The translations under genes were made by a program, and so were the position numbers. Shown one piece after another: positions 1 through 64,000 of a DNA stretch of 64,000 nt; position 1 is the first letter of the stretch, and each line of letters begins with the position of its first letter. The notes beneath the pieces were generated by a model. It searched no databases, was not told the DNA's origin, and saw nothing but the letters and a program-made list of their open reading frames with translations. This DNA comes from Thermoanaerobacter kivui (GTDB lineage Bacteria; Bacillota; Thermoanaerobacteria; Thermoanaerobacterales; Thermoanaerobacteraceae), in assembly GCF_000763575.1 (NCBI RefSeq), contig NZ_CP009170.1, positions 1,863,501 to 1,927,500 of the forward strand, in the 5' to 3' direction.

Positions 1-584
1 GAAAGTATTGCTGCATCTAATGTAGCTTGCATATCAGGATTAACTGTTTCGACAGCTCCTAAAACTGCAACCCTTGGAGCATCAATTCCAATTTGCCTTG
101 CAACGTCTACTGCATTTAAAATTATGTCTATTTTCACTTTCAAATCAGGGGCAATGTTCATTGCCGCATCTGTCAAAAGTATAAGCCTGTTATAAGGAGA
201 CTCAAAAACAGCTACATGGCTTAACGTTCTACCAGTTCGAAGACCAATTTCCTTATCTAAAACAACCCTTAATATCTCCGCCGTCTGTACAAGGCCTTTC
301 ATCAATATGTCCGCTTTGCCTTCACTCACAATCTTTACAGCTTCGCGACAAGCTTCTAAGTTATTTTTTGTATCTATTATTTCGTGCTCTTTTAAAGGCA
401 TTAATATTGAAGATGCTATCCTTTCTATTTTTTCTTTATCACCAACTAATATGGCTTTTACTATGCCTCTTTCATGAGCTTCTTTAATCGCTTCTAATAC
501 ATCTTCATCCGCCGCTTGAGCTACTGCTATAGTTTTGGGAGGCAAGTCTTTTACGTAATTATACATTTCTTCAAATGTTCTCAT
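1..584 (-). CDS. ptb: phosphate butyryltransferase, partial (cut by window edge)
   Basis: The first 194 or so codons of a phosphate acyltransferase whose C-terminal part lies outside the window. The start is the ATG at 584, with a GAGGTG ribosome site that overlaps the end of the upstream kinase gene. The translated N terminus begins MRTFEEMYNYVKDL and contains the VGDKEKIERIA and LTDAAMNIAPDLK segments typical of Ptb/Pta-family enzymes. Known role: interconverts butyryl-CoA and butyryl phosphate (often also branched acyl-CoAs). It lies 13 bp downstream of butyrate kinase on the same strand, the classical buk/ptb pairing, so substrate-level phosphorylation or acyl salvage is the inferred role. 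A general phosphate acetyl/butyryltransferase cannot be excluded without the C terminus. Confidence 0.85.
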   Translation of the reverse strand, partial: MRTFEEMYNYVKDLPPKTIAVAQAADEDVLEAIKEAHERGIVKAILVGDKEKIERIASSILMPLKEHEIIDTKNNLEACREAVKIVSEGKADILMKGLVQTAEILRVVLDKEIGLRTGRTLSHVAVFESPYNRLILLTDAAMNIAPDLKVKIDIILNAVDVARQIGIDAPRVAVLGAVETVNPDMQATLDAAIL

Positions 585-597
585 ATCCTACACCTCA

Positions 598-1668
598 TCA
601 GTTATAAATCTTGGGCTTTTCAATATTTCTTAAAACCCTCAATGCACCATCTCTTAAAGCTTCCATTTCATCTCCCCCTGGATATAGGGTTATTGGTGCA
701 ATAAAGCTGGTCATATCAATGATTATCTCTATTAGTCGTTTAGAATAAGCAAGTCCACCAGTTAAAATTATTGATTTCACATCCCCCTTTAATACTGCCG
801 CCATTCTGCCAATTTCCTTTGCAATTTGATAAGCCATAGCTTCAAAAACTAATTTAGCTTTTTTATCACCATTTTGTATGCGTCTCTCTACTTCTCTCGC
901 ATCATTTGTCCCAAGATGGGCTACCATTCCGCCCATACCTACAACTTTTTTCTTCATCTCATCAAAACTGTATTTACCAGAATAACAAAGGTCAACAGCT
1001 TTCATCGATGGCAGGCTGCCTGTCCTCTCAGGTGAAAAGGGCCCCATTTGATTTGCATTGTTTACATCTACAATTTTTCCTCCCGTTATCGCCGCTACCG
1101 AAATACCTCCCCCCATATGAGCCACAACAAGATTCAATTTCTCTTCTTTAATACCATTTTCCCTTGCATATCGATGAACACACGCTTTTATGTTTAAAGC
1201 ATGAGATTGGCTTTTTCTTGGAAGTTCAGGGAGGCCAGAAATTCTTGCAACATCTTCCATTTCATCAACAGCTACAGGATCTAATGTATAAACAGGAATA
1301 TTATACTTATCTCCTATAGCTCTTCCAATTAGTCCACCGAGATTTGAAGCATGTTCACCTCCAACTCCCTTTCTCAAATCCTCAAGCATAATATCGTTTA
1401 CAAGATAAGTACCACTTTGGACCGGCTTTATAAGTCCACCTCTTACCACAATTGCAGATATTTCTTTCAACTTTATGTTATTTTGCTCTATCCAATAATT
1501 TATAGCATTTAACCTTAAATCAAATTGCTCAATGATACTCTTATATTTTTTAAGCGCTTCAATGTCGTGGGCAATCTCTGTTTTTACAATTTCTCTTTCC
1601 TCTTCATACAACGCCACTTTAGTAGAAGTAGAACCCGGATTGATAACTAAAACTTTCAACAGGTTCAC
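598..1668 (-). CDS. buk: butyrate kinase
   Basis: A 356-residue acetokinase-family (ASKHA fold) protein. The N terminus carries the phosphate-binding signature NPGSTSTKVA at residues 10-19, and later segments AHMGGGISV and LTGGLAYSKRL match butyrate kinases (usual length about 355). Known reaction: butyryl phosphate plus ADP gives butyrate plus ATP, in the cytoplasm. It is followed by ptb with a 13-bp gap, so the two form an operon. Branched-chain fatty acid kinase activity is common in this family, so the physiological substrate could be isobutyrate or isovalerate. The start with the NLLKVLVINPG context is the first Met of the frame and has a GGGGCAGGTG element upstream. Confidence 0.93.
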   Translation of the reverse strand: MNLLKVLVINPGSTSTKVALYEEEREIVKTEIAHDIEALKKYKSIIEQFDLRLNAINYWIEQNNIKLKEISAIVVRGGLIKPVQSGTYLVNDIMLEDLRKGVGGEHASNLGGLIGRAIGDKYNIPVYTLDPVAVDEMEDVARISGLPELPRKSQSHALNIKACVHRYARENGIKEEKLNLVVAHMGGGISVAAITGGKIVDVNNANQMGPFSPERTGSLPSMKAVDLCYSGKYSFDEMKKKVVGMGGMVAHLGTNDAREVERRIQNGDKKAKLVFEAMAYQIAKEIGRMAAVLKGDVKSIILTGGLAYSKRLIEIIIDMTSFIAPITLYPGGDEMEALRDGALRVLRNIEKPKIYN

Positions 1669-1845
1669 CTGCCCCTTCTTAATACATAATATGATGTTCT
1701 ATTACAATTTTTGAGTGTTATTAAAAATTTTTTAACCTTACAATATTTTAATTCTACATATTTGTCAAAAATCCTTCTTTTAAATTAAAATTTTTTTATA
1801 ATAGGTTTATATTTTGTGGAATTGATAGAGTTTTAAGTAAATTAA

Positions 1846-1868
1846 TAAGCGGGTATCCCCCGCTTTTA
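1846..1868 (-). terminator. hairpin at the end of cdaR
   Basis: Inverted repeat AAGCGGGGGATACCCGCTT on the minus strand directly after the cdaR stop codon, with an A/T-rich tail (ATTAATTT) rather than a clean T run. It probably ends the cdaA-cdaR transcript before buk-ptb. Termination efficiency is uncertain because the U tract is weak. Confidence 0.45.
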
Positions 1869-3056
1869 TTGGATATTTACAGTTACTTTATCAGGCTTTA
1901 TTTTTATTATTTGTAAGTTTAGATTAGTCGTTACATTTACAGCCAAAGAATGCGTACCAGGTGATAAATTAGTTACATCTATATATGCATTGAAATCTGC
2001 AGAAGTAACTCCATCAACAATGCTTTCAGGTCCAGATACTGTTACAATTATTTCCGGATTTTGAATTACAGCATTTTTGTTATCTGCTCCTCTTATATCT
2101 ATATTGCTTATAGTAATCTCTTTAGTTGCTATTTTTTGTATATCTATATATACTTTTGCATTAATATCGCTTTTAACAAGTTTCACACCATCTGGCAAAT
2201 CAAAAGGTACATTTAAAGTGACAGGTTCATTTTTACCAGAAATATCGATTTGCTTAGTGCTTATAGATTTTATCGTATTTAGGACAGTCTCATCACCAGT
2301 AATATATACGTACTCTGGCAGTACATTTACAGATGATATCATATATCCTTCCATTGGTTTCCCGAATATTTTAGGAACTACAGGCACACGAATAGATTTA
2401 TTTACGGGAATATACACTTCAACAAGATTAGGAGTAATAGTAACGCCTTTTACTTCTTTTCCTTCTCTGTCAACAGCAACCACTGGAACAGAGATTTTTA
2501 TATCTTCTTTTTTATAAGAAACATTGACCCCAGCTATAACATTTTTTATAAGATTAATTTTGCTTTCTGGCCCAATCACTAATACCTCTCCTGGCGTTGG
2601 AACAGCAGGTTGCATAGCATAGCCATCCATCACATTGCCAATTATTTTTACGGTAACCTGCATTTGCGTTTTTGCAATTTTATCTATTTCTACTTTTATT
2701 TCTGGCGGATTTATTGAAACTAATGAGACATTTCTAGGTAATCCTTCTACTGTAACAGGAATAACATTTGTCCCATTAGAATTTACTCTGCTTAAATCTG
2801 CAAAAACTGATATATTCTGAGCTGCTATATTTAAAACATCACTGCGCCTTCCTCTTACTTTTACATTCACCGTATAATTTTTTTCATCTAAAACAATAAG
2901 TCCTTTTTTCTCTAATGTATCGCTATTAATCAATTTGACAGGCACATTGCTTATTTCATAAGGAATTTCTGGATTCTCTTCTCCCATTACATAAAGCCAC
3001 AGTAAAAAAGCCAATACCAGTGACAGCAATTTTATTGTAAAGTCTTTAGTCAGCAT
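1866..3056 (-). CDS. cdaR: CdaR/YbbR-domain regulator of diadenylate cyclase
   Basis: A 396-residue protein with one N-terminal membrane anchor (about residues 8-24, LLSLVLAFLLWLYVMGE) followed by repeated YbbR domains, seen as recurring beta-rich stretches of the type V.V.G....D......I.A..DLS. Known family role: extracytoplasmic partner that binds and modulates the cyclic-di-AMP synthase CdaA. It overlaps the 3' end of cdaA by 11 bp, as expected for translational coupling. In many Firmicutes glmM follows next; here the following genes are buk and ptb, so the usual cdaA-cdaR-glmM trio is broken. Confidence 0.88.
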   Translation of the reverse strand: MLTKDFTIKLLSLVLAFLLWLYVMGEENPEIPYEISNVPVKLINSDTLEKKGLIVLDEKNYTVNVKVRGRRSDVLNIAAQNISVFADLSRVNSNGTNVIPVTVEGLPRNVSLVSINPPEIKVEIDKIAKTQMQVTVKIIGNVMDGYAMQPAVPTPGEVLVIGPESKINLIKNVIAGVNVSYKKEDIKISVPVVAVDREGKEVKGVTITPNLVEVYIPVNKSIRVPVVPKIFGKPMEGYMISSVNVLPEYVYITGDETVLNTIKSISTKQIDISGKNEPVTLNVPFDLPDGVKLVKSDINAKVYIDIQKIATKEITISNIDIRGADNKNAVIQNPEIIVTVSGPESIVDGVTSADFNAYIDVTNLSPGTHSLAVNVTTNLNLQIIKIKPDKVTVNIQ

Positions 3057-3888
3057 GTTTGTTCCCCCATTTTTTCCATACAGGCTTCTTGTTTTCTTTT
3101 ACTTCAAAGATGCTGGACAATACCTCTTTCAAAGTCTTTGCATCTAGATGCCTTGAAAGCCTGCCATTTTGCGCAAGAGATATAGTGCCTGTCTCTTCAG
3201 AAACGATTATCGCTACTGCATCAGATATTTCAGTAACACCTATTCCCGCTCTATGACGTGTTCCTAATTCACTACTTAGATTTTGGTTGTCTGTTAAAGG
3301 CAAAAAGCAACCTGCCGCCATAATTCTATCTCCACGAATTATGACAGCTCCATCGTGTAAGGGCGTATTAGGTATAAAGGTATTTATTAAAAGCTCACTG
3401 GAAATTTTAGAATCCATGGCTATGCCAGTTTCAATAAGCTCATTAAGGCCTGTCTCCCTTTCTAAAACAATTAAAGCTCCTATTTTTGAGCGGGACAAAA
3501 ATTGCACTGCATCGCATATCTCTCCCAAAACCTCAGACATATCTTTTTCCTCTTCATTAAAAAAGAAGAAATTCTTGCCTAAGAAGCCACTCCTACCTAA
3601 AGACTCTAATCCACGCCTTAACTCCGGTTGAAAAACAATTAAAAGCGCAATAACTCCTACAGTCATAGCATTTCGCAATATATAATTGACTGTCCTAAGT
3701 TGCAGCCATTCGCTCAATTTAGTGATGACAATGAGCACAGCAAGACCCTTAAGTAACTGTTCCGCTCTTGTTTTGTGTATTACCATAATTAAGCGATACA
3801 TGACATAGGCTATTATTAAAATATCTATAACGTCAGTAATTCGCATCGTTTTTATGATATCTATAAGTCCATTAAACAAAAAATTCAC
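3046..3888 (-). CDS. cdaA: diadenylate cyclase CdaA
   Basis: A 280-residue membrane-anchored DisA_N-type cyclase. Three hydrophobic segments fill roughly residues 15-88, followed by the catalytic domain with the DGA motif at 179-181 and RHR at 211-213, both needed for joining two ATP molecules into cyclic-di-AMP. Length and layout match CdaA (YbbP) rather than DisA. It is transcribed just ahead of cdaR with an 11-bp overlap. Cyclic-di-AMP controls potassium and osmotic balance and cell-wall homeostasis in Firmicutes; no target riboswitch was recognised in this window. Confidence 0.93.
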   Translation of the reverse strand: MNFLFNGLIDIIKTMRITDVIDILIIAYVMYRLIMVIHKTRAEQLLKGLAVLIVITKLSEWLQLRTVNYILRNAMTVGVIALLIVFQPELRRGLESLGRSGFLGKNFFFFNEEEKDMSEVLGEICDAVQFLSRSKIGALIVLERETGLNELIETGIAMDSKISSELLINTFIPNTPLHDGAVIIRGDRIMAAGCFLPLTDNQNLSSELGTRHRAGIGVTEISDAVAIIVSEETGTISLAQNGRLSRHLDAKTLKEVLSSIFEVKENKKPVWKKWGNKHAD

Positions 3889-3925
3889 CTCTCAAGGCTT
3901 TGTGGTAAATTGTGTGTACATATTA

Positions 3926-3931
3926 ATTATA
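3926..3931 (-). promoter_or_regulatory. candidate -10 box for cdaA-cdaR
   Basis: A perfect TATAAT on the minus strand about 40 bp ahead of the cdaA start, in the divergent region with the BON gene. The -35 region is A/T-rich and not clearly conserved, so this is a weak call. Confidence 0.35.
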
Positions 3932-4020
3932 CAACAAATTTGAATAAAAAATAATTTAAACTGAATTAAATTTTAATTAAAGTGGAAAAATTATTTTAGC
4001 AAAAAATAAGGAGGATGAAA

Positions 4021-4680
4021 ATGAATAAAGATAAAATTATAGAAAAAAATATAAAGGAAAAATTAGAAAAGGAAAAGGTCTCTTACGGAGTAGATATAAA
4101 TGTCCGGTGTATCAATGGTCATGTAACTTTGTATGGAATAGTAGATAACTTATCCGAAAAAAATCACGCTCAAAAAATAGCAGAAAGCGTAGAAGGCGTA
4201 AAAAAAGTAGAAAATAACATCACAATTGCAATAGACAGCAAAATAACAGACAAAGATATAAAGGAGAGTGTTTTGAGAAATCTTCAGAACTCCAAATTTC
4301 ATGAAGAAATAGGAGAATTAGGTGTTGATGTAACCGACGGTATCGTAACTTTATATGGAAAGATTAATAACGCACAGCAAGAAATAGAAAGCATAAGTCA
4401 AGCAGCCCAAGCCATGGGTGTCAAAAGTGTAATAAGCAAATTAGAACTTAACAAAGAACATAAAATAGATGATGTGTCTATTGTAAATTTAGTAGTACAA
4501 AAGCTGTCTCGTTATGATTTGAGTTTGCCTGATTTAGTTATTACAGCAAACAACGGGACAGTAACATTAAGTGGATATGTAAATAATTTAAAAGAAAAAG
4601 AATTAGCCAATGAAGCAGCTCAAAGCGTAAATGGGGTAAAAAAAGTGATAAATCATATAAAAATTAGAGAGAAGTCATAG
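4021..4680 (+). CDS. triple BON-domain protein
   Basis: A cytoplasmic-looking protein of about 219 residues with no signal peptide and three tandem BON domains (roughly 5-72, 80-145, 152-218). Each ends in a pattern of the type G.V.L.G.V.......A...A..V.GVK.V. BON domains are thought to bind phospholipids or other hydrophobic ligands and occur in osmotic-stress and transport proteins. The start is placed at 4021 because AAGGAGG (4008-4014) abuts the in-frame ATG at 4015 and is correctly spaced only for the second ATG. The gene stands alone on the plus strand, divergent from cdaA. The family is clear; the function of this member is not known. Confidence 0.85.
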   Translation: MNKDKIIEKNIKEKLEKEKVSYGVDINVRCINGHVTLYGIVDNLSEKNHAQKIAESVEGVKKVENNITIAIDSKITDKDIKESVLRNLQNSKFHEEIGELGVDVTDGIVTLYGKINNAQQEIESISQAAQAMGVKSVISKLELNKEHKIDDVSIVNLVVQKLSRYDLSLPDLVITANNGTVTLSGYVNNLKEKELANEAAQSVNGVKKVINHIKIREKS

Positions 4681-4689
4681 AAGGGTATG

Positions 4690-5104
4690 TCATTCTATGA
4701 CTTCTACTCTTATGTCATTCTTTTCTACTTCTTTTTTCAATGGATTTATCACATCTTTATGAAGTATAACATCCAGAGCAGACCTTAAAGACTTGCCTAC
4801 TATTATCTCAGTTATATTATTTTCTTTTGCGAATTCTGCCAGCGTTTTTGAGATTTTTTTACCCACCAAAATAGAAACTCTTCCACCCATTTTTTGTGCT
4901 AAATCAAAGAGCTCAAGAAGAACTTTGTTTTTTTTTAAAATCTGTTGATATGTCATTATTTTTATTAACGTATACAACACAAAATTCGCCATTAGTTTCT
5001 CTTGCTCTTTCAGCACCTCTTTCCACAAGCCTGCGGCAGCTTTTTTGCGGGGTTACGCAAACCATGATCCTGCTCTTTACGCCAGGCTCGTAACTTAAAA
5101 CCAT
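4690..5104 (-). pseudogene. KdpD-type universal stress domain protein, frameshifted
   Basis: Two overlapping reading frames together spell one USP-like domain. The upstream frame starts at 5104 and contains MVCVTPQKSCRRLVERGAE; the downstream frame continues with ILVGKKISKTLAEFAKE and ITEIIVGKS. They join at a run of nine A residues (minus strand of 4928-4936), where the first frame runs on to a premature stop nine codons later. The sequence resembles the nucleotide-binding stress domain found in KdpD sensor kinases, but no kinase domain follows, so the intact protein would be about 137 residues. A single-base slip in the homopolymer explains the break; real mutation, sequencing error and transcriptional slippage are all possible. 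Confidence 0.65.
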
Positions 5105-5212
5105 TTTAAGAAAACCCTTTTCAGGTGCAATACTCTTTCATTTAATATTATATGTGAATTTTCTATCTTACGTCAAATCTTTGCACAAGGCTTCAACTTT
5201 CTCTACTCCTTA

Positions 5213-5410
5213 TTACCTCCATTTCCTTAAGTTTTTCATAAATTCTCTTAAGTATATTACATCTTCTTTAGAAGGCAGCATTTTCCCATATACCGTTTCA
5301 TTGTATATACGTGTCACGTTATCAAAACCTAAAAAACCGTGTATTACCACCAGCGACAGACATGCTGTCATAATATATTCAAACAGATTTTGCTTTAAAT
5401 CTTTTGCCAT
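5213..5410 (-). pseudogene. short membrane-anchored remnant, probably start of a lost gene
   Basis: A 65-codon frame beginning MAKDLKQNLFEYIM with one hydrophobic stretch (about 12-28) and ending LREFMKNLRKWR. The frame directly follows the decayed DUF58 sequence, where moxR-DUF58 operons usually carry a transglutaminase-like membrane protein. I infer a truncated N terminus of that third gene. It has no recognised domain, so this is a contextual call only; it could still be expressed as a small protein. Confidence 0.35.
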
Positions 5411-5431
5411 TGTATTTCCCCCAAAGGACAA

Positions 5432-5814
5432 CTTTAATATCGAGTTTATTGATTTTCTCTTCTATTTCTTTTGGGTTGTTTACATAATAAATTATTAAGT
5501 CTCTGTTTCTTCTTAAGTTGGACAGCTCACCCAAAATAACATTATCTAAATAAATAAGGAGTTATTAGAATAAGTGTCACATCATAAGGAATGCTTTTGC
5601 ACAGCCTTAAAAAGTCTTCTAAATTTCTTTCATAAACGGGAAAATTTTTCAAAGAAGCAGTCATAAAAGCTGTAAAATCCCTTATGGTTTTACCCCTTAC
5701 CTGCATTTTTCCAGTGTTATGGTCTATAAGGCTTATGGGGATGTTGCTGGAAAGGCAAAATTTTGCTATAGAAACCATGCACTCTGCGCAATTTTCATCT
5801 AAAAATCCGTGCAC
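5432..5814 (-). pseudogene. DUF58-domain protein, C-terminal remnant
   Basis: The frame from 5814 reads VSIAKFCLSSNIPISLI and later KTIRDFTAFMTASL, typical of the C-terminal half of DUF58 (von Willebrand-like) proteins that travel with MoxR ATPases. Near 5545 the frame is lost; after a shift the continuation reads ILGELSNLRRNRDLIIYYV and then VVLWGKYN, which belongs to the same family end. The N-terminal half is missing, deleted together with the end of moxR. This is a dead gene. Confidence 0.6.
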
Positions 5815-5865
5815 ATCATTTAAAAAGTGATTTTTATCAAGATCCCAGATAAAGGTAATTTAAAA

Positions 5866-6093
5866 CTATAAAAAAAGCAAACTCATAAACAAGAAAATAC
5901 AATACCTCTCCGCCGCTGAAAACAGCAAAGGCAATGCCTTTACAAGGGACGTTTTTCCAACCCCCGGCACGTCTTCTATGAGGACATGTCCTTAAGCTAG
6001 CAAAGCTATTATCACCAACTCAATAATCTTTCTTTTACCTATTATTACTTTTTCTATATTTTCTATAATTTTATCAATAATAATGTTATCCAT
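5866..6093 (-). pseudogene. MoxR AAA ATPase, N-terminal remnant
   Basis: Translation from the ATG at 6093 gives MDNIIIDKIIENIEKVIIGK and, after an in-frame TAA, GHVLIEDVPGVGKTSLVKAL, the MoxR Walker A region. Residue context suggests that a glutamate codon (GAA) became TAA. About ten codons after LPLLFSAAERYC the frame ends at TAG (5866-5868) and homology stops. It lies immediately ahead of the DUF58 remnant, so the two record a single decayed moxR-DUF58 operon with an internal deletion near 5815-5865. Confidence 0.65.
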
Positions 6094-6113
6094 TTTTACC
6101 TCCGCCATTTACA

Positions 6114-6746
6114 TCAAATTATTTTTAAAAGTTCCATCATGTCATCAATTACATAGGTAGGTTTTGCCTCCTCTATGAGGCTAAAAGGTAGGACTGTCCA
6201 CTTAACAGCCACGCTATTTACACCAGCGTTATAAGCGCATAATATATCATAAGGGCTATCTCCCACCATTAAAGCATTTTCTCTGTCTATCTTTAATAGT
6301 TCTAAAGCTTTTAAAATCGGGTCAGGATGCGGTTTGTGCTTTTCTGTATCTTCTAATGCCACAATTGTATCAAAATATTTTTCAATGTTAAAAAGCTTTA
6401 ACCCCCTTATAGCCAAATCTCTTCTCTTAGATGTAACTATACCCATTTTTATACCATTATTATACATTAATTCGAGGGCTTTTTTTACATCTTCCCTTAT
6501 TTTTGTGTATTTATCGTGATTCATCTCGTTATAATTTCTATAAGTATCAATCAACAATCCTCATTTATCTTCACTAAACCTCTTTAAAGTTGTAGGAAGA
6601 GGTTCTCCAAAATAAGGTATGACATCCTCTGGTTTTATTGTATACCCTAAATGTTGTTCTATTGTGTATTTAAAAGATTCTATAATAAGTTCGTTCGTGT
6701 CAATAATTGTACCATCCAAATCAAAAAGTACTGTTGTTATCCCCAT
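6114..6746 (-). pseudogene. HAD-family phosphatase (PpaX/Gph type) with in-frame TGA
   Basis: The first part (from the ATG at 6746, RBS GGGAG) contains the nucleophile motif LFDLDGTIIDT. The second part contains GIVTSKRRDLA (motif II) and KPHPDPILKAL plus MVGDSPYDI (motifs III and IV), so all catalytic motifs of a phosphoglycolate phosphatase or pyrophosphatase PpaX are encoded. They are in the same frame but separated by one TGA (6561-6563), at a place where family members often have an ordinary residue. I read it as a nonsense mutation; re-initiation at the following TTG would give only an inactive C-terminal piece. Confidence 0.7.
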
Positions 6747-6832
6747 ATTATCTCCCTTCATAAATATCTTCGCTTATTTTAGTATACAAAAAAAATTCCC
6801 TCATAACAAGGGGCAAAGTCTAACAAAACTTA

Positions 6833-7510
6833 TTATTCTGAAACTTGTTTAAAATAATGGATTATGCCTTTATATATTGCCCAAGCAATTTTATATTGAT
6901 ACTTTTCGTCATTTAAAAGCCTTTCTTCTTCAGGGTTTGACATGAAACCGCATTCTACAATGACCGCCGGCATTTTAGCGTTTCGCAAAATATAATAGCT
7001 GTTAGAACTTTTTGCCATTCTGTCATTGCTAGGGTCTAAAGTATTTCTTAACTCTTGCTGAATAAGTTCTGCCAACAATTTACCTTTTTCAGAGTTGTTT
7101 TGATAAAATACTTGTGCTCCTTTATATTTTGACTGACTAAAACTGTTTAAATGAATGCTAATCAAAATGTCTCCCATCGCTTCATTTGCTTTAACAACCC
7201 TATTTTTTAAATCCTTTGAAAGTGAAGCATCAGACAAAGTATCGTCTTCTCTCGTCATTATCACAAGGCCTCCACTCTCTTCTATAAGCTCTTTCAGTTT
7301 TTGCGCAATCTCGAGATTTAACTCGTCTTCGTCCTTACCGTATTTCCCCGGCTTTCCAGGGTCATGCCCGCCATGACCTGCATCTATCACAATGACTTTG
7401 TTCATTATTGGAACAAATTTAAAAGCAGGTATATATCTCTCTTTTGCATTATATAACGCTATTATTAAGCCTACAATCATTAAAAACACTGCCCATCTTG
7501 TAAGCCTCAT
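6833..7510 (-). CDS. cwlD: N-acetylmuramoyl-L-alanine amidase CwlD
   Basis: A protein of about 225 residues with an N-terminal membrane segment (about 6-22) and an Amidase_3 domain. Visible zinc-ligand and catalytic motifs are VIDAGHGGHDPG, the central SIHLNSF, and the C-terminal VIVECGFMSNPEEE. Known role: together with PdaA it makes muramic delta-lactam in the spore cortex, needed for germination. A start at 7510 is favoured because the GGGG ribosome site lies eight bases ahead of it; an in-frame GTG sits at 7516. It is monocistronic and divergent from the LysM gene; both are plausible spore genes. Confidence 0.85.
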   Translation of the reverse strand: MRLTRWAVFLMIVGLIIALYNAKERYIPAFKFVPIMNKVIVIDAGHGGHDPGKPGKYGKDEDELNLEIAQKLKELIEESGGLVIMTREDDTLSDASLSKDLKNRVVKANEAMGDILISIHLNSFSQSKYKGAQVFYQNNSEKGKLLAELIQQELRNTLDPSNDRMAKSSNSYYILRNAKMPAVIVECGFMSNPEEERLLNDEKYQYKIAWAIYKGIIHYFKQVSE

Positions 7511-7615
7511 GTCCACATCCCCTTCTCTTTTAGTAAAAATTATTCACTTAAAAGACTTTATATGTCACTTAATAAGAAAATTCACATATTATGATTAAAG
7601 AAAGGGGGTAAAAAC

Positions 7616-8614
7616 ATGGTTACTCTGGAATTCACATATGTAGTACAACCAGGAGATACGATATTTTCAATTGCTAAAAAGTTTAACACTTCAGTTGATG
7701 CCATTATCGCAAGAAACAATATCATAAATCCATCTTTGATATATCCAGGACAAACGCTTATCATTCCGGTACAAGGAAATTATTATACTGTGCAGCCGGG
7801 AGATACGCTATATCTTATAGCTCAAAAGTTCAACGTCCCTTATGAAGCTATTATTTACACAAACAACCTCACATATCCCTATACCATATATCCGGGGCAA
7901 AGACTGTTTATTCCTGGAGCATCAACAACAGCACCACAGCCTGTTCTACCTCCCCAAACTCCTCCTCAAAGGCCTTGCCCAACTTATTACACTGTACAAC
8001 CAGGTGATACTTTGTGGAGTATAGCCCAAAAATTTGGGGTGTCAGTAGATGCACTAATTAAAGCAAATTACTTGGTAAATCCAAACTTGATATACGCCGG
8101 CCAAACTTTGATAATCCCTTGTCCTACATCGCCACCTATTGAATACCCCACACTAAAGATTGGAGATAGAGGGCCCTTTGTAGTAAATCTCCAAGCAAGG
8201 CTAAAATCCTTAGGTTTTGACCCCGGCCCTATTGATGGAATCTTCGGTTCAAAAACAGAAGCAGCTGTAAAAGCTTATCAACAAAACAGAGGATTGCCAG
8301 TAACAGGCATTGTCGATGATGTGACATGGAACGCCCTATTGTTCGGAACCCCACCTGTTACAACACCTACTCCATTGGGAAAAGTTTATATAGTAAAACC
8401 CGGTGACACTCTGTGGAATATAGCAAAAGCCTATAACACAACAGTATACGCCATATTAAAGGCAAATCCGGATATTAAAGACCCTAATTTAATTTACCCC
8501 GGCCAAAGAATTATAATCCCTGCTCCTTCACAGCAAACCATTCATTATCAAGAAGTACAACAAGAGGTAGTTGAAGAAGAAAAAGAAGAAGAAAAAGAAG
8601 AAGAAAAAGAATAA
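7616..8614 (+). CDS. LysM and peptidoglycan-binding domain protein, likely spore envelope
   Basis: A 332-residue protein with four LysM modules (about 7-52, 56-100, 124-169, 256-303), each with the PGDT....A..F......I...N pattern and a YPGQ..IIP end. A PG_binding_1 module (about 178-243) sits between modules three and four. Proline-rich linkers separate the blocks, and the C terminus is a run of Glu/Lys repeats (about 315-332). No signal peptide is visible, as in spore coat and cortex proteins such as SafA. RBS AAAGAAAGGGGG is well placed. Upstream, CATATTAT near 7583 resembles a mother-cell sigma-E type -10 element, which is suggestive only. Confidence 0.8.
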
Positions 8615-8621
8615 TGTAAAA

Positions 8622-8653
8622 AATAGTCAGGAAAAATCCTGACTATTTTTTTA
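8622..8653. terminator. bidirectional terminator between LysM gene and trxB
   Basis: Hairpin with arms AAAATAGTCAGG and CCTGACTATTTT around an AAAAAT loop, with A and T tracts on both sides. It sits between two convergent genes and overlaps the trxB stop codon, so it can end both transcripts. Confidence 0.85.
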
Positions 8654-9557
8654 AGCTATCTATATATTTTTCTGCAATATAAGCAGCTGTTGCGCCGTCT
8701 CCTGCTGCTGTTACTACTTGTCTTAAAGACTTATGCCTTATATCGCCTGCAGCAAAAACTCCTGGAATATTGGTTCGCATGTCATCATCTGTGATAATAT
8801 ACCCGTATTCATCAAGGTCCACTATTCCTTTGACCAGTTCTGTATTAGGAGCATATCCAATCGCCACAAAGACTCCATCAACATTTAGTGTGCTTTCTTC
8901 ACCAGCCTTAACGTTTTTAAGTTTTAATCTCTCTACTCCATACTCTCCTTCTACATCAACTACTACAGTATCCCAAATAAATTCAATCTTTTCATTTGCA
9001 AAGGCCTTTTCTTGCTCAATCTTAGTAGCTCTTAATTCATTCCTTCTGTGAATTATATAAACCTTTTTGGCAAACTTAGTTAGATACAAGGCATCTTCTA
9101 CTGCTGTATTTCCTCCGCCTATGACTGCCACAGTAGCATCTCTGTAAAAAGCTCCATCGCAGGTAGCACAGAAAGATATACCCGCCCCTATAAATTTATC
9201 TTCATTTGGAACGCCTAATTTTTTAGGCGTAGCGCCCATCGCCAAAATAATAGCTTTTGCTTCATAAGTACCATTGGAAGTGGTAACCTTTTTAACATCC
9301 CCTGCTATATCTATGCTTTCAACATCCTCATTTACAATTTTAAGACCATGTTTTCTAACTTGGGCTTCCATTTTTGCAATAAGGGCAGCACCGCTTATCT
9401 CTTCATAACCGGGATAATTCTCTAGCTGGTATGTATTAACTATTTGCCCTCCCAGATAAGTTTTTTCAATAAGAACAGTGTCAAGCCTTGACCTTGCAGC
9501 ATACAATCCTGCAGTAAGTCCAGCAGGACCCCCTCCTAAGATGATTAGGTCGTACAT
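8643..9557 (-). CDS. trxB: thioredoxin reductase
   Basis: A 304-residue FAD/NAD(P)H flavoprotein. The N-terminal dinucleotide fold reads ILGGGPAGLTAG (6-17), the redox-active pair is CATC at 130-133, a second nucleotide fold GGGNTAVEDA follows, and the C terminus has AAGDIRHK. Length and order match bacterial low-molecular-weight TrxB. Known role: reduces thioredoxin; in anaerobes the electron donor can be NADPH or, in related ferredoxin-type enzymes, ferredoxin. A strong AAAGGAGGAG site precedes the ATG. No thioredoxin gene is adjacent. Confidence 0.95.
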   Translation of the reverse strand: MYDLIILGGGPAGLTAGLYAARSRLDTVLIEKTYLGGQIVNTYQLENYPGYEEISGAALIAKMEAQVRKHGLKIVNEDVESIDIAGDVKKVTTSNGTYEAKAIILAMGATPKKLGVPNEDKFIGAGISFCATCDGAFYRDATVAVIGGGNTAVEDALYLTKFAKKVYIIHRRNELRATKIEQEKAFANEKIEFIWDTVVVDVEGEYGVERLKLKNVKAGEESTLNVDGVFVAIGYAPNTELVKGIVDLDEYGYIITDDDMRTNIPGVFAAGDIRHKSLRQVVTAAGDGATAAYIAEKYIDSLKK

Positions 9558-9592
9558 AATAAAATCACTCCTCCTTTGAAAATAAAATATAA

Positions 9593-9621
9593 TATGGAAG
9601 CAGGAAAAACACTGCTTCCAT
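9593..9621 (-). terminator. terminator after the coat-like protein gene
   Basis: Hairpin ATGGAAGCAG / CTGCTTCCAT with an A/T-rich tail on the minus strand, between the stop at 9646 and trxB. It separates the two coat-like genes from trxB. Confidence 0.6.
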
Positions 9622-9645
9622 TATTATATCACAAACTTTTTATAT

Positions 9646-9921
9646 TTACATCATCCCTACCGGCTGTCTAAACTTATTCCTTGCCTCCTGTATATCTTGA
9701 GGCTGTGCAGGCTTTACAGGATACCATCCTCTTTGGTTGACAGAGTTCCAAACCGATTTTTGGTCCTCAAATGCAGAATTCAAAATGTTTATATATTCTC
9801 TTCGTATGCTTTCATTAGCAGATTCAACTGCCGCATGGCTTAACATTTCTATCGCCAATTTGTAATTTCCTAATACATTCATCATTATATCTTTATCTGT
9901 AATCTGCGTATTTCCGTACAT
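9646..9921 (-). CDS. CotF-like spore coat protein
   Basis: A 91-residue helical protein resembling the CotF/ferritin-like spore coat family. It has the paired-helix pattern with ISDKDIMM-like start (ITDKDIMMNVLGNYK), NESIRREYINIL in the middle, and a Trp/Tyr/Pro-rich end (GWYPVKPAQPQ). Genes of this family are usually expressed late in sporulation. It follows a second small protein of the same helical style with a 16-bp gap, so the two are probably co-transcribed. Confidence 0.7.
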   Translation of the reverse strand: MYGNTQITDKDIMMNVLGNYKLAIEMLSHAAVESANESIRREYINILNSAFEDQKSVWNSVNQRGWYPVKPAQPQDIQEARNKFRQPVGMM

Positions 9922-9937
9922 ACTCTTTACACTCCTC

Positions 9938-10120
9938 CTAACTTAAATGTTTTAATAGTGAATTAAAATTATTTTGACATCTATTAGCGAGATTTTGACA
10001 CAATGCCTTAAGTTGTGGGTCTTGACATCTTGTAGCATAATCATTTAACGTCTTTGTCATGTTTTGCTGTAATGATAAAATATCATCCAGGTAAAGTAAT
10101 TCTTTGCTTGTAAGTTGCAT
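9938..10120 (-). CDS. small coat-associated helical protein
   Basis: A 60-residue protein beginning MQLTSKELLYLDDILSLQQN with conserved Cys residues (CQDPQLKALCQNLANRCQ). Short proteins of this form commonly accompany CotF-like proteins in Clostridia and are annotated as spore coat proteins. An AAGGGAGGG ribosome site precedes the ATG. The coat assignment comes from the neighbour and helical pattern rather than a diagnostic motif. Confidence 0.6.
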   Translation of the reverse strand: MQLTSKELLYLDDILSLQQNMTKTLNDYATRCQDPQLKALCQNLANRCQNNFNSLLKHLS

Positions 10121-10168
10121 ATTTACCCTCCCTTCTTAGATTTCATTTTTAATATGCGCACAAAAATA

Positions 10169-10205
10169 AAAAATATGCAGGATAACTCCGCATATTTTTT
10201 ATTTT
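10169..10205 (-). terminator. terminator for the thyX-mazG transcript
   Basis: Hairpin with arms AAATATGC and GCATATTT around GGATAACTCC, followed by a T-rich stretch on the minus strand. It overlaps the stop codon of the MazG-like gene and can act in either direction. Confidence 0.7.
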
Positions 10206-10513
10206 ATATAGCCTTTTCTTTTTAACTTTTCTATATGTTCCTTGAGTTTTTCTTCTATATTTATATTGTATTTTTCTTCCAAAACAAACATCATTGAAAC
10301 CGCTACCTGTGCCACATCTAAAAGCTCTTCAGAAACTTTTTCCATAATTTCTTTTTCACTTAGGGTGACATTCTCACCATTTAAACCTCTAAATTTTCCT
10401 ATAGCTTGCGCCAATTCTCCAGCTTCCTCCATTAATTTAAGAGCCGTGGATTCCAATGATGGCGTCAAATTATTGAGTTTAGGCAAGCTTATCTCCTTAA
10501 AATTCGTTTTCAT
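10199..10513 (-). CDS. MazG-like nucleotide pyrophosphohydrolase
   Basis: A helical protein of about 104 residues with the MazG/dUTPase-like metal-binding signature: LMEEAGELAQAI (about 27-38) and a later EELLDVAQVAVSM with the E..D pair. Known family reaction: hydrolysis of (d)NTPs or related nucleotides to monophosphates. The start at 10513 is chosen because GAGGG lies seven bases upstream; an in-frame GTG-type start at 10528 is possible. It follows the thymidylate synthase gene directly, so both are likely one operon for clean thymidine nucleotide supply. Confidence 0.75.
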   Translation of the reverse strand: MKTNFKEISLPKLNNLTPSLESTALKLMEEAGELAQAIGKFRGLNGENVTLSEKEIMEKVSEELLDVAQVAVSMMFVLEEKYNINIEEKLKEHIEKLKRKGYIK

Positions 10514-10532
10514 AATCCCATCCCTCATTTTT

Positions 10533-12047
10533 TTAAGCTCTTTTTCGCCTTGCCATAAATGGTGTCAATTGAGGTGCCACTTCTTTAATCAAGTCCAGCA
10601 TCTTAAAAGACACGTTTCTTATATCCCATTGAGCTTCATTAGTGCATCTCAAATTTGCAAAATGGTCAAAAGCCCATAAATCCGCATTCATAAGTACCAA
10701 ACGCTTGTGCGCATTCGTAACCACATACGAGCTTACTGATGGCAGTTTTTCTTTTAACACTCTGTACAACTCTTCTGAAGCTTTTATAGCTTCTATCAAA
10801 GTCTCAGTAGCGTTGGCTTTCTCTATATTTGGGGGAATGACAAAACCATTTTCAATTGTAGGTTCACTGTAATCAAAGACAATTGTCCTGTGTCTTAAAA
10901 GCTGATGCCAATTTGCTTCACTTATTTTCAATTGAAATTTAAACCTTACAGATTTAAAAGCCTCTATCAAATGGTCAAACTCACCAATTTCTTTAACTGC
11001 CTCTTGTATAATTTTTGTCTTTTCCTCTTCTGTCATATTTTTTACTGCATTTTGTACTGCTTTAAAACTTTTTCCTGAATATGTAAACAAAATATGCATG
11101 ATTACAACATCTTCAGGAGAATATTCGCTATCTTTCCCTGTATAATCTACTAAAATGACATCCTCATCCGAAGGTTCGACTTCCTTTACAAAATTCGCTA
11201 AATTTTTTAACCTATCATGAACTTTTAATTGATAAGTAGTAGGATTTGTATGTCTTAGCATACTGGGAACAATTTTTTCACCTTGTTCTATTATCCTTTC
11301 AGCCAATAATTTTGCCTCTATAGTAGGATGCGCAAAAAGCTTCCTTACAATATCCTGTAAATCCAACGCATTTAACGCCACTGCAAAGCTTGTCCTTGTA
11401 GCTAAAAGAAGAGCATATCTCGCATCCTCAAAAGCTATTTTACTGATTCTATTGTAAAATTTCTCTTCGCTTTCTCCCTCTTTTTTCTCCTCTGTCTTTG
11501 CCAAATATTTTGTCAGCACTTCTACAAGTTTTTCATAAACATCATAAGAAATATTCCACACTTTTAAAAACTTTTCTTTTAACTCTGGATATTCCTCAAG
11601 TTCTGGAGGTATTACAACTTTGTCTTTGGTTGGCTTTTGGTACCTCTGGCTCCACTCTATAAAAGCCGGTCGTCTGTTCATAAGCTCAATATCCCCTGAT
11701 AAAAGCCTCGAAACATCTTCTACACACAAATGCATTAAATGCTGTTCCGCAATGGAAGAATGGCCAAACCTTTCCACCCACTTTTCGTGAAATTCTTTAG
11801 CCTTTTGTATCGCTTTTTCCAAAGGTATACTGTGCTTAGGTATGTACTCGGTTATGTCCAAATCTCCATCTGTCAAGGATTCAATTATATTAAGCCTCCA
11901 ACTTGTATCTCTCCTGCTCACTTTTGAATTTATAGGAGGTATGATAAATTCGGGTAAAGAGTGTATGAAATAGACAGGACCGTATACATCTGTTACAAAG
12001 TTTTCTAAAAGCCTTTCTTCCTCATGGGACAGCTTTCTCATTTTCAT
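10533..12047 (-). CDS. two-domain FAD-dependent thymidylate synthase (ThyX family)
   Basis: A protein of about 504 residues, twice the usual ThyX length. The C-terminal half carries LLRHRTIVFDYSEPT, matching the RHR..S motif that positions FAD and dUMP. The N-terminal half carries HSSIAEQHLMHLCVE and RRPAFIEWSQRYQ, the degenerate counterpart of the same motif block. Known reaction: methylation of dUMP using methylene-THF and NAD(P)H via FAD. Start 12047 is chosen from the GAAGGGAG site eight bases upstream. Which half is catalytic cannot be settled from sequence reading alone; no canonical thyA or short thyX is seen in the window. Confidence 0.75.
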   Translation of the reverse strand: MKMRKLSHEEERLLENFVTDVYGPVYFIHSLPEFIIPPINSKVSRRDTSWRLNIIESLTDGDLDITEYIPKHSIPLEKAIQKAKEFHEKWVERFGHSSIAEQHLMHLCVEDVSRLLSGDIELMNRRPAFIEWSQRYQKPTKDKVVIPPELEEYPELKEKFLKVWNISYDVYEKLVEVLTKYLAKTEEKKEGESEEKFYNRISKIAFEDARYALLLATRTSFAVALNALDLQDIVRKLFAHPTIEAKLLAERIIEQGEKIVPSMLRHTNPTTYQLKVHDRLKNLANFVKEVEPSDEDVILVDYTGKDSEYSPEDVVIMHILFTYSGKSFKAVQNAVKNMTEEEKTKIIQEAVKEIGEFDHLIEAFKSVRFKFQLKISEANWHQLLRHRTIVFDYSEPTIENGFVIPPNIEKANATETLIEAIKASEELYRVLKEKLPSVSSYVVTNAHKRLVLMNADLWAFDHFANLRCTNEAQWDIRNVSFKMLDLIKEVAPQLTPFMARRKRA

Positions 12048-12140
12048 GGCAAAAACTCCCTTCAAAATTATAAAATCAATGCTTTTGCACTTTATATTAT
12101 TATATCATAAAACCATTTTTCAAAAAGAAAAAAGATTAAA

Positions 12141-12175
12141 AAGCAAAAAAACAGTTATCCTGTCGATAACTGTTT
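12141..12175 (-). terminator. terminator of the tRNA operon
   Basis: Strong hairpin with arms AAACAGTTATC and GATAACTGTTT on the minus strand followed by a T tract, about 10 bases after the tRNA-Lys CCA end. It ends the tRNA-Tyr/tRNA-Lys transcript. Confidence 0.85.
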
Positions 12176-12185
12176 TCCTCGTAAA

Positions 12186-12261
12186 TGGTGACCCATCCGC
12201 GACTCGAACGCGGGACACCCTGCTTAAAAGGCAGGTGCTCTACCTCCTGAGCTAATGGGTC
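12186..12261 (-). tRNA. tRNA-Lys (TTT)
   Basis: A complete cloverleaf on the minus strand with the 7-bp acceptor stem GACCCAT/ATGGGTC and the D arm GCTC...GAGC. The anticodon loop CTTTTAA gives anticodon TTT, the T arm contains GTTCGAGTC, and CCA is encoded. It lies three bases after tRNA-Tyr. Confidence 0.95.
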
Positions 12262-12264
12262 ATA

Positions 12265-12350
12265 TGGTGGAGGGAGATGGATTCGAACCATCGAAGGCGA
12301 TAGCCAACAGATTTACAGTCTGCCCCCTTTGGCCGCTTGGGTATCCCTCC
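12265..12350 (-). tRNA. tRNA-Tyr (GTA)
   Basis: A minus-strand tRNA of 86 nt with acceptor stem GGAGGGA/TCCCTCC and anticodon loop CTGTAAA (anticodon GTA). It has the long variable arm expected for bacterial tRNA-Tyr, a T arm GGTTCGAATCC and an encoded CCA. It is first in the two-tRNA operon. Confidence 0.95.
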
Positions 12351-12423
12351 AAGTTTTTAAGAAAAGAGCAATAAAAAAAGTCCTTTCTTCATTTACCAAG
12401 CTCAAGAACGACTTACAGATGAT

Positions 12424-12452
12424 ATTCTATCATATAAATTGCGATTTGTAAA
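12424..12452 (-). promoter_or_regulatory. sigma-A promoter of the tRNA operon
   Basis: On the minus strand TTTACA (12447-12452) and TAGAAT (12424-12429) are separated by 17 bp, about 75 bp upstream of tRNA-Tyr. Confidence 0.65.
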
Positions 12453-12467
12453 GAGTTTTTGCATGGT

Positions 12468-12650
12468 TGATAATGTCAAGAATTTATATAGCACTTATTC
12501 TCTGTTTTTTAACCCTCCTACACCGGCTTCGATTTAAACCCGTGTAGTCAAGTATTGAATATTTTATTTACTTGTTGCTATTGTATTTATGTTATATCAT
12601 TTTAGGTTCTTTGTCAAGAGTTAGGGATGGTATTTTTTGAATGATGCCTT
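12468..12650. repeat. IS-end-like repeats in the gap between tRNAs and the germination gene
   Basis: The gap 12351-12804 has no gene. It holds TGATAATGTCAAGAATTTAT (12468-12487, similar to copies near 24954 and 24984), an imperfect hairpin CTACACCGG...CCCGTGTAG near 12530-12557, and at 12600-12648 a copy of a dispersed element starting AGGTTCTTTGTCAAGAGTT, also seen at 19819-19866 and 41624-41672. These look like eroded insertion-sequence ends. The remaining 150 bp before the germination gene are A/T-rich with nothing recognisable. Confidence 0.5.
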
Positions 12651-12804
12651 TACTTTTTAGATTACATCATGATTCCATTATTAGCAACTTCATACATTAA
12701 ATATGAATAATTCATTAATTGTCTATCCTAAAAAGGTCAACATCTCGATTAAAAATTTTGCCTACTATATTGACAAGAACAAAAATATCAATTTATTTAC
12801 TAAT

Positions 12805-13923
12805 CTAGTTTCTTTTATCTAATTTTTTAATCTTTGCTATAATAAAAAGTAGCACAGGTATTATTATCTCTATTATAAGGTTTTCTGTTGTAAAGACTTT
12901 TTTTAGGTATTCAAGAAAATTTCCTATATCTCTGCAGGCATAGGCAGGTAAAATCGAGAGGAAAGTTGCCATGGGGAGCAAAGCAAATCTATAATCATCA
13001 CATTTGAAAATTTCTTCAATGCCTTTCAGGAAAAAGTATATAAATACAGCGATCTTTATATAAATCCCTGTAATCCATATGGATACAATAAAGACATCAA
13101 ACCTCGCAGTATAATTTTCTATTCTTATGTTGCGAGCCTGTTCCAATATAGGAAACTGCATATTAGCAGTCGTCTCAGCACCAAAAATTCCTATTGGAAG
13201 AACACCTATAAGAGAGACGAAACCTACTATTATTATTGCGAAAAGGCCTCCTTTTAAGGTTTTTTCTTTTTGTTCAATATGAGGAAAAATAACAAGTAGA
13301 ATGACACTTTCAAGGATCCATGAAGTTATTGGAAAAGAACCAATTAAAGGAGGCAGAATTCCTTTTGCTAAAATTGGTGTAAAATTATCAAGTTTTACAT
13401 TGCGCAGAGACATTACTGTTAAAAAAATTAGGGCAAATATTCCAAAAGGGAGAAGAATCTCATTCATCTTGGCAATGACAAAAAGACCTTTTGATACAGC
13501 ATATATTACAGGGATTGTTGTGACGATAAGGAACACCAGGGCAGGTGTTTCCGGCATAAAGGCAGTATTCATAATTTCTATAAGTTGTCTTGTTACAACA
13601 AATGCTACATTAAGGCAAAATAGAAGATATAGTATTGATATAATTTTCCCAATAAATTTTCCTGTAATTTTTTCAATATATTCAAATAAGGACTGTTCTT
13701 TAAATATCATTGCCAATTTATAATATATTAAAAAAATAAAAGCACTGAAGATGGTTGAGATTATCACAGATAACCACGAATCTTCTTTTGCATAAGAAGC
13801 CACGAAGGACGGAAGACATACACTTTCTGTAGCTGTTATGATTATAATTATAAGAAATATGAATTGTTTCATAGATAATTTCTTTCCTGATGTTATTTCG
13901 CTTTTTTCAATTTTTTTTAACAT
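12805..13923 (-). CDS. spore germination permease, GerAB family
   Basis: A 372-residue integral membrane protein with ten likely membrane segments and the layout of the endospore-germination (GRA) transporter family, a branch of the APC superfamily. The N terminus KLSMKQFIFLIIIIITATE and the central FGIFALIFLTVMSLRNVKLDN stretch are typical of GerAB/GerKB proteins. Known role: the B subunit of a nutrient germinant receptor in the spore inner membrane. The usual A and C subunits are not next to it; only a small membrane protein is divergently encoded, so this may be an orphan B subunit. Confidence 0.8.
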   Translation of the reverse strand: MLKKIEKSEITSGKKLSMKQFIFLIIIIITATESVCLPSFVASYAKEDSWLSVIISTIFSAFIFLIYYKLAMIFKEQSLFEYIEKITGKFIGKIISILYLLFCLNVAFVVTRQLIEIMNTAFMPETPALVFLIVTTIPVIYAVSKGLFVIAKMNEILLPFGIFALIFLTVMSLRNVKLDNFTPILAKGILPPLIGSFPITSWILESVILLVIFPHIEQKEKTLKGGLFAIIIVGFVSLIGVLPIGIFGAETTANMQFPILEQARNIRIENYTARFDVFIVSIWITGIYIKIAVFIYFFLKGIEEIFKCDDYRFALLPMATFLSILPAYACRDIGNFLEYLKKVFTTENLIIEIIIPVLLFIIAKIKKLDKRN

Positions 13924-14077
13924 AGTTTCTCCCTTCCTTGTTAAACTTATATATATTATTTGAAAAAAAATAAATAATATTCCTTAATGAACGAAATAAT
14001 AAATTATAGATACCTCTTAAAAACTGACGAATTAGGACAAGGAATTTAAAAAAGATGAGATATATGAGGTGTTAGAA

Positions 14078-14320
14078 GTGTTAGAGATAACTATTCTTAC
14101 AATAGTTTTTGTGATTACAGCAACTGTAGAGTTTGTCCCACTTTTTAAACAAAAAAAGTGGAAAGAGATAATCATATCTTTTATCCTTCTTTCAGTAAGT
14201 TATATTTTGTATATTTTGTGGATATTTGATATAACAATAGAACCAGTGAGCAAAATTGTGGGTATAATTTATAAACCCATGATAAATCTTTGGAATCAAT
14301 TAAGTTTTTTATGCAAATAG
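14078..14320 (+). CDS. small two-helix membrane protein, unknown
   Basis: About 80 residues with two predicted membrane segments (LTIVFVITATVEFVPLF and ISFILLSVSYILYILWIF) and a short C-terminal tail. The frame opens at a GTG at 14069, but GAGGTG at 14066-14071 serves better as ribosome site for the in-frame GTG at 14078, which is used here. No family is recognised. It is divergent from the germination permease, and small membrane proteins of this kind are often found beside germination genes, so a spore-linked role is a guess from context. Confidence 0.5.
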   Translation: MLEITILTIVFVITATVEFVPLFKQKKWKEIIISFILLSVSYILYILWIFDITIEPVSKIVGIIYKPMINLWNQLSFLCK

Positions 14321-14349
14321 AATTGAAATTCTACTAAAAAACTACCCTA

Positions 14350-14570
14350 TCATGTTTCTCGGGGTCTTTTCTTGGCAAGTGTAAACATAACTCCTATGAG
14401 CTTTACTGAAATCGCAATTAATGTTTGTTTCTTCTCTAAAGGATTTTCTCGCCTTTTTAAAAAGTAGTTGTAAAGTGCTTTGAATTCTTTGTTTTTGGCT
14501 ACCAGTGTTAGGCTTGCTCTGTATAGAAGATTTATTCAATGAGTTTTTCTGCTCTTTTTATGCCTACTCT
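14350..14570 (-). pseudogene. IS110-type transposase, C-terminal remnant
   Basis: In one minus-strand frame this region reads VAKNKEFKALYNYFLKR, then KKQTLIAISVKLIGVMFTLA and ends with a stop, matching the C-terminal tail of IS110-family transposases. Just upstream another frame reads NKRVGIKRAEKLIE, also typical of these enzymes, joined by a small deletion. No intact reading frame or element ends remain. The adjacent 14571-14695 is A/T-rich with nothing recognisable. Confidence 0.55.
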
Positions 14571-14695
14571 TTTATTGGTAACTCTTTTTAGTTAAATCAA
14601 TAATTTTTATGATTATTTATCAAATTAAAAATTTATGAATTATAATTTATCTTCATATATTTGTAATTTCAACTCACAAAAAAAGAGGCCGCCAA

Positions 14696-15022
14696 CTATC
14701 TTTCTTGACAGCTCCTTTTTAATATCAAGCTTACCTCTCTTTGTAGTTGCTCTTTGACTTTTTCCCATATGCCTTCCCTTTTGTAAAGTTCACGCAATTC
14801 GTTTAAGTTTGGGAAGGAAATTGCATTTCCAAGACAAAGATTGGCACATGTATTACAACCTATTATGCAATTATAAGGTTGTGCAACAATAGGTCCTTCT
14901 TTTGTCCACTCATAAACATTTCTGCCACAATTCATGCACATCCCGCATTTAACACATTTATCATGATCAATTGTGGGAAACCAATTTACTTTTTCTCTTG
15001 GATATCCAGTTAACCAAGCCAT
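14696..15022 (-). CDS. ferredoxin-like 4Fe-4S protein
   Basis: A 108-residue protein with two Cys clusters: CVKCGMCMNCG (about 23-33) and CIIGCNTCANLC (about 52-63). The first lacks the standard trailing CP, and the overall form suggests an atypical 2[4Fe-4S] carrier, with a helical C-terminal tail. It is the last gene of a minus-strand run containing a TauE/SafE exporter and an AcsC-like Fe-S protein. Its partner is unknown; the context suggests electron supply to the neighbouring redox proteins. Confidence 0.75.
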   Translation of the reverse strand: MAWLTGYPREKVNWFPTIDHDKCVKCGMCMNCGRNVYEWTKEGPIVAQPYNCIIGCNTCANLCLGNAISFPNLNELRELYKREGIWEKVKEQLQREVSLILKRSCQER

Positions 15023-15076
15023 GAAAATTCATCCTTGCTTAGTTTAATTACATTAAAGTTAATCCTTTTGCACAAC

Positions 15077-15910
15077 TCAAATCGGCAAATGCAACCACTG
15101 AAACACTCCTATCATCTTTAATCCCATGTAGAGGAATACTATAGCAAATAGGAGTTTAAGCTGTTTTGCAGGAACTTTGTGTGAAACTAATGAGCCAATT
15201 GCTGCAAAAGGGATACTTGTGGCAGCCAAAGCCCCGAACTGCACCCAATTAACATAACCTGTAGAATACGGAGGTAATCCTGCAATTCCTAAGCCATTTA
15301 CCATATATGATATTGCTCCACCTAAAGCTGAAAATGCCATCATAACCATAGATGTTCCAATAGCTTCATGCATTTTGAACCTTAAAGCGAGAACCATAAC
15401 AGGTACCATTAATACTCCGCCACCAATTCCAATGATTCCTGATACAATGCCTAACAATACACCACATATTATATATGTCCATACATTATCTACAATCTCT
15501 TTTTCCTGCTTCATTGGTTTTGCGGTTGCCATTCTGATAGCTCCTAAAACCACAGCAATGCCAAATACCTTTGTAAGAACTGCCCCTGGTGTCTTAGAAG
15601 CAATATAAGCACCTAAAAAGGAACCTGCAAAAGCTGATATTCCAAGGAGTATTCCTTGTTTCCATCTTACAGCACCTTTACGATTATGTGTAATCGCACC
15701 GCTGATTGATGTAGGAAGCACAACCATCAGGTTAGTGCCGAAAGCCACCCTTATAGCAATGGTAGGATCAACACCTAATTTTTGTAGAATCCAGTACTGA
15801 ACCGGAACCATAATAAAGCATCCACCTACACCCAGCATACCTGAAGCAAAACCAACAGCTGCTCCAGTTATCAGCAATATTATGACCTCTGTTAATATGG
15901 TCATATTCAA
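15077..15910 (-). CDS. TauE/SafE family anion exporter
   Basis: A 277-residue membrane protein with eight likely helices arranged as two repeats. Each repeat begins with a conserved glycine-rich block: GAAVGFASGMLGVGGCFIMVP near the N terminus and GIVSGIIGIGGGVLMVPV in the middle. The family exports or imports small anions such as sulfite, sulfoacetate or other organosulfur compounds. It lies between an AcsC-like Fe-S protein and a ferredoxin under a likely ArsR operator, so a sulfur- or metal-linked substrate is plausible. The actual substrate cannot be read from sequence. Confidence 0.85.
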   Translation of the reverse strand: MNMTILTEVIILLITGAAVGFASGMLGVGGCFIMVPVQYWILQKLGVDPTIAIRVAFGTNLMVVLPTSISGAITHNRKGAVRWKQGILLGISAFAGSFLGAYIASKTPGAVLTKVFGIAVVLGAIRMATAKPMKQEKEIVDNVWTYIICGVLLGIVSGIIGIGGGVLMVPVMVLALRFKMHEAIGTSMVMMAFSALGGAISYMVNGLGIAGLPPYSTGYVNWVQFGALAATSIPFAAIGSLVSHKVPAKQLKLLFAIVFLYMGLKMIGVFQWLHLPI

Positions 15911-15934
15911 TCCCTCCTAAAATCTTTTATATTC

Positions 15935-16480
15935 TTAAAACATTTCAGCTATCTTTTGATAATTTTCTGAATCTGGTATCAATTCTGGACAATCATCAAT
16001 GGCTACTTCATCTAATGATAATTTTGTAGCAAAGGACATGCATGTAGGTAATCCGCACTTTTTACAATTGCTCTTTGGTAAATACTTAAAGATGTCAATT
16101 GCTTTTGGCTGTTTCCATTCTTTGTAACTTGGTGTTATTTGACCTTTGCGACTAATAATATCGTTGATATATTTGATACATTCATCACAGATTTCTTTGG
16201 CAACATCTTTATCTAAGAAAGGTCTAAGCGAAATGGTATCTCCTTGGATTGCAACCGTCCATGGCTTGCCTTTGCACTCTTCAGGAAATCCTTTGAAGTT
16301 GAATTTTATCCAATTTAAATTAGAAAGATATTTTGCCTTTTCGGCTAGAGCATTGATATAGGGTAGTATTTCTGTAAGGTCACGGTCCACCTTTATTGTT
16401 GCTACAAGAATTTCACCACCCGCATGACACGCTGCATAATCAATTTTTACCTCATAATGCTTAATAATTGTGTTTTCCAT
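15935..16480 (-). CDS. AcsC-like [4Fe-4S] domain protein
   Basis: A 181-residue soluble protein. The C-terminal third carries FKYLPKSNCKKCGLPTCM and, after 18 residues, DDCPEL: the four-Cys cluster domain found at the N terminus of the corrinoid protein AcsC (compare MLPKKNCKECGFPTCLAFA encoded at 46.6 kb) and in related activator proteins. The N-terminal part (about 1-120) has no recognised domain. Known role of this domain: redox relay to corrinoid or similar cofactors. With a RACo-like ASKHA gene nearby this suggests a second corrinoid- or metallocofactor-linked system. Confidence 0.75.
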   Translation of the reverse strand: MENTIIKHYEVKIDYAACHAGGEILVATIKVDRDLTEILPYINALAEKAKYLSNLNWIKFNFKGFPEECKGKPWTVAIQGDTISLRPFLDKDVAKEICDECIKYINDIISRKGQITPSYKEWKQPKAIDIFKYLPKSNCKKCGLPTCMSFATKLSLDEVAIDDCPELIPDSENYQKIAEMF

Positions 16481-16542
16481 TTTTATTTTAATCCCTCCAT
16501 TTTTGAATTGTGCTTTCTAATTTCAGATCCAAAATATTTGCT

Positions 16543-16908
16543 TTATGATTTTAAAAGATTTTTCTTGATTTTCTCACATAAATCAGGTGAAGAACGTATT
16601 CGTGAACAAGATATGCCATTTTTCAGATTGCTTCTAATTACTGAAAAAATCTCATTTTCCAAAACTTTCATACAGTTATTGAACATTTCAATGTCAAGCG
16701 AATAATAGGTCATTTTACCTTCTCTTGAGTCTCTAATTAATCCCGCTTGTTTCAATATTTTTAGATGATGTGATACTGCTGGCTGGGACATTTTTAAAGC
16801 ATCCATGACTTCACAAACTGCCATTTCGTGTTTAGAAAGGAGAAATAAAATACTTATTCTGTTATTATCCGCTAAAGCTTTTAATATATCGATGCTCTTT
16901 TGTTCGAT
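16543..16908 (-). CDS. ArsR-family repressor with unclear start
   Basis: The winged-helix core reads VCEVMDALKMSQPAVSHHLKIL followed by GLIRDSREGKMTYYSL, standard ArsR. Met at 16824 is too far in. The family N-terminal helix (DILKALADNNRISILFLLS) is encoded in the same frame upstream, but no ATG, GTG or TTG exists before the in-frame TGA. The only strong signal is GGGAGTGATG in the +1 frame, where ATG is followed by T-AAT-ATC-GAA. Either an ATC start (16908) is used or one T was inserted just after the true ATG. The gene heads the run AcsC-like protein, exporter, ferredoxin. Confidence 0.75.
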   Translation of the reverse strand: MEQKSIDILKALADNNRISILFLLSKHEMAVCEVMDALKMSQPAVSHHLKILKQAGLIRDSREGKMTYYSLDIEMFNNCMKVLENEIFSVIRSNLKNGISCSRIRSSPDLCEKIKKNLLKS

Positions 16909-16922
16909 ATTACATCACTCCC

Positions 16923-16954
16923 ATCTAAATATAAAAATATTTTTATATTTAGAT
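16923..16954. promoter_or_regulatory. 32-bp perfect palindrome, probable ArsR operator
   Basis: A 32-bp perfect inverted repeat with half-site ATCTAAATATAAAAAT and no spacer, 15 bp ahead of the ArsR coding frame, touching the -10 box of the promoter. Its position and A/T-rich symmetry suit autoregulation by the ArsR dimer. Confidence 0.7.
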
Positions 16955-16981
16955 TTTATACCTCAAAAATGTATTTGTCAA
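16953..16981 (-). promoter_or_regulatory. sigma-A promoter of the arsR operon
   Basis: Consensus TTGACA (16976-16981) and TAAAAT (16953-16958) on the minus strand with exactly 17 bp between them. The start of transcription would fall inside the 32-bp palindrome, giving a simple repression geometry. Confidence 0.8.
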
Positions 16982-17034
16982 CACTTTCTATTTGATAAAT
17001 TACATAAAAACCTAACAGAAAGTGTTGACAAATA
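16972..17034. repeat. 18-bp perfect inverted repeat with 27-bp spacer
   Basis: Arms TATTTGTCAACACTTTCT (16972-16989) and its exact complement (17017-17034). The left arm contains the -35 box of the arsR promoter; the right arm contains another TTGACA on the plus strand. It may be a second operator, or the ends of a small inserted element, because an IS remnant follows at 17075. Confidence 0.6.
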
Positions 17035-17074
17035 TAAAACAAGTGTGTTTATTAAGTATTTTAATATTTTACCA

Positions 17075-17198
17075 TGATTTTTATAAAAATTTTAACTTAT
17101 ATCATAAGCCAACTTGGTAGTAATTATAGTATGAGCGAAATTGCTAAGTCAACAAACGTGTCAGTTGCAACTGTTATGAGACTATTTGACAAAGAACC
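17075..17198 (+). pseudogene. transposase helix-turn-helix fragment (ISL3-like)
   Basis: On the plus strand this stretch reads QLGSNYSMSEIAKSTNVSV followed by ATVMRLFDKE, the DNA-binding helix-turn-helix seen in ISL3-type transposases. It has no start, is about 35 codons long, and ends abruptly at the end of the ASKHA gene. It is a remnant. Confidence 0.55.
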
Positions 17199-18673
17199 TA
17201 TCTTTTTAAATTAATCCTTTTCTCAACGCTTGGGTAAAGGCTAAGGTCGGTATGAGGAAGGAATAAAGCTTTTTCAAGGTAGTGTATATAGCCCTCTTCC
17301 TCACCTAACTCCATATATGTGAGGTTCTCTTTAATATCCTTTAAAACCTTATGAGCCTCTCTTTCCATGAGCATCTTTTTCGCAGCCTTTAAGGATGTAT
17401 TCCCAAGAATGACAAATTTATCTCTTGGAATGTCAGGATACATCCCTATGTTTATCGCCGCTTCTATATCAATGTATTCACCAAGCGCGCCTGCTACATA
17501 AAATTTGTCAAGGTCACTTAAGTTTATATTCATAGTTTCCAGCATATACGAAACGGCTGCATTAGCTCCTGCCTTTGTTCTCATAAAATTATCTATATCG
17601 TTTTGAGTAATGTAAACATCCTCTGTAATGAATATCCTATCACCATTTATAAGCTTGCCTCTTCTGTCTACAAGACCATGAATAAATAGCTCAGATAAAA
17701 GCTTTATCATACCTGTACCACATATGCCAATCGGTTTGACATCGCCTATAACATGGAACTTAAATTTGCCATCTTCATATCTGACTTCATCAATAGCCCC
17801 TTCCATTGCCCTCATGCCTTTTTCAAGGCTACCTCCTTCAAAAGCAGGACCTGCCGCTCCAGCTGCGCAAAGTAGCCAGTCCTTGTTTCCAAGCATCATT
17901 TCTGCATTTGTGCCTATATCGATAAAAAAAGAAACCTCTTCTTTCTTCCACATATCAGAAATCAATATTCCGCCTACAACATCCCCACCTACATAGCTGC
18001 CAATGCTTGGCAAGATATACATCCTTGCAAATGAATTTACATTAATACCTATATCTGCAGCTTTGATAAAGCCCGGAGCATTTATTATAGGGGTTTTAGG
18101 CACCCTGCAAATTGTCTCTATGGGAAGATTCAAAAGCAGGTGGACCATAACAGTATTAGCCCCTATGCCTATACCTAACAGATTCTCCATGTCTATTTTC
18201 TTAGAGAATCTATCAAGGATAGACAAAATATCTCCGGCCACCAACTTCTGAAGTTCGTCCCTTCCTGCTTTGTTGTTGAAAGCATGAAACATTCGATGCA
18301 GAACATCTTCCCCTATCTTGACTTGCGAATTGGTACAATTTGCTGAATCTAAAACCTCACCAGTGTTAAGATCAATCAACTCTGCTGATATTGTGGTGCT
18401 TCCTATGTCAATGGCAACTGCGTAACATTCCTCTACTCTACCTGCTTGAATTGACAACAAGTGATACTTCTCATCATACATCAAAGAGCAGGTAACCTCG
18501 CCTTTTCCTTTTTCAAATTCCTTGTATATTTTTTCGTACAATTCAAAAGGAATTTCAACCCTTCCATGGAGCAAATTTTCCAACTTCTCTCTTACTCTAT
18601 CTACATAGGCTATATTATCACCTTGTCCCGGTAACTTCATTTTTAGATACTGCTTAAAAAAAACCTTTGCCAT
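17198..18673 (-). CDS. RACo-like ASKHA protein lacking the ferredoxin domain (DUF4445)
   Basis: About 491 residues. From about residue 85 it matches the ASKHA/DUF4445 body of reductive corrinoid activators: AVAIDIGSTTISAELIDL, VGGDVVGGIL, FFIDIGTNAEMMLGN, GAAGPAFEGGS, ICGTGMIKLLSE, VAGALGEYI and a C-terminal FLPHTDLSLYPSV. The N-terminal 2Fe-2S domain that AcsV (39.5-41.4 kb) has is missing and replaced by an all-helical segment. Known family role: ATP-dependent reduction of inactive Co(II) corrinoids. Electrons might come from the separately encoded Fe-S proteins of the same island. Start 18673 follows a TTGAGGTG site. Confidence 0.8.
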   Translation of the reverse strand: MAKVFFKQYLKMKLPGQGDNIAYVDRVREKLENLLHGRVEIPFELYEKIYKEFEKGKGEVTCSLMYDEKYHLLSIQAGRVEECYAVAIDIGSTTISAELIDLNTGEVLDSANCTNSQVKIGEDVLHRMFHAFNNKAGRDELQKLVAGDILSILDRFSKKIDMENLLGIGIGANTVMVHLLLNLPIETICRVPKTPIINAPGFIKAADIGINVNSFARMYILPSIGSYVGGDVVGGILISDMWKKEEVSFFIDIGTNAEMMLGNKDWLLCAAGAAGPAFEGGSLEKGMRAMEGAIDEVRYEDGKFKFHVIGDVKPIGICGTGMIKLLSELFIHGLVDRRGKLINGDRIFITEDVYITQNDIDNFMRTKAGANAAVSYMLETMNINLSDLDKFYVAGALGEYIDIEAAINIGMYPDIPRDKFVILGNTSLKAAKKMLMEREAHKVLKDIKENLTYMELGEEEGYIHYLEKALFLPHTDLSLYPSVEKRINLKR

Positions 18674-18856
18674 TTTACTCACCTCAAGAAAGTTTTTGTA
18701 AATAAAAAATCTTTTTTATTGTTTTGATCTGCAAATCCCATCTTTATTACCCCTTTTTTGTTTTTTCTTTTAAGTATACTCTTGCCTAACCTAAATGTAA
18801 AATATTAAAATAAAATAAAATTGATATGTAAATACATATACATCGAGGTGAAAAAA

Positions 18857-19780
18857 GTGACTCTAAGACACCTAAAGATATTCCTGACTGTATGTGAAAA
18901 AGGCAGTATGACAGCGGCAGCCAACCACCTTCATATGACACAGCCCCCAGTTAGCCAAGCAATTGCCGAACTTGAGGAATATTATGGAGTAAAACTGTTT
19001 GAACGCTTTGGGCGAAAAATCTATCTTACCAACGAAGGTGAAAAACTCTATTCGTATGCTTCTCACATATTGGCTTTGGCAGATGAAGCACAAAAGCAGC
19101 TTTTGGACCTTTCTCAAAACGGCATCTTGCGAGTTGGAGCAAGTATGACAATTGGAACTGCAATTTTGCCCTTTATAATAAAAGATTTTTATCAATCTTA
19201 CCCTAAGACTTATATTCAACCAGTGGTGGACAACACCACAACAATAATTAAAATGATTGAAACTGCCAAGCTTGATATGGCCATCGTAGAAGGGCTGGTC
19301 TCAAGCGCAGATATAATCAAAATTCCTGTATATGATGATGAACTTGTTTTGATATGTCCGTCAGAGCATCCATATGCAAAGAAAAAGATAATTGAACCCC
19401 ACGAGCTTGAAAATCAGCACTTTGTGATTCGCGAGGAAGGAAGCGGAACACGCGAAATTTTTGAAGCCGCCATGCACGAATATAACATCAAATGGAATAT
19501 TGCAGGAGTGTTTAACAGCACTGAAGCAATCATCAACGCCGTTCACTGCGGCTTGGGCTTTTCATTCATATCTCAACTTTTAGCCGATGAAGCTATAAAA
19601 AGGCAAAAAGTGGAACTGGTAAAAGTTCCTAAACTCAAAATCAAGCGCAAATTCAATATCGTATACCATAAGAACAAGTTCATCTCTAATGCTATGGAAA
19701 AATTCTTAGGCTATTGCCAAAGATATTTTGGTTCTATAGCATATGTTGGGGTGGGTAAGAACCACCTTTTCAATGTATGA
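18857..19780 (+). CDS. LysR-family transcriptional regulator
   Basis: About 307 residues. The N-terminal winged helix reads TLRHLKIFLTVCEKGSMTAAA and TQPPVSQAIAELEEYYG, followed by a substrate-binding domain of two lobes (about 90-290) resembling the CysL/YeiE group. Start 18857 (GTG) is chosen because GAGGTG lies six bases before it; the frame itself opens further upstream at a TTG. It is divergent from the ASKHA gene, the usual arrangement for a LysR protein and its target. The last dozen residues (YVGVGKNHLF) are encoded by a repeat-derived hairpin, so the tail is probably not ancestral. Confidence 0.87.
   Translation: MTLRHLKIFLTVCEKGSMTAAANHLHMTQPPVSQAIAELEEYYGVKLFERFGRKIYLTNEGEKLYSYASHILALADEAQKQLLDLSQNGILRVGASMTIGTAILPFIIKDFYQSYPKTYIQPVVDNTTTIIKMIETAKLDMAIVEGLVSSADIIKIPVYDDELVLICPSEHPYAKKKIIEPHELENQHFVIREEGSGTREIFEAAMHEYNIKWNIAGVFNSTEAIINAVHCGLGFSFISQLLADEAIKRQKVELVKVPKLKIKRKFNIVYHKNKFISNAMEKFLGYCQRYFGSIAYVGVGKNHLFNV
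19747..19772 (+). terminator. terminator hairpin overlapping the end of the LysR gene
   Basis: Hairpin GGTGGGTAAGAACCACC followed by TTTTC on the plus strand. The same sequence recurs in the opposite orientation near 29994-30018. It overlaps the last codons of the LysR gene and can end its transcript. Confidence 0.6.
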
Positions 19781-19818
19781 AATTGCTAACAATTACGTTA
19801 TATTTTGATATGAAAACT

Positions 19819-19866
19819 AAGGGCAGGCATTCAGAAAATACCTACCCCAACTCTAACAAAGAACCT
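19819..19866 (-). repeat. copy of the dispersed GGTTCTTTGTCAAGAG element
   Basis: Read on the minus strand: GGTTCTTTGTTAGAGTTGGG, continuing GTAGGTATTTTCTGAATGCC. This matches the elements at 41624-41672 and, more diverged, 12600-12648. It looks like an insertion-sequence end left behind between the LysR and hydrogenase genes. Confidence 0.55.
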
Positions 19867-19874
19867 TAATTTTT

Positions 19875-21590
19875 TTAATATTCTTTCTTTCTTGAGTGAT
19901 AGTGAGTGTGAAGCTCCTCATGAGCTTTTGGACCACAAGGCTTTTCATAATATTCTTCGTATACCTTTTTAACCTCTTCGTTTTCATGGGACTTTCTCTT
20001 AGGAAGATTTCTGTCGTTTTTGTAAATGCCTTCCATCCTCTTTTTCCTAAACTCAGGATCATCTGTATATGGCTGTCCGCCACCACTCATACAACCACCA
20101 GGACATGCCATAACCTCTACAAAGTCATACTTTGTCTCACCGCTTTTTATCTTCTCAATCAATTTCTTAGCATTTCCAATGCCATTAGCTATAGCAATTC
20201 TTACTTTCTTACCCTTAATATCCACTTCTGCCTCTTTTATTCCCTCTAAGCCTCTTACAGCAGTAAACTCTATTTTATCCCCTTCTAACTCTTCACCTGT
20301 CATAATAGAATATGCTGTTCTCAAAGCTGCTTCCATAACACCGCCTGTCACACCAAAGATTGCAGCCGCACCCGTTGACTCTCCAAGTGGTGAGTCAAAG
20401 TTTTCTTCTTCAAGCTTAATAAAGTCTATACCTGATTCTTTTATCATTCTTGCAAGTTCTCTTGTTGTCAAAACAGCATCTACATCATTATTAAACTCGG
20501 GTCTTGTTGCCTCAAATTTCTTACCTATACATGGCATAACTGATACTACAAACATATTCTCCCGTGCAACGCCAATCTTCTTAGCATAATAATTCTTTGC
20601 AATAGCACCAAATATTTGCTGAGGAGACCTTGCTGTGGAAATATTAGGAATAAGTTCGGGATAAAACTTCTCAACAGCAAGTATCCACGATGGACAGCAA
20701 GATGTAAACATTGGAAAATTCTCGCCTTTTTCCAATCTCTCAACTAACTCTGCTGTCTCTTCAACTATGGTCATATCTGCAGCAAATTGCGTATCAAATA
20801 CTTTGTCAAAGCCAAGTCTTTTGAGTGCTGCTACCATCTTTCCTGTTACAATTTCACCTGGTTCTAAACCAAATTCTTCACCCAGTGCAACACGAACAGC
20901 TGGTGCTACTTGAACAACTACAACCTTATTAGGATCAGAAATAGCCTCATAAATCCTTTCTATATCTGTTTTTTCTGCAAGTGCTCCTGTTGGACATACT
21001 CTTACGCACTGACCACAGAAAATGCAGTCTGACTCAAGGAGTGGTTTTTCAAAAGGTGTGCTGATATATGCTTTGAAACCTCTTGAAGCAAAATCAATAG
21101 CACAAATGTGTTGTACCTCCTCACATATGCGAACACATTTGCCGCAAAGTATGCATTTGTTAGGATCATAGTATATTGGTCCGTTATCCTTAATCTCATA
21201 ATTTCTCTTTTCGCCTTTAAATCTTATATTTCTAATATTCAATTCATAAGCATATTTTTGAAGCTTACAGTGAAGGTTTTTATCACATTCAAAACAATCA
21301 GCATTGTGGCTTGAAAGAAGGAGTTCTAATATCACCCTTCTTGCTTTTAGGACTTTAGGGCTGTTGGTCTTTACTACCATGCCTTCTCTTACAGGCGTAT
21401 GGCATGATGCAACAAGGTTACCTCTCGCATCCTCAACAACACACAAACGACAAGCACCAAAAGGTTTTAGATCATTGTCATCACACAATCCCGGTATTTC
21501 TATCCCCAATTTCTCAGCCGCTTTTTTAATGGTTGTTCCCTTTTCAACTTGCACTTGCTTACCATCTATTGTTAACATTACCATGTTCAT
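19875..21590 (-). CDS. hydA: [FeFe] hydrogenase catalytic subunit HydA of an electron-bifurcating complex
   Basis: A 571-residue protein with, in order: an N-terminal 2Fe-2S domain (Cys near 36, 47, 50, 63), a His-Cys 4Fe-4S site (HNADCFECDKNLHC), two 4Fe-4S clusters (CILCGKCVRICEE and CIFCGQCVRVCPTGA), and the H-cluster domain with L1 TSCCPSW, L2 MPCIGKKFE and L3 ACPGGCMSGGGQP. Known role: with HydB and HydC it couples H2 oxidation to simultaneous reduction of ferredoxin and NAD(P)+, or the reverse. It is the last gene of hydC-hydB-hydA. AAAGGAG precedes the start by about ten bases. Confidence 0.95.
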   Translation of the reverse strand: MNMVMLTIDGKQVQVEKGTTIKKAAEKLGIEIPGLCDDNDLKPFGACRLCVVEDARGNLVASCHTPVREGMVVKTNSPKVLKARRVILELLLSSHNADCFECDKNLHCKLQKYAYELNIRNIRFKGEKRNYEIKDNGPIYYDPNKCILCGKCVRICEEVQHICAIDFASRGFKAYISTPFEKPLLESDCIFCGQCVRVCPTGALAEKTDIERIYEAISDPNKVVVVQVAPAVRVALGEEFGLEPGEIVTGKMVAALKRLGFDKVFDTQFAADMTIVEETAELVERLEKGENFPMFTSCCPSWILAVEKFYPELIPNISTARSPQQIFGAIAKNYYAKKIGVARENMFVVSVMPCIGKKFEATRPEFNNDVDAVLTTRELARMIKESGIDFIKLEEENFDSPLGESTGAAAIFGVTGGVMEAALRTAYSIMTGEELEGDKIEFTAVRGLEGIKEAEVDIKGKKVRIAIANGIGNAKKLIEKIKSGETKYDFVEVMACPGGCMSGGGQPYTDDPEFRKKRMEGIYKNDRNLPKRKSHENEEVKKVYEEYYEKPCGPKAHEELHTHYHSRKKEY

Positions 21591-21616
21591 TAAAATCTCA
21601 CTCCTTTCCCCTCTTA

Positions 21617-23509
21617 TTAACCTTTATATATTGCGCCTTTTGGACAATTTTCTGCACATGCTCCGCACTTAATACACTTGCTCTGGTCAATTACATGAGG
21701 TTTTTTCTTCTCACCCGAGATTGCACCAACAGGACAAACCTTTACACATTTACCACAACCTATACATTTACCAGGGTCAATTTTATATGCTGCAAGAGCT
21801 TGACAAGCACCTGCTGGGCATTTCTTATCACGAATATGAGCCTCATACTCATCTCTAAAATGCTTTATTGTGCTAAGAACAGGATTTGGAGCTGTTTTGC
21901 CAAGACCACAAAGAGAAGCACTTATTATTACATCTCCAAGTTCTTCAAGAAGTTCAATATCTCCTTCCTTGCCTTTACCTTCAGTAATTCTCTCGAGTAT
22001 TTCTAACATCTTCTTATTGCCTTCACGGCATGGAATACACTTTCCACAGGATTCCTCAACTATGAAGTTTGTGAAGAACTTTGCGAAGTCAACCATACAG
22101 GTATCTTCATCAACTACAACAACACCTCCAGAACCCATTATAGCTCCCGCTTTTGACAATGAATCAAAATCTATAGGCAGGTCTAACTGACTTTCAGGCA
22201 CACATCCACCTGAAGGACCACCTAACTGTACTGCCTTAAATTTCTTGTTATTTGCTATACCGCCACCTATATCAAATATAAGCTCACGAAGTTTCAATCC
22301 CATTGGGACTTCAACAAGACCTGTTCTGTTAACCTTTCCTGATAGAGCAAAGATCTTTGTACCAGTACTTGTTGGAGTACCTATTGATGCAAACCATTCT
22401 CCACCATTTAGGATTATTTCTGGTATGCATGCAAATGTCTCAACATTGTTCAAAACCGTTGGCATCTCCCAAAGTCCACACTCATTTGTTCTTGGTGGAC
22501 GAACCCTTGGCATACCACGTTTTCCTTCTATAGAGTAAGTAAGAGCAGTGGATTCACCACAGACAAATGCACCTGCACCTTCTCTTACATGTAACCTAAA
22601 TGAAAAACCAGTTCCAAGGATGTTATCTCCAAGCAATCCCAATTTTTCGCATTCTTCAATTGCTTTTCTGAGCATCTGAACAGCCAAAGGATATTCTGCA
22701 CGTACATAGATATATCCTTCATCAGATCCTATAGCATAAGCGCCTATCATCATACCTTCAATTACTTTATGTGGATCGCCTTCCATAACACTTCTGTCCA
22801 TGAAAGCACCAGGATCGCCTTCGTCTCCATTACATATAATATACTTCTTAGGGCTTTGGTTCTTATAAGCTCCAAGCCACTTTTCTCCTGTTGGGAATCC
22901 AGCACCACCGCGGCCTCTAAGCCCGGACTTTATAACCTCATCTATTATCTGTTTACGGTCCATTGTTAAAGCCTTAGCTATAGCTGAATAACCACCCTCA
23001 GCAATATAGTCATATACAGATGCTGGGTCAACAGTACCACAATGCTTTAAAACAAGACGTGTCTGTTTCGCATAGAAAGGATTTTCATCCCTCTTTACAT
23101 AGGTTTTACCTGTAGCTGGATCGTGGTATAAAAGCCTTTCTATTATTTCATTTTTCTTAATGCTCTTTTCCACAATCTCTTCCACATCTTCAGGCTTTAC
23201 ACCTACATAAAATACCCCTAAAGGCTCTATTGTCATAAGAGGACCTTGTGCGCAGAAACCTTGACAACCTGTCATTTTAACATGAACTTCACTTGTATTC
23301 TCAAGACAGTCACTTGATAAGTTCACATCAACATTTGCAAACCCTTCTCTTTTGAGAACTTTTACAAGTTCATCTCTAACAGCCAGTGAACCTGAAGCTC
23401 TACAACCAGTTCCACCGCATATACGTATAACTATTTTCTCTTTTTTCTTTGCTTCTTTTATCTTTTCTCTTAAATTTTCTAACTCTTGTATGGATTTTAA
23501 CTTCACCAT
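21617..23509 (-). CDS. hydB: HydB, NuoF-like flavoprotein of bifurcating hydrogenase
   Basis: About 630 residues. An N-terminal thioredoxin-like 2Fe-2S domain (about 30-120) is followed by the NuoF core with NADH site [13 protein letters not shown] and FMN-binding segment [14 protein letters not shown]. Then come the SLBB region, the cluster motif [12 protein letters not shown], and two C-terminal 4Fe-4S clusters ([24 protein letters not shown]). Known role: binds NAD(P)H and FMN and holds the bifurcation centre. The start at 23509 (MVKLKS) is chosen for its GGGAGGTG site; the frame is open 21 codons further upstream without a good site. Confidence 0.94.
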
Positions 23510-23540
23510 TAAACCACACCTCCCACAATCATACTTAATT

Positions 23541-24053
23541 TTATTGTGCAGAAGCTGCTGCTTCCACATCACTGTACTCTTTTAATACCTCGCTAACCTT
23601 CTCAGGAGTCATTTTACCATAAGTTTTTTCATTTACCATGACAGTTGGTGCCAAACCGCATGCACCAAGACATCCAACTCTCTCCAAAGTGAATTTCAAA
23701 TCACTTGTGGTCTCTCCAGCTTTAATACCCAACTGCTTCTCGAACTCCGCAAGAATTTTGTTAGCACCTTTAACATGGCAAGCAGTCCCAAGACAAACTC
23801 TGATAACATATTTCCCCCTTGGTTTTAGATGGAACTGTGCATAGAAAGTAGCAACACCATAAATCTTGCTGGCAGGAATTCCTGTTTTGCTTGCAATGTA
23901 GAAAATTACATCTTCAGGCAAATATCCAAATTCATGTTGAACATGCTGAAGAATAGCGATAAGCGCTCCTCTCTCATTTGCGAGCTTGGATAATATCTCA
24001 TCGACTTTCTCAAACCTTGGATCTTTACTTCCTTTGCAGCAGCAATTACACAT
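23541..24053 (-). CDS. hydC: HydC, NuoE-like subunit of bifurcating hydrogenase
   Basis: About 170 residues with the NuoE fold: N-terminal helices, then the thioredoxin-like 2Fe-2S domain with [13 protein letters not shown] and [13 protein letters not shown] supplying the four Cys ligands. An unusual Cys-rich N terminus (MCNCCCKG) precedes the core. The start at 24053 is preferred because AAAGGAGG lies upstream of it; the in-frame ATG at 24077 has no ribosome site. It is the first gene of the hydCBA operon. Confidence 0.93.
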
Positions 24054-24194
24054 CAGATTTAAACCTCCTTTAAACATTTTTAATTTAATAATATTAGTAA
24101 AACTTATAAATTATTAGCACAGCCCAAAATGATAAAATTCACGTTGCGTTTTAGTACTTTAATCCTGTTATTAAACCTTTTCAATTTCCTTCTT

Positions 24195-24366
24195 ACCTCA
24201 CCTCCAGAATTTAGCTTCCACCACCTTGCAACACCTTTCTTTCAAGCTATGGGCTACTCACAACTCAAAACATCTCTTCTAACTCCTCTTTTTGCCCTTG
24301 ACTGAGCTTAGGCCTTTTAACACAAGACAACACCTCTCTTCCGCAACTTTTGAATTTTGTTCATGT
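24195..24366 (-). pseudogene. decayed transposase-like remnant upstream of hydC
   Basis: The gap 24078-24479 holds no intact gene. A strong ribosome site (GGAGGGTGATAAC) precedes an ATG at 24366 that opens only a 15-codon frame. Past its stop another frame reads KRPKLSQGQKEELEEMF and, after stops, LERKVLQGGGS, reminiscent of the C-terminal helices of ISL3-type transposases. The rest (24080-24195) shows only A/T-rich sequence, presumably including the hydC promoter. Confidence 0.4.
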
Positions 24367-24479
24367 TATCACCCTCCTGGTTATGGGTTTTTCTGTCACT
24401 TATTTTTTTACCATGAGGGTTTTGTTTTTGCAAAGACTATTTTAATTTATTAGGAATTCTCGTATATAAAAATTCCTCT

Positions 24480-24905
24480 TTACAAATTTTCTCCTGTTGT
24501 TGTCATCGCCAATTTCCCATGTTTTACCCCTTTTGTGCTTATTATTTCATCTGCAATTTTTATAATTTCCTTTGAAGTGCCTTTTACCACCATTACTTCA
24601 AGACAATTATGCTCATCCAAGTGGACATGCATTGTGGAGATTATATTTTTGTAATGTTTATGCTGTATGTCAGTTAGTTTGTCGCTTATTTCCCTCATTT
24701 CATGGTTAAAGACATATGTAATTGTCCCCATAGTCTCTACATCTTCTGCTTCCCACTGATTTTCTACTATGAAATCCCTTATTAAATCTCTTATGGCTTC
24801 AGATCGATTGTTGTAATTTTTTTTCTTTATTAGTTCGTCAAATTGATAAAGAAGCTTTGATTCCATTGAAACACCAAAACGAGTTATTTCCTCCAGACCT
24901 ATCAC
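24480..24905 (-). CDS. nikR: nickel-responsive repressor NikR
   Basis: A 141-residue ribbon-helix-helix/ACT regulator. The N-terminal DNA-binding part (about 8-50, [20 protein letters not shown] and [13 protein letters not shown]) is followed by the tetramerising ACT domain. Likely high-affinity Ni ligands are visible: His82/84, His93, His95 and Cys101 in HKHY and [11 protein letters not shown]. Known role: Ni-dependent repression of nickel uptake. No nickel transporter is adjacent, but this genome segment encodes several nickel enzymes (Ech, ACS). A short inverted repeat GTTATT...AATAAC just upstream (about 24920-24943) might be its own operator; this is uncertain. Confidence 0.92.
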
Positions 24906-24953
24906 TCCCGTAAAATAGTGTTATTTCTATACTAAAATAATAACTCCATTTTG

Positions 24954-25006
24954 TGATAGTGTCAAGAATTTATAGGGAAAGGATGATGTCAAGAGTTTGT
25001 AGAAAG
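24954..25006. repeat. two GTCAAGA(A/G)TTT repeats
   Basis: TGATAGTGTCAAGAATTTAT at 24954-24973 and TGATGTCAAGAGTTTGTAG at 24984-25002 resemble each other and the copy at 12468-12490. They look like eroded inverted-repeat ends of a lost insertion sequence. No coding remnant is visible in 24906-25092. Confidence 0.4.
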
Positions 25007-25092
25007 ATTTTTCCCTTTTATCTGTATTCCAGTAATTCTTTGCTTCTTTTCTTTTGCTTTGCAAAACTTTTTGCTAAAAACAAAACCACCTT

Positions 25093-25839
25093 CTAAAAAT
25101 TCCACGGTCTTTTAAAGTATTCACAAGCATTTACCTTCTCTGCAAATTCCCTACTTTCAAAATGAACATTCTCAATTCTCCTTATTGGAAACACTCCCCC
25201 TATACTGCTTGTTACAAAACTTTCTTCCATCTCGGCTACATCCTCTAGCTTTAGGTAACATTTTTTTACCTCATACCCTAAAGTCACAGCTTTTTCAATC
25301 ACTTTTTTTCTTGTAACCCCTGGAAGTATGCCTGATGATAGTCGAGGGGTTAAAATCAAATTCCCTTTTCTAAAAAATATGTTTGCAAAAGCCGCTTCAC
25401 AAATAAATCCTCTCTGGTTTAAAAATAGGCATGTATCATACCCTTTTTCTTTTGCCCTTTTATCTTCGATATAATTCAAGCCCATATTGAAAGTCTTTAT
25501 ATAGTTCAATATGTTTTTTGAATCTTTAAAAACCTTAGATACTACAATATCAAGTCCTTTTTCGTATAAATTCCTACTGTATGATATTTCTTTCTTTTCA
25601 ATCAAAAGCTTCTGACCATCAAAAAACGTACTAATACCACCAAACTTGCTTCCATTATTCAAAATATATCTTATAATCTGGCTTCGAAAATCCTCATACT
25701 GAAGCTCAAAAGAAGTTTTTAAGACAAAAAAGCCCCTTTTTAGCCTTTTAAAGTGTTCATATAAAAAATATGCATCTCCATCTTCGTAATAAATTGTCTC
25801 AAAAGGAACTAATCCAAATTTACTATAATAGAAACTCAT
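25093..25839 (-). CDS. pabC: 4-amino-4-deoxychorismate lyase (PabC, class IV aminotransferase fold)
   Basis: A 248-residue PLP enzyme. Features include the early FGLVPFETIYYEDG, the catalytic-lysine region NYIEDKRAKEKGYDTCLFLN, then GFICEAAFANIFF, LSSGILPGVTRKKV and the phosphate-cup TSSIGGVFPI. Known reaction: aminodeoxychorismate to p-aminobenzoate plus pyruvate. D-amino acid and branched-chain aminotransferases share the fold, but the position after pabA and pabB makes PabC the best call. Spacing to pabB is 23 bp. Confidence 0.85.
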   Translation of the reverse strand: MSFYYSKFGLVPFETIYYEDGDAYFLYEHFKRLKRGFFVLKTSFELQYEDFRSQIIRYILNNGSKFGGISTFFDGQKLLIEKKEISYSRNLYEKGLDIVVSKVFKDSKNILNYIKTFNMGLNYIEDKRAKEKGYDTCLFLNQRGFICEAAFANIFFRKGNLILTPRLSSGILPGVTRKKVIEKAVTLGYEVKKCYLKLEDVAEMEESFVTSSIGGVFPIRRIENVHFESREFAEKVNACEYFKRPWNF

Positions 25840-25862
25840 TCCTTCAAATCACCTTTAAATCT

Positions 25863-27200
25863 TCAAATTTTTATTGAATTTTGGTTGTTTGTTAAGATGT
25901 CATAAAGAGGCTTTCCTTTGTAGAGGGTCTCTTTATACTCTTCCTCCTCATTTGAATCCCAAACTATTCCGCCTCCAACATTGTAATATGCTTGATTGCC
26001 TTCTATTATCATAGTTCTTATTGCAATGTTAAAATCCATGTTGAAGTTGTTCGAAACATAACCTATTGAACCTGTATAAACTCCCCTTGGTGTTTTTTCT
26101 AATTCTTCAATTATCTTGATGGAATTCAGTTTTGGTGCACCGGTTATAGATCCACCGGGGAATGTAGCTCTTATTATATCCCCAAAGTCAATCCCTCTAT
26201 TTAATTCACCCTTTATTGTGGAAACAAGGTGAAAAACGGTAGAATACTCCTCCACCTCAAAAAGCTTTTCCACACAAATAGAATAAGGCTTACAAATCTT
26301 AGCAAAATCATTTCTCTCAAGGTCAACAATCATAAGAAGTTCGGACCTGCACTTTTCATCATTATAAAGCAGGTTTTTTAAATACTCATCCTCTTTATGG
26401 TCCTTTCCCCTTCTTACCGTCCCCTTTATAGGCCTTGTAATTATGACATCATCCCTTTTTTGCAAAAAAAGCTCAGGGGATGTGGAGACAATATTACTTT
26501 TGTCAAGTTTGACAAAGGCATGGTATGCTCCATAGTTCCTTTTTCTTAAAATAGAATAAAGAAACATGGGGTCAAATTTGCCAATAAATTTAAACTGCTG
26601 GGACAAGTTTACCTGATAAACATCTCCTTCATATATATATTCTCTAATCTTGCAGATGCTTTGCTTATATTCCTCTTTTTCAAAATTGCAAACAACCTCA
26701 TTGACAACAGGTGGGACAATTCTGAACCCATCGAAGTTATCTTCGTTTTCTAACTCATATATCTTTTCCAAATCATCCCTTTCTGATAGACAAACATAAG
26801 TCTTTTTGTCAAAATGGTCAAATATTATATAGTCTTCATAATAACCAAAAAAGGCTTTATAAGTGGCAGAAAAATCTCTTTTTCTTTCCACACCAAACAG
26901 ATCAACACCGAAGTTGTAAGAAAGATAGCCTGCAAACCCGCCATTGAATATAAAAGGGGAAGGTGATCTTCTTTCCACCATCCTCCTTGTCAGCACATCC
27001 AAAAACTCAAAAACGTCATCTTGGTCGTGGCATAAAAAAATCTCTTTTGGATTTACAAATACGAACGAATAGCGACCAAACCTATCGTCAAGGAGATTGC
27101 TTTCAAGCAGCACAGAATAGTCCTTATTAAGATTATAAAAAACTCTAAAAGGCTCTATCAATTTGTCCATTATAACCATTTTGTCAATCATTTTGGTCAA
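25863..27200 (-). CDS. pabB: aminodeoxychorismate synthase component I
   Basis: A 445-residue chorismate-binding enzyme. The C-terminal chorismate domain shows YEGDVYQVNLSQQF, TSPELFL, ITRPIKGTVRRG, ELLMIVDLERND and PGGSITGAPK, the last being the characteristic PIKGT/GGSITGAPK block. Known reaction with PabA: chorismate plus glutamine to 4-amino-4-deoxychorismate, the first step to the p-aminobenzoate of folate. It starts with an ATGA overlap at the stop of pabA (27197-27200). Folate demand is high in an acetogen, which makes this operon relevant to the carbon-fixation genes. Confidence 0.92.
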   Translation of the reverse strand: MTKMIDKMVIMDKLIEPFRVFYNLNKDYSVLLESNLLDDRFGRYSFVFVNPKEIFLCHDQDDVFEFLDVLTRRMVERRSPSPFIFNGGFAGYLSYNFGVDLFGVERKRDFSATYKAFFGYYEDYIIFDHFDKKTYVCLSERDDLEKIYELENEDNFDGFRIVPPVVNEVVCNFEKEEYKQSICKIREYIYEGDVYQVNLSQQFKFIGKFDPMFLYSILRKRNYGAYHAFVKLDKSNIVSTSPELFLQKRDDVIITRPIKGTVRRGKDHKEDEYLKNLLYNDEKCRSELLMIVDLERNDFAKICKPYSICVEKLFEVEEYSTVFHLVSTIKGELNRGIDFGDIIRATFPGGSITGAPKLNSIKIIEELEKTPRGVYTGSIGYVSNNFNMDFNIAIRTMIIEGNQAYYNVGGGIVWDSNEEEEYKETLYKGKPLYDILTNNQNSIKI

Positions 27201-27769
27201 TTCTCACCTTCCAAAAAATTTTTGAGCATCAAAAGTCCTTCTTCGGTCGCAATCGACTCGGGATGAAATTGCACTCCTTCAATAGCATACTTTTTATGCC
27301 TTATTCCCATTATTTCACCTTTTTTGTTAATAGCGGTTATCTTTAGATTATCATGTGGAAAGCCATCTTGAGAAAGAATAAGTGAGTGATATCTTGTCAC
27401 TTTAAGAGGATTATTCAAATCACGGTAAATTCCCATACCATCATGCTCAATATCATCAACTATGCCATGCATAGGCTTTAGGGCTTTTACAAGCTTTGCC
27501 CCAAAATAAACCCCAATAGCCTGATGTCCCAAGCATACACCAAGTATCTTCTTTTTATCCTTGAAGACCTCAATTATATCCAATAGAATTTTATCATCTG
27601 TCGGCCTTCCAGGCCCCGGTGATAAAACAATGTGTGAAGGATTGAGGCTTTTTATAAAATCTATATCCACCTCATCCCTGTTTTTTACAATAGTGTCTTC
27701 TTTGAGCCTTAAAAAGTAGTTATACAAATTATAAGTAAATGAGTCGTAATTATCCACAATAAGAATCAC
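27197..27769 (-). CDS. pabA: aminodeoxychorismate synthase glutamine amidotransferase
   Basis: About 190 residues, a class I glutamine amidotransferase: N terminus ILIVDNYDSFTYNLYNYF, PGPGRPTDD, the nucleophile elbow ILGVCLGHQAIG, and the His/Glu pair in GVQFHPESIATEEG. It supplies ammonia to PabB. It could also serve anthranilate synthase, as in Bacillus, but no trp genes are nearby. The GTG at 27769 is taken as start because AGGTGA lies just upstream and the preceding codons are part of a different, MerR-like frame. Confidence 0.9.
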   Translation of the reverse strand: MILIVDNYDSFTYNLYNYFLRLKEDTIVKNRDEVDIDFIKSLNPSHIVLSPGPGRPTDDKILLDIIEVFKDKKKILGVCLGHQAIGVYFGAKLVKALKPMHGIVDDIEHDGMGIYRDLNNPLKVTRYHSLILSQDGFPHDNLKITAINKKGEIMGIRHKKYAIEGVQFHPESIATEEGLLMLKNFLEGEN

Positions 27770-27776
27770 TTTTGTA

Positions 27777-27893
27777 TCACCTATGCCAAAAATCTTTCCT
27801 TTCAGGAACAATAAGATTTATATATTTAATTGCCCTTTTAGTAATTCTAGTCATTGCCGCAATCTTATCAATCTTAGAATATCTTTTATCCAT
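27777..27893 (-). pseudogene. MerR-type helix-turn-helix remnant ahead of pabA
   Basis: A 38-codon frame from the ATG at 27893, downstream of a very good promoter and an AAAGG site. Its translation contains KIDKIAAMTRITKRAIKYI, which fits the N-terminal DNA-binding motif of MerR regulators, then runs out of frame into the start of pabA. Either a MerR gene was truncated when it became joined to pabA, or the short peptide now acts as a translated leader. It would end seven bases before the pabA start. Confidence 0.4.
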
Positions 27894-27916
27894 CAATTAT
27901 TTTACCTTTGAGAAAT

Positions 27917-27945
27917 ATTATAAACTACCTTAACATTTACGTCAA
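27917..27945 (-). promoter_or_regulatory. sigma-A promoter of the pab operon
   Basis: TTGACG (27940-27945) and TATAAT (27917-27922) on the minus strand with a 17-bp spacer, about 25 bp ahead of the short MerR-like frame and 150 bp ahead of pabA. Confidence 0.75.
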
Positions 27946-28099
27946 GGTTAACATGCAATATGCTCCATCCTCTTGGCCTTGAATTAATTCCTATAGATGT
28001 TAAAATAAAATTATACACAAGCAACTTGTGTGCAAAATTTTCACGTTTTAAAAAATGCTTATATCTCCATAATGTTTTAAAAAACTTTTAAACATCAAG

Positions 28100-28131
28100 T
28101 TATCAACATATTCACACACATTTGTGGATAA
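28100..28131. other. pair of inverted DnaA-box-like sites
   Basis: TTATCAACA (28100-28108) and TGTGGATAA (28123-28131, a perfect TTATCCACA on the minus strand) lie in the A/T-rich gap 27946-28147. A longer repeat AAGCAACTT...AAGTTGCTT brackets them. There is no dnaA gene or box cluster, so this is not an origin. Confidence 0.25.
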
Positions 28132-28147
28132 GTTGCTTAAACAAAAG

Positions 28148-28323
28148 TATAAATGGGTAAGAGAAAAGAAAAGGGCCATTGATGAAATATCAAAAATTGA
28201 AGAATATCTAAATAAAATTGTTATGGAATGTAAAAGTTTTAATGGTATAATTATAATAGTTACAAATGAAGTTTGTATGAAGTGTACTTGGTTGCATTAG
28301 ATATTCCGCTAAAACTTAAATAG
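28148..28323 (+). pseudogene. cobU (adenosylcobinamide kinase) remnant
   Basis: A plus-strand open stretch reads EISKIEEYLNKIVMECKSFN and GIIIIVTNEVC, the middle of CobU with its hallmark TNEV. After a short deletion and frame change, YLVALDIPLKLK followed by a stop is the CobU C terminus. The N-terminal P-loop half is gone. It sits 10 bp ahead of cobS, the natural partner, so a functional cobU-cobS pair has lost its first gene. Confidence 0.6.
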
Positions 28324-28333
28324 GGGATGAAAT

Positions 28334-29116
28334 GTGATGAGAGAATTCAAAAGATTGTTGATTTGCATATCATTTTCTACACGATTTCCAGTAAATATTG
28401 GATATGTTGAAACAGAGGAGATGTCAGCTTCTTCTTTTTATTACGGGACGGTGGGCCTTATCATTGGTCTTTTTGAGTATACTATCTATTTTATAATGCA
28501 CTTGCTGTTTCCCAAAGATGTATCAATACTTTCTGCCATGTTTTTTGTGCAACTTTTCACATCTTTTATGAATTTAGATGGCCTTACGGATACCTGTGAT
28601 GGTATATTAAGTGGGAGATCAAATAGGGAAAAGATATTTGAGATTATGAAGGATAGTAGAATAGGTGTTGTAGGAACCGCTGTTGTAGTGTTTACTATAC
28701 TTTTTAAATATAAATTTTACAGTGTATTTAGCGAAAATTTTAATGAAAAAGTTATACTCATTGCTTTTATATTAGTGGAAATGCTTTCAAAAGCTTCGGT
28801 ATATCCAAGTTTTCTGGCTTCTCATCCTGCACATTCAGGTAGTAGATTAGGAAGTCTTTTTTTAGGAAAGATGAGCAAGAAAAGATTTATTTTTGCTTTT
28901 TTTATAACAATTATGGTTTCCTTTTTGGTTGGTAAATTTTTAGGTATTGCACTCTGTTTTGCAGCTTTTTTATATGGCTTTATCGCAATGAAATTGTTTG
29001 AGAGACAATTAGGCGGCATGACAGGAGATGTATTAGGATTTATTGTTGAAACATCGCAATGCATTTTGCTAAGTTTAATGTATATTTTGATTTTATACAA
29101 CAGAGTAATTTTGTGA
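28334..29116 (+). CDS. cobS: adenosylcobinamide-GDP ribazoletransferase CobS
   Basis: A 260-residue membrane enzyme with several hydrophobic helices and the CDP-alcohol-type motif FMNLDGLTDTCDGILSGR (about 76-93) holding the Asp residues for metal binding. The C-terminal GGMTGDVLG is also typical of CobS. Known reaction: joins adenosyl-GDP-cobinamide and alpha-ribazole to give adenosylcobalamin (phosphate), the last step of lower-ligand assembly, at the membrane. It is preceded by a cobU remnant and followed 11 bp later by a PduX-like kinase. The corrinoid is needed for AcsCD and methyltransferases. Confidence 0.9.
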   Translation: MMREFKRLLICISFSTRFPVNIGYVETEEMSASSFYYGTVGLIIGLFEYTIYFIMHLLFPKDVSILSAMFFVQLFTSFMNLDGLTDTCDGILSGRSNREKIFEIMKDSRIGVVGTAVVVFTILFKYKFYSVFSENFNEKVILIAFILVEMLSKASVYPSFLASHPAHSGSRLGSLFLGKMSKKRFIFAFFITIMVSFLVGKFLGIALCFAAFLYGFIAMKLFERQLGGMTGDVLGFIVETSQCILLSLMYILILYNRVIL

Positions 29117-29127
29117 GGTTGAAGAGT

Positions 29128-29991
29128 ATGCCAACATGTGTTATTGCAACAGCGCAAGGTACATGCGGAGAGTTTGTACAAGGAATGGTGAAAGGAAAAG
29201 AGCTTCTTGTGTCTTGTCCTATCGACATAAAAAGCTATGCGAAAGTTTTTTTTAAGAAAAATGGAAAGATATTATATGAAAAGGCAAGAAAAACCGTACT
29301 AAAAACATTAGAATTTATCAATGAGGATAAGAATTTGATTCACAGCATTGGAGTTGAAATAAGCTCAGAAATTCCTCACGCAAAGGGGATGGGAAGTAGT
29401 ACAGCAGACATATCAGCAGTGGCAGTAGCAACTGCTATGTTATTCGGTAAGGTTTTGAAAGATGAAGATATAGCGAATATATGCACAGCTGTTGAACCAA
29501 CAAACAGCACCATATTTGATGTGCTCACACTTTTTGATTCAAATAATGGTAAATATATAGAAAAACTCGGGCCGCCGCCTCATATGAAAGTGCTTGTTCT
29601 TGAAGGGAAAGATAGAATAAATACAATTGAATTTAAAAGCAAAAGAAAAGAGGTTTTCTGTGTTGAAAAGGAGGTCATGATTTTAAAAGAGGGTGTGAGA
29701 GAAGCGAACGGATTTTTAATAGGTTTGGCCTCGACAAAAAGTGCACACAAGAATCAAAAGATTCTCGAAAAACCCTATTTTGAAGAGATAGTTGAAACTT
29801 CAAATTCTTTTGGAGCATATGGAGTATGTGTTTCACATACAGGAAGTGCCATTGGTATACTTATGGATGATGCGAAAGTTGATGTGCAAAAAGTGGAGAG
29901 ATTTTTTAAAATTAAGTTTTCTTCCAATTATTATAAGGTATATCTTAAAAATGTAGTATGCTTAGCACCAGAAATTTTGCATGTAAAATAA
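29128..29991 (+). CDS. GHMP kinase, PduX-like L-threonine kinase
   Basis: About 287 residues. It opens with TAQGTCGEFVQGMVKGKELL as in PduX, and has the GHMP ATP-binding loop PHAKGMGSSTADISAVA (about 84-100) and a C-terminal GAYGVCVSHTGSAIGILMD (motif III). Known role of PduX: phosphorylates L-threonine to provide the aminopropanol linker of adenosylcobalamin. It follows cobS in a likely operon, which fits a nucleotide-loop assembly role. The ATG at 29128 is used; the frame is open earlier but overlaps cobS. Confidence 0.85.
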   Translation: MPTCVIATAQGTCGEFVQGMVKGKELLVSCPIDIKSYAKVFFKKNGKILYEKARKTVLKTLEFINEDKNLIHSIGVEISSEIPHAKGMGSSTADISAVAVATAMLFGKVLKDEDIANICTAVEPTNSTIFDVLTLFDSNNGKYIEKLGPPPHMKVLVLEGKDRINTIEFKSKRKEVFCVEKEVMILKEGVREANGFLIGLASTKSAHKNQKILEKPYFEEIVETSNSFGAYGVCVSHTGSAIGILMDDAKVDVQKVERFFKIKFSSNYYKVYLKNVVCLAPEILHVK

Positions 29992-29992
29992 A

Positions 29993-30018
29993 AAGGGTGG
30001 TTCTTACCCACCCCCACC
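29993..30018 (-). terminator. terminator hairpin after the Ech operon
   Basis: On the minus strand GGGTGGGTAAGAACCACCC is followed by TTTTTATTTT, in the convergent space between the kinase gene and the last ech gene. It shares 17 bp with the hairpin at the end of the LysR gene (19747-19772). Confidence 0.7.
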
Positions 30019-30034
30019 AATATTATAGCACATC

Positions 30035-30505
30035 TTAAAGTCTTCTACATTTAGGACATACTAAAAGATATGAAGGTATTTTATCCCCTTTTTGAGAAGC
30101 TTTTATCGCAAGCAAAGATGGCTTTGGCATCAATTCACCACAAGATTGACATCTTACGAATTCAACTTTTGTTATGTCCAACATATCGCCTTTATTGAAA
30201 GTAGACATTATTGGTGTGTTCAGAAATTCAATAGCTTCAAAAGGGCATGCATCTGCACACTGCTTGCATGAAATACATTTGCCCTTATCTATAACATATC
30301 TTTTCCCATTTTCATCATCCTCCATTTTTATAGCATTCGCTGGGCAAAAATATATACATATACCGCAACCAATACATCTTTCAGGAACATGCTTAGGAAA
30401 ACCTCTGTAGTTCTCTCCAAATTCAGGTAAAGAACCTTTCGGAAATCCTTCGGTAATTGGCTTTTTAAAAAGATTTTTAAGAAGTGATTTACCCAGTTTA
30501 TACAT
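30035..30505 (-). CDS. Ech-type hydrogenase 2[4Fe-4S] subunit (EchF/NuoI-like)
   Basis: A 156-residue protein with two tandem 4Fe-4S motifs, CIGCGICIYFCP and CISCKQCADACP, as in NuoI/HycF/EchF. A C-terminal extension carries two further Cys pairs (CQSCGEL and LLVCPKCRRL), resembling a zinc- or rubredoxin-like knuckle. Known role: passes electrons between ferredoxin and the hydrogenase small subunit on the cytoplasmic side. It is the last gene of the eight-gene cluster, 17 bp after the NuoH-like subunit. Confidence 0.87.
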   Translation of the reverse strand: MYKLGKSLLKNLFKKPITEGFPKGSLPEFGENYRGFPKHVPERCIGCGICIYFCPANAIKMEDDENGKRYVIDKGKCISCKQCADACPFEAIEFLNTPIMSTFNKGDMLDITKVEFVRCQSCGELMPKPSLLAIKASQKGDKIPSYLLVCPKCRRL

Positions 30506-30522
30506 TATATCTTCACCTCATT

Positions 30523-31458
30523 TTATAATAAGTAACTCAACAATAACACAACAACAGATAACGGAAAGAGCACTTTAAAATAGATAGCAGTAAATTGAGC
30601 AAGACGCAATCTTGCAGTTATTGTTTCAAAAAAAGTCATTAAAAATACAAGCAAAAAGGATGATAGAATAATCATCAACAAACTAACTGTTGGAGGAACT
30701 AATAAAACAGGCAAATACAGCATAGAAAATAGTAAGGCAACAGCTGTCAATTCCAGATAATGCATTATTTCAAACATAAATAATACCAATCCTGATGCTT
30801 CTACTATAGGACCTTCTAAAATCTCGGTTTCGGCATTTGATATAGAAAAAGGATTCAATTTTACTTCTGCCTGCATACACATTAGAAATATGGGTAAGGT
30901 TAAAATCTTTATAAGCATATCCGTACCTGACCATGTAGTTTTAGCAATGGTCATTAAATTAAACGATGGTATTGGCTTTGCTAAAAAAGCAATTGCAGTT
31001 ATAATTATAAGTAATGGTATATTGTAATAAAAGAGCATCTGAACAGCCCTTGAAGAACCTACGAGTCCATATGGGGACCTGGTAGCATACCCAAAAAGTA
31101 TTTGCGAAATTAAAGGTATTTCTAAAAGATATAATATAATTATCATATCAAAAGAAGTCTTAATAGTATGCATATCTTTCTGATAATGAAAAGGTAAAGG
31201 AAAAGACACAAAAGCTAATAATAGGGATATAATACCTATAAATGGAATGAAATAATATAGAAAATTAGAAATCCCCTTTGGCTTTACAATCTGTTTGGAT
31301 AAAAGCTTCCCAATATCATAAAATGGCTGTAAAAGAGGAGGTCCTTGTCTTAACTGCATCCTCGCCTTTACTTTTCTTCGGAAACCCTCCATACAACCCC
31401 CAAGTAAAATCGCAAATAACAAACCAGGGTAAATAAACATTGCTAACAGTCCTCTCAT
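30523..31458 (-). CDS. Ech-type hydrogenase membrane subunit (EchB/NuoH/HycD-like)
   Basis: About 311 residues with eight or so membrane helices. The N-terminal GFRRKVKARMQLRQGPPLLQP block is the signature loop of NuoH/HycD/EchB that contacts the small subunit. LTLPIFLMCMQAEVKLNPF and the acidic ETEILEGPIVEASG lie in the region linked to proton translocation. The start at 31458 is chosen from the ATGA overlap with the stop of the small-subunit gene. Confidence 0.9.
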   Translation of the reverse strand: MRGLLAMFIYPGLLFAILLGGCMEGFRRKVKARMQLRQGPPLLQPFYDIGKLLSKQIVKPKGISNFLYYFIPFIGIISLLLAFVSFPLPFHYQKDMHTIKTSFDMIIILYLLEIPLISQILFGYATRSPYGLVGSSRAVQMLFYYNIPLLIIITAIAFLAKPIPSFNLMTIAKTTWSGTDMLIKILTLPIFLMCMQAEVKLNPFSISNAETEILEGPIVEASGLVLFMFEIMHYLELTAVALLFSMLYLPVLLVPPTVSLLMIILSSFLLVFLMTFFETITARLRLAQFTAIYFKVLFPLSVVVLLLSYLL

Positions 31459-31880
31459 TCCTTTCTCAACTCCTTGAAAATCTTTATCGCCTTCATCAAA
31501 CCCTCTATAATTGCATTTGGATGTGCTGAACATCCACCTATATAAACATCTACTGGAATAAATTTGTCAGCAGGACCAACTATGCTATATCCACCATTAA
31601 AAACCCCTCCGCTTATAGCACAACAGCCAATCGCCACAACCACTTTAGGGTCTGGGATCATCTCATAAACTTTCAAAAGTGGCTCTTTAGACCTTGCTGT
31701 CACAGGACCTGTAAGAAGCAATATATCAGCATGTCTTGGACTGCCAACCATTTTTATGCCTAATCTTTCAACATCGTACTTAGAAGAAAATAAAGCCATA
31801 ATTTCTATATCGCATCCATTGCACGAACCGGTATTCATGTGATAAACCCAAGGAGATTTCTCTCGAAAATGTTCAAGCAT
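31455..31880 (-). CDS. [NiFe] hydrogenase small subunit (EchC/NuoB-like)
   Basis: A 141-residue single-cluster small subunit. Cys ligands appear in TGSCNGCDIE (20, 23), IGCCAISGG and GGCSAHPNAI, matching the proximal 4Fe-4S cluster of group 4 hydrogenases and NuoB. It is soluble, attached to the membrane arm through the NuoH-like subunit. It lies 1 bp from the preceding membrane-subunit gene and overlaps the next by ATGA. Confidence 0.92.
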   Translation of the reverse strand: MLEHFREKSPWVYHMNTGSCNGCDIEIMALFSSKYDVERLGIKMVGSPRHADILLLTGPVTARSKEPLLKVYEMIPDPKVVVAIGCCAISGGVFNGGYSIVGPADKFIPVDVYIGGCSAHPNAIIEGLMKAIKIFKELRKE

Positions 31881-31881
31881 A

Positions 31882-33024
31882 TTATAACCTCCCCAAAAGA
31901 TGAGTTAAACCATCCAAATTGAGAAGCAAAATCGGTAGACTTACAAAAATACCTGCTCCAACTATAAAGATAGCCATGATAATAAGAACAAAATCAGATA
32001 AATCTTTTTTAAATTTTTTCACTTCCACCTTACATGTTCCCAAGAATACATTGTGATAAGCTCTAATGTAATAAACAAGGGTGATTATACTTCCCAATAT
32101 CATACCTAATGAAAGCCATACACTCTCTTTTAAACCTGACAGGTATATCAAGTACTTGCCTGTAAATCCAGGAAAAAAGGGTACCCCTATTAATGTCAGA
32201 GCAAAGGTAAGAAAAGAAACTGCTCCAAAAGGAAACCTTTGAGCTTCTCCACCGAGCTTTTCCATATCAAGCGTCCCTGCCAATCTTTCCAGTTTATCGG
32301 TAATAAGAAACATACCCAACTTGGCTATAATATGATTTGTAAAAAGGATAATTGAAGCTATTATGCTCATATTTGAAAAGATTCCAATGCCGATCAAAAG
32401 ATATCCTACATCATCAATAGAAGAATATGCAAGCATCTTTTTTAAATCTTTCTCTGCAAATGCCATTATAGCTCCAATAAATATGGTCAAAATTCCTATC
32501 AAAATCAACGCTGCTTTAGTTTTTTCATAAAAGCCACTGTTTGTATTACTGATCTTATTCATAATATCCACGAGCAGAGCAAAATCAACTACCTCAGAAA
32601 GACATATAAAAACCGCTGCAGTAATTGAATCCACATCTGCCACAAGCTTCGGAAGCCACCACATTACGGGAAATACTGCAAGTTTTAGTAAAACGGCAAT
32701 CATCAAAACACCATAAAACCATATCCCGTATTTTAATCCTATTTCAGAGATAAAAGAAAGAAAGATATAAATACTTGCTATAAAAACAAACACTTTAAAA
32801 GCATTTATAGACTTTCTAAATTTGAGAATCATCAAAAACATAATTATAGAAAAAACTTCAAGCAGTAATGTAAAGATATTTTTCTCCGATCTTAAAATGT
32901 ATAATTCTGATAAAAGAATGAAAAACAAGATTAAGATAATCTCTTTTTGCTTATAGTTTTTGTAATAAAAGCATCCTAAAACTATTGCCGTAAAAATAAG
33001 CACACCGGATAATATATTCACCAT
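31882..33024 (-). CDS. antiporter-like membrane subunit (NuoN/EchA-like)
   Basis: About 380 residues with some 12 membrane segments and the proton-conducting membrane transporter (NuoL/M/N) pattern, e.g. VMWWLPKLVADVDSITAAVF and EKDLKKMLAYSSIDDVGYLL, including conserved Lys and Glu in helices. It is shorter than its neighbour, so the cluster encodes two different antiporter-like subunits. The start is set at 33024, downstream of GAGGG and of the previous stop; the frame is open further upstream inside the neighbour. Confidence 0.8.
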   Translation of the reverse strand: MVNILSGVLIFTAIVLGCFYYKNYKQKEIILILFFILLSELYILRSEKNIFTLLLEVFSIIMFLMILKFRKSINAFKVFVFIASIYIFLSFISEIGLKYGIWFYGVLMIAVLLKLAVFPVMWWLPKLVADVDSITAAVFICLSEVVDFALLVDIMNKISNTNSGFYEKTKAALILIGILTIFIGAIMAFAEKDLKKMLAYSSIDDVGYLLIGIGIFSNMSIIASIILFTNHIIAKLGMFLITDKLERLAGTLDMEKLGGEAQRFPFGAVSFLTFALTLIGVPFFPGFTGKYLIYLSGLKESVWLSLGMILGSIITLVYYIRAYHNVFLGTCKVEVKKFKKDLSDFVLIIMAIFIVGAGIFVSLPILLLNLDGLTHLLGRL

Positions 33025-33041
33025 ATCAATGCTCACCCTCT

Positions 33042-34928
33042 TTAGATACAGAATATTATTAAAGCTAACACACAACACCCTATAATTAAAGCAACACTCC
33101 AACCTTTTTTCTCTAATGTAGCACACAAGTCATATGATTTATAAAAAGCTTTCGATATCCATTTATTAGCTATATTGAAATATCTATCAGGATCAGAGTA
33201 TTTGTAAAAGGTTTCCATTCTGTTTTCAATCTCAACCACAAAATCATCTGCAGTAAGATTTAATGATTCTTCGGCTTCCCCTCCTGTAAATACCTCTGCT
33301 TCTTTTATGCTACCATATCGTTTTAAGAATAACACATATATTAGAAAACCAATAAACACCGCCACTACTGCCCAAAATGCCATTAATGTTGCAGGATAGT
33401 TAGCTTGTTGCTTTAAAAGTATTCCGTAATTATATAACTGAAACTGCGACTCTCCATAGTTCAAATTAACAGCTTTTAAAGCTGGAATTAATAAATACTT
33501 TATCACTAATTGAGGAAAAACTCCAATTACAATGCAAGGAACTGATAATAGTCCTGACGAAAAAATCATTACTCTGTAATCTTTTTCATCTATTCTTTCA
33601 TACTTTTTTGGCAATTTCCCATAAAATGCTGTATTCATAACCTTTAAAAATGAAATAGTAGTAAGCGTGCTGGCAATGAGACCTATAGCCGCTATAACAG
33701 GAAAACCTGCCTGAATGGATGCAGTATAAAACATCCATTTGCTCACATATCCATTAAAACCAGGAAGACCAGAAATGGAAGCAGCTCCTATCATAAAAAC
33801 TGCCGCTGTTTTAGGAAGCCTTTTGGAAAGTCCACCCATTTCAGAAATATCTCTACTTCCTGTAGCATGTTGAAGAATCCCAGCTACAAGAAATAAAAGC
33901 GATTTAAAAAGACTATGATTAAGCACATGAAAAAGACCTGCAGCAATTGCAATAGGGGTACCGATGCCTATTCCAGAAACCATATAACCTATTTGACTAA
34001 CAGTATGAAAAGCAAGAAGTTTTTTAAAATCACTTTGTTTTAGTGCATAAAGCACACCTACAAGAGAAGATAGCATACCTAAATAAGCTATAAAAGTTTT
34101 CCAATCAATAGAGTAAGGTCCTGTTACTGAATAGAATCGAATTAAAAGATATACGCCAGCTTTGACAAGACAAGCCGCATGTAAAAGTGCACTTACAGGT
34201 GTAGGTGCATTCATAGCATATGGTATCCATGTATATAGAGGCCATTGAACAGATTTTGCTATAACAGCAATCAATAATCCTACCAATATCAAATTTTCAT
34301 ATTTCCCTAGGTTATAATTAATAAGTTCTGATATAATTGTGTTTCCCCTTGTCAAAAAAGACACAAATATTACTACAAAAAGAAAACCATAGCCTGCTAT
34401 GTGTGTCATAAGATAAGCCTTTTTAGCAGAAAAGCTTGAAATATCCCTTTTATACCAGAATCCAATCAATTGATAAGAACACAAACCTGTCAGCTCAAAG
34501 AATATGTACGACCATATTAGATTATCACTTAAAACAAGACCTGTATATGCCCCCACAAAAAGCTGCGTAAAAGCAAAAAACCTAGGTAAACCCTCTTTTT
34601 CATGTTCCATGTACTGAGTTGCATATATAATAACACAGAAACTTACGAAAGCCCCAAATAGTGCAAAAAACATATTGAGTCCATCAGCCTTCAATATCAA
34701 ATCGAAATTTACACTTTCTAAAGCAGGACTTATACTTATCTTTGTAACTGTTTCTTTCCCTTTTAATACATCCAATAGACTATATACTATCCCAACTAAA
34801 GATATAAATGATGTTAAAATGCTTAATGTGCCATGAAATCTTGCACTGTTAATTTTATAAAAAATAACTGATAACAAAGCACCTAAAAAAAGTATTCCAA
34901 CAGAAATGGCTAAAAGCATAACATCCAT
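33042..34928 (-). CDS. antiporter-like membrane subunit (NuoL/HyfB/EchA-like)
   Basis: About 628 residues with 15 or more membrane helices and the NuoL-type core: GLCSYQLIGFWYKR, TWIPYAMNAPTPVSALLHAA, the KKLLAFHTVSQIGYMVSGIG block and HVLNHSLFKSLLFLVAG. Known role: proton or sodium translocation driven by ferredoxin oxidation in Ech/Hyc/Hyf complexes. The start at 34928 has AAGGGG nearby and lies just past the ferredoxin gene. The length suits the large subunit of Hyf-type complexes. Confidence 0.88.
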   Translation of the reverse strand: MDVMLLAISVGILFLGALLSVIFYKINSARFHGTLSILTSFISLVGIVYSLLDVLKGKETVTKISISPALESVNFDLILKADGLNMFFALFGAFVSFCVIIYATQYMEHEKEGLPRFFAFTQLFVGAYTGLVLSDNLIWSYIFFELTGLCSYQLIGFWYKRDISSFSAKKAYLMTHIAGYGFLFVVIFVSFLTRGNTIISELINYNLGKYENLILVGLLIAVIAKSVQWPLYTWIPYAMNAPTPVSALLHAACLVKAGVYLLIRFYSVTGPYSIDWKTFIAYLGMLSSLVGVLYALKQSDFKKLLAFHTVSQIGYMVSGIGIGTPIAIAAGLFHVLNHSLFKSLLFLVAGILQHATGSRDISEMGGLSKRLPKTAAVFMIGAASISGLPGFNGYVSKWMFYTASIQAGFPVIAAIGLIASTLTTISFLKVMNTAFYGKLPKKYERIDEKDYRVMIFSSGLLSVPCIVIGVFPQLVIKYLLIPALKAVNLNYGESQFQLYNYGILLKQQANYPATLMAFWAVVAVFIGFLIYVLFLKRYGSIKEAEVFTGGEAEESLNLTADDFVVEIENRMETFYKYSDPDRYFNIANKWISKAFYKSYDLCATLEKKGWSVALIIGCCVLALIIFCI

Positions 34929-34933
34929 CCCCT

Positions 34934-35341
34934 TTATTTTTCGACTTTTATCAGTGCTCCTGGCTTGCATACTTTTACACAGGCTGGTTCAAAACCTCTG
35001 TCTTTGCATAAATCACACTTTTGTGCAACCATATCAATGTATCTATCAGCAACATTGACCATTTCGATAACACCAAAGGGACATAAATAATAACACATTT
35101 TGCAGCCAACACAAACAGATGGGTCTATAACAAAAGCTTTATCAACCTTGATTATAGCACCTACGGGACAAACTTTTGCACAAATTCCGCATTGTGTGCA
35201 TATATTTATTTTGTTCTTTTCGTCCTTTTTGGAAATGAAAATCCGAGGAGCATCTGAACCATGTACTTTCATGCACATCTTTTCACATGCTCTACATCCT
35301 ATGCATTTTGTCGGATCTGCCTTGATTCTCAAATGCAACAC
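34934..35341 (-). CDS. polyferredoxin subunit (CooF/HycB-like)
   Basis: A 135-residue protein with multiple 4Fe-4S motifs: CIGCRACEKMC, CTQCGICAKVCP, CVGCKMCYYLCP and CDLCKDRGFEPACVKVCKP, i.e. four clusters as in CooF/HycB-type electron carriers. It starts with GTG directly after the stop of the large-subunit gene. Known role: electron entry from ferredoxin, formate dehydrogenase or CODH into the hydrogenase. CooF-like proteins next to Ech-type hydrogenases often connect to CODH, which is interesting given the ACS operon nearby. Confidence 0.88.
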   Translation of the reverse strand: MLHLRIKADPTKCIGCRACEKMCMKVHGSDAPRIFISKKDEKNKINICTQCGICAKVCPVGAIIKVDKAFVIDPSVCVGCKMCYYLCPFGVIEMVNVADRYIDMVAQKCDLCKDRGFEPACVKVCKPGALIKVEK

Positions 35342-36445
35342 CTACCTTTGTGTACAAGAGTAACATGGATCAATACTTGCCACTATAAGCGTAACATCAG
35401 AAATGTCTTGGCCTATCAACATATTTTTAACCGCATGCAGGTTTACATAACTTGGAACCCTTATTTTCAACCTAAAAGGTATATCACTACCATCCGTTAT
35501 ACAATAATATAGATTTTCTCCTCTTGGTGCTTCCCATCTACCTATCCCAATTCCTTTTGGTATGGAAGGAAGTTTATCTAAATTGATAGGACCATCTGGC
35601 AGTTGATTTAAGACTTGCTCTATTATTTTAATACTTTCTCTTATCTCTAAAAGCCGTACTTTAATCCTTGCTAAAACATCGCCATCTTTCTCTACTATTT
35701 TATCAAATTCTAAAAATTCATAAGCACCTCCCGGAATATGAGCATCCTTTCTTAAATCAAAAGAGACACCAGAAGCCCTCGCAACTGGCCCCACTACCGA
35801 AAGGTTTATAGCATCTTCATGACCTAAAATACCTATTCCCTTGGTTCTGGTAACAAATGTAGGATTTTCAAGTGATTCATCTATAAGTTTTTTAGTTTCT
35901 TCCTTAACCCTTTTTACACATTGTCTTATACTCTCTATATCATTTATGTCTCTTCTTACTCCTCCTATGGTATTAAAAGCGTAATTGCCTCTATGACCAG
36001 TAATTGCTTCCATTAAATCTTTTATATTTTCCCTCGTATTGAAAAATTTAATAAATAGAGTCTGAAACCCCATAACTTCGCAAGCTATCCCAACATTCAA
36101 CAGATGGGAATGAATTCTTTCCAATTCACCCACCAATGTTCTTAAATATCTTGCTCTAATAGGTACCTCAATCTTGGCTATGTCTTCAATAGCCTGAACA
36201 AAACAAATCGGATGGGAATGAGAGCATATTCCACACACTCTCTCCACAAGAGGAATTACTTGATAAAAATTCTTTGTACAAGCAAGAAATTCTATACTTC
36301 TGTGAACATGACCTATTTCTATACTAACATCTTTAACAATATTACCTTCACTTTCTATTTTAAAATGAACAGGTTCTTCTAATGCTATGTGAAAAGGACC
36401 AATTGGTAAAGCAAAATTCCTCTTTATATATGTCAAAAAGATCAC
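35342..36445 (-). CDS. [NiFe] hydrogenase large subunit (EchE/HycE-like)
   Basis: A 367-residue group 4 catalytic subunit. The L1 motif RVCGICSHSHP (C71, C74) and the L2 motif DPCYSC (C361, C364) give the four nickel ligands. The protein ends three residues after the last Cys (TQR), so there is no C-terminal extension to be cut off by a maturation protease, as known for Ech-type enzymes. The N-terminal NuoC-like part is encoded separately by the preceding gene, with an ATGA overlap. Confidence 0.93.
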   Translation of the reverse strand: MIFLTYIKRNFALPIGPFHIALEEPVHFKIESEGNIVKDVSIEIGHVHRSIEFLACTKNFYQVIPLVERVCGICSHSHPICFVQAIEDIAKIEVPIRARYLRTLVGELERIHSHLLNVGIACEVMGFQTLFIKFFNTRENIKDLMEAITGHRGNYAFNTIGGVRRDINDIESIRQCVKRVKEETKKLIDESLENPTFVTRTKGIGILGHEDAINLSVVGPVARASGVSFDLRKDAHIPGGAYEFLEFDKIVEKDGDVLARIKVRLLEIRESIKIIEQVLNQLPDGPINLDKLPSIPKGIGIGRWEAPRGENLYYCITDGSDIPFRLKIRVPSYVNLHAVKNMLIGQDISDVTLIVASIDPCYSCTQR

Positions 36446-36804
36446 CTTCTTTTACTTTTTTGCTCCAAAATTCTTTCTCTTTCAAGCTTTGCAAGAGGAG
36501 GTTCAATTGAAGCCTGAGATGTCAATAATAACCCTTTTTCCACGTCTTCGTAATCTGTAAATTTAGTACCATACATCTCCATAATCTCTCTTTCTGCCCA
36601 TTCTGCTGCTGGATATATGGATCTTATGCTTTCAAAAGTTCCCGGAAACTTGTCTACTAAAGTTATCTCCTTTATTGTACCTTTTACATCAAACAAATGT
36701 TTCAAAACTATATTCTCCTCTGACTCTAAATCCAAATGTGCTATGGAACTAATATAACGCGCACCTTCTTTTAACATTTTTCCTATTTCTTCTTTTATAT
36801 TCAC
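36442..36804 (-). CDS. Ech-type hydrogenase NuoC-like subunit (EchD)
   Basis: A 120-residue protein with the NuoC/HycE N-terminal pattern: VDKFPGTFESIRSIYPAAEW and AEREIMEMYGTKFTDYED, the conserved E.E..D.YG-type signature. It is structural, binding the catalytic subunit on the cytoplasmic side. It is the first gene of the cluster, so the eight genes run EchD, EchE, polyferredoxin, NuoL-like, NuoN-like, EchC, EchB, EchF. The start follows a GGGATAACAAAAAGTG context without a strong ribosome site. Confidence 0.88.
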   Translation of the reverse strand: MNIKEEIGKMLKEGARYISSIAHLDLESEENIVLKHLFDVKGTIKEITLVDKFPGTFESIRSIYPAAEWAEREIMEMYGTKFTDYEDVEKGLLLTSQASIEPPLAKLERERILEQKSKRR

Positions 36805-37153
36805 TTTTTGTTATCCCTCGCGTGGTTATAAAAATAAACGCACTCGTTGTGTCGAATCCCACTAGAGACCTTAAACCTTTGACAAATCACGACCTTCGCT
36901 CAATTTGTTAACTAAGATGGGCTTAAGGTTAAATATGATTTGTCCCAAACCCTATATCTACATGATTTTCATTAGGTGTTGCATTTAATATTGCAATTTA
37001 TAATATTTAAGTTTTTTAAGGTAAATCAAGTTATAATATTCAGATTAAATATATATCCTAAACCAAGATTTTGTTCAAAACGCATTTAAAACTTGTTAGA
37101 GACCTCTTGAGACAGCAAGAAGTCTCTTGAAAAAACAAAAATAAATGCTTAAA
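36805..37153. other. A/T-rich intergenic region upstream of the hydrogenase operon
   Basis: No gene is seen in these 349 bp. It must contain the hydrogenase promoter on the minus strand. An inverted sequence AGAGAC...GTCTC near 37100-37131 may end the transcript of the zinc-ribbon gene. Otherwise nothing recognisable was found. Confidence 0.4.
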
Positions 37154-37843
37154 TTAATTTTTTTTCTGTGAACGATTTTTTTTCATTTCATAAATCTTTT
37201 GTGCAAGTTCACGAGTTTCAGAAAGGCGTAGTTCACTTTGCCATTTGTCAAATTCAGAATTGAGTTCATCTAAAGTTTTATGGTGTAAATCAGCTAACTT
37301 TATTGCATCAAAGATAATAGATGACTCTTTTTCATCCCCTTCTCCTGATAAAAGCTTTTCTACTTTCTCATATATTTCTATGGGAAGCTTTACTTTTTGA
37401 GCAAGTTCTTGTCGAACATCTTTTTCGGCTATTTTGTGACAATAAGCAGCGACTATTGGAATCAGTGGAGAAACTTGTAGCTTTTCTGCAAGTTTCTCGG
37501 CATACTCGCCTGCCTTTAGTGATAATCCCATAAGTTCAGGCTGCTCAAGAAAGTATTTGCGCACATTCGCTTTGAGGCGAGTTTTAATAATATCAGGATG
37601 AGATTGTATATCATCTGCTATGCTGCCAAGGCATTTGTCGGCATACTCACACCAAGCAGCACACCCCGGGTCAAATTTGGGATTGACAACAATCTTTTTA
37701 CAACGAGGACATTTTACTGTAATATCATCCTTCCAAAATTCTATTATTCCTCCACAATGCGGACAATTAGATTCGAAAATATCGGTTATTTTCCAAAAAC
37801 TTCTGTCTTGTCCAGGACACTTCCATTCACTCATGTCACTCAT
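37154..37843 (-). CDS. zinc-ribbon protein with HD-like helical domain
   Basis: About 229 residues. The N terminus (1-70) has three Cys pairs, SNCPHCGGIIEF, VKCPRCKKIVV and GCAAWCEYADKC, arranged like a zinc ribbon plus a second Cys site. The remainder is helical, with VAAYCHKIAEKD and AIKLADLHHKT, resembling a degenerate HD phosphohydrolase; homologues are annotated as phosphohydrolases in other acetogens. Start 37843 is set by AAAAGGAGGA upstream. It lies between the hydrogenase and acsV genes, so a role in hydrogenase or CODH/ACS regulation or maturation is possible. Substrate unknown. Confidence 0.65.
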   Translation of the reverse strand: MSDMSEWKCPGQDRSFWKITDIFESNCPHCGGIIEFWKDDITVKCPRCKKIVVNPKFDPGCAAWCEYADKCLGSIADDIQSHPDIIKTRLKANVRKYFLEQPELMGLSLKAGEYAEKLAEKLQVSPLIPIVAAYCHKIAEKDVRQELAQKVKLPIEIYEKVEKLLSGEGDEKESSIIFDAIKLADLHHKTLDELNSEFDKWQSELRLSETRELAQKIYEMKKNRSQKKN

Positions 37844-37949
37844 AAATTTATCCTCCTTTTTTATTCTTGATACTTTTTTAAAAATAACTAATTTAATGAA
37901 AACGTTAATCTTTTTCTTGCCATTGAAAAATAAACATCTGCATTCATAT

Positions 37950-38834
37950 TTAATCATTGGTGATATTCAAAACCAATCTGCTGTTTTTTATAGCTATTTC
38001 TTTTATTTTTTCATCATCTAAACCTGCTTTTTTTAAGTGCTCGATTTCATTGAAGCAGCCCTGTCCATGCATTACTTTGTGTGAACCTGCATCACTTCCT
38101 ATTGCAATTTTTACACCAAGTTGTACAGCTTTTCTAATACATTCAAGGTGGTTAAAGTATATCTTTTTTATATTATCCATTTGCTTCTCAAATCTTTTAT
38201 CATTGTATTTTATTAAATTTCCAAGAGGTGAGAGAGTGGGTATCCATATCACATTTTTTTCGGCCATTAAATATAACTCTTCATTTAATATAAAATATCC
38301 ATGTTCAATTGTATCTGCTCCTGCCATTATTGCAGCCCGAACAGATTTAGAAGAATTGGCATGTACCATAACTTGAAGATTTTCATCTTTTGCTGATTGG
38401 ACCATATAATATATCTCATCAAAATCAAATGACATCTCTTCTGTAACATGCCCATAAGAACTGAAATCTACAATTCCTGAAACGATTAATTTTAAGTGAT
38501 CTGGCTTATATCTTAAAAGTCTTCTGAACTCATTCTTAAAATCATCTATCCCATTTATAGGCTTTCCAAGAAAACTACCATAGCTTCCTACTTTACAAAA
38601 AGCATAAATAGGCGTTTTATAGGTTATTCCTTCGTCGCTTGCAAACTCTCTTGCAATATAAGATATTCCGAACCTATCTCCACCATCTCTTAAATAAAGA
38701 ACGTTCCTTTTTTTATATTCCTTCAAAACATCTTTTATAGGCTGATAGTCTCCCTGTAATATTTTGTTCTGATATTCTTTATAGTTTTGACCATTTAATG
38801 CTATATGAATATGGCAATCGACATGCATTTTCAT
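37950..38834 (-). CDS. amidohydrolase-family protein
   Basis: A 294-residue metal-dependent hydrolase of the amidohydrolase superfamily: N-terminal VDCHIHIA (metal ligands), central VMVHANSSKSVRAAIMAGAD with DTIEHGYFI, and the C-terminal AIGSDAGSHKVMHGQG with the catalytic Asp. The N-terminal composite sheet is short, so it may be a compact imidazolonepropionase- or prolidase-like member. Known chemistry: hydrolysis of C-N or C-O bonds. Its place beside zinc-ribbon, CooT and AcsV genes is unexplained. The start may be 38834 or the ATG six bases on. Confidence 0.8.
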   Translation of the reverse strand: MKMHVDCHIHIALNGQNYKEYQNKILQGDYQPIKDVLKEYKKRNVLYLRDGGDRFGISYIAREFASDEGITYKTPIYAFCKVGSYGSFLGKPINGIDDFKNEFRRLLRYKPDHLKLIVSGIVDFSSYGHVTEEMSFDFDEIYYMVQSAKDENLQVMVHANSSKSVRAAIMAGADTIEHGYFILNEELYLMAEKNVIWIPTLSPLGNLIKYNDKRFEKQMDNIKKIYFNHLECIRKAVQLGVKIAIGSDAGSHKVMHGQGCFNEIEHLKKAGLDDEKIKEIAIKNSRLVLNITND

Positions 38835-38959
38835 TAACTCCCATTAAAAAATTGTCGCATTTAGCGACAGATTTTTTCTAAATTTCATCTAAAAAATTAT
38901 ACTTGCACATGGTTTAGAAAAAGCATAAAAAAGAATTAAAAACTAATATAATTACAAGT

Positions 38960-39151
38960 TCAATTTCTCTTTTCAAGTATTATTTTGTGATCTAAAAGTT
39001 TTATTTCTTTAATCACAGCATCAATCATCTTCTCTTCTCCCAATAAATCATACATAACAAGCTTACCGTTCTGAGGCTTGATATAAATTACATTGTCCAT
39101 TATCTCATTTTCTTTGCCATTTTCTAAAAGGACAACCCTGGACTCGCACAT
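38960..39151 (-). CDS. cooT: CooT family nickel-binding protein
   Basis: A 63-residue protein beginning MCESRVVLLENGKENEIMDN and ending LLDHKIILEKRN, matching the CooT fold with Cys2 as the key nickel ligand. In Rhodospirillum CooT acts in nickel delivery for CODH maturation. Here it lies 28 bp after a His-rich protein gene and downstream of acsV, consistent with nickel supply to ACS and CODH. Confidence 0.75.
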   Translation of the reverse strand: MCESRVVLLENGKENEIMDNVIYIKPQNGKLVMYDLLGEEKMIDAVIKEIKLLDHKIILEKRN

Positions 39152-39179
39152 GGTCTTCTCACCCCTTTTTTGAAACTAA

Positions 39180-39431
39180 TTAAAATGATTTTTTAGCCTC
39201 CACTAAAGCTTCACTTGCCTTTAACAGCAAATCAGCAGCCTTTTCTATCCAGTCAGAGCAAGTATCTTTACCCATCGCTTTTGCCTTCTTTGCCCATTTT
39301 CTAAAACTCTCTTCGTGAGATTTGTTGTGCTCTATCCAATGGTCAAAAAGTACTTTCAACGTCTCTACATCTTTTGATATTTCATCTTTGTGAGCAATAT
39401 CGTGATGCTCATGTCCTTCGTGTATATGCAT
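39180..39431 (-). CDS. His-rich small helical protein, probable metal binder
   Basis: An 83-residue protein with an N-terminal cluster of seven His in the first fourteen residues (MHIHEGHEHHDIAH), followed by helices containing LFDHWIEHNKSHEESFRKW and a Cys at about 57. Small proteins of this DUF type occur beside CODH/ACS and hydrogenase genes in acetogens. A nickel storage or delivery role is inferred from the His cluster and from the CooT neighbour. It is 41 bp after acsV in the same orientation. Confidence 0.65.
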   Translation of the reverse strand: MHIHEGHEHHDIAHKDEISKDVETLKVLFDHWIEHNKSHEESFRKWAKKAKAMGKDTCSDWIEKAADLLLKASEALVEAKKSF

Positions 39432-39472
39432 ATTTTCTCACCTCATTTCATAATATATAATAATCAAACTTT

Positions 39473-41410
39473 TTACTTTTGGTTCAATAATGACATAACA
39501 CTCGGGAATAAATTCATATCGGTATGGGGCAAAAAGCATGCACTTATAAATTCATCCATATACGATGGATATACGCTGAGCTCAACATAGGTCATAGCAT
39601 CTGCAATCTCCTTGACCTTATCTCTTGCTTGTTCATATAGCAAACAAAGATAAGCTCCTAATAAAGAACTATTGCCTATATAGGAAAATTTGCTCCTATC
39701 AATATCAGGTAAAAGCCCAATCATTATTGCATTTTCAATATGAAGGTTTTGCCCAATACCCCCAGCAATTATTACTTTATCTACATCATCCATCGAAAAG
39801 CCAACACTCTTTAAAAGGACATTTGAACCAGAATATACGGCTCCCTTAGCTTTTAAGAAGTTGCTGATGTCTATCTCATTAATCGTAATATCCCTACCAT
39901 CAGCAGTTTCTTTGCCCCAAACCACTACATATTCCATCACGTACAAATCTTCATCAAATCTTATCCTGTCTGATTCTAATTCTTTTGAAATCTCTCCCTT
40001 TGAATTAATTATTCCTGAAAGGAACATCTCTGCCAGAAGGTCTATTAAACCTGAGCCACATATGCCTTTAGGTTTAACATTGCCTATTACCCTAATCTTA
40101 GGTTCCAATGTCTTCCTATCAATTGAAATTTCATCAATTGCTCCTGGCATTGCTCTCATTCCACAACTAATCTCTCCACCTTCAAATGCAGGTCCTGCAG
40201 AGCAAGCACAGGTTAGCATAAGGTCTTTATTGCCAAAAACAATCTCTCCATTTGTACCCAAATCCATAAACAATACATTTTTTTCTTCTTTCCAAATACC
40301 TGTAGCCAAAACACCTGATACAATATCCCCACCAACATAACTTGCAACATTTGGAATAACTATTACTTTAGCTTCGGGATTTATGTCAATTCCTATATCC
40401 TTTGCTTTTAATTCAGGGCATTCCCTAAATGCAGGTATATAAGGCTCCACCCTTATATACGCAGGTTCTACACCCAAGAAAAGATGTGTCATTGTGGTAT
40501 TCCCTGCAAATGTTGAGATAATAATATCTTGCTTTTCAATGTTAGCTTTCTTCACCAGTTCGTCTATCAACCTGTTTATAGTCCCATCCACTACTGCAGA
40601 CTTTATTTTTTCCAAACCACCCTCTGTGGAGGCATAGATTATTCGGCTTATTACGTCACCACCATACTGCATTTGAAGGTTGCCTGATGAAGCAGCAGCT
40701 ATGATCTTATTGCTTTCCAAATCAATTAAATTAACTGCTACTGTTGTCGTACCTATATCCACACATATTCCATATGTGCTGGTTTCTTTATTTCGAGCCT
40801 TAATCCTTATTAATTCACAACCGTTTTTACCTTTTAAAAATGTAGCTCTTACTTTAAAATTATTTTCCCTCAATATTTTAGGCATATTCTTTAAAACATT
40901 CAATGAACAAAAAAAATTTTCTATGTTATACTTTACTTTTAGCTCTCTTTTTAACCTTTCAAAATCTGCCACATTATCATCAATAGAAGGCTCAGGAAGT
41001 TCTATATCAATATTGAATACACCACACTCTTTTTTTATGCCCTCTTCCTCTAAAAGCTTGCTTGCTTTAAGAACTCTTTCATTTTTTTCATCTCCAGGCT
41101 TTATACCTTCCACTAAGATATTTTGTACTTGCTTAGATTCCTCTACCTCAACAATCATATCGCCTTCTACAAAGGTAAGACACGCAAGTCTAATGCCTTT
41201 TTGCCTATCCTCACTGGTTAACAGAGAAGTTATTTCCTCTTTATAATCTCCAGAAATGATTTTTACTCTACATTTTCCACATCGTCCTTTCCCACCACAA
41301 GGCGCATCAATAAAAACCCCTGCTTTTCTTGCTGCCTCGAGTAAATTAGTGCCTTTTGTTACACTTATACTTTTATTAGAGGGTTTAAAAATTACTGTAC
41401 ATTTTTCCAT
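39473..41410 (-). CDS. acsV: corrinoid activation protein AcsV (RACo)
   Basis: A 645-residue protein with an N-terminal 2Fe-2S ferredoxin domain (Cys 38, 44, 47, 77 in APCGGKGRCGKC and ACL), a linker and middle domain, then the ASKHA body: CVDIGTTTVAVNLIDL, ASYVGGDIVSGVL, FMDLGTNGEIVFGN, CSAGPAFEGGEISCG, CGSGLIDLLAEM and AGGIGQNL. Known role: ATP-driven one-electron reduction of the inactive Co(II) state of the corrinoid protein AcsCD. It is separated from gcvH by a 380-bp gap with a hairpin, so it may have its own promoter. Confidence 0.92.
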   Translation of the reverse strand: MEKCTVIFKPSNKSISVTKGTNLLEAARKAGVFIDAPCGGKGRCGKCRVKIISGDYKEEITSLLTSEDRQKGIRLACLTFVEGDMIVEVEESKQVQNILVEGIKPGDEKNERVLKASKLLEEEGIKKECGVFNIDIELPEPSIDDNVADFERLKRELKVKYNIENFFCSLNVLKNMPKILRENNFKVRATFLKGKNGCELIRIKARNKETSTYGICVDIGTTTVAVNLIDLESNKIIAAASSGNLQMQYGGDVISRIIYASTEGGLEKIKSAVVDGTINRLIDELVKKANIEKQDIIISTFAGNTTMTHLFLGVEPAYIRVEPYIPAFRECPELKAKDIGIDINPEAKVIVIPNVASYVGGDIVSGVLATGIWKEEKNVLFMDLGTNGEIVFGNKDLMLTCACSAGPAFEGGEISCGMRAMPGAIDEISIDRKTLEPKIRVIGNVKPKGICGSGLIDLLAEMFLSGIINSKGEISKELESDRIRFDEDLYVMEYVVVWGKETADGRDITINEIDISNFLKAKGAVYSGSNVLLKSVGFSMDDVDKVIIAGGIGQNLHIENAIMIGLLPDIDRSKFSYIGNSSLLGAYLCLLYEQARDKVKEIADAMTYVELSVYPSYMDEFISACFLPHTDMNLFPSVMSLLNQK

Positions 41411-41623
41411 TTCGTCACCTACCTCATATGTATGATTATGATTTATAAATCACCCAAAAAGGTCGACCTTTAACAATGATATTGTTAGAACCTTGATAAT
41501 TAAATATTGCTACCTTTATTTGGTCTTTAATGTTCAGATGAAATTTTTTCTACATAATTTGATTTTTATTTTTGAAAATTTTATTTAGTTTTGCTCATGT
41601 CTAATATTACTTTAAAAAAATTT

Positions 41624-41672
41624 TAGTTCTTTGTCAAGAGTCGAGGTGGGTATCTTCTGAATGCCTGCTCTT
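41624..41672 (+). repeat. copy of the dispersed GTTCTTTGTCAAGAG element
   Basis: Part of the gene-free gap 41411-41793. TTAGTTCTTTGTCAAGAGTC and the following GGTGGGTATCTTCTGAATGC match the minus-strand sequence at 19819-19866 and the plus-strand copy at 12600-12648. The rest of the gap is A/T-rich apart from a hairpin at 41727-41763. Confidence 0.5.
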
Positions 41673-41726
41673 CCTTGTTTTATCTTGGGGATAAAATTTG
41701 CATAAAAAAACTCACATTGTGCAATT

Positions 41727-41763
41727 AAACCCTGCAGTTAGGAATGATAACTGCAGGGGTTAA
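41727..41763 (-). terminator. hairpin between gcvH and acsV
   Basis: A strong stem with arms AACCCCTGCAGTTA and TAACTGCAGGGTT and an ATCATTCC-type loop, 31 bp after the gcvH stop, followed by only TTTAATT. It may partly terminate or stabilise the carbon-fixation transcript before acsV. Confidence 0.55.
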
Positions 41764-41793
41764 AAATATGTCTCATCTAAAAAATATCTAATT

Positions 41794-42174
41794 CTATTGT
41801 TCTACCATCTTTTCATAGTCAGTATTGCTCATCAAATTATCAGCTTCAGCTGGATCACTAAGCTTTACTTTGATCATCCAGCCTTTTTCATAAGGTGATT
41901 GATTTACAAGCTCTGGGCTATCAGCTAATTCTTCATTTACTTCTATTACCTCTCCACTCATTGGTGCATAAAGGTCAGATGCAACTTTACCTGATTCTAC
42001 TACACCAAATTTTTCTCCTTGAGTAACCTTAGCACCTACTTCTGGCAACTCTACAAACAATACATCTCCCAACCGATCTTGTGCATAATCCGTAATACCA
42101 ACTAATGCAACGTCACCTTCAATCTTTGCCCATGTGTGTTCTTTGTGATATTTGTAATCTGCTGGAAAATTCAT
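41794..42174 (-). CDS. gcvH: glycine cleavage H-like protein
   Basis: A 126-residue lipoyl carrier: HTWAKIEGDVALVGITDYAQ and the lipoylation site VVESGKVASDLYAP with Lys63. Known role: shuttles aminomethyl groups in the glycine cleavage/synthase system. No gcvP or gcvT is present in the window; instead the gene closes the fhs-to-acsB operon together with lpdA, an arrangement known from other acetogens whose purpose is not settled. It has a strong RBS TAGGAGGG before the ATG. Confidence 0.93.
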   Translation of the reverse strand: MNFPADYKYHKEHTWAKIEGDVALVGITDYAQDRLGDVLFVELPEVGAKVTQGEKFGVVESGKVASDLYAPMSGEVIEVNEELADSPELVNQSPYEKGWMIKVKLSDPAEADNLMSNTDYEKMVEQ

Positions 42175-42222
42175 ATCTAACCCTCCTAATTCTTTGTATT
42201 TTATTTTATGATAAAAGATCCA

Positions 42223-44349
42223 TTATAGTAAAGGATCCATGGTCAACGCTGGATGACCAACATTGTTTAAAAATTCCACTACAGCATCTGGAGCTGTACC
42301 CACTGTCTCATCCGCAATCATATCAGCAAAATTGTCAATCCCAAACAACTCTTTAGCTGTTTCATTTATCTTATCCCTTACTGCGTCTTTCAGCTCTTTT
42401 GGCATCCAAACAACTCTTTTTAAGCCACCTTCTGCCGCGATGAACTTCTTACTCGATATATACTGTCTACCATGCCCCATAAATCCCGGAGTTTGGTTAC
42501 CACCACCTGTTGTTGAAGCCAACTCACCAAATGTCATACCAAGAGGCGTCATCCCACCATATTCTCTATTTACTATTATTACACCATTTGCTTCAGGCAT
42601 TATAGCACATATACATTCAAAACAACCGCAAGAAGTCATTGGATTTTCCATCAATGAATACAAGGTTACTTCTTTTATCGCTCCATGTGACAGCTCTTCC
42701 ACAGCCTTATTACATGATTCAAATATACCTTTAACAGGGTCTAAGCACTCACCCTTTTCAATAGGCTGACATGGTCCAGTAGGATTGATTTCTTTTGTAG
42801 CCTTTGCATCAAGCCAGCTAACTGCACCACAAAGTCCTAATCTTTCTGGTGTTACAATACAAACATGCGCTGGGGCAAATGACTGACACATCAAGCAGGA
42901 ATAGAAAACATCAACGCTTTCATCGCTAAGACCAGCAAGTCTCTCATCTCTTGCCTGATAACGTGGCTTTGCAATTGTCTTCCCCATCTCTTCTACCTTA
43001 GCTGGGTCGGTAATTATTGTAACCTGAACTTTGTCAACAACACTTCCAAATTCATCAAGCATCTTAGCATACAAAACCTCACCAAAATGATGAAGCCTAA
43101 GACCAGCTTGATATGCATTTTTACCAATTCTGACCCATATGATATCTCTCTGGCCAAGATGCATTACGCCTTCCATATAGTTCAAGAAGTAGTGTATCCT
43201 TCTTTCCAACACAGGCTCAAAATCTTGCTGCATCTTCTTACCTGCAACATCCACTAAAATTCCAAGAGGCATCTTACCGCCTTCAGGTCCTAAAGTATCG
43301 ATATCCGGCCCAATTACCTCGATTTTGTGGTCTTCTATTTCCGACATATCAAGTGTACGAACAACTTCCCATGCTGGTGTCCTTCCACCACCAAACTCAA
43401 CAAACATATCGCCTTTTCTTATTCTTTCACCTTCAAATGCAGCTGCAAATCCGACAGGAATTGGTATCTCTGTTATCTTTATTTTGATACCTCTTGCTTC
43501 TAATGAAGTAGCACCTATCTTGTCATAATCCTTCTGAGATATCAAAGCACCAGGGATTTCTGGAACATCTTGATCTGTAATTACTGGGAAACCTAATGCA
43601 ATAGCACCTGCACCAGCAGCAACCACAAGCTCACTCAATGGTCCTAATGCGTTAACAAAAGCTGGAACTCTTTCTTTTGTGTAAGTCAATAAACTTCCTA
43701 AATCACCAGGTTGAACACCGCCAAAAATCAAAGCAGCTCTTAGTGCAACAGTTACTACATGAATTACAGAAGTCACATCATATCCCAAAGGAACAACCCT
43801 GAGCTCAAGCCCCATTTTTACATTACCTTCAATAGCCTGGTCTATAACTTTACCTACCAAAAATGTAAGCAATCCTTTATTCTGATAATTCTTTATAATC
43901 TTAGCTGCTATCTCTGCTGAAGGTGCCTCGCCAATAACAACTGCAACACCAGGAATATCGCCCGTAACCAATGGCACACCCAATGAACGAATGATTGGGT
44001 CAGGTACAAAACCTATACATGGTTCAGTGTATGGCTTCTCCTCCGTAGCATATTTGCAAGCCTCTATGACTTCGGCACAAACAGCGGTTGCCAACCCAGC
44101 CTTCAGTGCAGTATCAAGATTCCTCTCTTCCGAAATAAGACTCTCTATAATTGGCGCCGCACCTGCCAACTCTTTTAAAGTACCAATTTTTTGACCAGTA
44201 GCTGCATAAATAGTAGGCAAACTATATGCGGTATCAGGGAAGACAACTTTTGCATCCTCTCCCTTTTTCTCAATAGCTGCTGTAAGTGTTGCTTTTGCAG
44301 CCTCTAAAGCCTGGTTTGCTCCAGTAAAGATAATATCCACTAAATTCAT
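42223..44349 (-). CDS. acsB: acetyl-CoA synthase catalytic subunit
   Basis: A 708-residue protein containing the ACS domains. Cluster-A ligands are visible as CLMCQSFAPAHVCIV with the later GLCGAVSWLDAKA (around residue 490-520), and as GCFECICAIMPEANG (around 575). Known reaction: condenses a methyl group from the corrinoid protein, CO from CODH, and CoA into acetyl-CoA at a Ni-Ni-[4Fe-4S] centre. The N-terminal domain that binds CODH is present. The partner gene acsA is not adjacent. AcsB is followed by gcvH and preceded by acsE. Confidence 0.96.
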   Translation of the reverse strand: MNLVDIIFTGANQALEAAKATLTAAIEKKGEDAKVVFPDTAYSLPTIYAATGQKIGTLKELAGAAPIIESLISEERNLDTALKAGLATAVCAEVIEACKYATEEKPYTEPCIGFVPDPIIRSLGVPLVTGDIPGVAVVIGEAPSAEIAAKIIKNYQNKGLLTFLVGKVIDQAIEGNVKMGLELRVVPLGYDVTSVIHVVTVALRAALIFGGVQPGDLGSLLTYTKERVPAFVNALGPLSELVVAAGAGAIALGFPVITDQDVPEIPGALISQKDYDKIGATSLEARGIKIKITEIPIPVGFAAAFEGERIRKGDMFVEFGGGRTPAWEVVRTLDMSEIEDHKIEVIGPDIDTLGPEGGKMPLGILVDVAGKKMQQDFEPVLERRIHYFLNYMEGVMHLGQRDIIWVRIGKNAYQAGLRLHHFGEVLYAKMLDEFGSVVDKVQVTIITDPAKVEEMGKTIAKPRYQARDERLAGLSDESVDVFYSCLMCQSFAPAHVCIVTPERLGLCGAVSWLDAKATKEINPTGPCQPIEKGECLDPVKGIFESCNKAVEELSHGAIKEVTLYSLMENPMTSCGCFECICAIMPEANGVIIVNREYGGMTPLGMTFGELASTTGGGNQTPGFMGHGRQYISSKKFIAAEGGLKRVVWMPKELKDAVRDKINETAKELFGIDNFADMIADETVGTAPDAVVEFLNNVGHPALTMDPLL

Positions 44350-44387
44350 AACTTAAAACTCTCCCTCCTACTTTTTTATGAAAACCT

Positions 44388-44440
44388 TTGAGTAATTGTC
44401 CCCCACCTTCACCAGGTAGGAGACTTTTTGACTTAAAAAC
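44388..44440. repeat. IS605-like hairpin repeat between acsE and acsB
   Basis: The 92-bp space between acsE and acsB holds ATTGTCCCCCACCTTCACCA followed by GGTAGGAGACTTTTTGAC. It resembles elements flanking fdhD (57697-57795, 57879-57930, 58801-58904), which have the CCCAC...GTGGG-then-GACTTCT form seen at right ends of IS200/IS605 elements. No transposase gene is present. It could also affect mRNA stability inside the operon. Confidence 0.4.
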
Positions 44441-44441
44441 A

Positions 44442-45227
44442 CTACAGTTCCAGATAAGAATCACAATATAGATTCCAACCCTTTATAACTTCTGCTGTTT
44501 TAATAACATCCATCAACATCTTATTACAAGGATTTATTATCGCAGAAGTCAAACCACATTGTATTGCCATAGCACAAAACACAGCATCCATTAATCCCCT
44601 TAATTCCTTTGGCGCACCATTTGAAACATTACTGAGTCCACCTGTCGTCTTAAGACCCATCTCGGAGATCTGTCTTACAGCATCAAGAACCTCTTGCTGC
44701 TTTTCCTGCATTCCCTTTATAACTACAAAGAGAGGATCAAATAAGATATCATCTGGACTCAATCCTACTTGTATTGCCCTATCTAAGATTTCAGTGCAAT
44801 AAGCCATTCTTTCCTCGTTATCTCTTGGAATTCCCTCTTTAGCACAAAGTCCAATAACCATTGCTCCGTAATTAGCAGCTAACTCAAGATTCCCCATTCT
44901 TGAACCAGCATCTGCAGAGTTTATTATTGCTTTACCGGGTGTTGGATCATAAACCTTTAAACCAGCCTCTATCGCCTTTGCATTTGCTGTATCCAAACAC
45001 AATGGAACATTTGGAAACTCTGATTGCAAAAGCTTTACCACCCATGGCATTATCTCTTCCCCATCCCTATCAGCAGGTCCAATATTTACGTCAATGTAAT
45101 GAGCACCTGCTTCAATCTGTTCCTTTGCTCTTTCCAAAATAGGTTTTGGATCCCTTTCTTGAAGAGCCTTTCTTATTGGTGGCGCAATAACATGAATTCT
45201 CTCACCTATAATCAAAAATCTTGCCAT
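44442..45227 (-). CDS. acsE: methyltetrahydrofolate:corrinoid/iron-sulfur protein methyltransferase
   Basis: A 261-residue TIM-barrel pterin-binding methyltransferase. N-terminal FLIIGERIHVIAPPIRKAL, then GAHYIDVNIGPADRDGEE, LDTANAKAIEAGL, INSADAGSRMGN and GGLSNVSNGAP match AcsE/MetH pterin-domain motifs, with Asn and Asp positions for methyl-THF binding. Known reaction: transfers the methyl group from methyl-THF to cob(I)amide on AcsCD. It sits between acsC and acsB in the operon. Confidence 0.95.
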   Translation of the reverse strand: MARFLIIGERIHVIAPPIRKALQERDPKPILERAKEQIEAGAHYIDVNIGPADRDGEEIMPWVVKLLQSEFPNVPLCLDTANAKAIEAGLKVYDPTPGKAIINSADAGSRMGNLELAANYGAMVIGLCAKEGIPRDNEERMAYCTEILDRAIQVGLSPDDILFDPLFVVIKGMQEKQQEVLDAVRQISEMGLKTTGGLSNVSNGAPKELRGLMDAVFCAMAIQCGLTSAIINPCNKMLMDVIKTAEVIKGWNLYCDSYLEL

Positions 45228-45256
45228 TAAAATACCCCTCCACTTTTTAAATTTTT

Positions 45257-46615
45257 TTAAGCAACTCTATTAGTATAGTCCTTTAAGAACTTAGGTAACA
45301 TTTCTGCTTCTTCAGGCCCTACTACTACTTTCCAACCTGGTAGTGCATCTTCGATATCAGGCTTCAACACTGCTACTTTACCAGGTATAAGTATCTCTCT
45401 TGTTTTTAGTTTTTCTTCTACACCCATTTCCTTTACAGCGTCGGCAATTGTTTTACCTGAGAACTTACCTGCAGCCCACGCTGTCAAAACCGAAAGACCA
45501 CCTGCATCTGGTATTAAAAGCCATGCTGGAACTTTTGACCTTTCAATTTCACCAGAGACAATAAAGTAAGTAAGTGCAAAGTCAACTGTTACCAAAAGCG
45601 GTGCATTTTCCTCTGCTGGACCTATCTTGTACAATCCTTTTTCAACTCTCATAGGTTTCTGTGGATCTGTAAAGATGTTTTGTCTCAAAGCAAATAGTGG
45701 CAAAGCCAATGAGTAATCAATCTCATCAAGAACAATGATTGAACCATATTTCTCAACAAAAAGCGTAGCATATGCAAGTTGCATGAATTTATCACTTGAC
45801 AAATTGTTTACAAATACAACACTTGGATAACCAAAGACTCTATCCTGAGCAACTAAAGCTGTTCTCCTTATATTCACTATATCATCAAAAAGTTGTTTAG
45901 CTTTGTCTGCTTTTGTGCTTAGTATAAGTTCGTTATATCCACCTGAACGGATTTTTGATACAACATCATACAATGCTTCTAAATTATCAGCTTCTACACC
46001 CAATAAAAGATTGTTCTCTTTTGCTATGTTAACCATTGCTTCATAGTTTTGTGGATTTGCCCCGTACAAGATTGGGCCTAAATCCTTTACTTCTTCTACT
46101 GCAGCTTTTGCAATTTCAGGGTCATCAGTAATTATCATAGGAACAGCAAGTTTACATTCATCTTTAACTTTCTTCAAAAGCTTTAGATACTGATCTTTGT
46201 TTTTGCTTTCACATTTCACTGCAGCTACTTCAACAAACATATTCTCGCCAATACGCACATAGTTTACCTTGTTCATATTAGCAATCTTTTGATTGATTTC
46301 ATCATCAGACATAGTATCCTTTAGCATTACAGCAAAGCGGTTTCTGTTTACAAATGTCTTTTCATGTCTGAAAAGAACAGTTTCACCACCAAGTGTATAA
46401 GTCTTATCGCCACTTCCAAACTTAACCGTTTTCATCAATGGTGCCGTAGCCTCTGCCAATTTCATCTTAGCCTCTTCGCTCATATAAGGACACTTTTCAG
46501 CTTCTACGCCACCTTGAGCTAACTTCATTGCAAAAGCAAGACAAGTTGGAAATCCACATTCCTTACAATTCTTCTTTGGAAGCATTTTATATATATCCAT
46601 ACCTGTTAAAGCCAT
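45257..46615 (-). CDS. acsC: corrinoid/iron-sulfur protein large subunit
   Basis: A 452-residue protein with the N-terminal 4Fe-4S domain MLPKKNCKECGFPTCLAFAM (about 12-31) plus the fourth Cys in AEKCPYM, a TIM-barrel middle domain and a C-terminal corrinoid-binding domain. Known role: carries the methyl-cobamide between AcsE and AcsB, as a dimer with AcsD. It lies 32 bp after acsD. Confidence 0.95.
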   Translation of the reverse strand: MALTGMDIYKMLPKKNCKECGFPTCLAFAMKLAQGGVEAEKCPYMSEEAKMKLAEATAPLMKTVKFGSGDKTYTLGGETVLFRHEKTFVNRNRFAVMLKDTMSDDEINQKIANMNKVNYVRIGENMFVEVAAVKCESKNKDQYLKLLKKVKDECKLAVPMIITDDPEIAKAAVEEVKDLGPILYGANPQNYEAMVNIAKENNLLLGVEADNLEALYDVVSKIRSGGYNELILSTKADKAKQLFDDIVNIRRTALVAQDRVFGYPSVVFVNNLSSDKFMQLAYATLFVEKYGSIIVLDEIDYSLALPLFALRQNIFTDPQKPMRVEKGLYKIGPAEENAPLLVTVDFALTYFIVSGEIERSKVPAWLLIPDAGGLSVLTAWAAGKFSGKTIADAVKEMGVEEKLKTREILIPGKVAVLKPDIEDALPGWKVVVGPEEAEMLPKFLKDYTNRVA

Positions 46616-46647
46616 CTTAAATATCGCCCCTTTCAGAATTAGTAAAA

Positions 46648-47586
46648 TTAGTTCAACATTGAATTGATAAAGTTTTTCAAAACTTCAACAGAACGTGGAT
46701 GTCTTAAAATTACACCATTCGAACCAGCTGCTAATACACCAACCGCTCCACAAATCTCCATTGCTATTCCTCTATCTTCTAAACTTCCCCACTCAGGAGC
46801 GTCTTCTTCTGTTGCAGTTGATTCCTTTACTTTCCAGCTTTCAAAGGAAATAGGTGAAATTATTGGCATCTGAAGAGTCGTATCGTTCTGATCCAAGGCT
46901 GCAAGTTTTATTCTGTCCAGGGTGGTTATAACATATTCATAACCATAACCCACCGCAGATATACCTGGATTCATCATGATCTTTTCTGGTTTAACACCAA
47001 GCTGCATCACTAAAATATTCATCTGTTTTGCAAGGTTTAGGTCAACTGAGCTTTCAGCCACTACGATGTTACCATAAGCAAGGCCTACAGCCGCACCTAC
47101 TTCTTTGTAATTAGCTTCTACTGCTGAAAGAAAAGCATAATTTTTATTTGCAAGGACTTCAGAAATTTTTGTAAAAATCTTACCATTCTTTTCGTTAGAT
47201 TCACAACCAGCTATCACAAGTGGAACTTCAACACTATCAGCCACTTTCTTAGCTATTTCTGCACATTCCTCTGGAGTTCTATCCTTTACATCAGGATTTG
47301 CTCCCACAAATCTTAAAACTATAAAATCTGGATTGTAATTTTTTACATAGAACTGTGCCCATGCAGCAGGATCCTCTGCTACATCTTTAATAAGATTCAT
47401 TAGCCCCTCAGGCCAACCTGTCGGAGCTACGTCCCAGACTTCCATACCAATTCTTGGGGGATTTCCTGTATCGCCGTCAAAAGTGTAAAAAGGAAGTACT
47501 GATTCACCTCCAATCTTTAAATCCTTACCCATTACCACTTCTTTTATTTGGCCTTTGAATGTTTGTCGTGGTTTTTGATAAGCCAT
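46648..47586 (-). CDS. acsD: corrinoid/iron-sulfur protein small subunit
   Basis: About 312 residues with the AcsD/CdhD TIM-barrel pattern: LPFYTFDGDTGNPPRIGMEV, NPDFIVLRFVGANPD, VPLVIAGCESNEKNG and MNPGISAVGYGYEYV. It has no cofactor motif of its own and binds AcsC. The start at 47586 is chosen because GGAGG lies eight bases upstream; the first Met of the frame at 47601 overlaps that site. Confidence 0.94.
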   Translation of the reverse strand: MAYQKPRQTFKGQIKEVVMGKDLKIGGESVLPFYTFDGDTGNPPRIGMEVWDVAPTGWPEGLMNLIKDVAEDPAAWAQFYVKNYNPDFIVLRFVGANPDVKDRTPEECAEIAKKVADSVEVPLVIAGCESNEKNGKIFTKISEVLANKNYAFLSAVEANYKEVGAAVGLAYGNIVVAESSVDLNLAKQMNILVMQLGVKPEKIMMNPGISAVGYGYEYVITTLDRIKLAALDQNDTTLQMPIISPISFESWKVKESTATEEDAPEWGSLEDRGIAMEICGAVGVLAAGSNGVILRHPRSVEVLKNFINSMLN

Positions 47587-47604
47587 TTTTTTCGCCTCCA
47601 TCTA

Positions 47605-48390
47605 CTATTTTTTTGTTGTTATTCTTGGAAGTAAAATTTTATCTAAAATATCTCTATAGGCTTTAACCGCTGCATTATCTTTTGGTAAATTTAGCAGCGG
47701 AATGCCAGCATTATCATATTCATAGATGCCATTATCAAGAGGAACAAAGCCTGCAAAAGGAATGTTATAACTTTTTATATATTCTAAAAGCTCTTCACTC
47801 ATTCCTTCCTTGGGGACTCTGTTGACTATAAGGAAGAGCTCTTTTACATCAAGCTTCAATTCCTCTATCAGTGTCTTTACTCGATATGCAGCATCTATCC
47901 CTCTTTTAGAACATTCACTGACAGCAAACATCAAATCAACTTTTTTAGTAGTTCTTCTTGAAAGGTGCTCAAGCCCAGCTTCATTGTCGACTACTAAAAA
48001 CGAATAAGAATCTGACAGTTTGTCAGTTACTTCTCTTAAAACTCCATTTACAAAACAATAACATCCTAGCCCCTCAGGCCTTCCCATTACAAGCAAGTCA
48101 TAACCATTGCCTTCGACAATAGCCTGCTGCACCATGAAATTCAAATAATCAGCCTTTGTCATTCCCGCAGGAAGTTTTTCATCATCTCTAACTTCCTCTC
48201 TGATTTGACCCAAAGTAAATTCCACATCTAAACCTAAAACATTATTCAAATTTGAATTCGGATCTGCATCAACCGCAAGAACCGGACCCAATTTCTTTTC
48301 TACCAAATAATCAATTGTAAAACCAGCAAGAGTAGTCTTACCTGTTCCACCTTTTCCTGCTAATGCAATAACATATACCATTTTTTTCAC
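47605..48390 (-). CDS. cooC: CooC-type nickel insertion ATPase
   Basis: A 261-residue MinD/SIMIBI-class ATPase with the deviant Walker A AGKGGTGKTTLAG (residues 11-23) and DADPNSNL. The pair of Cys in EGLGCYCFVNGV (the C.C motif) forms the dimer's metal site. Known role: ATP-dependent nickel insertion into CODH or ACS. Its position between lpdA and acsD suits maturation of AcsB. No second copy is seen in the window. Confidence 0.93.
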   Translation of the reverse strand: MKKMVYVIALAGKGGTGKTTLAGFTIDYLVEKKLGPVLAVDADPNSNLNNVLGLDVEFTLGQIREEVRDDEKLPAGMTKADYLNFMVQQAIVEGNGYDLLVMGRPEGLGCYCFVNGVLREVTDKLSDSYSFLVVDNEAGLEHLSRRTTKKVDLMFAVSECSKRGIDAAYRVKTLIEELKLDVKELFLIVNRVPKEGMSEELLEYIKSYNIPFAGFVPLDNGIYEYDNAGIPLLNLPKDNAAVKAYRDILDKILLPRITTKK

Positions 48391-48396
48391 TCCACT

Positions 48397-49782
48397 TTAT
48401 ACATTGTGTATCGACTGCCCATGTATATCATGAATTGCTTCCATGACAGCCTCACTAAACGTAGGATGAGAATGTACAACTTCTGCTACTTCAGATACTT
48501 TCAAACCACACGTTATAGCCACGGCAATTTCATGCACAAGGTCCGTCGCATTAGGTCCTATAATATGAGCACCTAAGATTTTGTCGTTATCTTGATCCGC
48601 AACAATTTTCACAAAACCATCTAATTTCCCTGAGGCCTGTCCTTTACCAAGACCCCTGAAATAAAACCTTCCTATGCTAATATTGTATCCCTTTTGCAAA
48701 GCTTGTTCTTCAGTTAAGCCTACAGCACCTATTTCGGGCTCAGTGAAAATTGTATGCGGTACAGCCGTATAATCCATAATGCTTTCTTTGCCCATTATAT
48801 TCTCTACTGCACAAATACCTTCAAAAGAAGCCACATGAGCTAATTGAATACTTGGGATTACATCACCGATGGCATATATACCATCTACATTTGTTTGCAT
48901 CTTTTCATTGACTACTATTCTACCTTTTTCGGTATTTACTCCCACTCTTTCTAACCCTATTTCTTCAATATTTGCTTTTCTTCCAACAGCAACAAGCATT
49001 ACTTCGGCTTTTATGATTTTACCATCTTCTAAAGAGACTTCTACCTCGTTTTCATTAATTTTGACTTCCGTTATCTTTGACTTGGTATAAAGTTTAATTT
49101 TCTTCTTCTTAAAAATTTTCTCTATTTCTTTGCTTATCTCAAAATCCTCTGTACTTAATGCTCGATCCAACATCTCAACTAGTGTAACGTCAGTACCAAG
49201 CCCCTTATAAAACATCGCAAATTCGCAACCAATAACCCCTGCTCCCACTATTAGTATGCTCTTAGGAATATATCTTAAATCTAAAATCTCATCACTTGTC
49301 AACACCCTTTTTTCATCAAAAGGGAAAAGAGGAATCCGCCTTGGTGATGAACCCGTTGCAATAATTATTGCATCAGATTTAATTCTCTCTTCTGCTCCAT
49401 TTTCTTTTATGACTTTAACTTCTCTATTGTTAAGAATTTCACCTTTTCCTTTTATTATTTTAACACCATTTTTATTAAATAGCAAGTCTATTCCTTTATT
49501 TAATCTTTCAATAATCTTATTTTTTCGTTCAATTATTGCGTCAATATCTGCTTTGATTTCTCCTTCTAAAATTATCCCATAAGATTTTGCTTTTTTTATT
49601 ATTTCCAAAACCTCACTTGAAGAAAGAAGAGCCTTGGTGGGAATGCACCCTTTATTCAGGCATGTCCCACCTAATTTATCCTTTTCTATTACTGTTACAT
49701 CTGCACCGAGCTTTGCAGCTTTTATACCCGCTACATATCCTCCTGGACCTGCACCTATAATTGTAATTCTCTTTTTAGACAT
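48397..49782 (-). CDS. lpdA: dihydrolipoamide dehydrogenase
   Basis: A 461-residue FAD disulfide oxidoreductase. The N-terminal fold IIGAGPGGYVAGIKAAKLG is followed by the redox pair GGTCLNKGCIPTKALL (C41, C46), GAGVIGCEFA (NAD fold), AIGDVIPSIQLAH and the C-terminal catalytic EVVHSHPTFSEA. Known role: reoxidises dihydrolipoyl groups using NAD+. Its lipoyl partner here is gcvH at the far end of the operon; no E2 or GcvP gene is present. This lpdA-gcvH pairing is shared by several acetogens. Confidence 0.95.
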   Translation of the reverse strand: MSKKRITIIGAGPGGYVAGIKAAKLGADVTVIEKDKLGGTCLNKGCIPTKALLSSSEVLEIIKKAKSYGIILEGEIKADIDAIIERKNKIIERLNKGIDLLFNKNGVKIIKGKGEILNNREVKVIKENGAEERIKSDAIIIATGSSPRRIPLFPFDEKRVLTSDEILDLRYIPKSILIVGAGVIGCEFAMFYKGLGTDVTLVEMLDRALSTEDFEISKEIEKIFKKKKIKLYTKSKITEVKINENEVEVSLEDGKIIKAEVMLVAVGRKANIEEIGLERVGVNTEKGRIVVNEKMQTNVDGIYAIGDVIPSIQLAHVASFEGICAVENIMGKESIMDYTAVPHTIFTEPEIGAVGLTEEQALQKGYNISIGRFYFRGLGKGQASGKLDGFVKIVADQDNDKILGAHIIGPNATDLVHEIAVAITCGLKVSEVAEVVHSHPTFSEAVMEAIHDIHGQSIHNV

Positions 49783-49797
49783 TCATATCGTCCTTCC

Positions 49798-50673
49798 TTA
49801 CAAATTGCACATGTCAAGTAGAATTGGAACATTCTCTTCTGCACCAATAGCCATTATATGAACACCATCACACAGTTTTTCTTCTTTCACTTGGTTTATG
49901 AACTCTGCTGCAATTTTCAAACCTTCTTTAACCTTATTTTCTGCACCTTTTAATCTCTCTATAAGAGCATCAGGAACATGTATACCAGGAACATTTTTGT
50001 TCATGTAATTTGCCATTCCAGGTGACTTTAGTGGTATTACACCTACCAATACCTTTGCATTTAAATCTTTAGTAGCTTCCCTAAATTTTCTTAAAACCTC
50101 TATATCATATACCGCCTGAGTCTGAAAGAATTTTGCTCCAGCCTGCATCTTCTTTTTCATCTTTATTATTTGTGCCTCTAAAGGATCAAACAAAGGAGTT
50201 ACGCTTGCGCCAAGGAAAAATTCAGGTGCTTTATTAAGCTGATTACCTGCCCAATCTTGACCTTCCATTAATTTGCTGGCAATCATTAATATATTAACCG
50301 AATCACAATCATAAACTGGCTTTGCCCCTGGCTGATCTCCAAACATAGGATGATCTCCCGTTAATGCAAGAACATTTTTTATTCCTAAAGCACCAGCTGC
50401 CAACAACTCACCTTGAATTGCTATTCTATTTCTGTCTCTACCGGTTATTTGCATTATAGGTTCCAAACCTTCTTCTAACAAGATCACTGCTGCACCTAAG
50501 GAAGAAACTCTTACAACTGCACTTTGAAAGTCTGTGACGTTAACGCCAGCAACTCTTCCTTTTACTGCCTTTGCGCATTCTTTAAAATGAGTCATATCTA
50601 TGCCCTTTGGTGGGGCCATTTCAGCAGTTACAACAAATTCACCAGATTTCAACTTTTCTTCAAGAAGTCCCAT
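49798..50673 (-). CDS. metF: methylenetetrahydrofolate reductase MetF
   Basis: About 291 residues, a TIM-barrel flavin enzyme: EFVVTAEMAPPKGIDMTHF at the N terminus, MQITGRDRNRIAIQGEL and NVLALTGDHP in the middle, AKFFQTQAVYDIE towards the end. Known reaction: methylene-THF to methyl-THF. The partner gene metV directly precedes it, so the enzyme is the MetVF type lacking a separate NADH module (RnfC2 is not encoded here). The start at 50673 follows AGGAGG with a seven-base gap. Confidence 0.94.
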   Translation of the reverse strand: MGLLEEKLKSGEFVVTAEMAPPKGIDMTHFKECAKAVKGRVAGVNVTDFQSAVVRVSSLGAAVILLEEGLEPIMQITGRDRNRIAIQGELLAAGALGIKNVLALTGDHPMFGDQPGAKPVYDCDSVNILMIASKLMEGQDWAGNQLNKAPEFFLGASVTPLFDPLEAQIIKMKKKMQAGAKFFQTQAVYDIEVLRKFREATKDLNAKVLVGVIPLKSPGMANYMNKNVPGIHVPDALIERLKGAENKVKEGLKIAAEFINQVKEEKLCDGVHIMAIGAEENVPILLDMCNL

Positions 50674-50688
50674 GATCATTCCTCCTAC

Positions 50689-51339
50689 TTACTTTTTTAC
50701 AACAATTTTTCTTGGATTATAAGCTTTGCTATGATCTTTGGGTGGTTTTAACTCAAGCATTTTATCTAATTTTCCTAATTTTTCAAGTCTCTCGTAAATC
50801 AATACCCAAGCACAATCATTTTCAGGATTTACCTCGCATTTTCCGTTTTTAGAACCTCCACATGGCCCATTCATCAAGCCCTTTGCACATTTTGTTATTG
50901 GGCATATACCAGCTGTCCAGCCAAGTTCACATTGCCCACATGCTTTACAAGCCTCAACAAAATGTCCTACTCTTTCTATCTCTCCTATAAACATAGTATT
51001 ATTGGCTGGAAAGACAGGTTTGTCATCCACTACAGCTGCCACTGTTTGTGCACCATCACCACAAGCCATGCATAAAATCGCATCAGCTGCATCTACAGCT
51101 TCCTTTTGCTTTTTTAATGTAGCACGAACCTGTAATTTGTTACATGAAGGATCAAGAATTGCATATCCCGTGACAGTTTTCCCTTCTTTTTCGAGCTTTT
51201 CTTTCATTTCTAAAACCTGAGCTTCACCACCAGTGAAACATGATGTAGCACATAGCGAGCAACCAGTAATGAATATACTTTGAGAATCTTTAAGCATTTC
51301 AAGTATTTCTTCAAAAGGTTTATGTTCTGTAATGACCAT
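50689..51339 (-). CDS. metV: MetV, Cys-rich partner of methylene-THF reductase
   Basis: A 216-residue protein with many Cys: TGCSLCATSCFTGG near residue 25, CKACGQCELGWTAGICPIT around 135, and CGGSKNGKCEVNPENDCAW around 170. This is the MetV (zinc/4Fe-4S) pattern found beside MetF in acetogens. Known role: forms a heterodimer with MetF and probably relays electrons to its flavin. It is 9 bp ahead of metF. Confidence 0.92.
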   Translation of the reverse strand: MVITEHKPFEEILEMLKDSQSIFITGCSLCATSCFTGGEAQVLEMKEKLEKEGKTVTGYAILDPSCNKLQVRATLKKQKEAVDAADAILCMACGDGAQTVAAVVDDKPVFPANNTMFIGEIERVGHFVEACKACGQCELGWTAGICPITKCAKGLMNGPCGGSKNGKCEVNPENDCAWVLIYERLEKLGKLDKMLELKPPKDHSKAYNPRKIVVKK

Positions 51340-51351
51340 CTTAAAAACCCC

Positions 51352-52206
51352 CTATAAGCTTTTTTGTTGCTTTAAAGCCTTAATAACATGTTTTGCTAAA
51401 ACTGTAGTTGTAACCGAACCAACTCCTCCTGGAACAGGAGTAATCATAGCTACTTTATCTTTAACATCATCGAAATCTACATCACCGCATAATTTACCAT
51501 TTTCATCTACATTTATTCCAACATCGATTACAACTGCACCTTCTCCTACCATATCCTTCTTTACCATCTTTGCTTTCCCTACAGCTGCAATCAGGATTTC
51601 TGCTCTCTTTGTTTCTTCAGCAAGATCTTTTGTTTTAGAATGGCAAATTGTAACTGTAGCGTTTCTTTGCAACAGCATCATTGCAAGAGGTCTTCCTACT
51701 ACCATGCTTCTTCCTACAACTGCTACTTTTTTGCCTGCTGGATCAATTTTGAAATGGTCAAGTATTTCTATAACAGCTTGTGGAGTACATGGAGGAAAAC
51801 CTTCCTTTTCACCAGCCATAACCTTTGCAACATTGATAGGGCTAAAACAGTCTAAGTCTTTTTCTGGAGAAATTTCATACTTTACTCTGTCCTCAGATAT
51901 TTGTGAAGGTAATGGCCTCATTATTAACATTCCATTAACACTTTCATCATTATTAAGCTCATGAATCTTTTTGATAAATTCCTGTTCAGAAATATCTCCA
52001 GGCAACTCAAGAACACTAGCTTCTATTCCAATTTCACTACATCTCTTTAATGCACCTTTTATATAAGCAACCGAGTCTGGTCTATCCCCAACTATCACGA
52101 TCTTTAAACATGGGGTATAACCCTTTCCTTTTAACTCAGAAACTTCTTTTATCAAGCTCTCCTTTAGTGCTTCAGCTACTTCTTTACCAGATAATATAAC
52201 AGACAT
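51352..52206 (-). CDS. folD: bifunctional methylene-THF dehydrogenase/cyclohydrolase
   Basis: A 284-residue FolD: VGDRPDSVAYIKGALKRC with the active-site Tyr/Lys, the central DLDCFSPINVAKV, VVGRSMVVGRPLAMML of the nucleotide fold, and the C-terminal TPVPGGVGSVTTTVLA. Known reaction: NAD(P)-dependent interconversion of methylene- and methenyl-THF, and usually hydrolysis to formyl-THF. The operon also encodes FchA, so the cyclohydrolase step is doubly covered. Coenzyme preference is not readable here. Confidence 0.95.
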   Translation of the reverse strand: MSVILSGKEVAEALKESLIKEVSELKGKGYTPCLKIVIVGDRPDSVAYIKGALKRCSEIGIEASVLELPGDISEQEFIKKIHELNNDESVNGMLIMRPLPSQISEDRVKYEISPEKDLDCFSPINVAKVMAGEKEGFPPCTPQAVIEILDHFKIDPAGKKVAVVGRSMVVGRPLAMMLLQRNATVTICHSKTKDLAEETKRAEILIAAVGKAKMVKKDMVGEGAVVIDVGINVDENGKLCGDVDFDDVKDKVAMITPVPGGVGSVTTTVLAKHVIKALKQQKSL

Positions 52207-52249
52207 CAGGTTCCAGCCTCCTTTTAAAAATATTTAAAAGCATATAGAT

Positions 52250-52879
52250 TTAGCCTTTTAATTTTTCCATCACTATCTTATAAGCCTCATCAGCCAACTT
52301 CTCAGCTTCTCTACACATTTTCTCTGTATACTCATTTGTTTTCTTAACAAATTCCTCATCTTTAATACCATTAAGATTGATTATTACATTTAAGTACCCA
52401 CTCAACACAGCCGCTTTCAAAATCAAAGCTCCTACTCCTACATCGCTTATAGCAAGCTTTGAACCTATTTCTGCAAGCCTACGTTGGAGTTTTAAAGCCT
52501 CTAAGGACTTTTCCATTATCTTTATTGGTACCTGACAAGCATTTTTTAAAGCATTATTCAAAGCTTCTTCTTTTTTCCTTTTTTCTTCATCAGTATTCTT
52601 CGGCAATTTGTACGCTTTAGCAACTTCACTAAAAACCTGAGCATCTTCATCAATAAGAGAAAGCAATTCTTCTTGCAATTTCTTCTCTTCTTCTAATATC
52701 TTAATAATTTCTTGTTCAACATCTTTATATTTTTCCTTGCCCACGGTCAAATTACCTACCATACTACCAAGTGCATTACCTATTGCCCCAGCTAATGCAG
52801 CAGCACCACCACCACCAGGTACAGGCTCTTTTGAGGCAAGTACCTCAATAAACTCTCTTATGTTTTTTTCAACAAGCAT
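52250..52879 (-). CDS. fchA: methenyl-THF cyclohydrolase FchA
   Basis: A 209-residue helical protein of the formiminotransferase-cyclodeaminase (FTCD_C) family: EVLASKEPVPGGGGAAALAG near the N terminus, followed by GSMVGNLTVGKEKYKDVE. Known reaction in acetogens: formyl-THF to methenyl-THF. It overlaps the preceding DUF166 gene by 22 bp, suggesting translational coupling, and leaves 43 bp to folD. Confidence 0.92.
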   Translation of the reverse strand: MLVEKNIREFIEVLASKEPVPGGGGAAALAGAIGNALGSMVGNLTVGKEKYKDVEQEIIKILEEEKKLQEELLSLIDEDAQVFSEVAKAYKLPKNTDEEKRKKEEALNNALKNACQVPIKIMEKSLEALKLQRRLAEIGSKLAISDVGVGALILKAAVLSGYLNVIINLNGIKDEEFVKKTNEYTEKMCREAEKLADEAYKIVMEKLKG

Positions 52880-53751
52880 TTTTGACCTCCTCGCTTCAAC
52901 GTATTTTTAGCAACCTCCAAATTTATACGCGCAGCAAAATGCATAATTGAATCACCAAAATCTTCATCTATATCATGGGAAGCTAAACAAGCATAAGCAT
53001 GCCACAATTTATTAGCCTCGTCCACTGCCTCTTCTCCTATCTTCTTCCCGATAAGACCATGTGCCACATAATAGGTAGCACCACACGGTGCCGAGCGAAT
53101 TACATCAACTTTTGTTATATAACCTTCATCATCAACATAAACTTTATATTCAGGTCTTCCCAATTTAAACTCTTTAAGAAAGTTATTAATAAAATCAGAG
53201 TCTGTTTTTTTAAGCGAACAAAAAGGTTTTGGGAAAACATAATCTATGCCATACTTTTTACATATGTCTTTAAGAGTTTTCTCTAAATATTTATCAATCC
53301 ATTTTGGGTCTTCTTTAGGGGCTATGAGCACTTTGCATCCTACCTCGGCTGCCATCTTCAAAAGTTGAGGAAAAATATCAGGATGTATTCCTGCAGCGAT
53401 TAATATATTATGTTCTGGAAGTTTCTCAGGTAAATAGCAAGCAGGGTTATCAATAATCTCTGGCAAGATCGCTGGAAAAAGTACAACTCCTGCTATATTT
53501 TCTGTAAAATCCTTTACCTGTTTCTTTTTAAAGTCTATCCACTTCCATGAGATTTGCCCATTTCCCATTTTATTAAATGTCAAATTGGGCAAAAGCTTTC
53601 GCAACACATATTCCCCACTAAACCTCGTATAAAAGAGAGGAGGGCAGCCGGGTGTATCTTCCCCAGCTGCTAAAAGCAATCTATAATCACTCAATCTTAT
53701 ACCCCCAAAACTCATCAGATTAGAACAGTCCAGTAATTCTGCCAGTTTCAT
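52858..53751 (-). CDS. DUF166-like protein in the carbon-fixation operon
   Basis: A 297-residue soluble protein lying between fhs and fchA, overlapping both (32 bp and 22 bp). The sequence [20 protein letters not shown] near residues 214-233 and the alternating hydrophobic segments fit the DUF166 family, formerly annotated as a thymidylate-synthase-like domain in archaea; I recall the conserved PCG motif from that family but cannot check it. Other Cys residues lie at about 9, 36, 194 and near the C terminus. Position and overlap argue for a role in the folate branch. An in-frame Met at 53715 just after the fhs stop is an alternative start. Confidence 0.65.
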
Positions 53752-55399
53752 CTACATCTATATTCTCAGCAGCTGGCTTCTTTGGCAATCCTGGCATGGT
53801 CATAATTTCACCAGTTAATACTACAACAAAACCTGCTCCTGCAGAAATCTTTACATTCCTTACTGTTATCTTGAAATTGGTAGGTCTGCCTAACAAAGAT
53901 GGATTGTCGCTCAATGAATACTGAGTTTTTGCCATACAGATTGGAAGCTTGCCATATCCTAAGTTTTCAAGATTCTCAATTTCCTTGTTTGCCGCTGGTA
54001 TGTAGTCAACACCATCAGCTCCATATATCTCTCTCGCAATTGTCTCAATCTTCTCTTTTAGGCTCATCTCCAAAGGATAAAGTGGAGCATACTCATTCTT
54101 TCCTTCCTCAATCAATCTTAGAACCTCTTTTGCAAGCTCAATTCCACCTTCTCCACCTTTTGCCCAAACCTCAGAAAGAACAACGTTTACTCCCAAAGCC
54201 TTGCATTCTTCGCTCACAAGCTTCAATTCAGCTTCTGTGTCTGTCGGGAATCTATTTAATGCAACTACTGCTGGAAGTTTGAATTTCTGTGTGATATTCT
54301 CGACATGCTTTAATAGATTAGAAATACCCTTCTTCAACGCATCTAAGTTCTCTTCATTCAAGTTCGCCTTTGGCACTCCGCCATTGTATTTCAAAGCCCT
54401 TACTGTAGCCACAATCACTACTGCATCTGGCTTTAAGCCTGCATATCGGCATTTGATATCTAAGAACTTCTCAGCACCCAAATCTGCACCAAACCCTGCT
54501 TCGGTTATCACATAATCAGCAAGCTTCAAAGCAAGTTTGGTTGCTATCACGCTGTTACAACCATGAGCTATATTCGCAAATGGTCCACCATGCACAAATG
54601 CAGGCGTATGTTCAAGTGTTTGAACCAAGTTGGGCTTCAATGCCTCTTTCAACAAAGCTGTCATAGCACCCTGAGCTTTCAAATCTCCAGCCGTTACAGG
54701 TTTGCCATCATAAGTGTATGCTACAATTATCCTTGCCAATCTTTCTTTTAAATCTTTCAAATCATTTGCAAGACAAAAAACTGCCATTACCTCTGAAGCA
54801 ACTGTAATATCAAAACCATCCTCTCTTGGAACACCGTTAGCTTTTCCACCTAAACCGTCAACAACAAATCTCAATTGTCTGTCGTTCATATCCACGCAAC
54901 GTCTCCAGATGATGCGACGTGGATCAATACCAAGCTCATTACCTTGATGGATGTGATTATCAAGCATTGCTGCAAGCAGGTTATTAGCTGCACCAATTGC
55001 ATGGAAATCTCCTGTGAAATGCAAATTTATATCCTCCATTGGAACAACCTGCGCATATCCGCCACCTGCTGCTCCACCTTTAACACCAAAGACAGGACCT
55101 AGGGAAGGCTCTCTTAAACATATCATTGTCTTTTTACCCAACTTTGATAACGCATCGCCTAAACCAACAGTTGTTGTTGTTTTCCCTTCACCTGCCGGGG
55201 TAGGATTGATTGCTGTAACCAATATCAATTTGCCATCTTTTTTGTCCTTTAGCTTGCTCATCAAACTGTAATCTACTTTTGCTTTGTACTTTCCGTAATA
55301 TTCAATGTCATCCTCTGTCAACCCAATTTTCTCTGCGATGTTCTTGATTGGTTCCAACTTTGCCTCTTGAGCAATCTCAATATCGCTCTTAAATGCCAT
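53720..55399 (-). CDS. fhs: formate-tetrahydrofolate ligase
   Basis: A 559-residue formyl-THF synthetase: P-loop [19 protein letters not shown] (about 65-82), [20 protein letters not shown], and [20 protein letters not shown]. Known reaction: formate plus THF plus ATP to 10-formyl-THF, the ATP-requiring step of the methyl branch, in the cytoplasm. The start follows AAAAGGAG by eight bases. It is first in the long operon and is preceded by a roughly 600-nt leader with its own promoter, structured RNA and terminator. Its last 96 bp (31 codons plus stop) are duplicated at 57157-57252. Confidence 0.97.
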
Positions 55400-55489
55400 C
55401 TTTCTCCACTCCTTTTTGTTTATTTAATTTTTAAAACCATTTTAAAAAAGACAGACAATATTTGTTGGAAAATCACCTCCTTCTCCTTT

Positions 55490-55790
55490 AACAGAAAAAT
55501 CCATACATTGGTGGTCTAATCTTAAAAATATCATCTCTTGAGGTTGAATTATCACCCAATCTTTTTATATAATACCACCCCCTCGCATTAAATGGTATCC
55601 TAAAGTCAGAAAAACTACATTGAATAGTAAAACCTTTTATATCCTTGAAATGTGACAACCCTTGCACTTCTTCTAAATGTGGTAGGATTTTTCATACTTT
55701 AGATTATAGAGCCAATACTATTACGGTCCTTATTGCCATACCTATAGCGTATTTCACCGCCAAGTTACCGCCCATGGTGGGCACACTACA
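55490..55790 (-). other. leader segment with an orphan coding-like stretch
   Basis: Between the leader terminator and fhs there is a gene-free stretch. On the minus strand 55490-55690 stays open for about 67 codons without a start, containing QGLSHFKDIKGFTIQCSF and FNARGWYYIKRLGDN. Upstream, MGGNLAVKYAIGMAIRTVIV is open in the same frame but two stops separate them. It looks like remnants of a former gene caught in the 5' UTR; no family is recognised. Confidence 0.35.
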
Positions 55791-55814
55791 AAAAACGCCT
55801 TTCAGAGAAGGCAC
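55789..55814 (-). terminator. intrinsic terminator of the fhs leader
   Basis: Minus strand TGCCTTCTCTGAAAGGCG followed by TTTTTTG: a GCCTT/AAGGC hairpin with a U tract, 3' of the structured leader RNA and about 390 bp before fhs. It is positioned to stop transcription before the operon unless the leader prevents it. Confidence 0.75.
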
Positions 55815-56012
55815 TACATCGTTTTCACAAAATAAGAATCGACTTCTCTACCGCCTTCTTGCTTTGCATAAGTGCGCATGCATTGTCTCTCCTTCCCAAC
55901 ACGGGAAACAAGATGTTTCCATCAATACCCTATCGGCCTTTATCTCATAATAGGGCTTTTCACCCTTTAGACATAAAGGCTCGAAGAGTTATTGTGTTGT
56001 TAATCTTCCTTA
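55789..56012 (-). ncRNA. structured leader RNA 2 (candidate riboswitch) of the fhs operon
   Basis: From the promoter at 56019-56047 a leader of about 220 nt is predicted. GCCTTTAT (55973-55980) pairs with ATAAAGGC (55936-55943). CCCTAT in that loop (55950-55955) pairs with ATAGGG beyond it (55928-55933), forming a pseudoknot. GATGGAAACATC, TTCCCGTGTTGGGAA and TGCAT...ATGCA hairpins follow, and CTCTTC pairs with GGAGAG to close the fold. The same elements with compatible base changes occur in the copy at 57382-57603. A terminator follows. The ligand is unknown; a molybdenum/tungsten-cofactor RNA, or a formate- or folate-related sensor, are possibilities. Confidence 0.65.
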
Positions 56013-56018
56013 TTGATA

Positions 56019-56047
56019 ATTTTATGTCAATTAATTGGCTTTGTCAA
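56019..56047 (-). promoter_or_regulatory. sigma-A promoter of the fhs operon
   Basis: Perfect TTGACA (56042-56047) and TAAAAT (56019-56024) on the minus strand with 17 bp spacing, directly upstream of leader RNA 2. The surrounding bases are conserved with the promoter at 57611-57639. Confidence 0.85.
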
Positions 56048-56240
56048 GTAATTTTAGATACATGCAAAAAAGTAAGATTTTTTAAAAAACAAATATAAAG
56101 CTTAAATAGAAATTTAAAATTCCAAATTGAGTATCTCATCTTTAACAGACTTACATTTTTCGATGAGAATGTTGCATTCTTTTAAGGTATAACATGAGTA
56201 GACAGATAGTGCTGATAGATTTGTTCCTTTAGCGTTATTT
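56048..56240 (-). other. space between the transporter gene and the fhs promoter
   Basis: No intact gene. Directly after the transporter stop, one minus-strand frame is open for about 45 codons (containing SALSVYSCYTLKECNILIEK) but lacks a convincing start or ribosome site. The rest is A/T-rich. Confidence 0.3.
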
Positions 56241-57116
56241 TTATTTTTCAGCCTTCAGATATACCCACCAATAAACCGTCCCAACAAATAAACCAGCACC
56301 GACTATATTTCCCAAGGTCACAGGTATTAGGTTATTTACAAGGAAACTTTCCCATGTAGCTTTTAATAAAGGTGCATGTGCTGCAATTCCTTGAGCACTT
56401 TTAGCAAAGGCAATATACGCAGGGTCATTTCCAGCATAGATACCTAATGGAATAAAAAACATATTGGCTACAGAGTGCTCAAATCCAATGGCAACAAAGG
56501 CCATTATCGGCCACCATATAGCAAAAATCTTGCCCACAATATCTTCGGCAGCAAAGGCCATCCAAACAGCCAAGGCAACCAGCCAGTTACACCCAACTGC
56601 TCGCCAAAAAGCAACCCACCAAGGCATAGAGGTTTTTGCATTAGCAATCTTAACTACAAATGCCGCCCATGGCATAGAAGTTACAACATCACCTGTTTTA
56701 ACAGGTTCTAAAATCAAACCAGTAAAATATGACAAAACATAAGCAACAAAGACAGAACCTATGAAATTCCCAATGTAAACAAAAGTCCAGTTTTTAATAA
56801 TCCCACCAAAGCCTATCTTTTTATCTAAAAAAGCTATAGGTTGAGTCATCATATTTCCAGTAACAAGCTCTCCCCCAGCAATAAGAACCATCATAAGCCC
56901 TACCGGGAACACTGCAGCAAAGATAAATTTTTGTAAACTGCCCAAAACCTCATTAGGTATTGTCCCAGCTACTTTAACAGCAAGAAGTCCTCCCAGCGCA
57001 ATATATGCCCCTGCAAGAAAACCCAAAACAAGCATTTTGATAATAGGCAGTTCAGCTTTTGCTCTTCCTGTTTGAACCATACCCTGGGCTATTTCTTTTG
57101 GTGTCTTAAAAGCCAT
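56241..57116 (-). CDS. FNT-family formate/nitrite transporter
   Basis: About 291 residues with six membrane helices arranged as in pentameric FocA channels: KMLVLGFLAGAYIALGGLLA at the first helix, GGELVTGNM in the loop after the second, NWLVALAVWMA, and GFEHSVANMFFIPLG containing the selectivity His. Known role: bidirectional formate (or nitrite) passage across the membrane. It lies between the HDCR/fdhD genes and fhs, so formate exchange is the obvious job. The start at 57116 has GGGAG nine bases upstream; the first Met of the frame overlaps the site. It has its own promoter and structured leader. Confidence 0.88.
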   Translation of the reverse strand: MAFKTPKEIAQGMVQTGRAKAELPIIKMLVLGFLAGAYIALGGLLAVKVAGTIPNEVLGSLQKFIFAAVFPVGLMMVLIAGGELVTGNMMTQPIAFLDKKIGFGGIIKNWTFVYIGNFIGSVFVAYVLSYFTGLILEPVKTGDVVTSMPWAAFVVKIANAKTSMPWWVAFWRAVGCNWLVALAVWMAFAAEDIVGKIFAIWWPIMAFVAIGFEHSVANMFFIPLGIYAGNDPAYIAFAKSAQGIAAHAPLLKATWESFLVNNLIPVTLGNIVGAGLFVGTVYWWVYLKAEK

Positions 57117-57156
57117 AAAACTCATCTCCCTTTTTTAACATTTAAATAAATGGATT

Positions 57157-57252
57157 TTAGAACAGTCCAGTAATTCTGCCAGTTTCATCTACATCTATAT
57201 TCTCAGCAGCTGGCTTCTTTGGCAATCCTGGCATGGTCATAATTTCACCAGT
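57157..57252 (-). pseudogene. 96-bp exact copy of the 3' end of fhs
   Basis: 57157-57252 is identical to 53720-53815: the last 31 codons plus stop of fhs, in the same orientation, 40 bp upstream of the transporter start. Homology begins exactly at the stop codon and stops sharply at 57252. It is the remnant of a second fhs copy. Confidence 0.9.
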
Positions 57253-57381
57253 AGCATCAGCACAAGAGAGCCCTCAGTTTTTTCTTAATTTTCCAATTTT
57301 GCTACTCGACATTACACCGTATATCTAAAATAAACTTATAGCTGTTTCACTGAAAATATAACCAAAAATTTATCCCCAAAA

Positions 57382-57408
57382 CAAAAAACGCCTTCCGGAG
57401 AAGGCGCT
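57382..57408 (-). terminator. intrinsic terminator of the transporter leader
   Basis: Minus strand GCGCCTTCTCCGGAAGGCG followed by TTTTTTG, a compact GC-rich hairpin plus U tract at the 3' end of leader RNA 1. It is homologous to the terminator at 55789-55814. Confidence 0.85.
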
Positions 57409-57603
57409 ACATCGCTTTCACACGACAAAGATATGCCTAATTTAAAGCATCCTTGCCTTACATAATTGCGAATGCATTACCTCTCCTTTCCAACACGGGA
57501 GGCATTGACGTTTCCATCAATACCCTATCGGCCTTTATCTCATAGGGCTCTTCGCCACTTAGACATAAAGGCTCGGAGAGTTATTGTATTGTTAATCTTT
57601 CTT
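57382..57603 (-). ncRNA. structured leader RNA 1 (candidate riboswitch) of the formate transporter gene
   Basis: Paralogue of the leader at 55789-56012. CTCTCC (57575-57580) pairs with GGAGAG (57481-57486). GCCTTTAT (57565-57572) pairs with ATAAAGGC (57531-57538), and CCCTAT (57542-57547) pairs with ATAGGG (57523-57528) as a pseudoknot. ATTGATGGAAACGTCAAT is a GAAA-capped hairpin, CCCGTGTTGG is conserved, and TGCAT...ATGTA forms a last helix before the terminator. Differences from the other copy mostly keep the pairing (C-G to U-G, U-G to U-A, U-G to C-G). This indicates a functional RNA. Moco/Tuco-type RNA is one candidate family; unverified. Confidence 0.7.
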
Positions 57604-57610
57604 ATTGAGA

Positions 57611-57639
57611 ATATTATGCCAACTAATTAGCTTTGTTAA
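57611..57639 (-). promoter_or_regulatory. sigma-A promoter of the formate transporter gene
   Basis: TTAACA (57634-57639) and TAATAT (57611-57616) on the minus strand with 17 bp spacing, homologous to the fhs operon promoter. Confidence 0.8.
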
Positions 57640-57696
57640 ATGATATTACTCACCCAATTATCCTTACTAACTTAATTAAAAGTATACCTCGCCAAG

Positions 57697-57795
57697 TCGT
57701 GAACTACCGCCACTTGTAGAAGTGTCCGCGACGTAGAGAAGTTTGGCAGTCTATGCACCCTTATTCTCACAGTGTTGTTCACACACCCACTACTG
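57697..57795. repeat. IS605-like remnant, copy A
   Basis: Starts TCGTGAACTACCGCCACTTG and later reads TTATTCTCACAGTGTTGTTC, closely related to 58801-58904 on the other side of fdhD. The GTGAACTAC-CCCAC-hairpin-GACTTC layout resembles the right ends of IS200/IS605 elements. No transposase or TnpB frame is present. Confidence 0.5.
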
Positions 57796-57878
57796 ACTAT
57801 CTGCCACAGAGCAGACTCGCCAGCTACGTTATCTAATGATATTTTAGCATTTTATAGATTAGTTTTCAAAGCATTGTT

Positions 57879-57930
57879 TAGCGATTCATCTCCCACTTAT
57901 AGAAATTGGGAGTCTTCTCTTTTATCCTGG
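57879..57930. repeat. IS605-like hairpin, copy D
   Basis: AGCGATTCATCTCCCACTTA then GAAATTGGGAGTCTTCTC: a CTCCCA...TGGGAG hairpin followed by TCTTCTC, the same style as the other copies, just beyond the stop of fdhD. It may also serve as the fdhD terminator. Confidence 0.4.
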
Positions 57931-57944
57931 ATAAATTTAAAAAA

Positions 57945-58781
57945 CTACCAAACAAATCTTTCAGGGCATGAATAGATATTTAATCTATCGCCTCTTGCAA
58001 AACCCGCAATAGTTATGTTTAATTTTCTTCCAACCTCAACGGCTAAAGCAGTAGGAGCTGAAATGGACACCACTACAGGTACCTTCCTTTTAGCTGCTTT
58101 TAATAACATTTCGACGGATATCCTTCCGCTTGTGAAAACAGCTTTATCCTGAAGGTCTATACCATCTAAAAGAGCCTGCCCAAACGCTTTATCAAAAGCG
58201 TTATGCCTACCTATATCTTCATGAAAAATTATAAAATCCTTGTCATCAGCAATCGCACAGCTGTGTACTCCCCCTGTTATCTTGAACAAGCCCGAGCCAT
58301 TGTTAAATCTCTCTGATAGATTGATTATATCCTTTAACTTGTATTTAATGTTGCTTGTTATTGGGCCTATGTTTAACTGCTCAGGAAAACAAATGCAGGG
58401 ATTGCATGTGAAGTTGCAGTGACAACAGGTCTTGCCTATCTTTAACTGATCATGAAAACAAATGTTTTTTTCTCCGCTACTCATTATAAATAGATTCTTC
58501 ACTGAAGAAGCATCTATACTTTTAAGAATTTCCACATGAGCTTTCCCTTCTCTTTCTTCAATAAAGATTCTCTTTATATCCTCTTTTTTTTCAATAATGC
58601 CTTGGGACTGAAGGTATCCTACAACCAAACAATCTAATGCTAAAGGAGTGCAGAAAAAAGATGCAAACTCAATAGCGTTTACATAAAGCTTTAAGATATA
58701 TTCTACAATCACACTATCTGAAAAGCTTTCAACCAAACCATTTTTGTATTTTAAAATATTAATACTTTTAAATGATTCCAT
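57945..58781 (-). CDS. fdhD: formate dehydrogenase accessory sulfurtransferase FdhD
   Basis: A 278-residue protein with the FdhD core: FCTPLALDCLVVGYLQSQG, SGLFKITGGVHSCAIADDK, FHEDIGRHNAFDKAFGQALL, FTSGRISVEMLLKAAKRKVP and VSISAPTALAVEVG. A Cys-rich insert (CCHCNFTCNPC) replaces the simpler C..C loop of many family members. Known role: transfers sulfur to the Mo/W-bis-MGD cofactor before insertion into formate dehydrogenase. It lies downstream of the HDCR genes, consistent with maturing FdhF. Confidence 0.92.
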   Translation of the reverse strand: MESFKSINILKYKNGLVESFSDSVIVEYILKLYVNAIEFASFFCTPLALDCLVVGYLQSQGIIEKKEDIKRIFIEEREGKAHVEILKSIDASSVKNLFIMSSGEKNICFHDQLKIGKTCCHCNFTCNPCICFPEQLNIGPITSNIKYKLKDIINLSERFNNGSGLFKITGGVHSCAIADDKDFIIFHEDIGRHNAFDKAFGQALLDGIDLQDKAVFTSGRISVEMLLKAAKRKVPVVVSISAPTALAVEVGRKLNITIAGFARGDRLNIYSCPERFVW

Positions 58782-58800
58782 TCACTTCCTCCTTAAGAGA

Positions 58801-58904
58801 TTTCGTGAACTACTCCCACCTTCAAAGGTTGAGACTTCGTGAGAAGTTTGGTAGCTTTACGCCATGCCTTATTCTCACAGGATTGTTTACAACCCACTAC
58901 CAAC
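58801..58904. repeat. IS605-like remnant, copy B
   Basis: TTTCGTGAACTACTCCCACC, then GGTTGAGACTTCGTGAGAAG and TTATTCTCACAGGATTGTTT. It aligns over about 100 bp with copy A (57697-57795), with scattered differences. It fills the space between hydA2 and fdhD. Confidence 0.5.
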
Positions 58905-58918
58905 AAAATTTTTGATTT

Positions 58919-60310
58919 TTATACTTTTTTTCTCGGTGTATATTTAGTGTGTAATAAATGATGTGACTGTTTGCCTAAAGGTTCACCCAAAAATTCCTCG
59001 TATAATTTCTTTATAGCAGGATTTTCATGTGATTTCCTGAGTTCAAGCTCTGCATCATGTTTATATAGAGCTTCTTTTCTTTTCTTATATGCAACTTCCC
59101 TATATTCTTCTAAAAGAAGTTTCGGTTGTCCACCACCGCTTATACATCCTTCTGGACAAGTCATCACTTCAACGAAATGAAGGTCACATTTGTTTTTCTT
59201 TATATCTTCAAGTATTGGTATAACATTTTTTAAACCTGAAACCACAGCTATTTTCAATTCTAACTCTCCTACCTGAACGGTTGCAGTCCTTATACCTTCT
59301 CCGCCGCGAACAAACTCTATGTCTATATTAGGTATTGGCTTTTTAGTAATTAATTCATAAGCCGTTCTAAGTGCAGCCTCCATTACACCACCCGTATTGC
59401 CGAAGATTGTAGCAGCACCGGTATAATTCCCTAAAGGAGAGTCAAATTCTTCATCAGGCAGAGTTGCAAAATCAATTCCCTTATCTTTCATCAAGTGAGC
59501 CAATTCTCTTGTTGTTATTACCAAATCTACATCTTTATAACCACTGCTTCTCATTTCAGGTCTGTCGCTTTCATATGACTTACAAGTACAAGGCATAACA
59601 GATACACTAAATATCTTAGCAGGGTCTACATTATTTATCTTTGCTCCGTAGGTTTTTATAATTGCACCTGTCATTTGTTGTGGAGATTTGCAAGTTGAAA
59701 TATGTTTCAAAAGCTCAGGGTATGTTTGTTCAGCAAATTTAACCCATGCAGGACAACAGGAAGTGAACATTGGCAAATCTTTGCCCTCTTTTATCCTTTT
59801 TACCAACTCATTTGCTTCTTCTATAATAGTCAAATCGGCTCCGAAATTGGTATCATATACCCTATCAAAATTTAAACGGCGTAGAGCTGCAACCAATTTC
59901 CCAGGTGTTAAATCTCCCAAATCCAACCCAAATTCCTCGGCTATAGAAACTCTAATAGCCGGAGCACATTGTACAACCTTAAAAAGTTGAGGATTTTCCA
60001 ATGCCTCTTTAACCTGCCTTGCATACCCTAAATTATATGCAGCAAACAATGGCTCTTTAACGCTATCCAACATTCCTCTCTCTTGTAATTTTACATTTCT
60101 TGGTGTTATGCTTTCATCAAAATAAGAAGCATAAGAACTGCATTTTTGTACACATTGTCCGCACATTACACAGACTTCTGTGTTTATCTTTTGTGGTTTG
60201 CCCTTTTCCCCTTCAATTGCATCAACAGGACATACCTCTGCACATCGTCTGCATCCGGTACATAACTCCTGATCTATATTAATTATAGCTTTATTTGCAG
60301 ACATGTTCAC
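58919..60310 (-). CDS. hydA2: [FeFe] hydrogenase subunit of hydrogen-dependent CO2 reductase (HydA2)
   Basis: A 463-residue protein: two N-terminal 4Fe-4S clusters (CTGCRRCAEVCP, CVMCGQCVQKC) followed by the H-cluster domain with L1 TSCCPAW, L2 MPCTCKSYE and L3 TCPEGCISGGGQP. It lacks the 2Fe-2S and His-Cys clusters of the bifurcating HydA at 20-21.6 kb. Known role in HDCR: oxidises H2 and feeds electrons through HycB proteins to formate dehydrogenase. It is the last of the four co-directional HDCR genes. Confidence 0.94.
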   Translation of the reverse strand: MNMSANKAIINIDQELCTGCRRCAEVCPVDAIEGEKGKPQKINTEVCVMCGQCVQKCSSYASYFDESITPRNVKLQERGMLDSVKEPLFAAYNLGYARQVKEALENPQLFKVVQCAPAIRVSIAEEFGLDLGDLTPGKLVAALRRLNFDRVYDTNFGADLTIIEEANELVKRIKEGKDLPMFTSCCPAWVKFAEQTYPELLKHISTCKSPQQMTGAIIKTYGAKINNVDPAKIFSVSVMPCTCKSYESDRPEMRSSGYKDVDLVITTRELAHLMKDKGIDFATLPDEEFDSPLGNYTGAATIFGNTGGVMEAALRTAYELITKKPIPNIDIEFVRGGEGIRTATVQVGELELKIAVVSGLKNVIPILEDIKKNKCDLHFVEVMTCPEGCISGGGQPKLLLEEYREVAYKKRKEALYKHDAELELRKSHENPAIKKLYEEFLGEPLGKQSHHLLHTKYTPRKKV

Positions 60311-60343
60311 ATCCCTTTCTTTTCAATATTATTAATTAATAAA

Positions 60344-60922
60344 TTATCTTACCACTCTTAAAAAACTCAACGCAGCCTCTTTATTACGAGCTTTTTTCAT
60401 TTCGGTTGGCATAACCAAAGTCAACGCATTTTCGGGACATGCCTTTACACAAGCAGGTTCTCCTAAATCATTACACAAATCACATTTATATGCTATTATT
60501 CTTGGTTCTTGCACCAATCCGCTTTCACTTTCTTCTTTAAGATTGATTTGAAACACTTCTCTACCATCTTCATATTGAGGCAATAGTTCAATAGCCCCAA
60601 ATGGACATGCCAATAAACAACTCTTACAGCCTATGCACAACTTTTCATCTACTACGATAGCATTACCTTCCCGCTTAATTGCTCCTACTGTACAAACATT
60701 AGCACAGGGGGCATCCTCGCAATGACGACATTGTATAGGCATTGTGCCATGTTCAGTTTTGATTAGATGTAATCTTGGTATAACTGGAATGGATACAGTA
60801 CCAACCGTCGCACCTACATGGTTATTTCTATTATGAACCGCAAAACAAGCAACTTCACAAGCTTTACAGCCTATACATTTTGCAGGATTTGCCACAACAA
60901 AAGGATTAAGTTGCGTTTTCAT
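60344..60922 (-). CDS. hycB4: HDCR polyferredoxin subunit HycB4
   Basis: About 192 residues with four 4Fe-4S clusters: CIGCKACEVACFAVH, CRHCEDAPCANVCTVGA, CIGCKSCLLACPFGA and CDLCNDLGEPACVKACPENA. HycB-type proteins link the hydrogenase and formate dehydrogenase modules and, in HDCR, build filaments. The start at 60922 is chosen for AAAGGTGTGG upstream. It is closely related to the neighbouring HycB3, so one arose by duplication. Which of the two is the filament-forming one cannot be assigned here. Confidence 0.9.
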   Translation of the reverse strand: MKTQLNPFVVANPAKCIGCKACEVACFAVHNRNNHVGATVGTVSIPVIPRLHLIKTEHGTMPIQCRHCEDAPCANVCTVGAIKREGNAIVVDEKLCIGCKSCLLACPFGAIELLPQYEDGREVFQINLKEESESGLVQEPRIIAYKCDLCNDLGEPACVKACPENALTLVMPTEMKKARNKEAALSFLRVVR

Positions 60923-61013
60923 CTTATCCACACCTTTCAAAAACAATATTGAGTAACAATTTACTTTCTGATACATGAAAATCTCAAATAGATAGAAATA
61001 TTAGCAAAAATCA

Positions 61014-61568
61014 TTACTTAGTTCCATAAACAGAAAGCAGACTCTCAACATTAACAGTTCTTTTATTCTTAACCATTTTATTTATCTCATCACCATCAAC
61101 CAATTTCAAAGCCTTAGTCGGACAAAACTGTACACACGCCGGGCCTTCTTCTCTAAAATTACACAAGTCACACTTCACAGCAACAATCCTCTGTTGAGTT
61201 TTCTGGTCTTGCATTAGATTTTCTTTTATATCTTTAAATATTGATTGCTCAAGGCTGTCTTGAACCGAAAAGTCAATAGCCCCAAATGAACAAGCTAATA
61301 GACAAGTTTTGCATCCTATACATGCTTTTTCATCTATTATTATGGCATTCCCCTCTTTTTTAATAGCTTCAACAGGACATACTTCAGCACAGGGAGCGTC
61401 CTCACAGTGACGACATTGTATGGGCATTATTCCTTCACTTGTATACGTAAGATAAAGTCGAGGAAATGGCTGTAGTCCTTGCTCTTCATGCACAAAAGCA
61501 CAAGCAGCTATACATGTATAACAGCCCAAACAACGTTTAGGGTCAGCAATTACAAAACGGTTAGGCAT
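61014..61568 (-). CDS. hycB3: HDCR polyferredoxin subunit HycB3
   Basis: A 184-residue protein with four 4Fe-4S clusters: CLGCYTCIAACAFVH, CRHCEDAPCAEVCPVEA, CIGCKTCLLACSFGA and CDLCNFREEGPACVQFCPTKA. It is a paralogue of HycB4 and lies 1 bp after fdhF, so it is probably the electron acceptor of the formate dehydrogenase subunit. The numbering follows gene order in the known HDCR cluster and is an inference. Confidence 0.9.
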   Translation of the reverse strand: MPNRFVIADPKRCLGCYTCIAACAFVHEEQGLQPFPRLYLTYTSEGIMPIQCRHCEDAPCAEVCPVEAIKKEGNAIIIDEKACIGCKTCLLACSFGAIDFSVQDSLEQSIFKDIKENLMQDQKTQQRIVAVKCDLCNFREEGPACVQFCPTKALKLVDGDEINKMVKNKRTVNVESLLSVYGTK

Positions 61569-61569
61569 T

Positions 61570-63801
61570 TCATTTTCCTCCCTTTTCCTTTGCTAACATG
61601 TTAGCAACATCTTTTTCCAATTCAACTTGATACTTTTCTATTTTCTCTTTCAAAATGGCCTGTGCCTCAACCTGTGATATTTTTTCAACTTTAGCAGCCG
61701 CTACTTTAAACTCAGGTATGCAGCAAATGGCATCACTTGCCGTATTAGTCAATTCGTTACAACAAGCTTCCCAATAATGAAAGGTCATAAAAATGGTCCC
61801 CTTAGGTACTCTTTCGGTTACCCATGCACGTGTCGCAACATATCCACGTCTTGTGGACACCCTAAGGAAATCTCCATCATTTATTCCTAACCTTGTAGCA
61901 TCTTGAGGATTGATTTCCACTAACTCTTGAGGAGCAATCTGGTCAATAACCGGTGATTTACGCGTCATTGTAGCTGTATGATAGTGGTACACTCTCCTGC
62001 CAGTAGTCAATGTAAATGGATACTCTTCGTCAGGAAGCTCTGCAATACTGCCTACAATTACATGGTTGAAGTCTTGTTTTTCAGCCCCTTCATCACATAT
62101 GCAGGTATTTGGATAGAATATCACAGGATACATCTGTGCTTTGCCTGAAGGGGTTGCAAATTTACCACCTAGGTAAAGAATAGGCGTTCCTGTATGGTCT
62201 TCGGTTGGACAAGGCCATGCAAGACCTTTCTCCTTCTCTAAACGAGCATAGCTAATACCACCAAATTTTTCTGGAACAATTTTTCGAACTTCATCCCAAA
62301 TCTCTTGGACATTGTTATATTGCATTCCAGTATATCCCATTCTCTCGGCTATTTGGCTGAATATCCACCAGTCAGGTTTAGCCTCACCTGGAGCTTCAAC
62401 CGCCTTTCGCACCCGCTGCACTCTGCGCTCTGTATTGGTAAACGTTCCGTCTTTTTCTGCCCAGCAGGCAGCTGGCAACACCACATGAGCCAAGCGTGCA
62501 GTTTCTGTAAGGAAGATGTCCTGCACTATCAAAAGGTCCAAGTGCTCTAAAGCATGGCGCAGATGATCAGAATCTGGATCGCTCATGATGGGATTTTCAC
62601 CAAATATATACAGAGCACGAACACGTTTATTTAAAATGGCATCCGGAACTTCTGTCACCCTAAGTCCAATATTTGATGGTAGTTTTACGCCCCATACCTT
62701 CTCAAAGCGCTCGCGGTTTTGCTCCTTGGTCACATCTAAATATCCAGGCAGAACATTTGGCAGTGCCCCTACGTCACAAGCCCCTTGAACGTTGTTCTGC
62801 CCTCTTAGCGGGCATATTCCTGCGCCCGGGCGACCTAAATTGCCTGTAATTACAGCTAAGTTGGCAAGTGAAACAACATTTCCTGTGCCATGGCTAAATT
62901 GTGTAACACCCATTGAATACAAAATAGCCGCTGCTTGTGCCTGCCCGTAAAATCGAGCTGCTTTTATTAAATCTTTTTTTGGAATTCCTGTAAGCTCTTC
63001 AACATACTCTGGAGTATACTTTTCTACTGCTTTTGCCATTTCCTCAAAACCAACAGCATGATTCTTTACAAAATCGGTCTTAACAAGCCCTTCTTTTATG
63101 ATTATATGGATCATTCCATTTATAAGAGGAATGTTATATCCAGAAGGCACCCTTAACCAAATATCAGCTTTATGGACCATTGCGTTCATTCTTGGGTCGG
63201 CTACAATAAGTTTAGCCCCACGCTCTTTGGCCTTTATAACATGAGCGGCTATTAAAGGATGGCATTCAGCTGTGTTGGAACCGATTATGAAAATAACATC
63301 TGAATAAGTACTTATTTCAGGAATGGAATTCGTCATTGCCCCGCTGCCTAACGTCATCGCCAACCCGGCGACAGTAGGTGCATGGCACAAACGGGCACAG
63401 TGGTCTACATTATTAATACCTATTACCGCCCTTGCAAACTTTTGAGCTGCATAATTATCTTCATTGGTGGCTCTGGCAGAACAAAACATAGCAAATGCAT
63501 CTGAACCATATTCGCTCTTAATTTTCTTAAGGCCATTTGCAATAAAGTTCAGCGCCTCATCCCAAGAAACCGGAACAAATTTCCCATTCTTTTTGATAAG
63601 CGGGGAGGTCAAACGCCTGGGGTCATGAACATACTTATACCCATAGTATCCCTTAATGCACAGTTCTCCTTGATTGACAGGATGAAGTTTGTCGGGCTCT
63701 ACTCCCACAATCTTTTCATTTTCAACCTTCAGATAAAGACCACACCCTGTTCCACAGTAAGGACATGTTGTTAAAACCTTTTCCTGTTTACCATCTTTCA
63801 T
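61570..63801 (-). CDS. fdhF: formate dehydrogenase subunit of hydrogen-dependent CO2 reductase
   Basis: About 743 residues of the bis-MGD oxidoreductase family. The N-terminal 4Fe-4S site is C13, C16, C20 and C48 (CPYCGTGCG). The active-site segment HCARLCHAPTVAGLAM has Cys139 where E. coli FdhH has selenocysteine, with His140 next to it. The C-terminal molybdopterin domain ends before a helical tail. Known reaction: CO2 plus electrons to formate, with Mo or W. The start at 63801 follows AGAGGAGG by seven bases. It is first of the HDCR operon; upstream to 64000 only A/T-rich sequence is seen, without a clear promoter. Confidence 0.95.
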   Translation of the reverse strand: MKDGKQEKVLTTCPYCGTGCGLYLKVENEKIVGVEPDKLHPVNQGELCIKGYYGYKYVHDPRRLTSPLIKKNGKFVPVSWDEALNFIANGLKKIKSEYGSDAFAMFCSARATNEDNYAAQKFARAVIGINNVDHCARLCHAPTVAGLAMTLGSGAMTNSIPEISTYSDVIFIIGSNTAECHPLIAAHVIKAKERGAKLIVADPRMNAMVHKADIWLRVPSGYNIPLINGMIHIIIKEGLVKTDFVKNHAVGFEEMAKAVEKYTPEYVEELTGIPKKDLIKAARFYGQAQAAAILYSMGVTQFSHGTGNVVSLANLAVITGNLGRPGAGICPLRGQNNVQGACDVGALPNVLPGYLDVTKEQNRERFEKVWGVKLPSNIGLRVTEVPDAILNKRVRALYIFGENPIMSDPDSDHLRHALEHLDLLIVQDIFLTETARLAHVVLPAACWAEKDGTFTNTERRVQRVRKAVEAPGEAKPDWWIFSQIAERMGYTGMQYNNVQEIWDEVRKIVPEKFGGISYARLEKEKGLAWPCPTEDHTGTPILYLGGKFATPSGKAQMYPVIFYPNTCICDEGAEKQDFNHVIVGSIAELPDEEYPFTLTTGRRVYHYHTATMTRKSPVIDQIAPQELVEINPQDATRLGINDGDFLRVSTRRGYVATRAWVTERVPKGTIFMTFHYWEACCNELTNTASDAICCIPEFKVAAAKVEKISQVEAQAILKEKIEKYQVELEKDVANMLAKEKGGK

Positions 63802-64000
63802 AACAAAACCTCCTCTTATAACAAAGCAGAAAGGCAAATATTAACCATATTTGTGGGGCTTATTGCCTGAATTTGAAGATTCTTTGCAAATTAGATTAAA
63901 CACATCTTAAGAGGCTATTAAAAGAAATGCATTTTATATTATTTCACTTGCTAAAATAATATTTATCAAGGTATACTTTTTTAACATTTTATCATAAAAA

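Follow-up and report, generated by a model that had tools for sequence, protein, structure and literature searches.

Does a RACo-like activator without a ferredoxin domain work with the iron-sulfur proteins encoded next to it, or do the two merely adjoin? RACo reactivates CoFeSP with the aid of its own 2Fe-2S cluster and a cobalt-ligating serine. Within the window analysed here (64,000 nucleotides of Thermoanaerobacter kivui contig NZ_CP009170.1), a gene for an ASKHA protein is followed on the same strand by genes for an ArsR repressor, an iron-sulfur (FeS) protein, a TauE/SafE exporter and a small ferredoxin-like protein, all of which the first-pass annotation had correctly recognized (Table 1).

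Table 1. Features of the window, numbered from its first letter
Feature	Position	Strand	Detail
Small ferredoxin-like protein	14696..15022	-	second Cys motif CX3CX2CX3C
TauE/SafE-family anion exporter (by family)	15077..15910	-	PF01925, 190 bits, E 7e-56
FeS protein, TBP-like plus CoFeSP-type 4Fe-4S domain	15935..16480	-	PF04060, E 3e-13
ArsR/SmtB repressor, 121 aa	16543..16908	-	PF01022, E 1e-18
Candidate ArsR operator, a perfect palindrome of 32 bp that overlaps the -10 element	16923..16954	.	inverted repeat
Promoter-like site for the arsR operon (TTGACA-17-TAAAAT)	16953..16981	-	consensus match only
Inverted repeat of 21 nt, 95% complementary, 21-nt spacer	16972..17034	.	possibly IS end remnant
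ISL3-family transposase remnant (HTH part), ends beside ASKHA stop codon	17086..17196	+	sequence match
RACo-like ASKHA gene without ferredoxin domain	17198..18682	-	494 aa from GTG 18682, 491 aa from ATG 18673
Codon Ala276, aligned with cobalt-ligating Ser398 of RACo	17855..17857	-	alignment to 3zyy
Codon of Cys192, a cysteine characteristic of the Fd-less clade	18107..18109	-	Arg in AcsV type, Ala in 824-aa type
Intergenic region, divergent LysR/ASKHA genes	18683..18820	.	138 bp
LysR regulator, YeiE/'selenium-metabolism LysR' type, divergent from ASKHA gene	18821..19780	+	profile scores
Full-length AcsV, comparison	39473..41395	-	640 aa, Fer2 motif and Ser398 equivalent
acsC (CoFeSP large subunit), comparison	45269..46615	-	NF003195, 580.8 bits (cut-off 306)

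The ASKHA protein belongs to a clade without the 2Fe-2S domain

The 491-residue protein had been described as the body of AcsV lacking its 2Fe-2S domain, and this description held: its alignment begins at AcsV position 127 (425.8 bits, E 3e-127; the NCBIfam AcsV cut-off of 800 bits is not reached), and Fer2 (PF00111) was absent from the protein in a Pfam domain search. The suggestion that a helical N terminus had replaced the lost domain did not survive: the usual RACo linker occupies residues 4-84 (PF17650, E 8e-9) and is followed by the middle (PF17651, 87-246) and C-terminal (PF14574, 249-486) domains; all three matches exceed their gathering scores. The ATP-site motifs (DIGTTT, DIGTNGE and AGGFG regions) are kept with minor changes. 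RamA-type homology amounted to 154.8 bits, far below the AcsV score. An in-frame Fer2 domain farther upstream was also ruled out, the open frame being 505 aa only.

Two further ASKHA proteins, AcsV and an 824-aa type, are encoded in the T. kivui genome; both carry Fer2, so that the missing domain is specific to the window protein. Ferredoxin-domain-less (Fd-less) RACo-like proteins form a separate clade of 26 rows with 100/100 support, in which no Fd-less row contains a Fer2 motif, although the placement of one long-branched protein (L135, tree row L111) is uncertain. Because these proteins form one clade, a recent loss of the domain in the T. kivui genome was rejected. Ser398 of RACo is a ligand to Co(II) (PMC4934906); the equivalent position is alanine in 24/24 Fd-less rows examined and serine in 8/8 Fer2-bearing AcsV-type rows, and the serine is also missing in the 824-aa type. 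Compared with RACo/AcsV of Carboxydothermus (PDB 3zyy, 4c1n), the window protein thus shares the linker, middle and ASKHA domains, the ATP-site motifs and an occurrence in CoFeSP genomes, but differs in its missing 2Fe-2S domain, its alanine for Ser398, its own Cys192, its separate clade and its existence beside a full AcsV in the same genome.

In the genome sample, the clade is confined to genomes encoding CoFeSP

In a sample of 398 genomes of the phylum, the Fd-less clade was present in 25, every one of which encodes acsC, as against 118/398 overall (p=9e-15); counted by family, acsC accompanied the clade in 15/15 (p=2e-9). Such confinement is not general for every gene, since only 62 of the 174 YeiH-bearing genomes have acsC. 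Inside acsC genomes, YeiH was found in 23/25 with the Fd-less clade and 39/93 without it (p=7e-6). Co-occurrence with acsC may in part mirror common lifestyle and ancestry. The earlier idea of a second corrinoid-related activator gains support from this restriction to CoFeSP-bearing genomes, and on sequence grounds the Fd-less proteins are best read as a distinct, widespread RACo-like subfamily, which would supply CODH/ACS organisms with a second RACo-like ATPase. A literature search, with the primary RACo papers outside its reach, returned no description of Fd-less RACo proteins.

Two units abut at the locus

The boundary between the ASKHA and arsR genes holds the ISL3 remnant, whose 37-aa match to an ISL3 transposase of 395 aa is 65% identical, together with the promoter-like site and the palindrome, which occurred once in the window and 0 times in shuffles. 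The first-pass annotation had made linkage of the neighbours in relatives decisive for its proposal; they proved to be unlinked. An Fd-less ASKHA gene was present at 0/23 FeS-family loci, and an FeS gene was present at 1/27 Fd-less ASKHA loci, the window itself; in the nearest relative with both genes, the two lie 305 kb apart and the ASKHA gene is internally deleted. Within acsC genomes, the FeS gene occurred in 6/25 with and 26/93 without an Fd-less ASKHA gene (p=0.80), indicating independence. Given the remnant, the separate promoter and palindrome of arsR and the lack of linkage in relatives, the ASKHA unit and the ArsR-controlled operon are best read as two independent units lying side by side rather than one system.

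Gene contexts of the Fd-less clade suggest a probable link to sulfite

The divergent LysR regulator scored 248.5 bits against NF040786 (cut-off 250) and 219 bits against NF040889, the YeiE equivalog (cut-off 480), and the same LysR type adjoins the ASKHA gene in loci L119, L129 and L130. Sulfite-type genes (YeiH, YeiE-like LysR, siroheme reductase, DsrE) are neighbours at 9/26 non-window Fd-less ASKHA loci; 6 of these 9 represent one subclade, and neighbours of these types are spread over four separate Fd-less branches. In Salmonella, experiments have shown that YeiE and YeiH act as a pair in sulfite resistance (PMC12880088). The window resembles that system in its YeiE-type LysR divergent from a neighbour, and YeiH lies close to the ASKHA gene in four related loci, but the divergent gene here encodes the ASKHA protein, the LysR falls below the YeiE cut-off, and a search of the T. 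kivui genome for YeiH (PF03601) gave no match. Taken together, the contexts suggest that the Fd-less ASKHA proteins are probably linked to sulfite. Standing against a sulfite-linked reading are the 17/26 non-window loci where sulfite-type neighbours are absent, the genome without YeiH, and an AsrC-type sulfite reductase that is encoded in T. kivui but unlinked to the ASKHA gene.

The ArsR-controlled operon

The FeS protein had been called an AcsC-like 4Fe-4S protein; the 4Fe-4S domain was borne out, whereas the likeness to AcsC extends over only ~44 residues (128-171), the rest being a separate TBP-like domain. This C-terminal domain, with C139, C142, C147 and C164, superimposes on the N-terminal 4Fe-4S domain of CoFeSP (2ycl; Z 9.4, rmsd 1.4, 34% identity); unlike AcsC, the protein has no TIM barrel or corrinoid domain, and its TBP-like domain comes first. 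C18 is also conserved. A Foldseek search with the FeS model gave no match at E <= 0.001, the CoFeSP domain being the best. The TBP-like assignment is based on a VIA-align Z of ~10 and indicates a fold, not a function.

FeS homologues were retrieved from genome contigs with an alignment as query, the FeS sequence alone giving no match. ACR3 or ArsP arsenic transporters were present at 15/23 loci of the family (12/26 in a second sample), cysteine desulfurase being a further context, and the family was likewise confined to acsC genomes in the 398-genome sample. The order FeS-TauE-ferredoxin is repeated in locus L013 with a ferredoxin-like orthologue. The ArsR gene has no ATG, GTG or TTG as its natural start, its apparent start being ATC at 16908, and its CxC As(III) site reads AVC for CVC, the first cysteine being replaced; its closest relatives are those adjoining ACR3. 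The window operon resembles anaerobe arsenic islands (ArsR, ACR3, ArsP, ArsM) in its ArsR with a candidate operator and in that such islands are where its FeS family and the nearest relatives of its ArsR occur. It differs in the altered CxC site and in that no ACR3, ArsB or ArsP lies in or beside it, a TauE exporter being present instead. TauE goes unmentioned in a survey of ars-operon transporters, and a literature search found no description of the FeS family in ars loci.

Discussion

We propose, with a probability of about 0.4, that the locus comprises two independent units: a second RACo-like ATPase of CODH/ACS organisms, probably linked to sulfite, and an abutting ArsR-controlled export operon. 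The partner protein, ligand, electron source and exported compound of this model are those that we infer as follows. The stand-alone ATPase would most likely bind a corrinoid protein of the CODH/ACS (Wood-Ljungdahl) pathway, with CoFeSP as the first candidate, and would use ATP to free or tune cobalt under sulfite-like ligand stress. The RACo chains in the solved CoFeSP complex (4c1n) comprise 509-510 aa, as against 631 aa in 3zyy, with the alignment running from residue 74; the Fer2 domain therefore appears dispensable for CoFeSP binding. As the ASKHA protein has neither a cluster of its own nor the serine ligand, electrons would come from outside, for example from a general ferredoxin or from the 4Fe-4S domain that CoFeSP itself carries. 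The missing Ser398 ligand counts against the model in that the RACo mechanism is not exactly transferable without it. The operon (ArsR, FeS, TauE, ferredoxin) may export a thiophilic oxyanion or metalloid. A fuller version, which we regard as unlikely, is that the cluster-free ATPase rescues CoFeSP from a soft cobalt ligand such as sulfite, ATP altering the ligand state and the 4Fe-4S cluster of CoFeSP giving the electron, while the FeS protein, with its TBP fold and CoFeSP-type 4Fe-4S domain, separately protects that pathway from arsenic-like thiophiles. A clade lacking both cluster and serine, and found only in CoFeSP genomes, would mean that the acetyl-CoA pathway puts an ASKHA ATPase to a different use, one tied to sulfur-oxyanion stress.

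Readings that join the two units fare poorly. The first-pass annotation envisaged a split activator, in which the ASKHA protein, the AcsC-like protein and the ferredoxin would jointly serve a second corrinoid or metallocofactor protein in the manner of RACo; the genes are adjacent on one strand, both families are restricted to acsC genomes and the PF04060 domain is closest to CoFeSP, yet the linkage counts, the independent occurrence inside acsC genomes, the intervening IS remnant and promoter, and the company of ACR3, ArsP and cysteine desulfurase kept by the FeS family leave this very improbable. It is also improbable that everything from LysR through ferredoxin is one sulfite-response island with TauE in YeiH's place, as a YeiE-type LysR and a TauE/SafE exporter sharing an interval in a genome without YeiH might suggest: TauE in G003 accompanies FeS and ferredoxin, not the ASKHA gene, and arsR, set apart by the IS remnant, is preceded by a separate promoter-like site and palindrome.

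Other partners for the ATPase can also be weighed. A siroheme protein (small, sulfite/nitrite-reductase-like) driven in sulfite reduction would fit the NIR_SIR-type protein encoded beside the ASKHA gene at 7/27 Fd-less ASKHA loci, frequently sharing its strand and accompanied by DsrE, and the AsrC-type reductase of T. kivui; we hold it rather unlikely, as it leaves the CoFeSP-genome confinement unexplained, 6 of the 7 cases fall in one subclade, and the T. kivui reductase is unlinked. Reactivation of methylamine-type or O-demethylation-type corrinoid methyltransferase systems, for which a general ferredoxin would donate the electrons, draws on the RamA-type homology, on the 824-aa type's similar want of a Ser398 equivalent, and on L135, a divergent member whose gene, read by eye, looks preceded by an mttB-like gene. 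However, the AcsV score is far higher, L135 is the long-branched protein of uncertain placement, and no methyltransferase was recognised alongside the other Fd-less ASKHA genes, making this reading improbable; the island genes likewise include no corrinoid methyltransferase, as first annotated.

The FeS family emerges as an iron-sulfur component of anaerobe arsenic islands, for which its confinement to CODH/ACS genomes in the 398-genome sample is a puzzle. Arsenic-type export by the window operon is itself opposed by the ArsR, which is without one cysteine of the usual As(III) site, and by the lack of an adjoining ars transporter; the ACR3 gene of T. kivui is a decayed copy located away from the operon.

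The ASKHA and FeS genes belong to separate units

The first-pass annotation had tentatively read the ASKHA gene and its Fe-S neighbours as one linked system, a reading that linkage in relatives did not bear out: Fd-less ASKHA (without the 2Fe-2S, or Fer2, domain) was found at 0/23 FeS loci, FeS at 1/27 Fd-less ASKHA loci, that of the window only, and within genomes having acsC, the CoFeSP large subunit gene, the two families were not associated (OR 0.81, p=0.80). The ASKHA unit and the FeS unit are separate. In G003, the nearest relative having both families, the FeS-TauE-ferredoxin order is kept (FeS 73% identical), and the ASKHA gene, 76% identical and with an internal deletion, has cas1-cas2 and hydF as its neighbours at a distance of 305 kb. 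ASKHA and ArsR of the window are parted by an ISL3 transposase remnant and an inverted repeat, and ArsR has a promoter-like site of its own as well as a perfect 32-bp palindrome.

Features of the window (C1:1863501-1927500 of G000, the single-contig, 2,397,824-bp source genome) and of loci (L) in other genomes
Feature	Position	Strand
ASKHA, ArsR, FeS, TauE, ferredoxin-like protein (five genes)	14696-18682	-
ASKHA	17198-18682	-
20-codon ORF	18680-18742	-
ISL3 transposase remnant	17086-17196	
ArsR start aligned with relatives (ATC)	16908	
Alternative internal ArsR start	16824	
[FeFe]-hydrogenase-type genes	19875-24077; L126:1981-6233; L113:10165-11391	
Full-length AcsV	39473-41395	
acsC	45269-46615	
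Decayed ACR3 gene	G000:C1:1843394-1844088	
Cysteine desulfurase-FeS fusions	L045:7664-9412; L144:686-2434	
Second FeS copy of G003	L014:8947-14632	
DGC-GcvH cluster of G003	L013:1710-4571	

The Fd-less ASKHA subfamily

Homologue searches of the order and 398 phylum genomes gave three size classes: Fd-less (~490-540 aa), Fer2-bearing AcsV-type (~630-660 aa) and ~825 aa, Fer2 also being present in the one protein of this last class that was checked. In the tree, the 26 Fd-less rows all fell to the same side of a 100/100 branch; the root and the placement of the long-branched row L111 are unsure. Judged by sequence, the Fd-less ASKHA proteins are a subfamily. As first annotated, the window protein has no Fer2 domain in a domain search and keeps the remaining RACo domains (linker, 4-84; middle, 87-246; C-terminal ASKHA domain, 249-486); the helical N-terminal module also proposed is a normal linker, because the RACo linker domain covers it. 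Ser398, the Co(II) ligand in the RACo-CoFeSP complex (PMC4934906), was conserved in 8/8 Fer2-bearing AcsV-type rows, whereas Ala replaced it in 24/24 Fd-less rows examined, as in the 825-aa type and the 603-aa row L070. The Fd-less clade has its own conserved Cys192 (Arg in AcsV) and retains the ATP-site motifs. An ORF of 20 codons has a good ribosome site and a stop overlapping the start region of ASKHA, to which it is possibly translationally coupled.

acsC was present in 25/25 genomes of the Fd-less clade vs 118/398 overall (p=9e-15; species are not independent of each other in these co-occurrence counts) and in 15/15 families with the clade (p=2e-9, assuming about 141 families in the draw). 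YeiH is not confined to acsC genomes (62 of its 174 genomes have acsC); within acsC genomes, it occurred in 23/25 with the clade vs 39/93 without (p=7e-6). In the order, clade members were found in this genome and G003 only. Membership of the clade was called throughout at E<=1e-85, a threshold that could miss weaker members elsewhere.

Sulfite-theme genes lie at 9/26 Fd-less loci outside the window (NIR_SIR proteins 7, DsrE 7, YeiH 4, one a fragment, YeiE-like LysR 3), on four tree branches: L115, L119, L129 and one subclade giving the other six. The window is a fourth locus with a YeiE-like LysR; in Salmonella, the chief factor of sulfite resistance, YeiH, is under the control of YeiE (PMC12880088). 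ACR3 and ArsP were found at 0/27 Fd-less loci, and no ferredoxin gene recurrently adjoined ASKHA in the loci compared. At L116, L117 and L124 a cysteine desulfurase-like gene lies downstream, with methylmalonyl-CoA mutase-, MeaB- and cobalamin adenosyltransferase-like genes (identified by eye) on the opposite strand. [FeFe]-hydrogenase-type genes (hydABC-like, or hydF) near ASKHA in three lineages may reflect chance.

RACo chains in the solved RACo-CoFeSP complex have only 509-510 residues (vs 631 in 3zyy), and CoFeSP binding therefore appears not to need Fer2. Fd-less ASKHA has no cluster and therefore cannot itself donate the electron. Because it lacks a cluster and Fer2 is apparently dispensable for binding, it most likely binds a corrinoid protein, whose cobalt ligand state it would alter with ATP while another source would supply the electrons; we infer this ATP-driven step, its sulfite link and the partner's identity.

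The FeS unit

In the FeS structure model (mean pLDDT 91.5), the N-terminal domain is TBP-like (against TBP: VIA Z 10.7, rmsd 2.6 over 95 residues) and is joined to a CoFeSP-type 4Fe-4S domain (against 4c1n: Z 9.4, rmsd 1.3 over 55 residues); C18 and the four cluster cysteines are kept in 26/26 rows. acsC was present in 32/32 FeS genomes of the draw (p=4e-19) and matched, twice partially, in 22/26 further genomes (25 of a second sample plus G003). At 23 FeS loci, ACR3 occurred in 12, ArsP in 12 and either in 15 (ACR3 checked on representatives with TIGR00832, ArsP with PF03773); at 26 loci outside the draw, many on short contigs, either occurred in 12, Archaeoglobi included. An EF2568-type cysteine desulfurase lies at 16/23 loci, and its fusions to FeS (also in other 575-586 aa frames) support joint function. 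In the second FeS copy of G003, a site-specific recombinase region separates FeS from a cysteine desulfurase-like gene.

L013, L051 and L057 hold an ArsR-associated cluster that resembles a sulfur-carrier system. It encodes a ferredoxin, two DGC proteins, a DGC-GcvH fusion and a small fragment that by eye is HdrA-like; cysteine desulfurase and FeS genes lie next to it in L051 and L057.

Among 24 ArsR proteins near FeS loci, the nearest relatives of the window ArsR are those beside ACR3; in the window, TauE stands in the transporter's place and Ala replaces the first cysteine of CVC. The ligand and exported compound may be a metalloid resembling arsenite or a thiophilic anion such as sulfite. 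Aligned with its relatives, which have Met there, ArsR would start at ATC; lacking a standard start codon, it may therefore be poorly expressed or start internally. A decayed ACR3 gene lies about 20 kb before the window.
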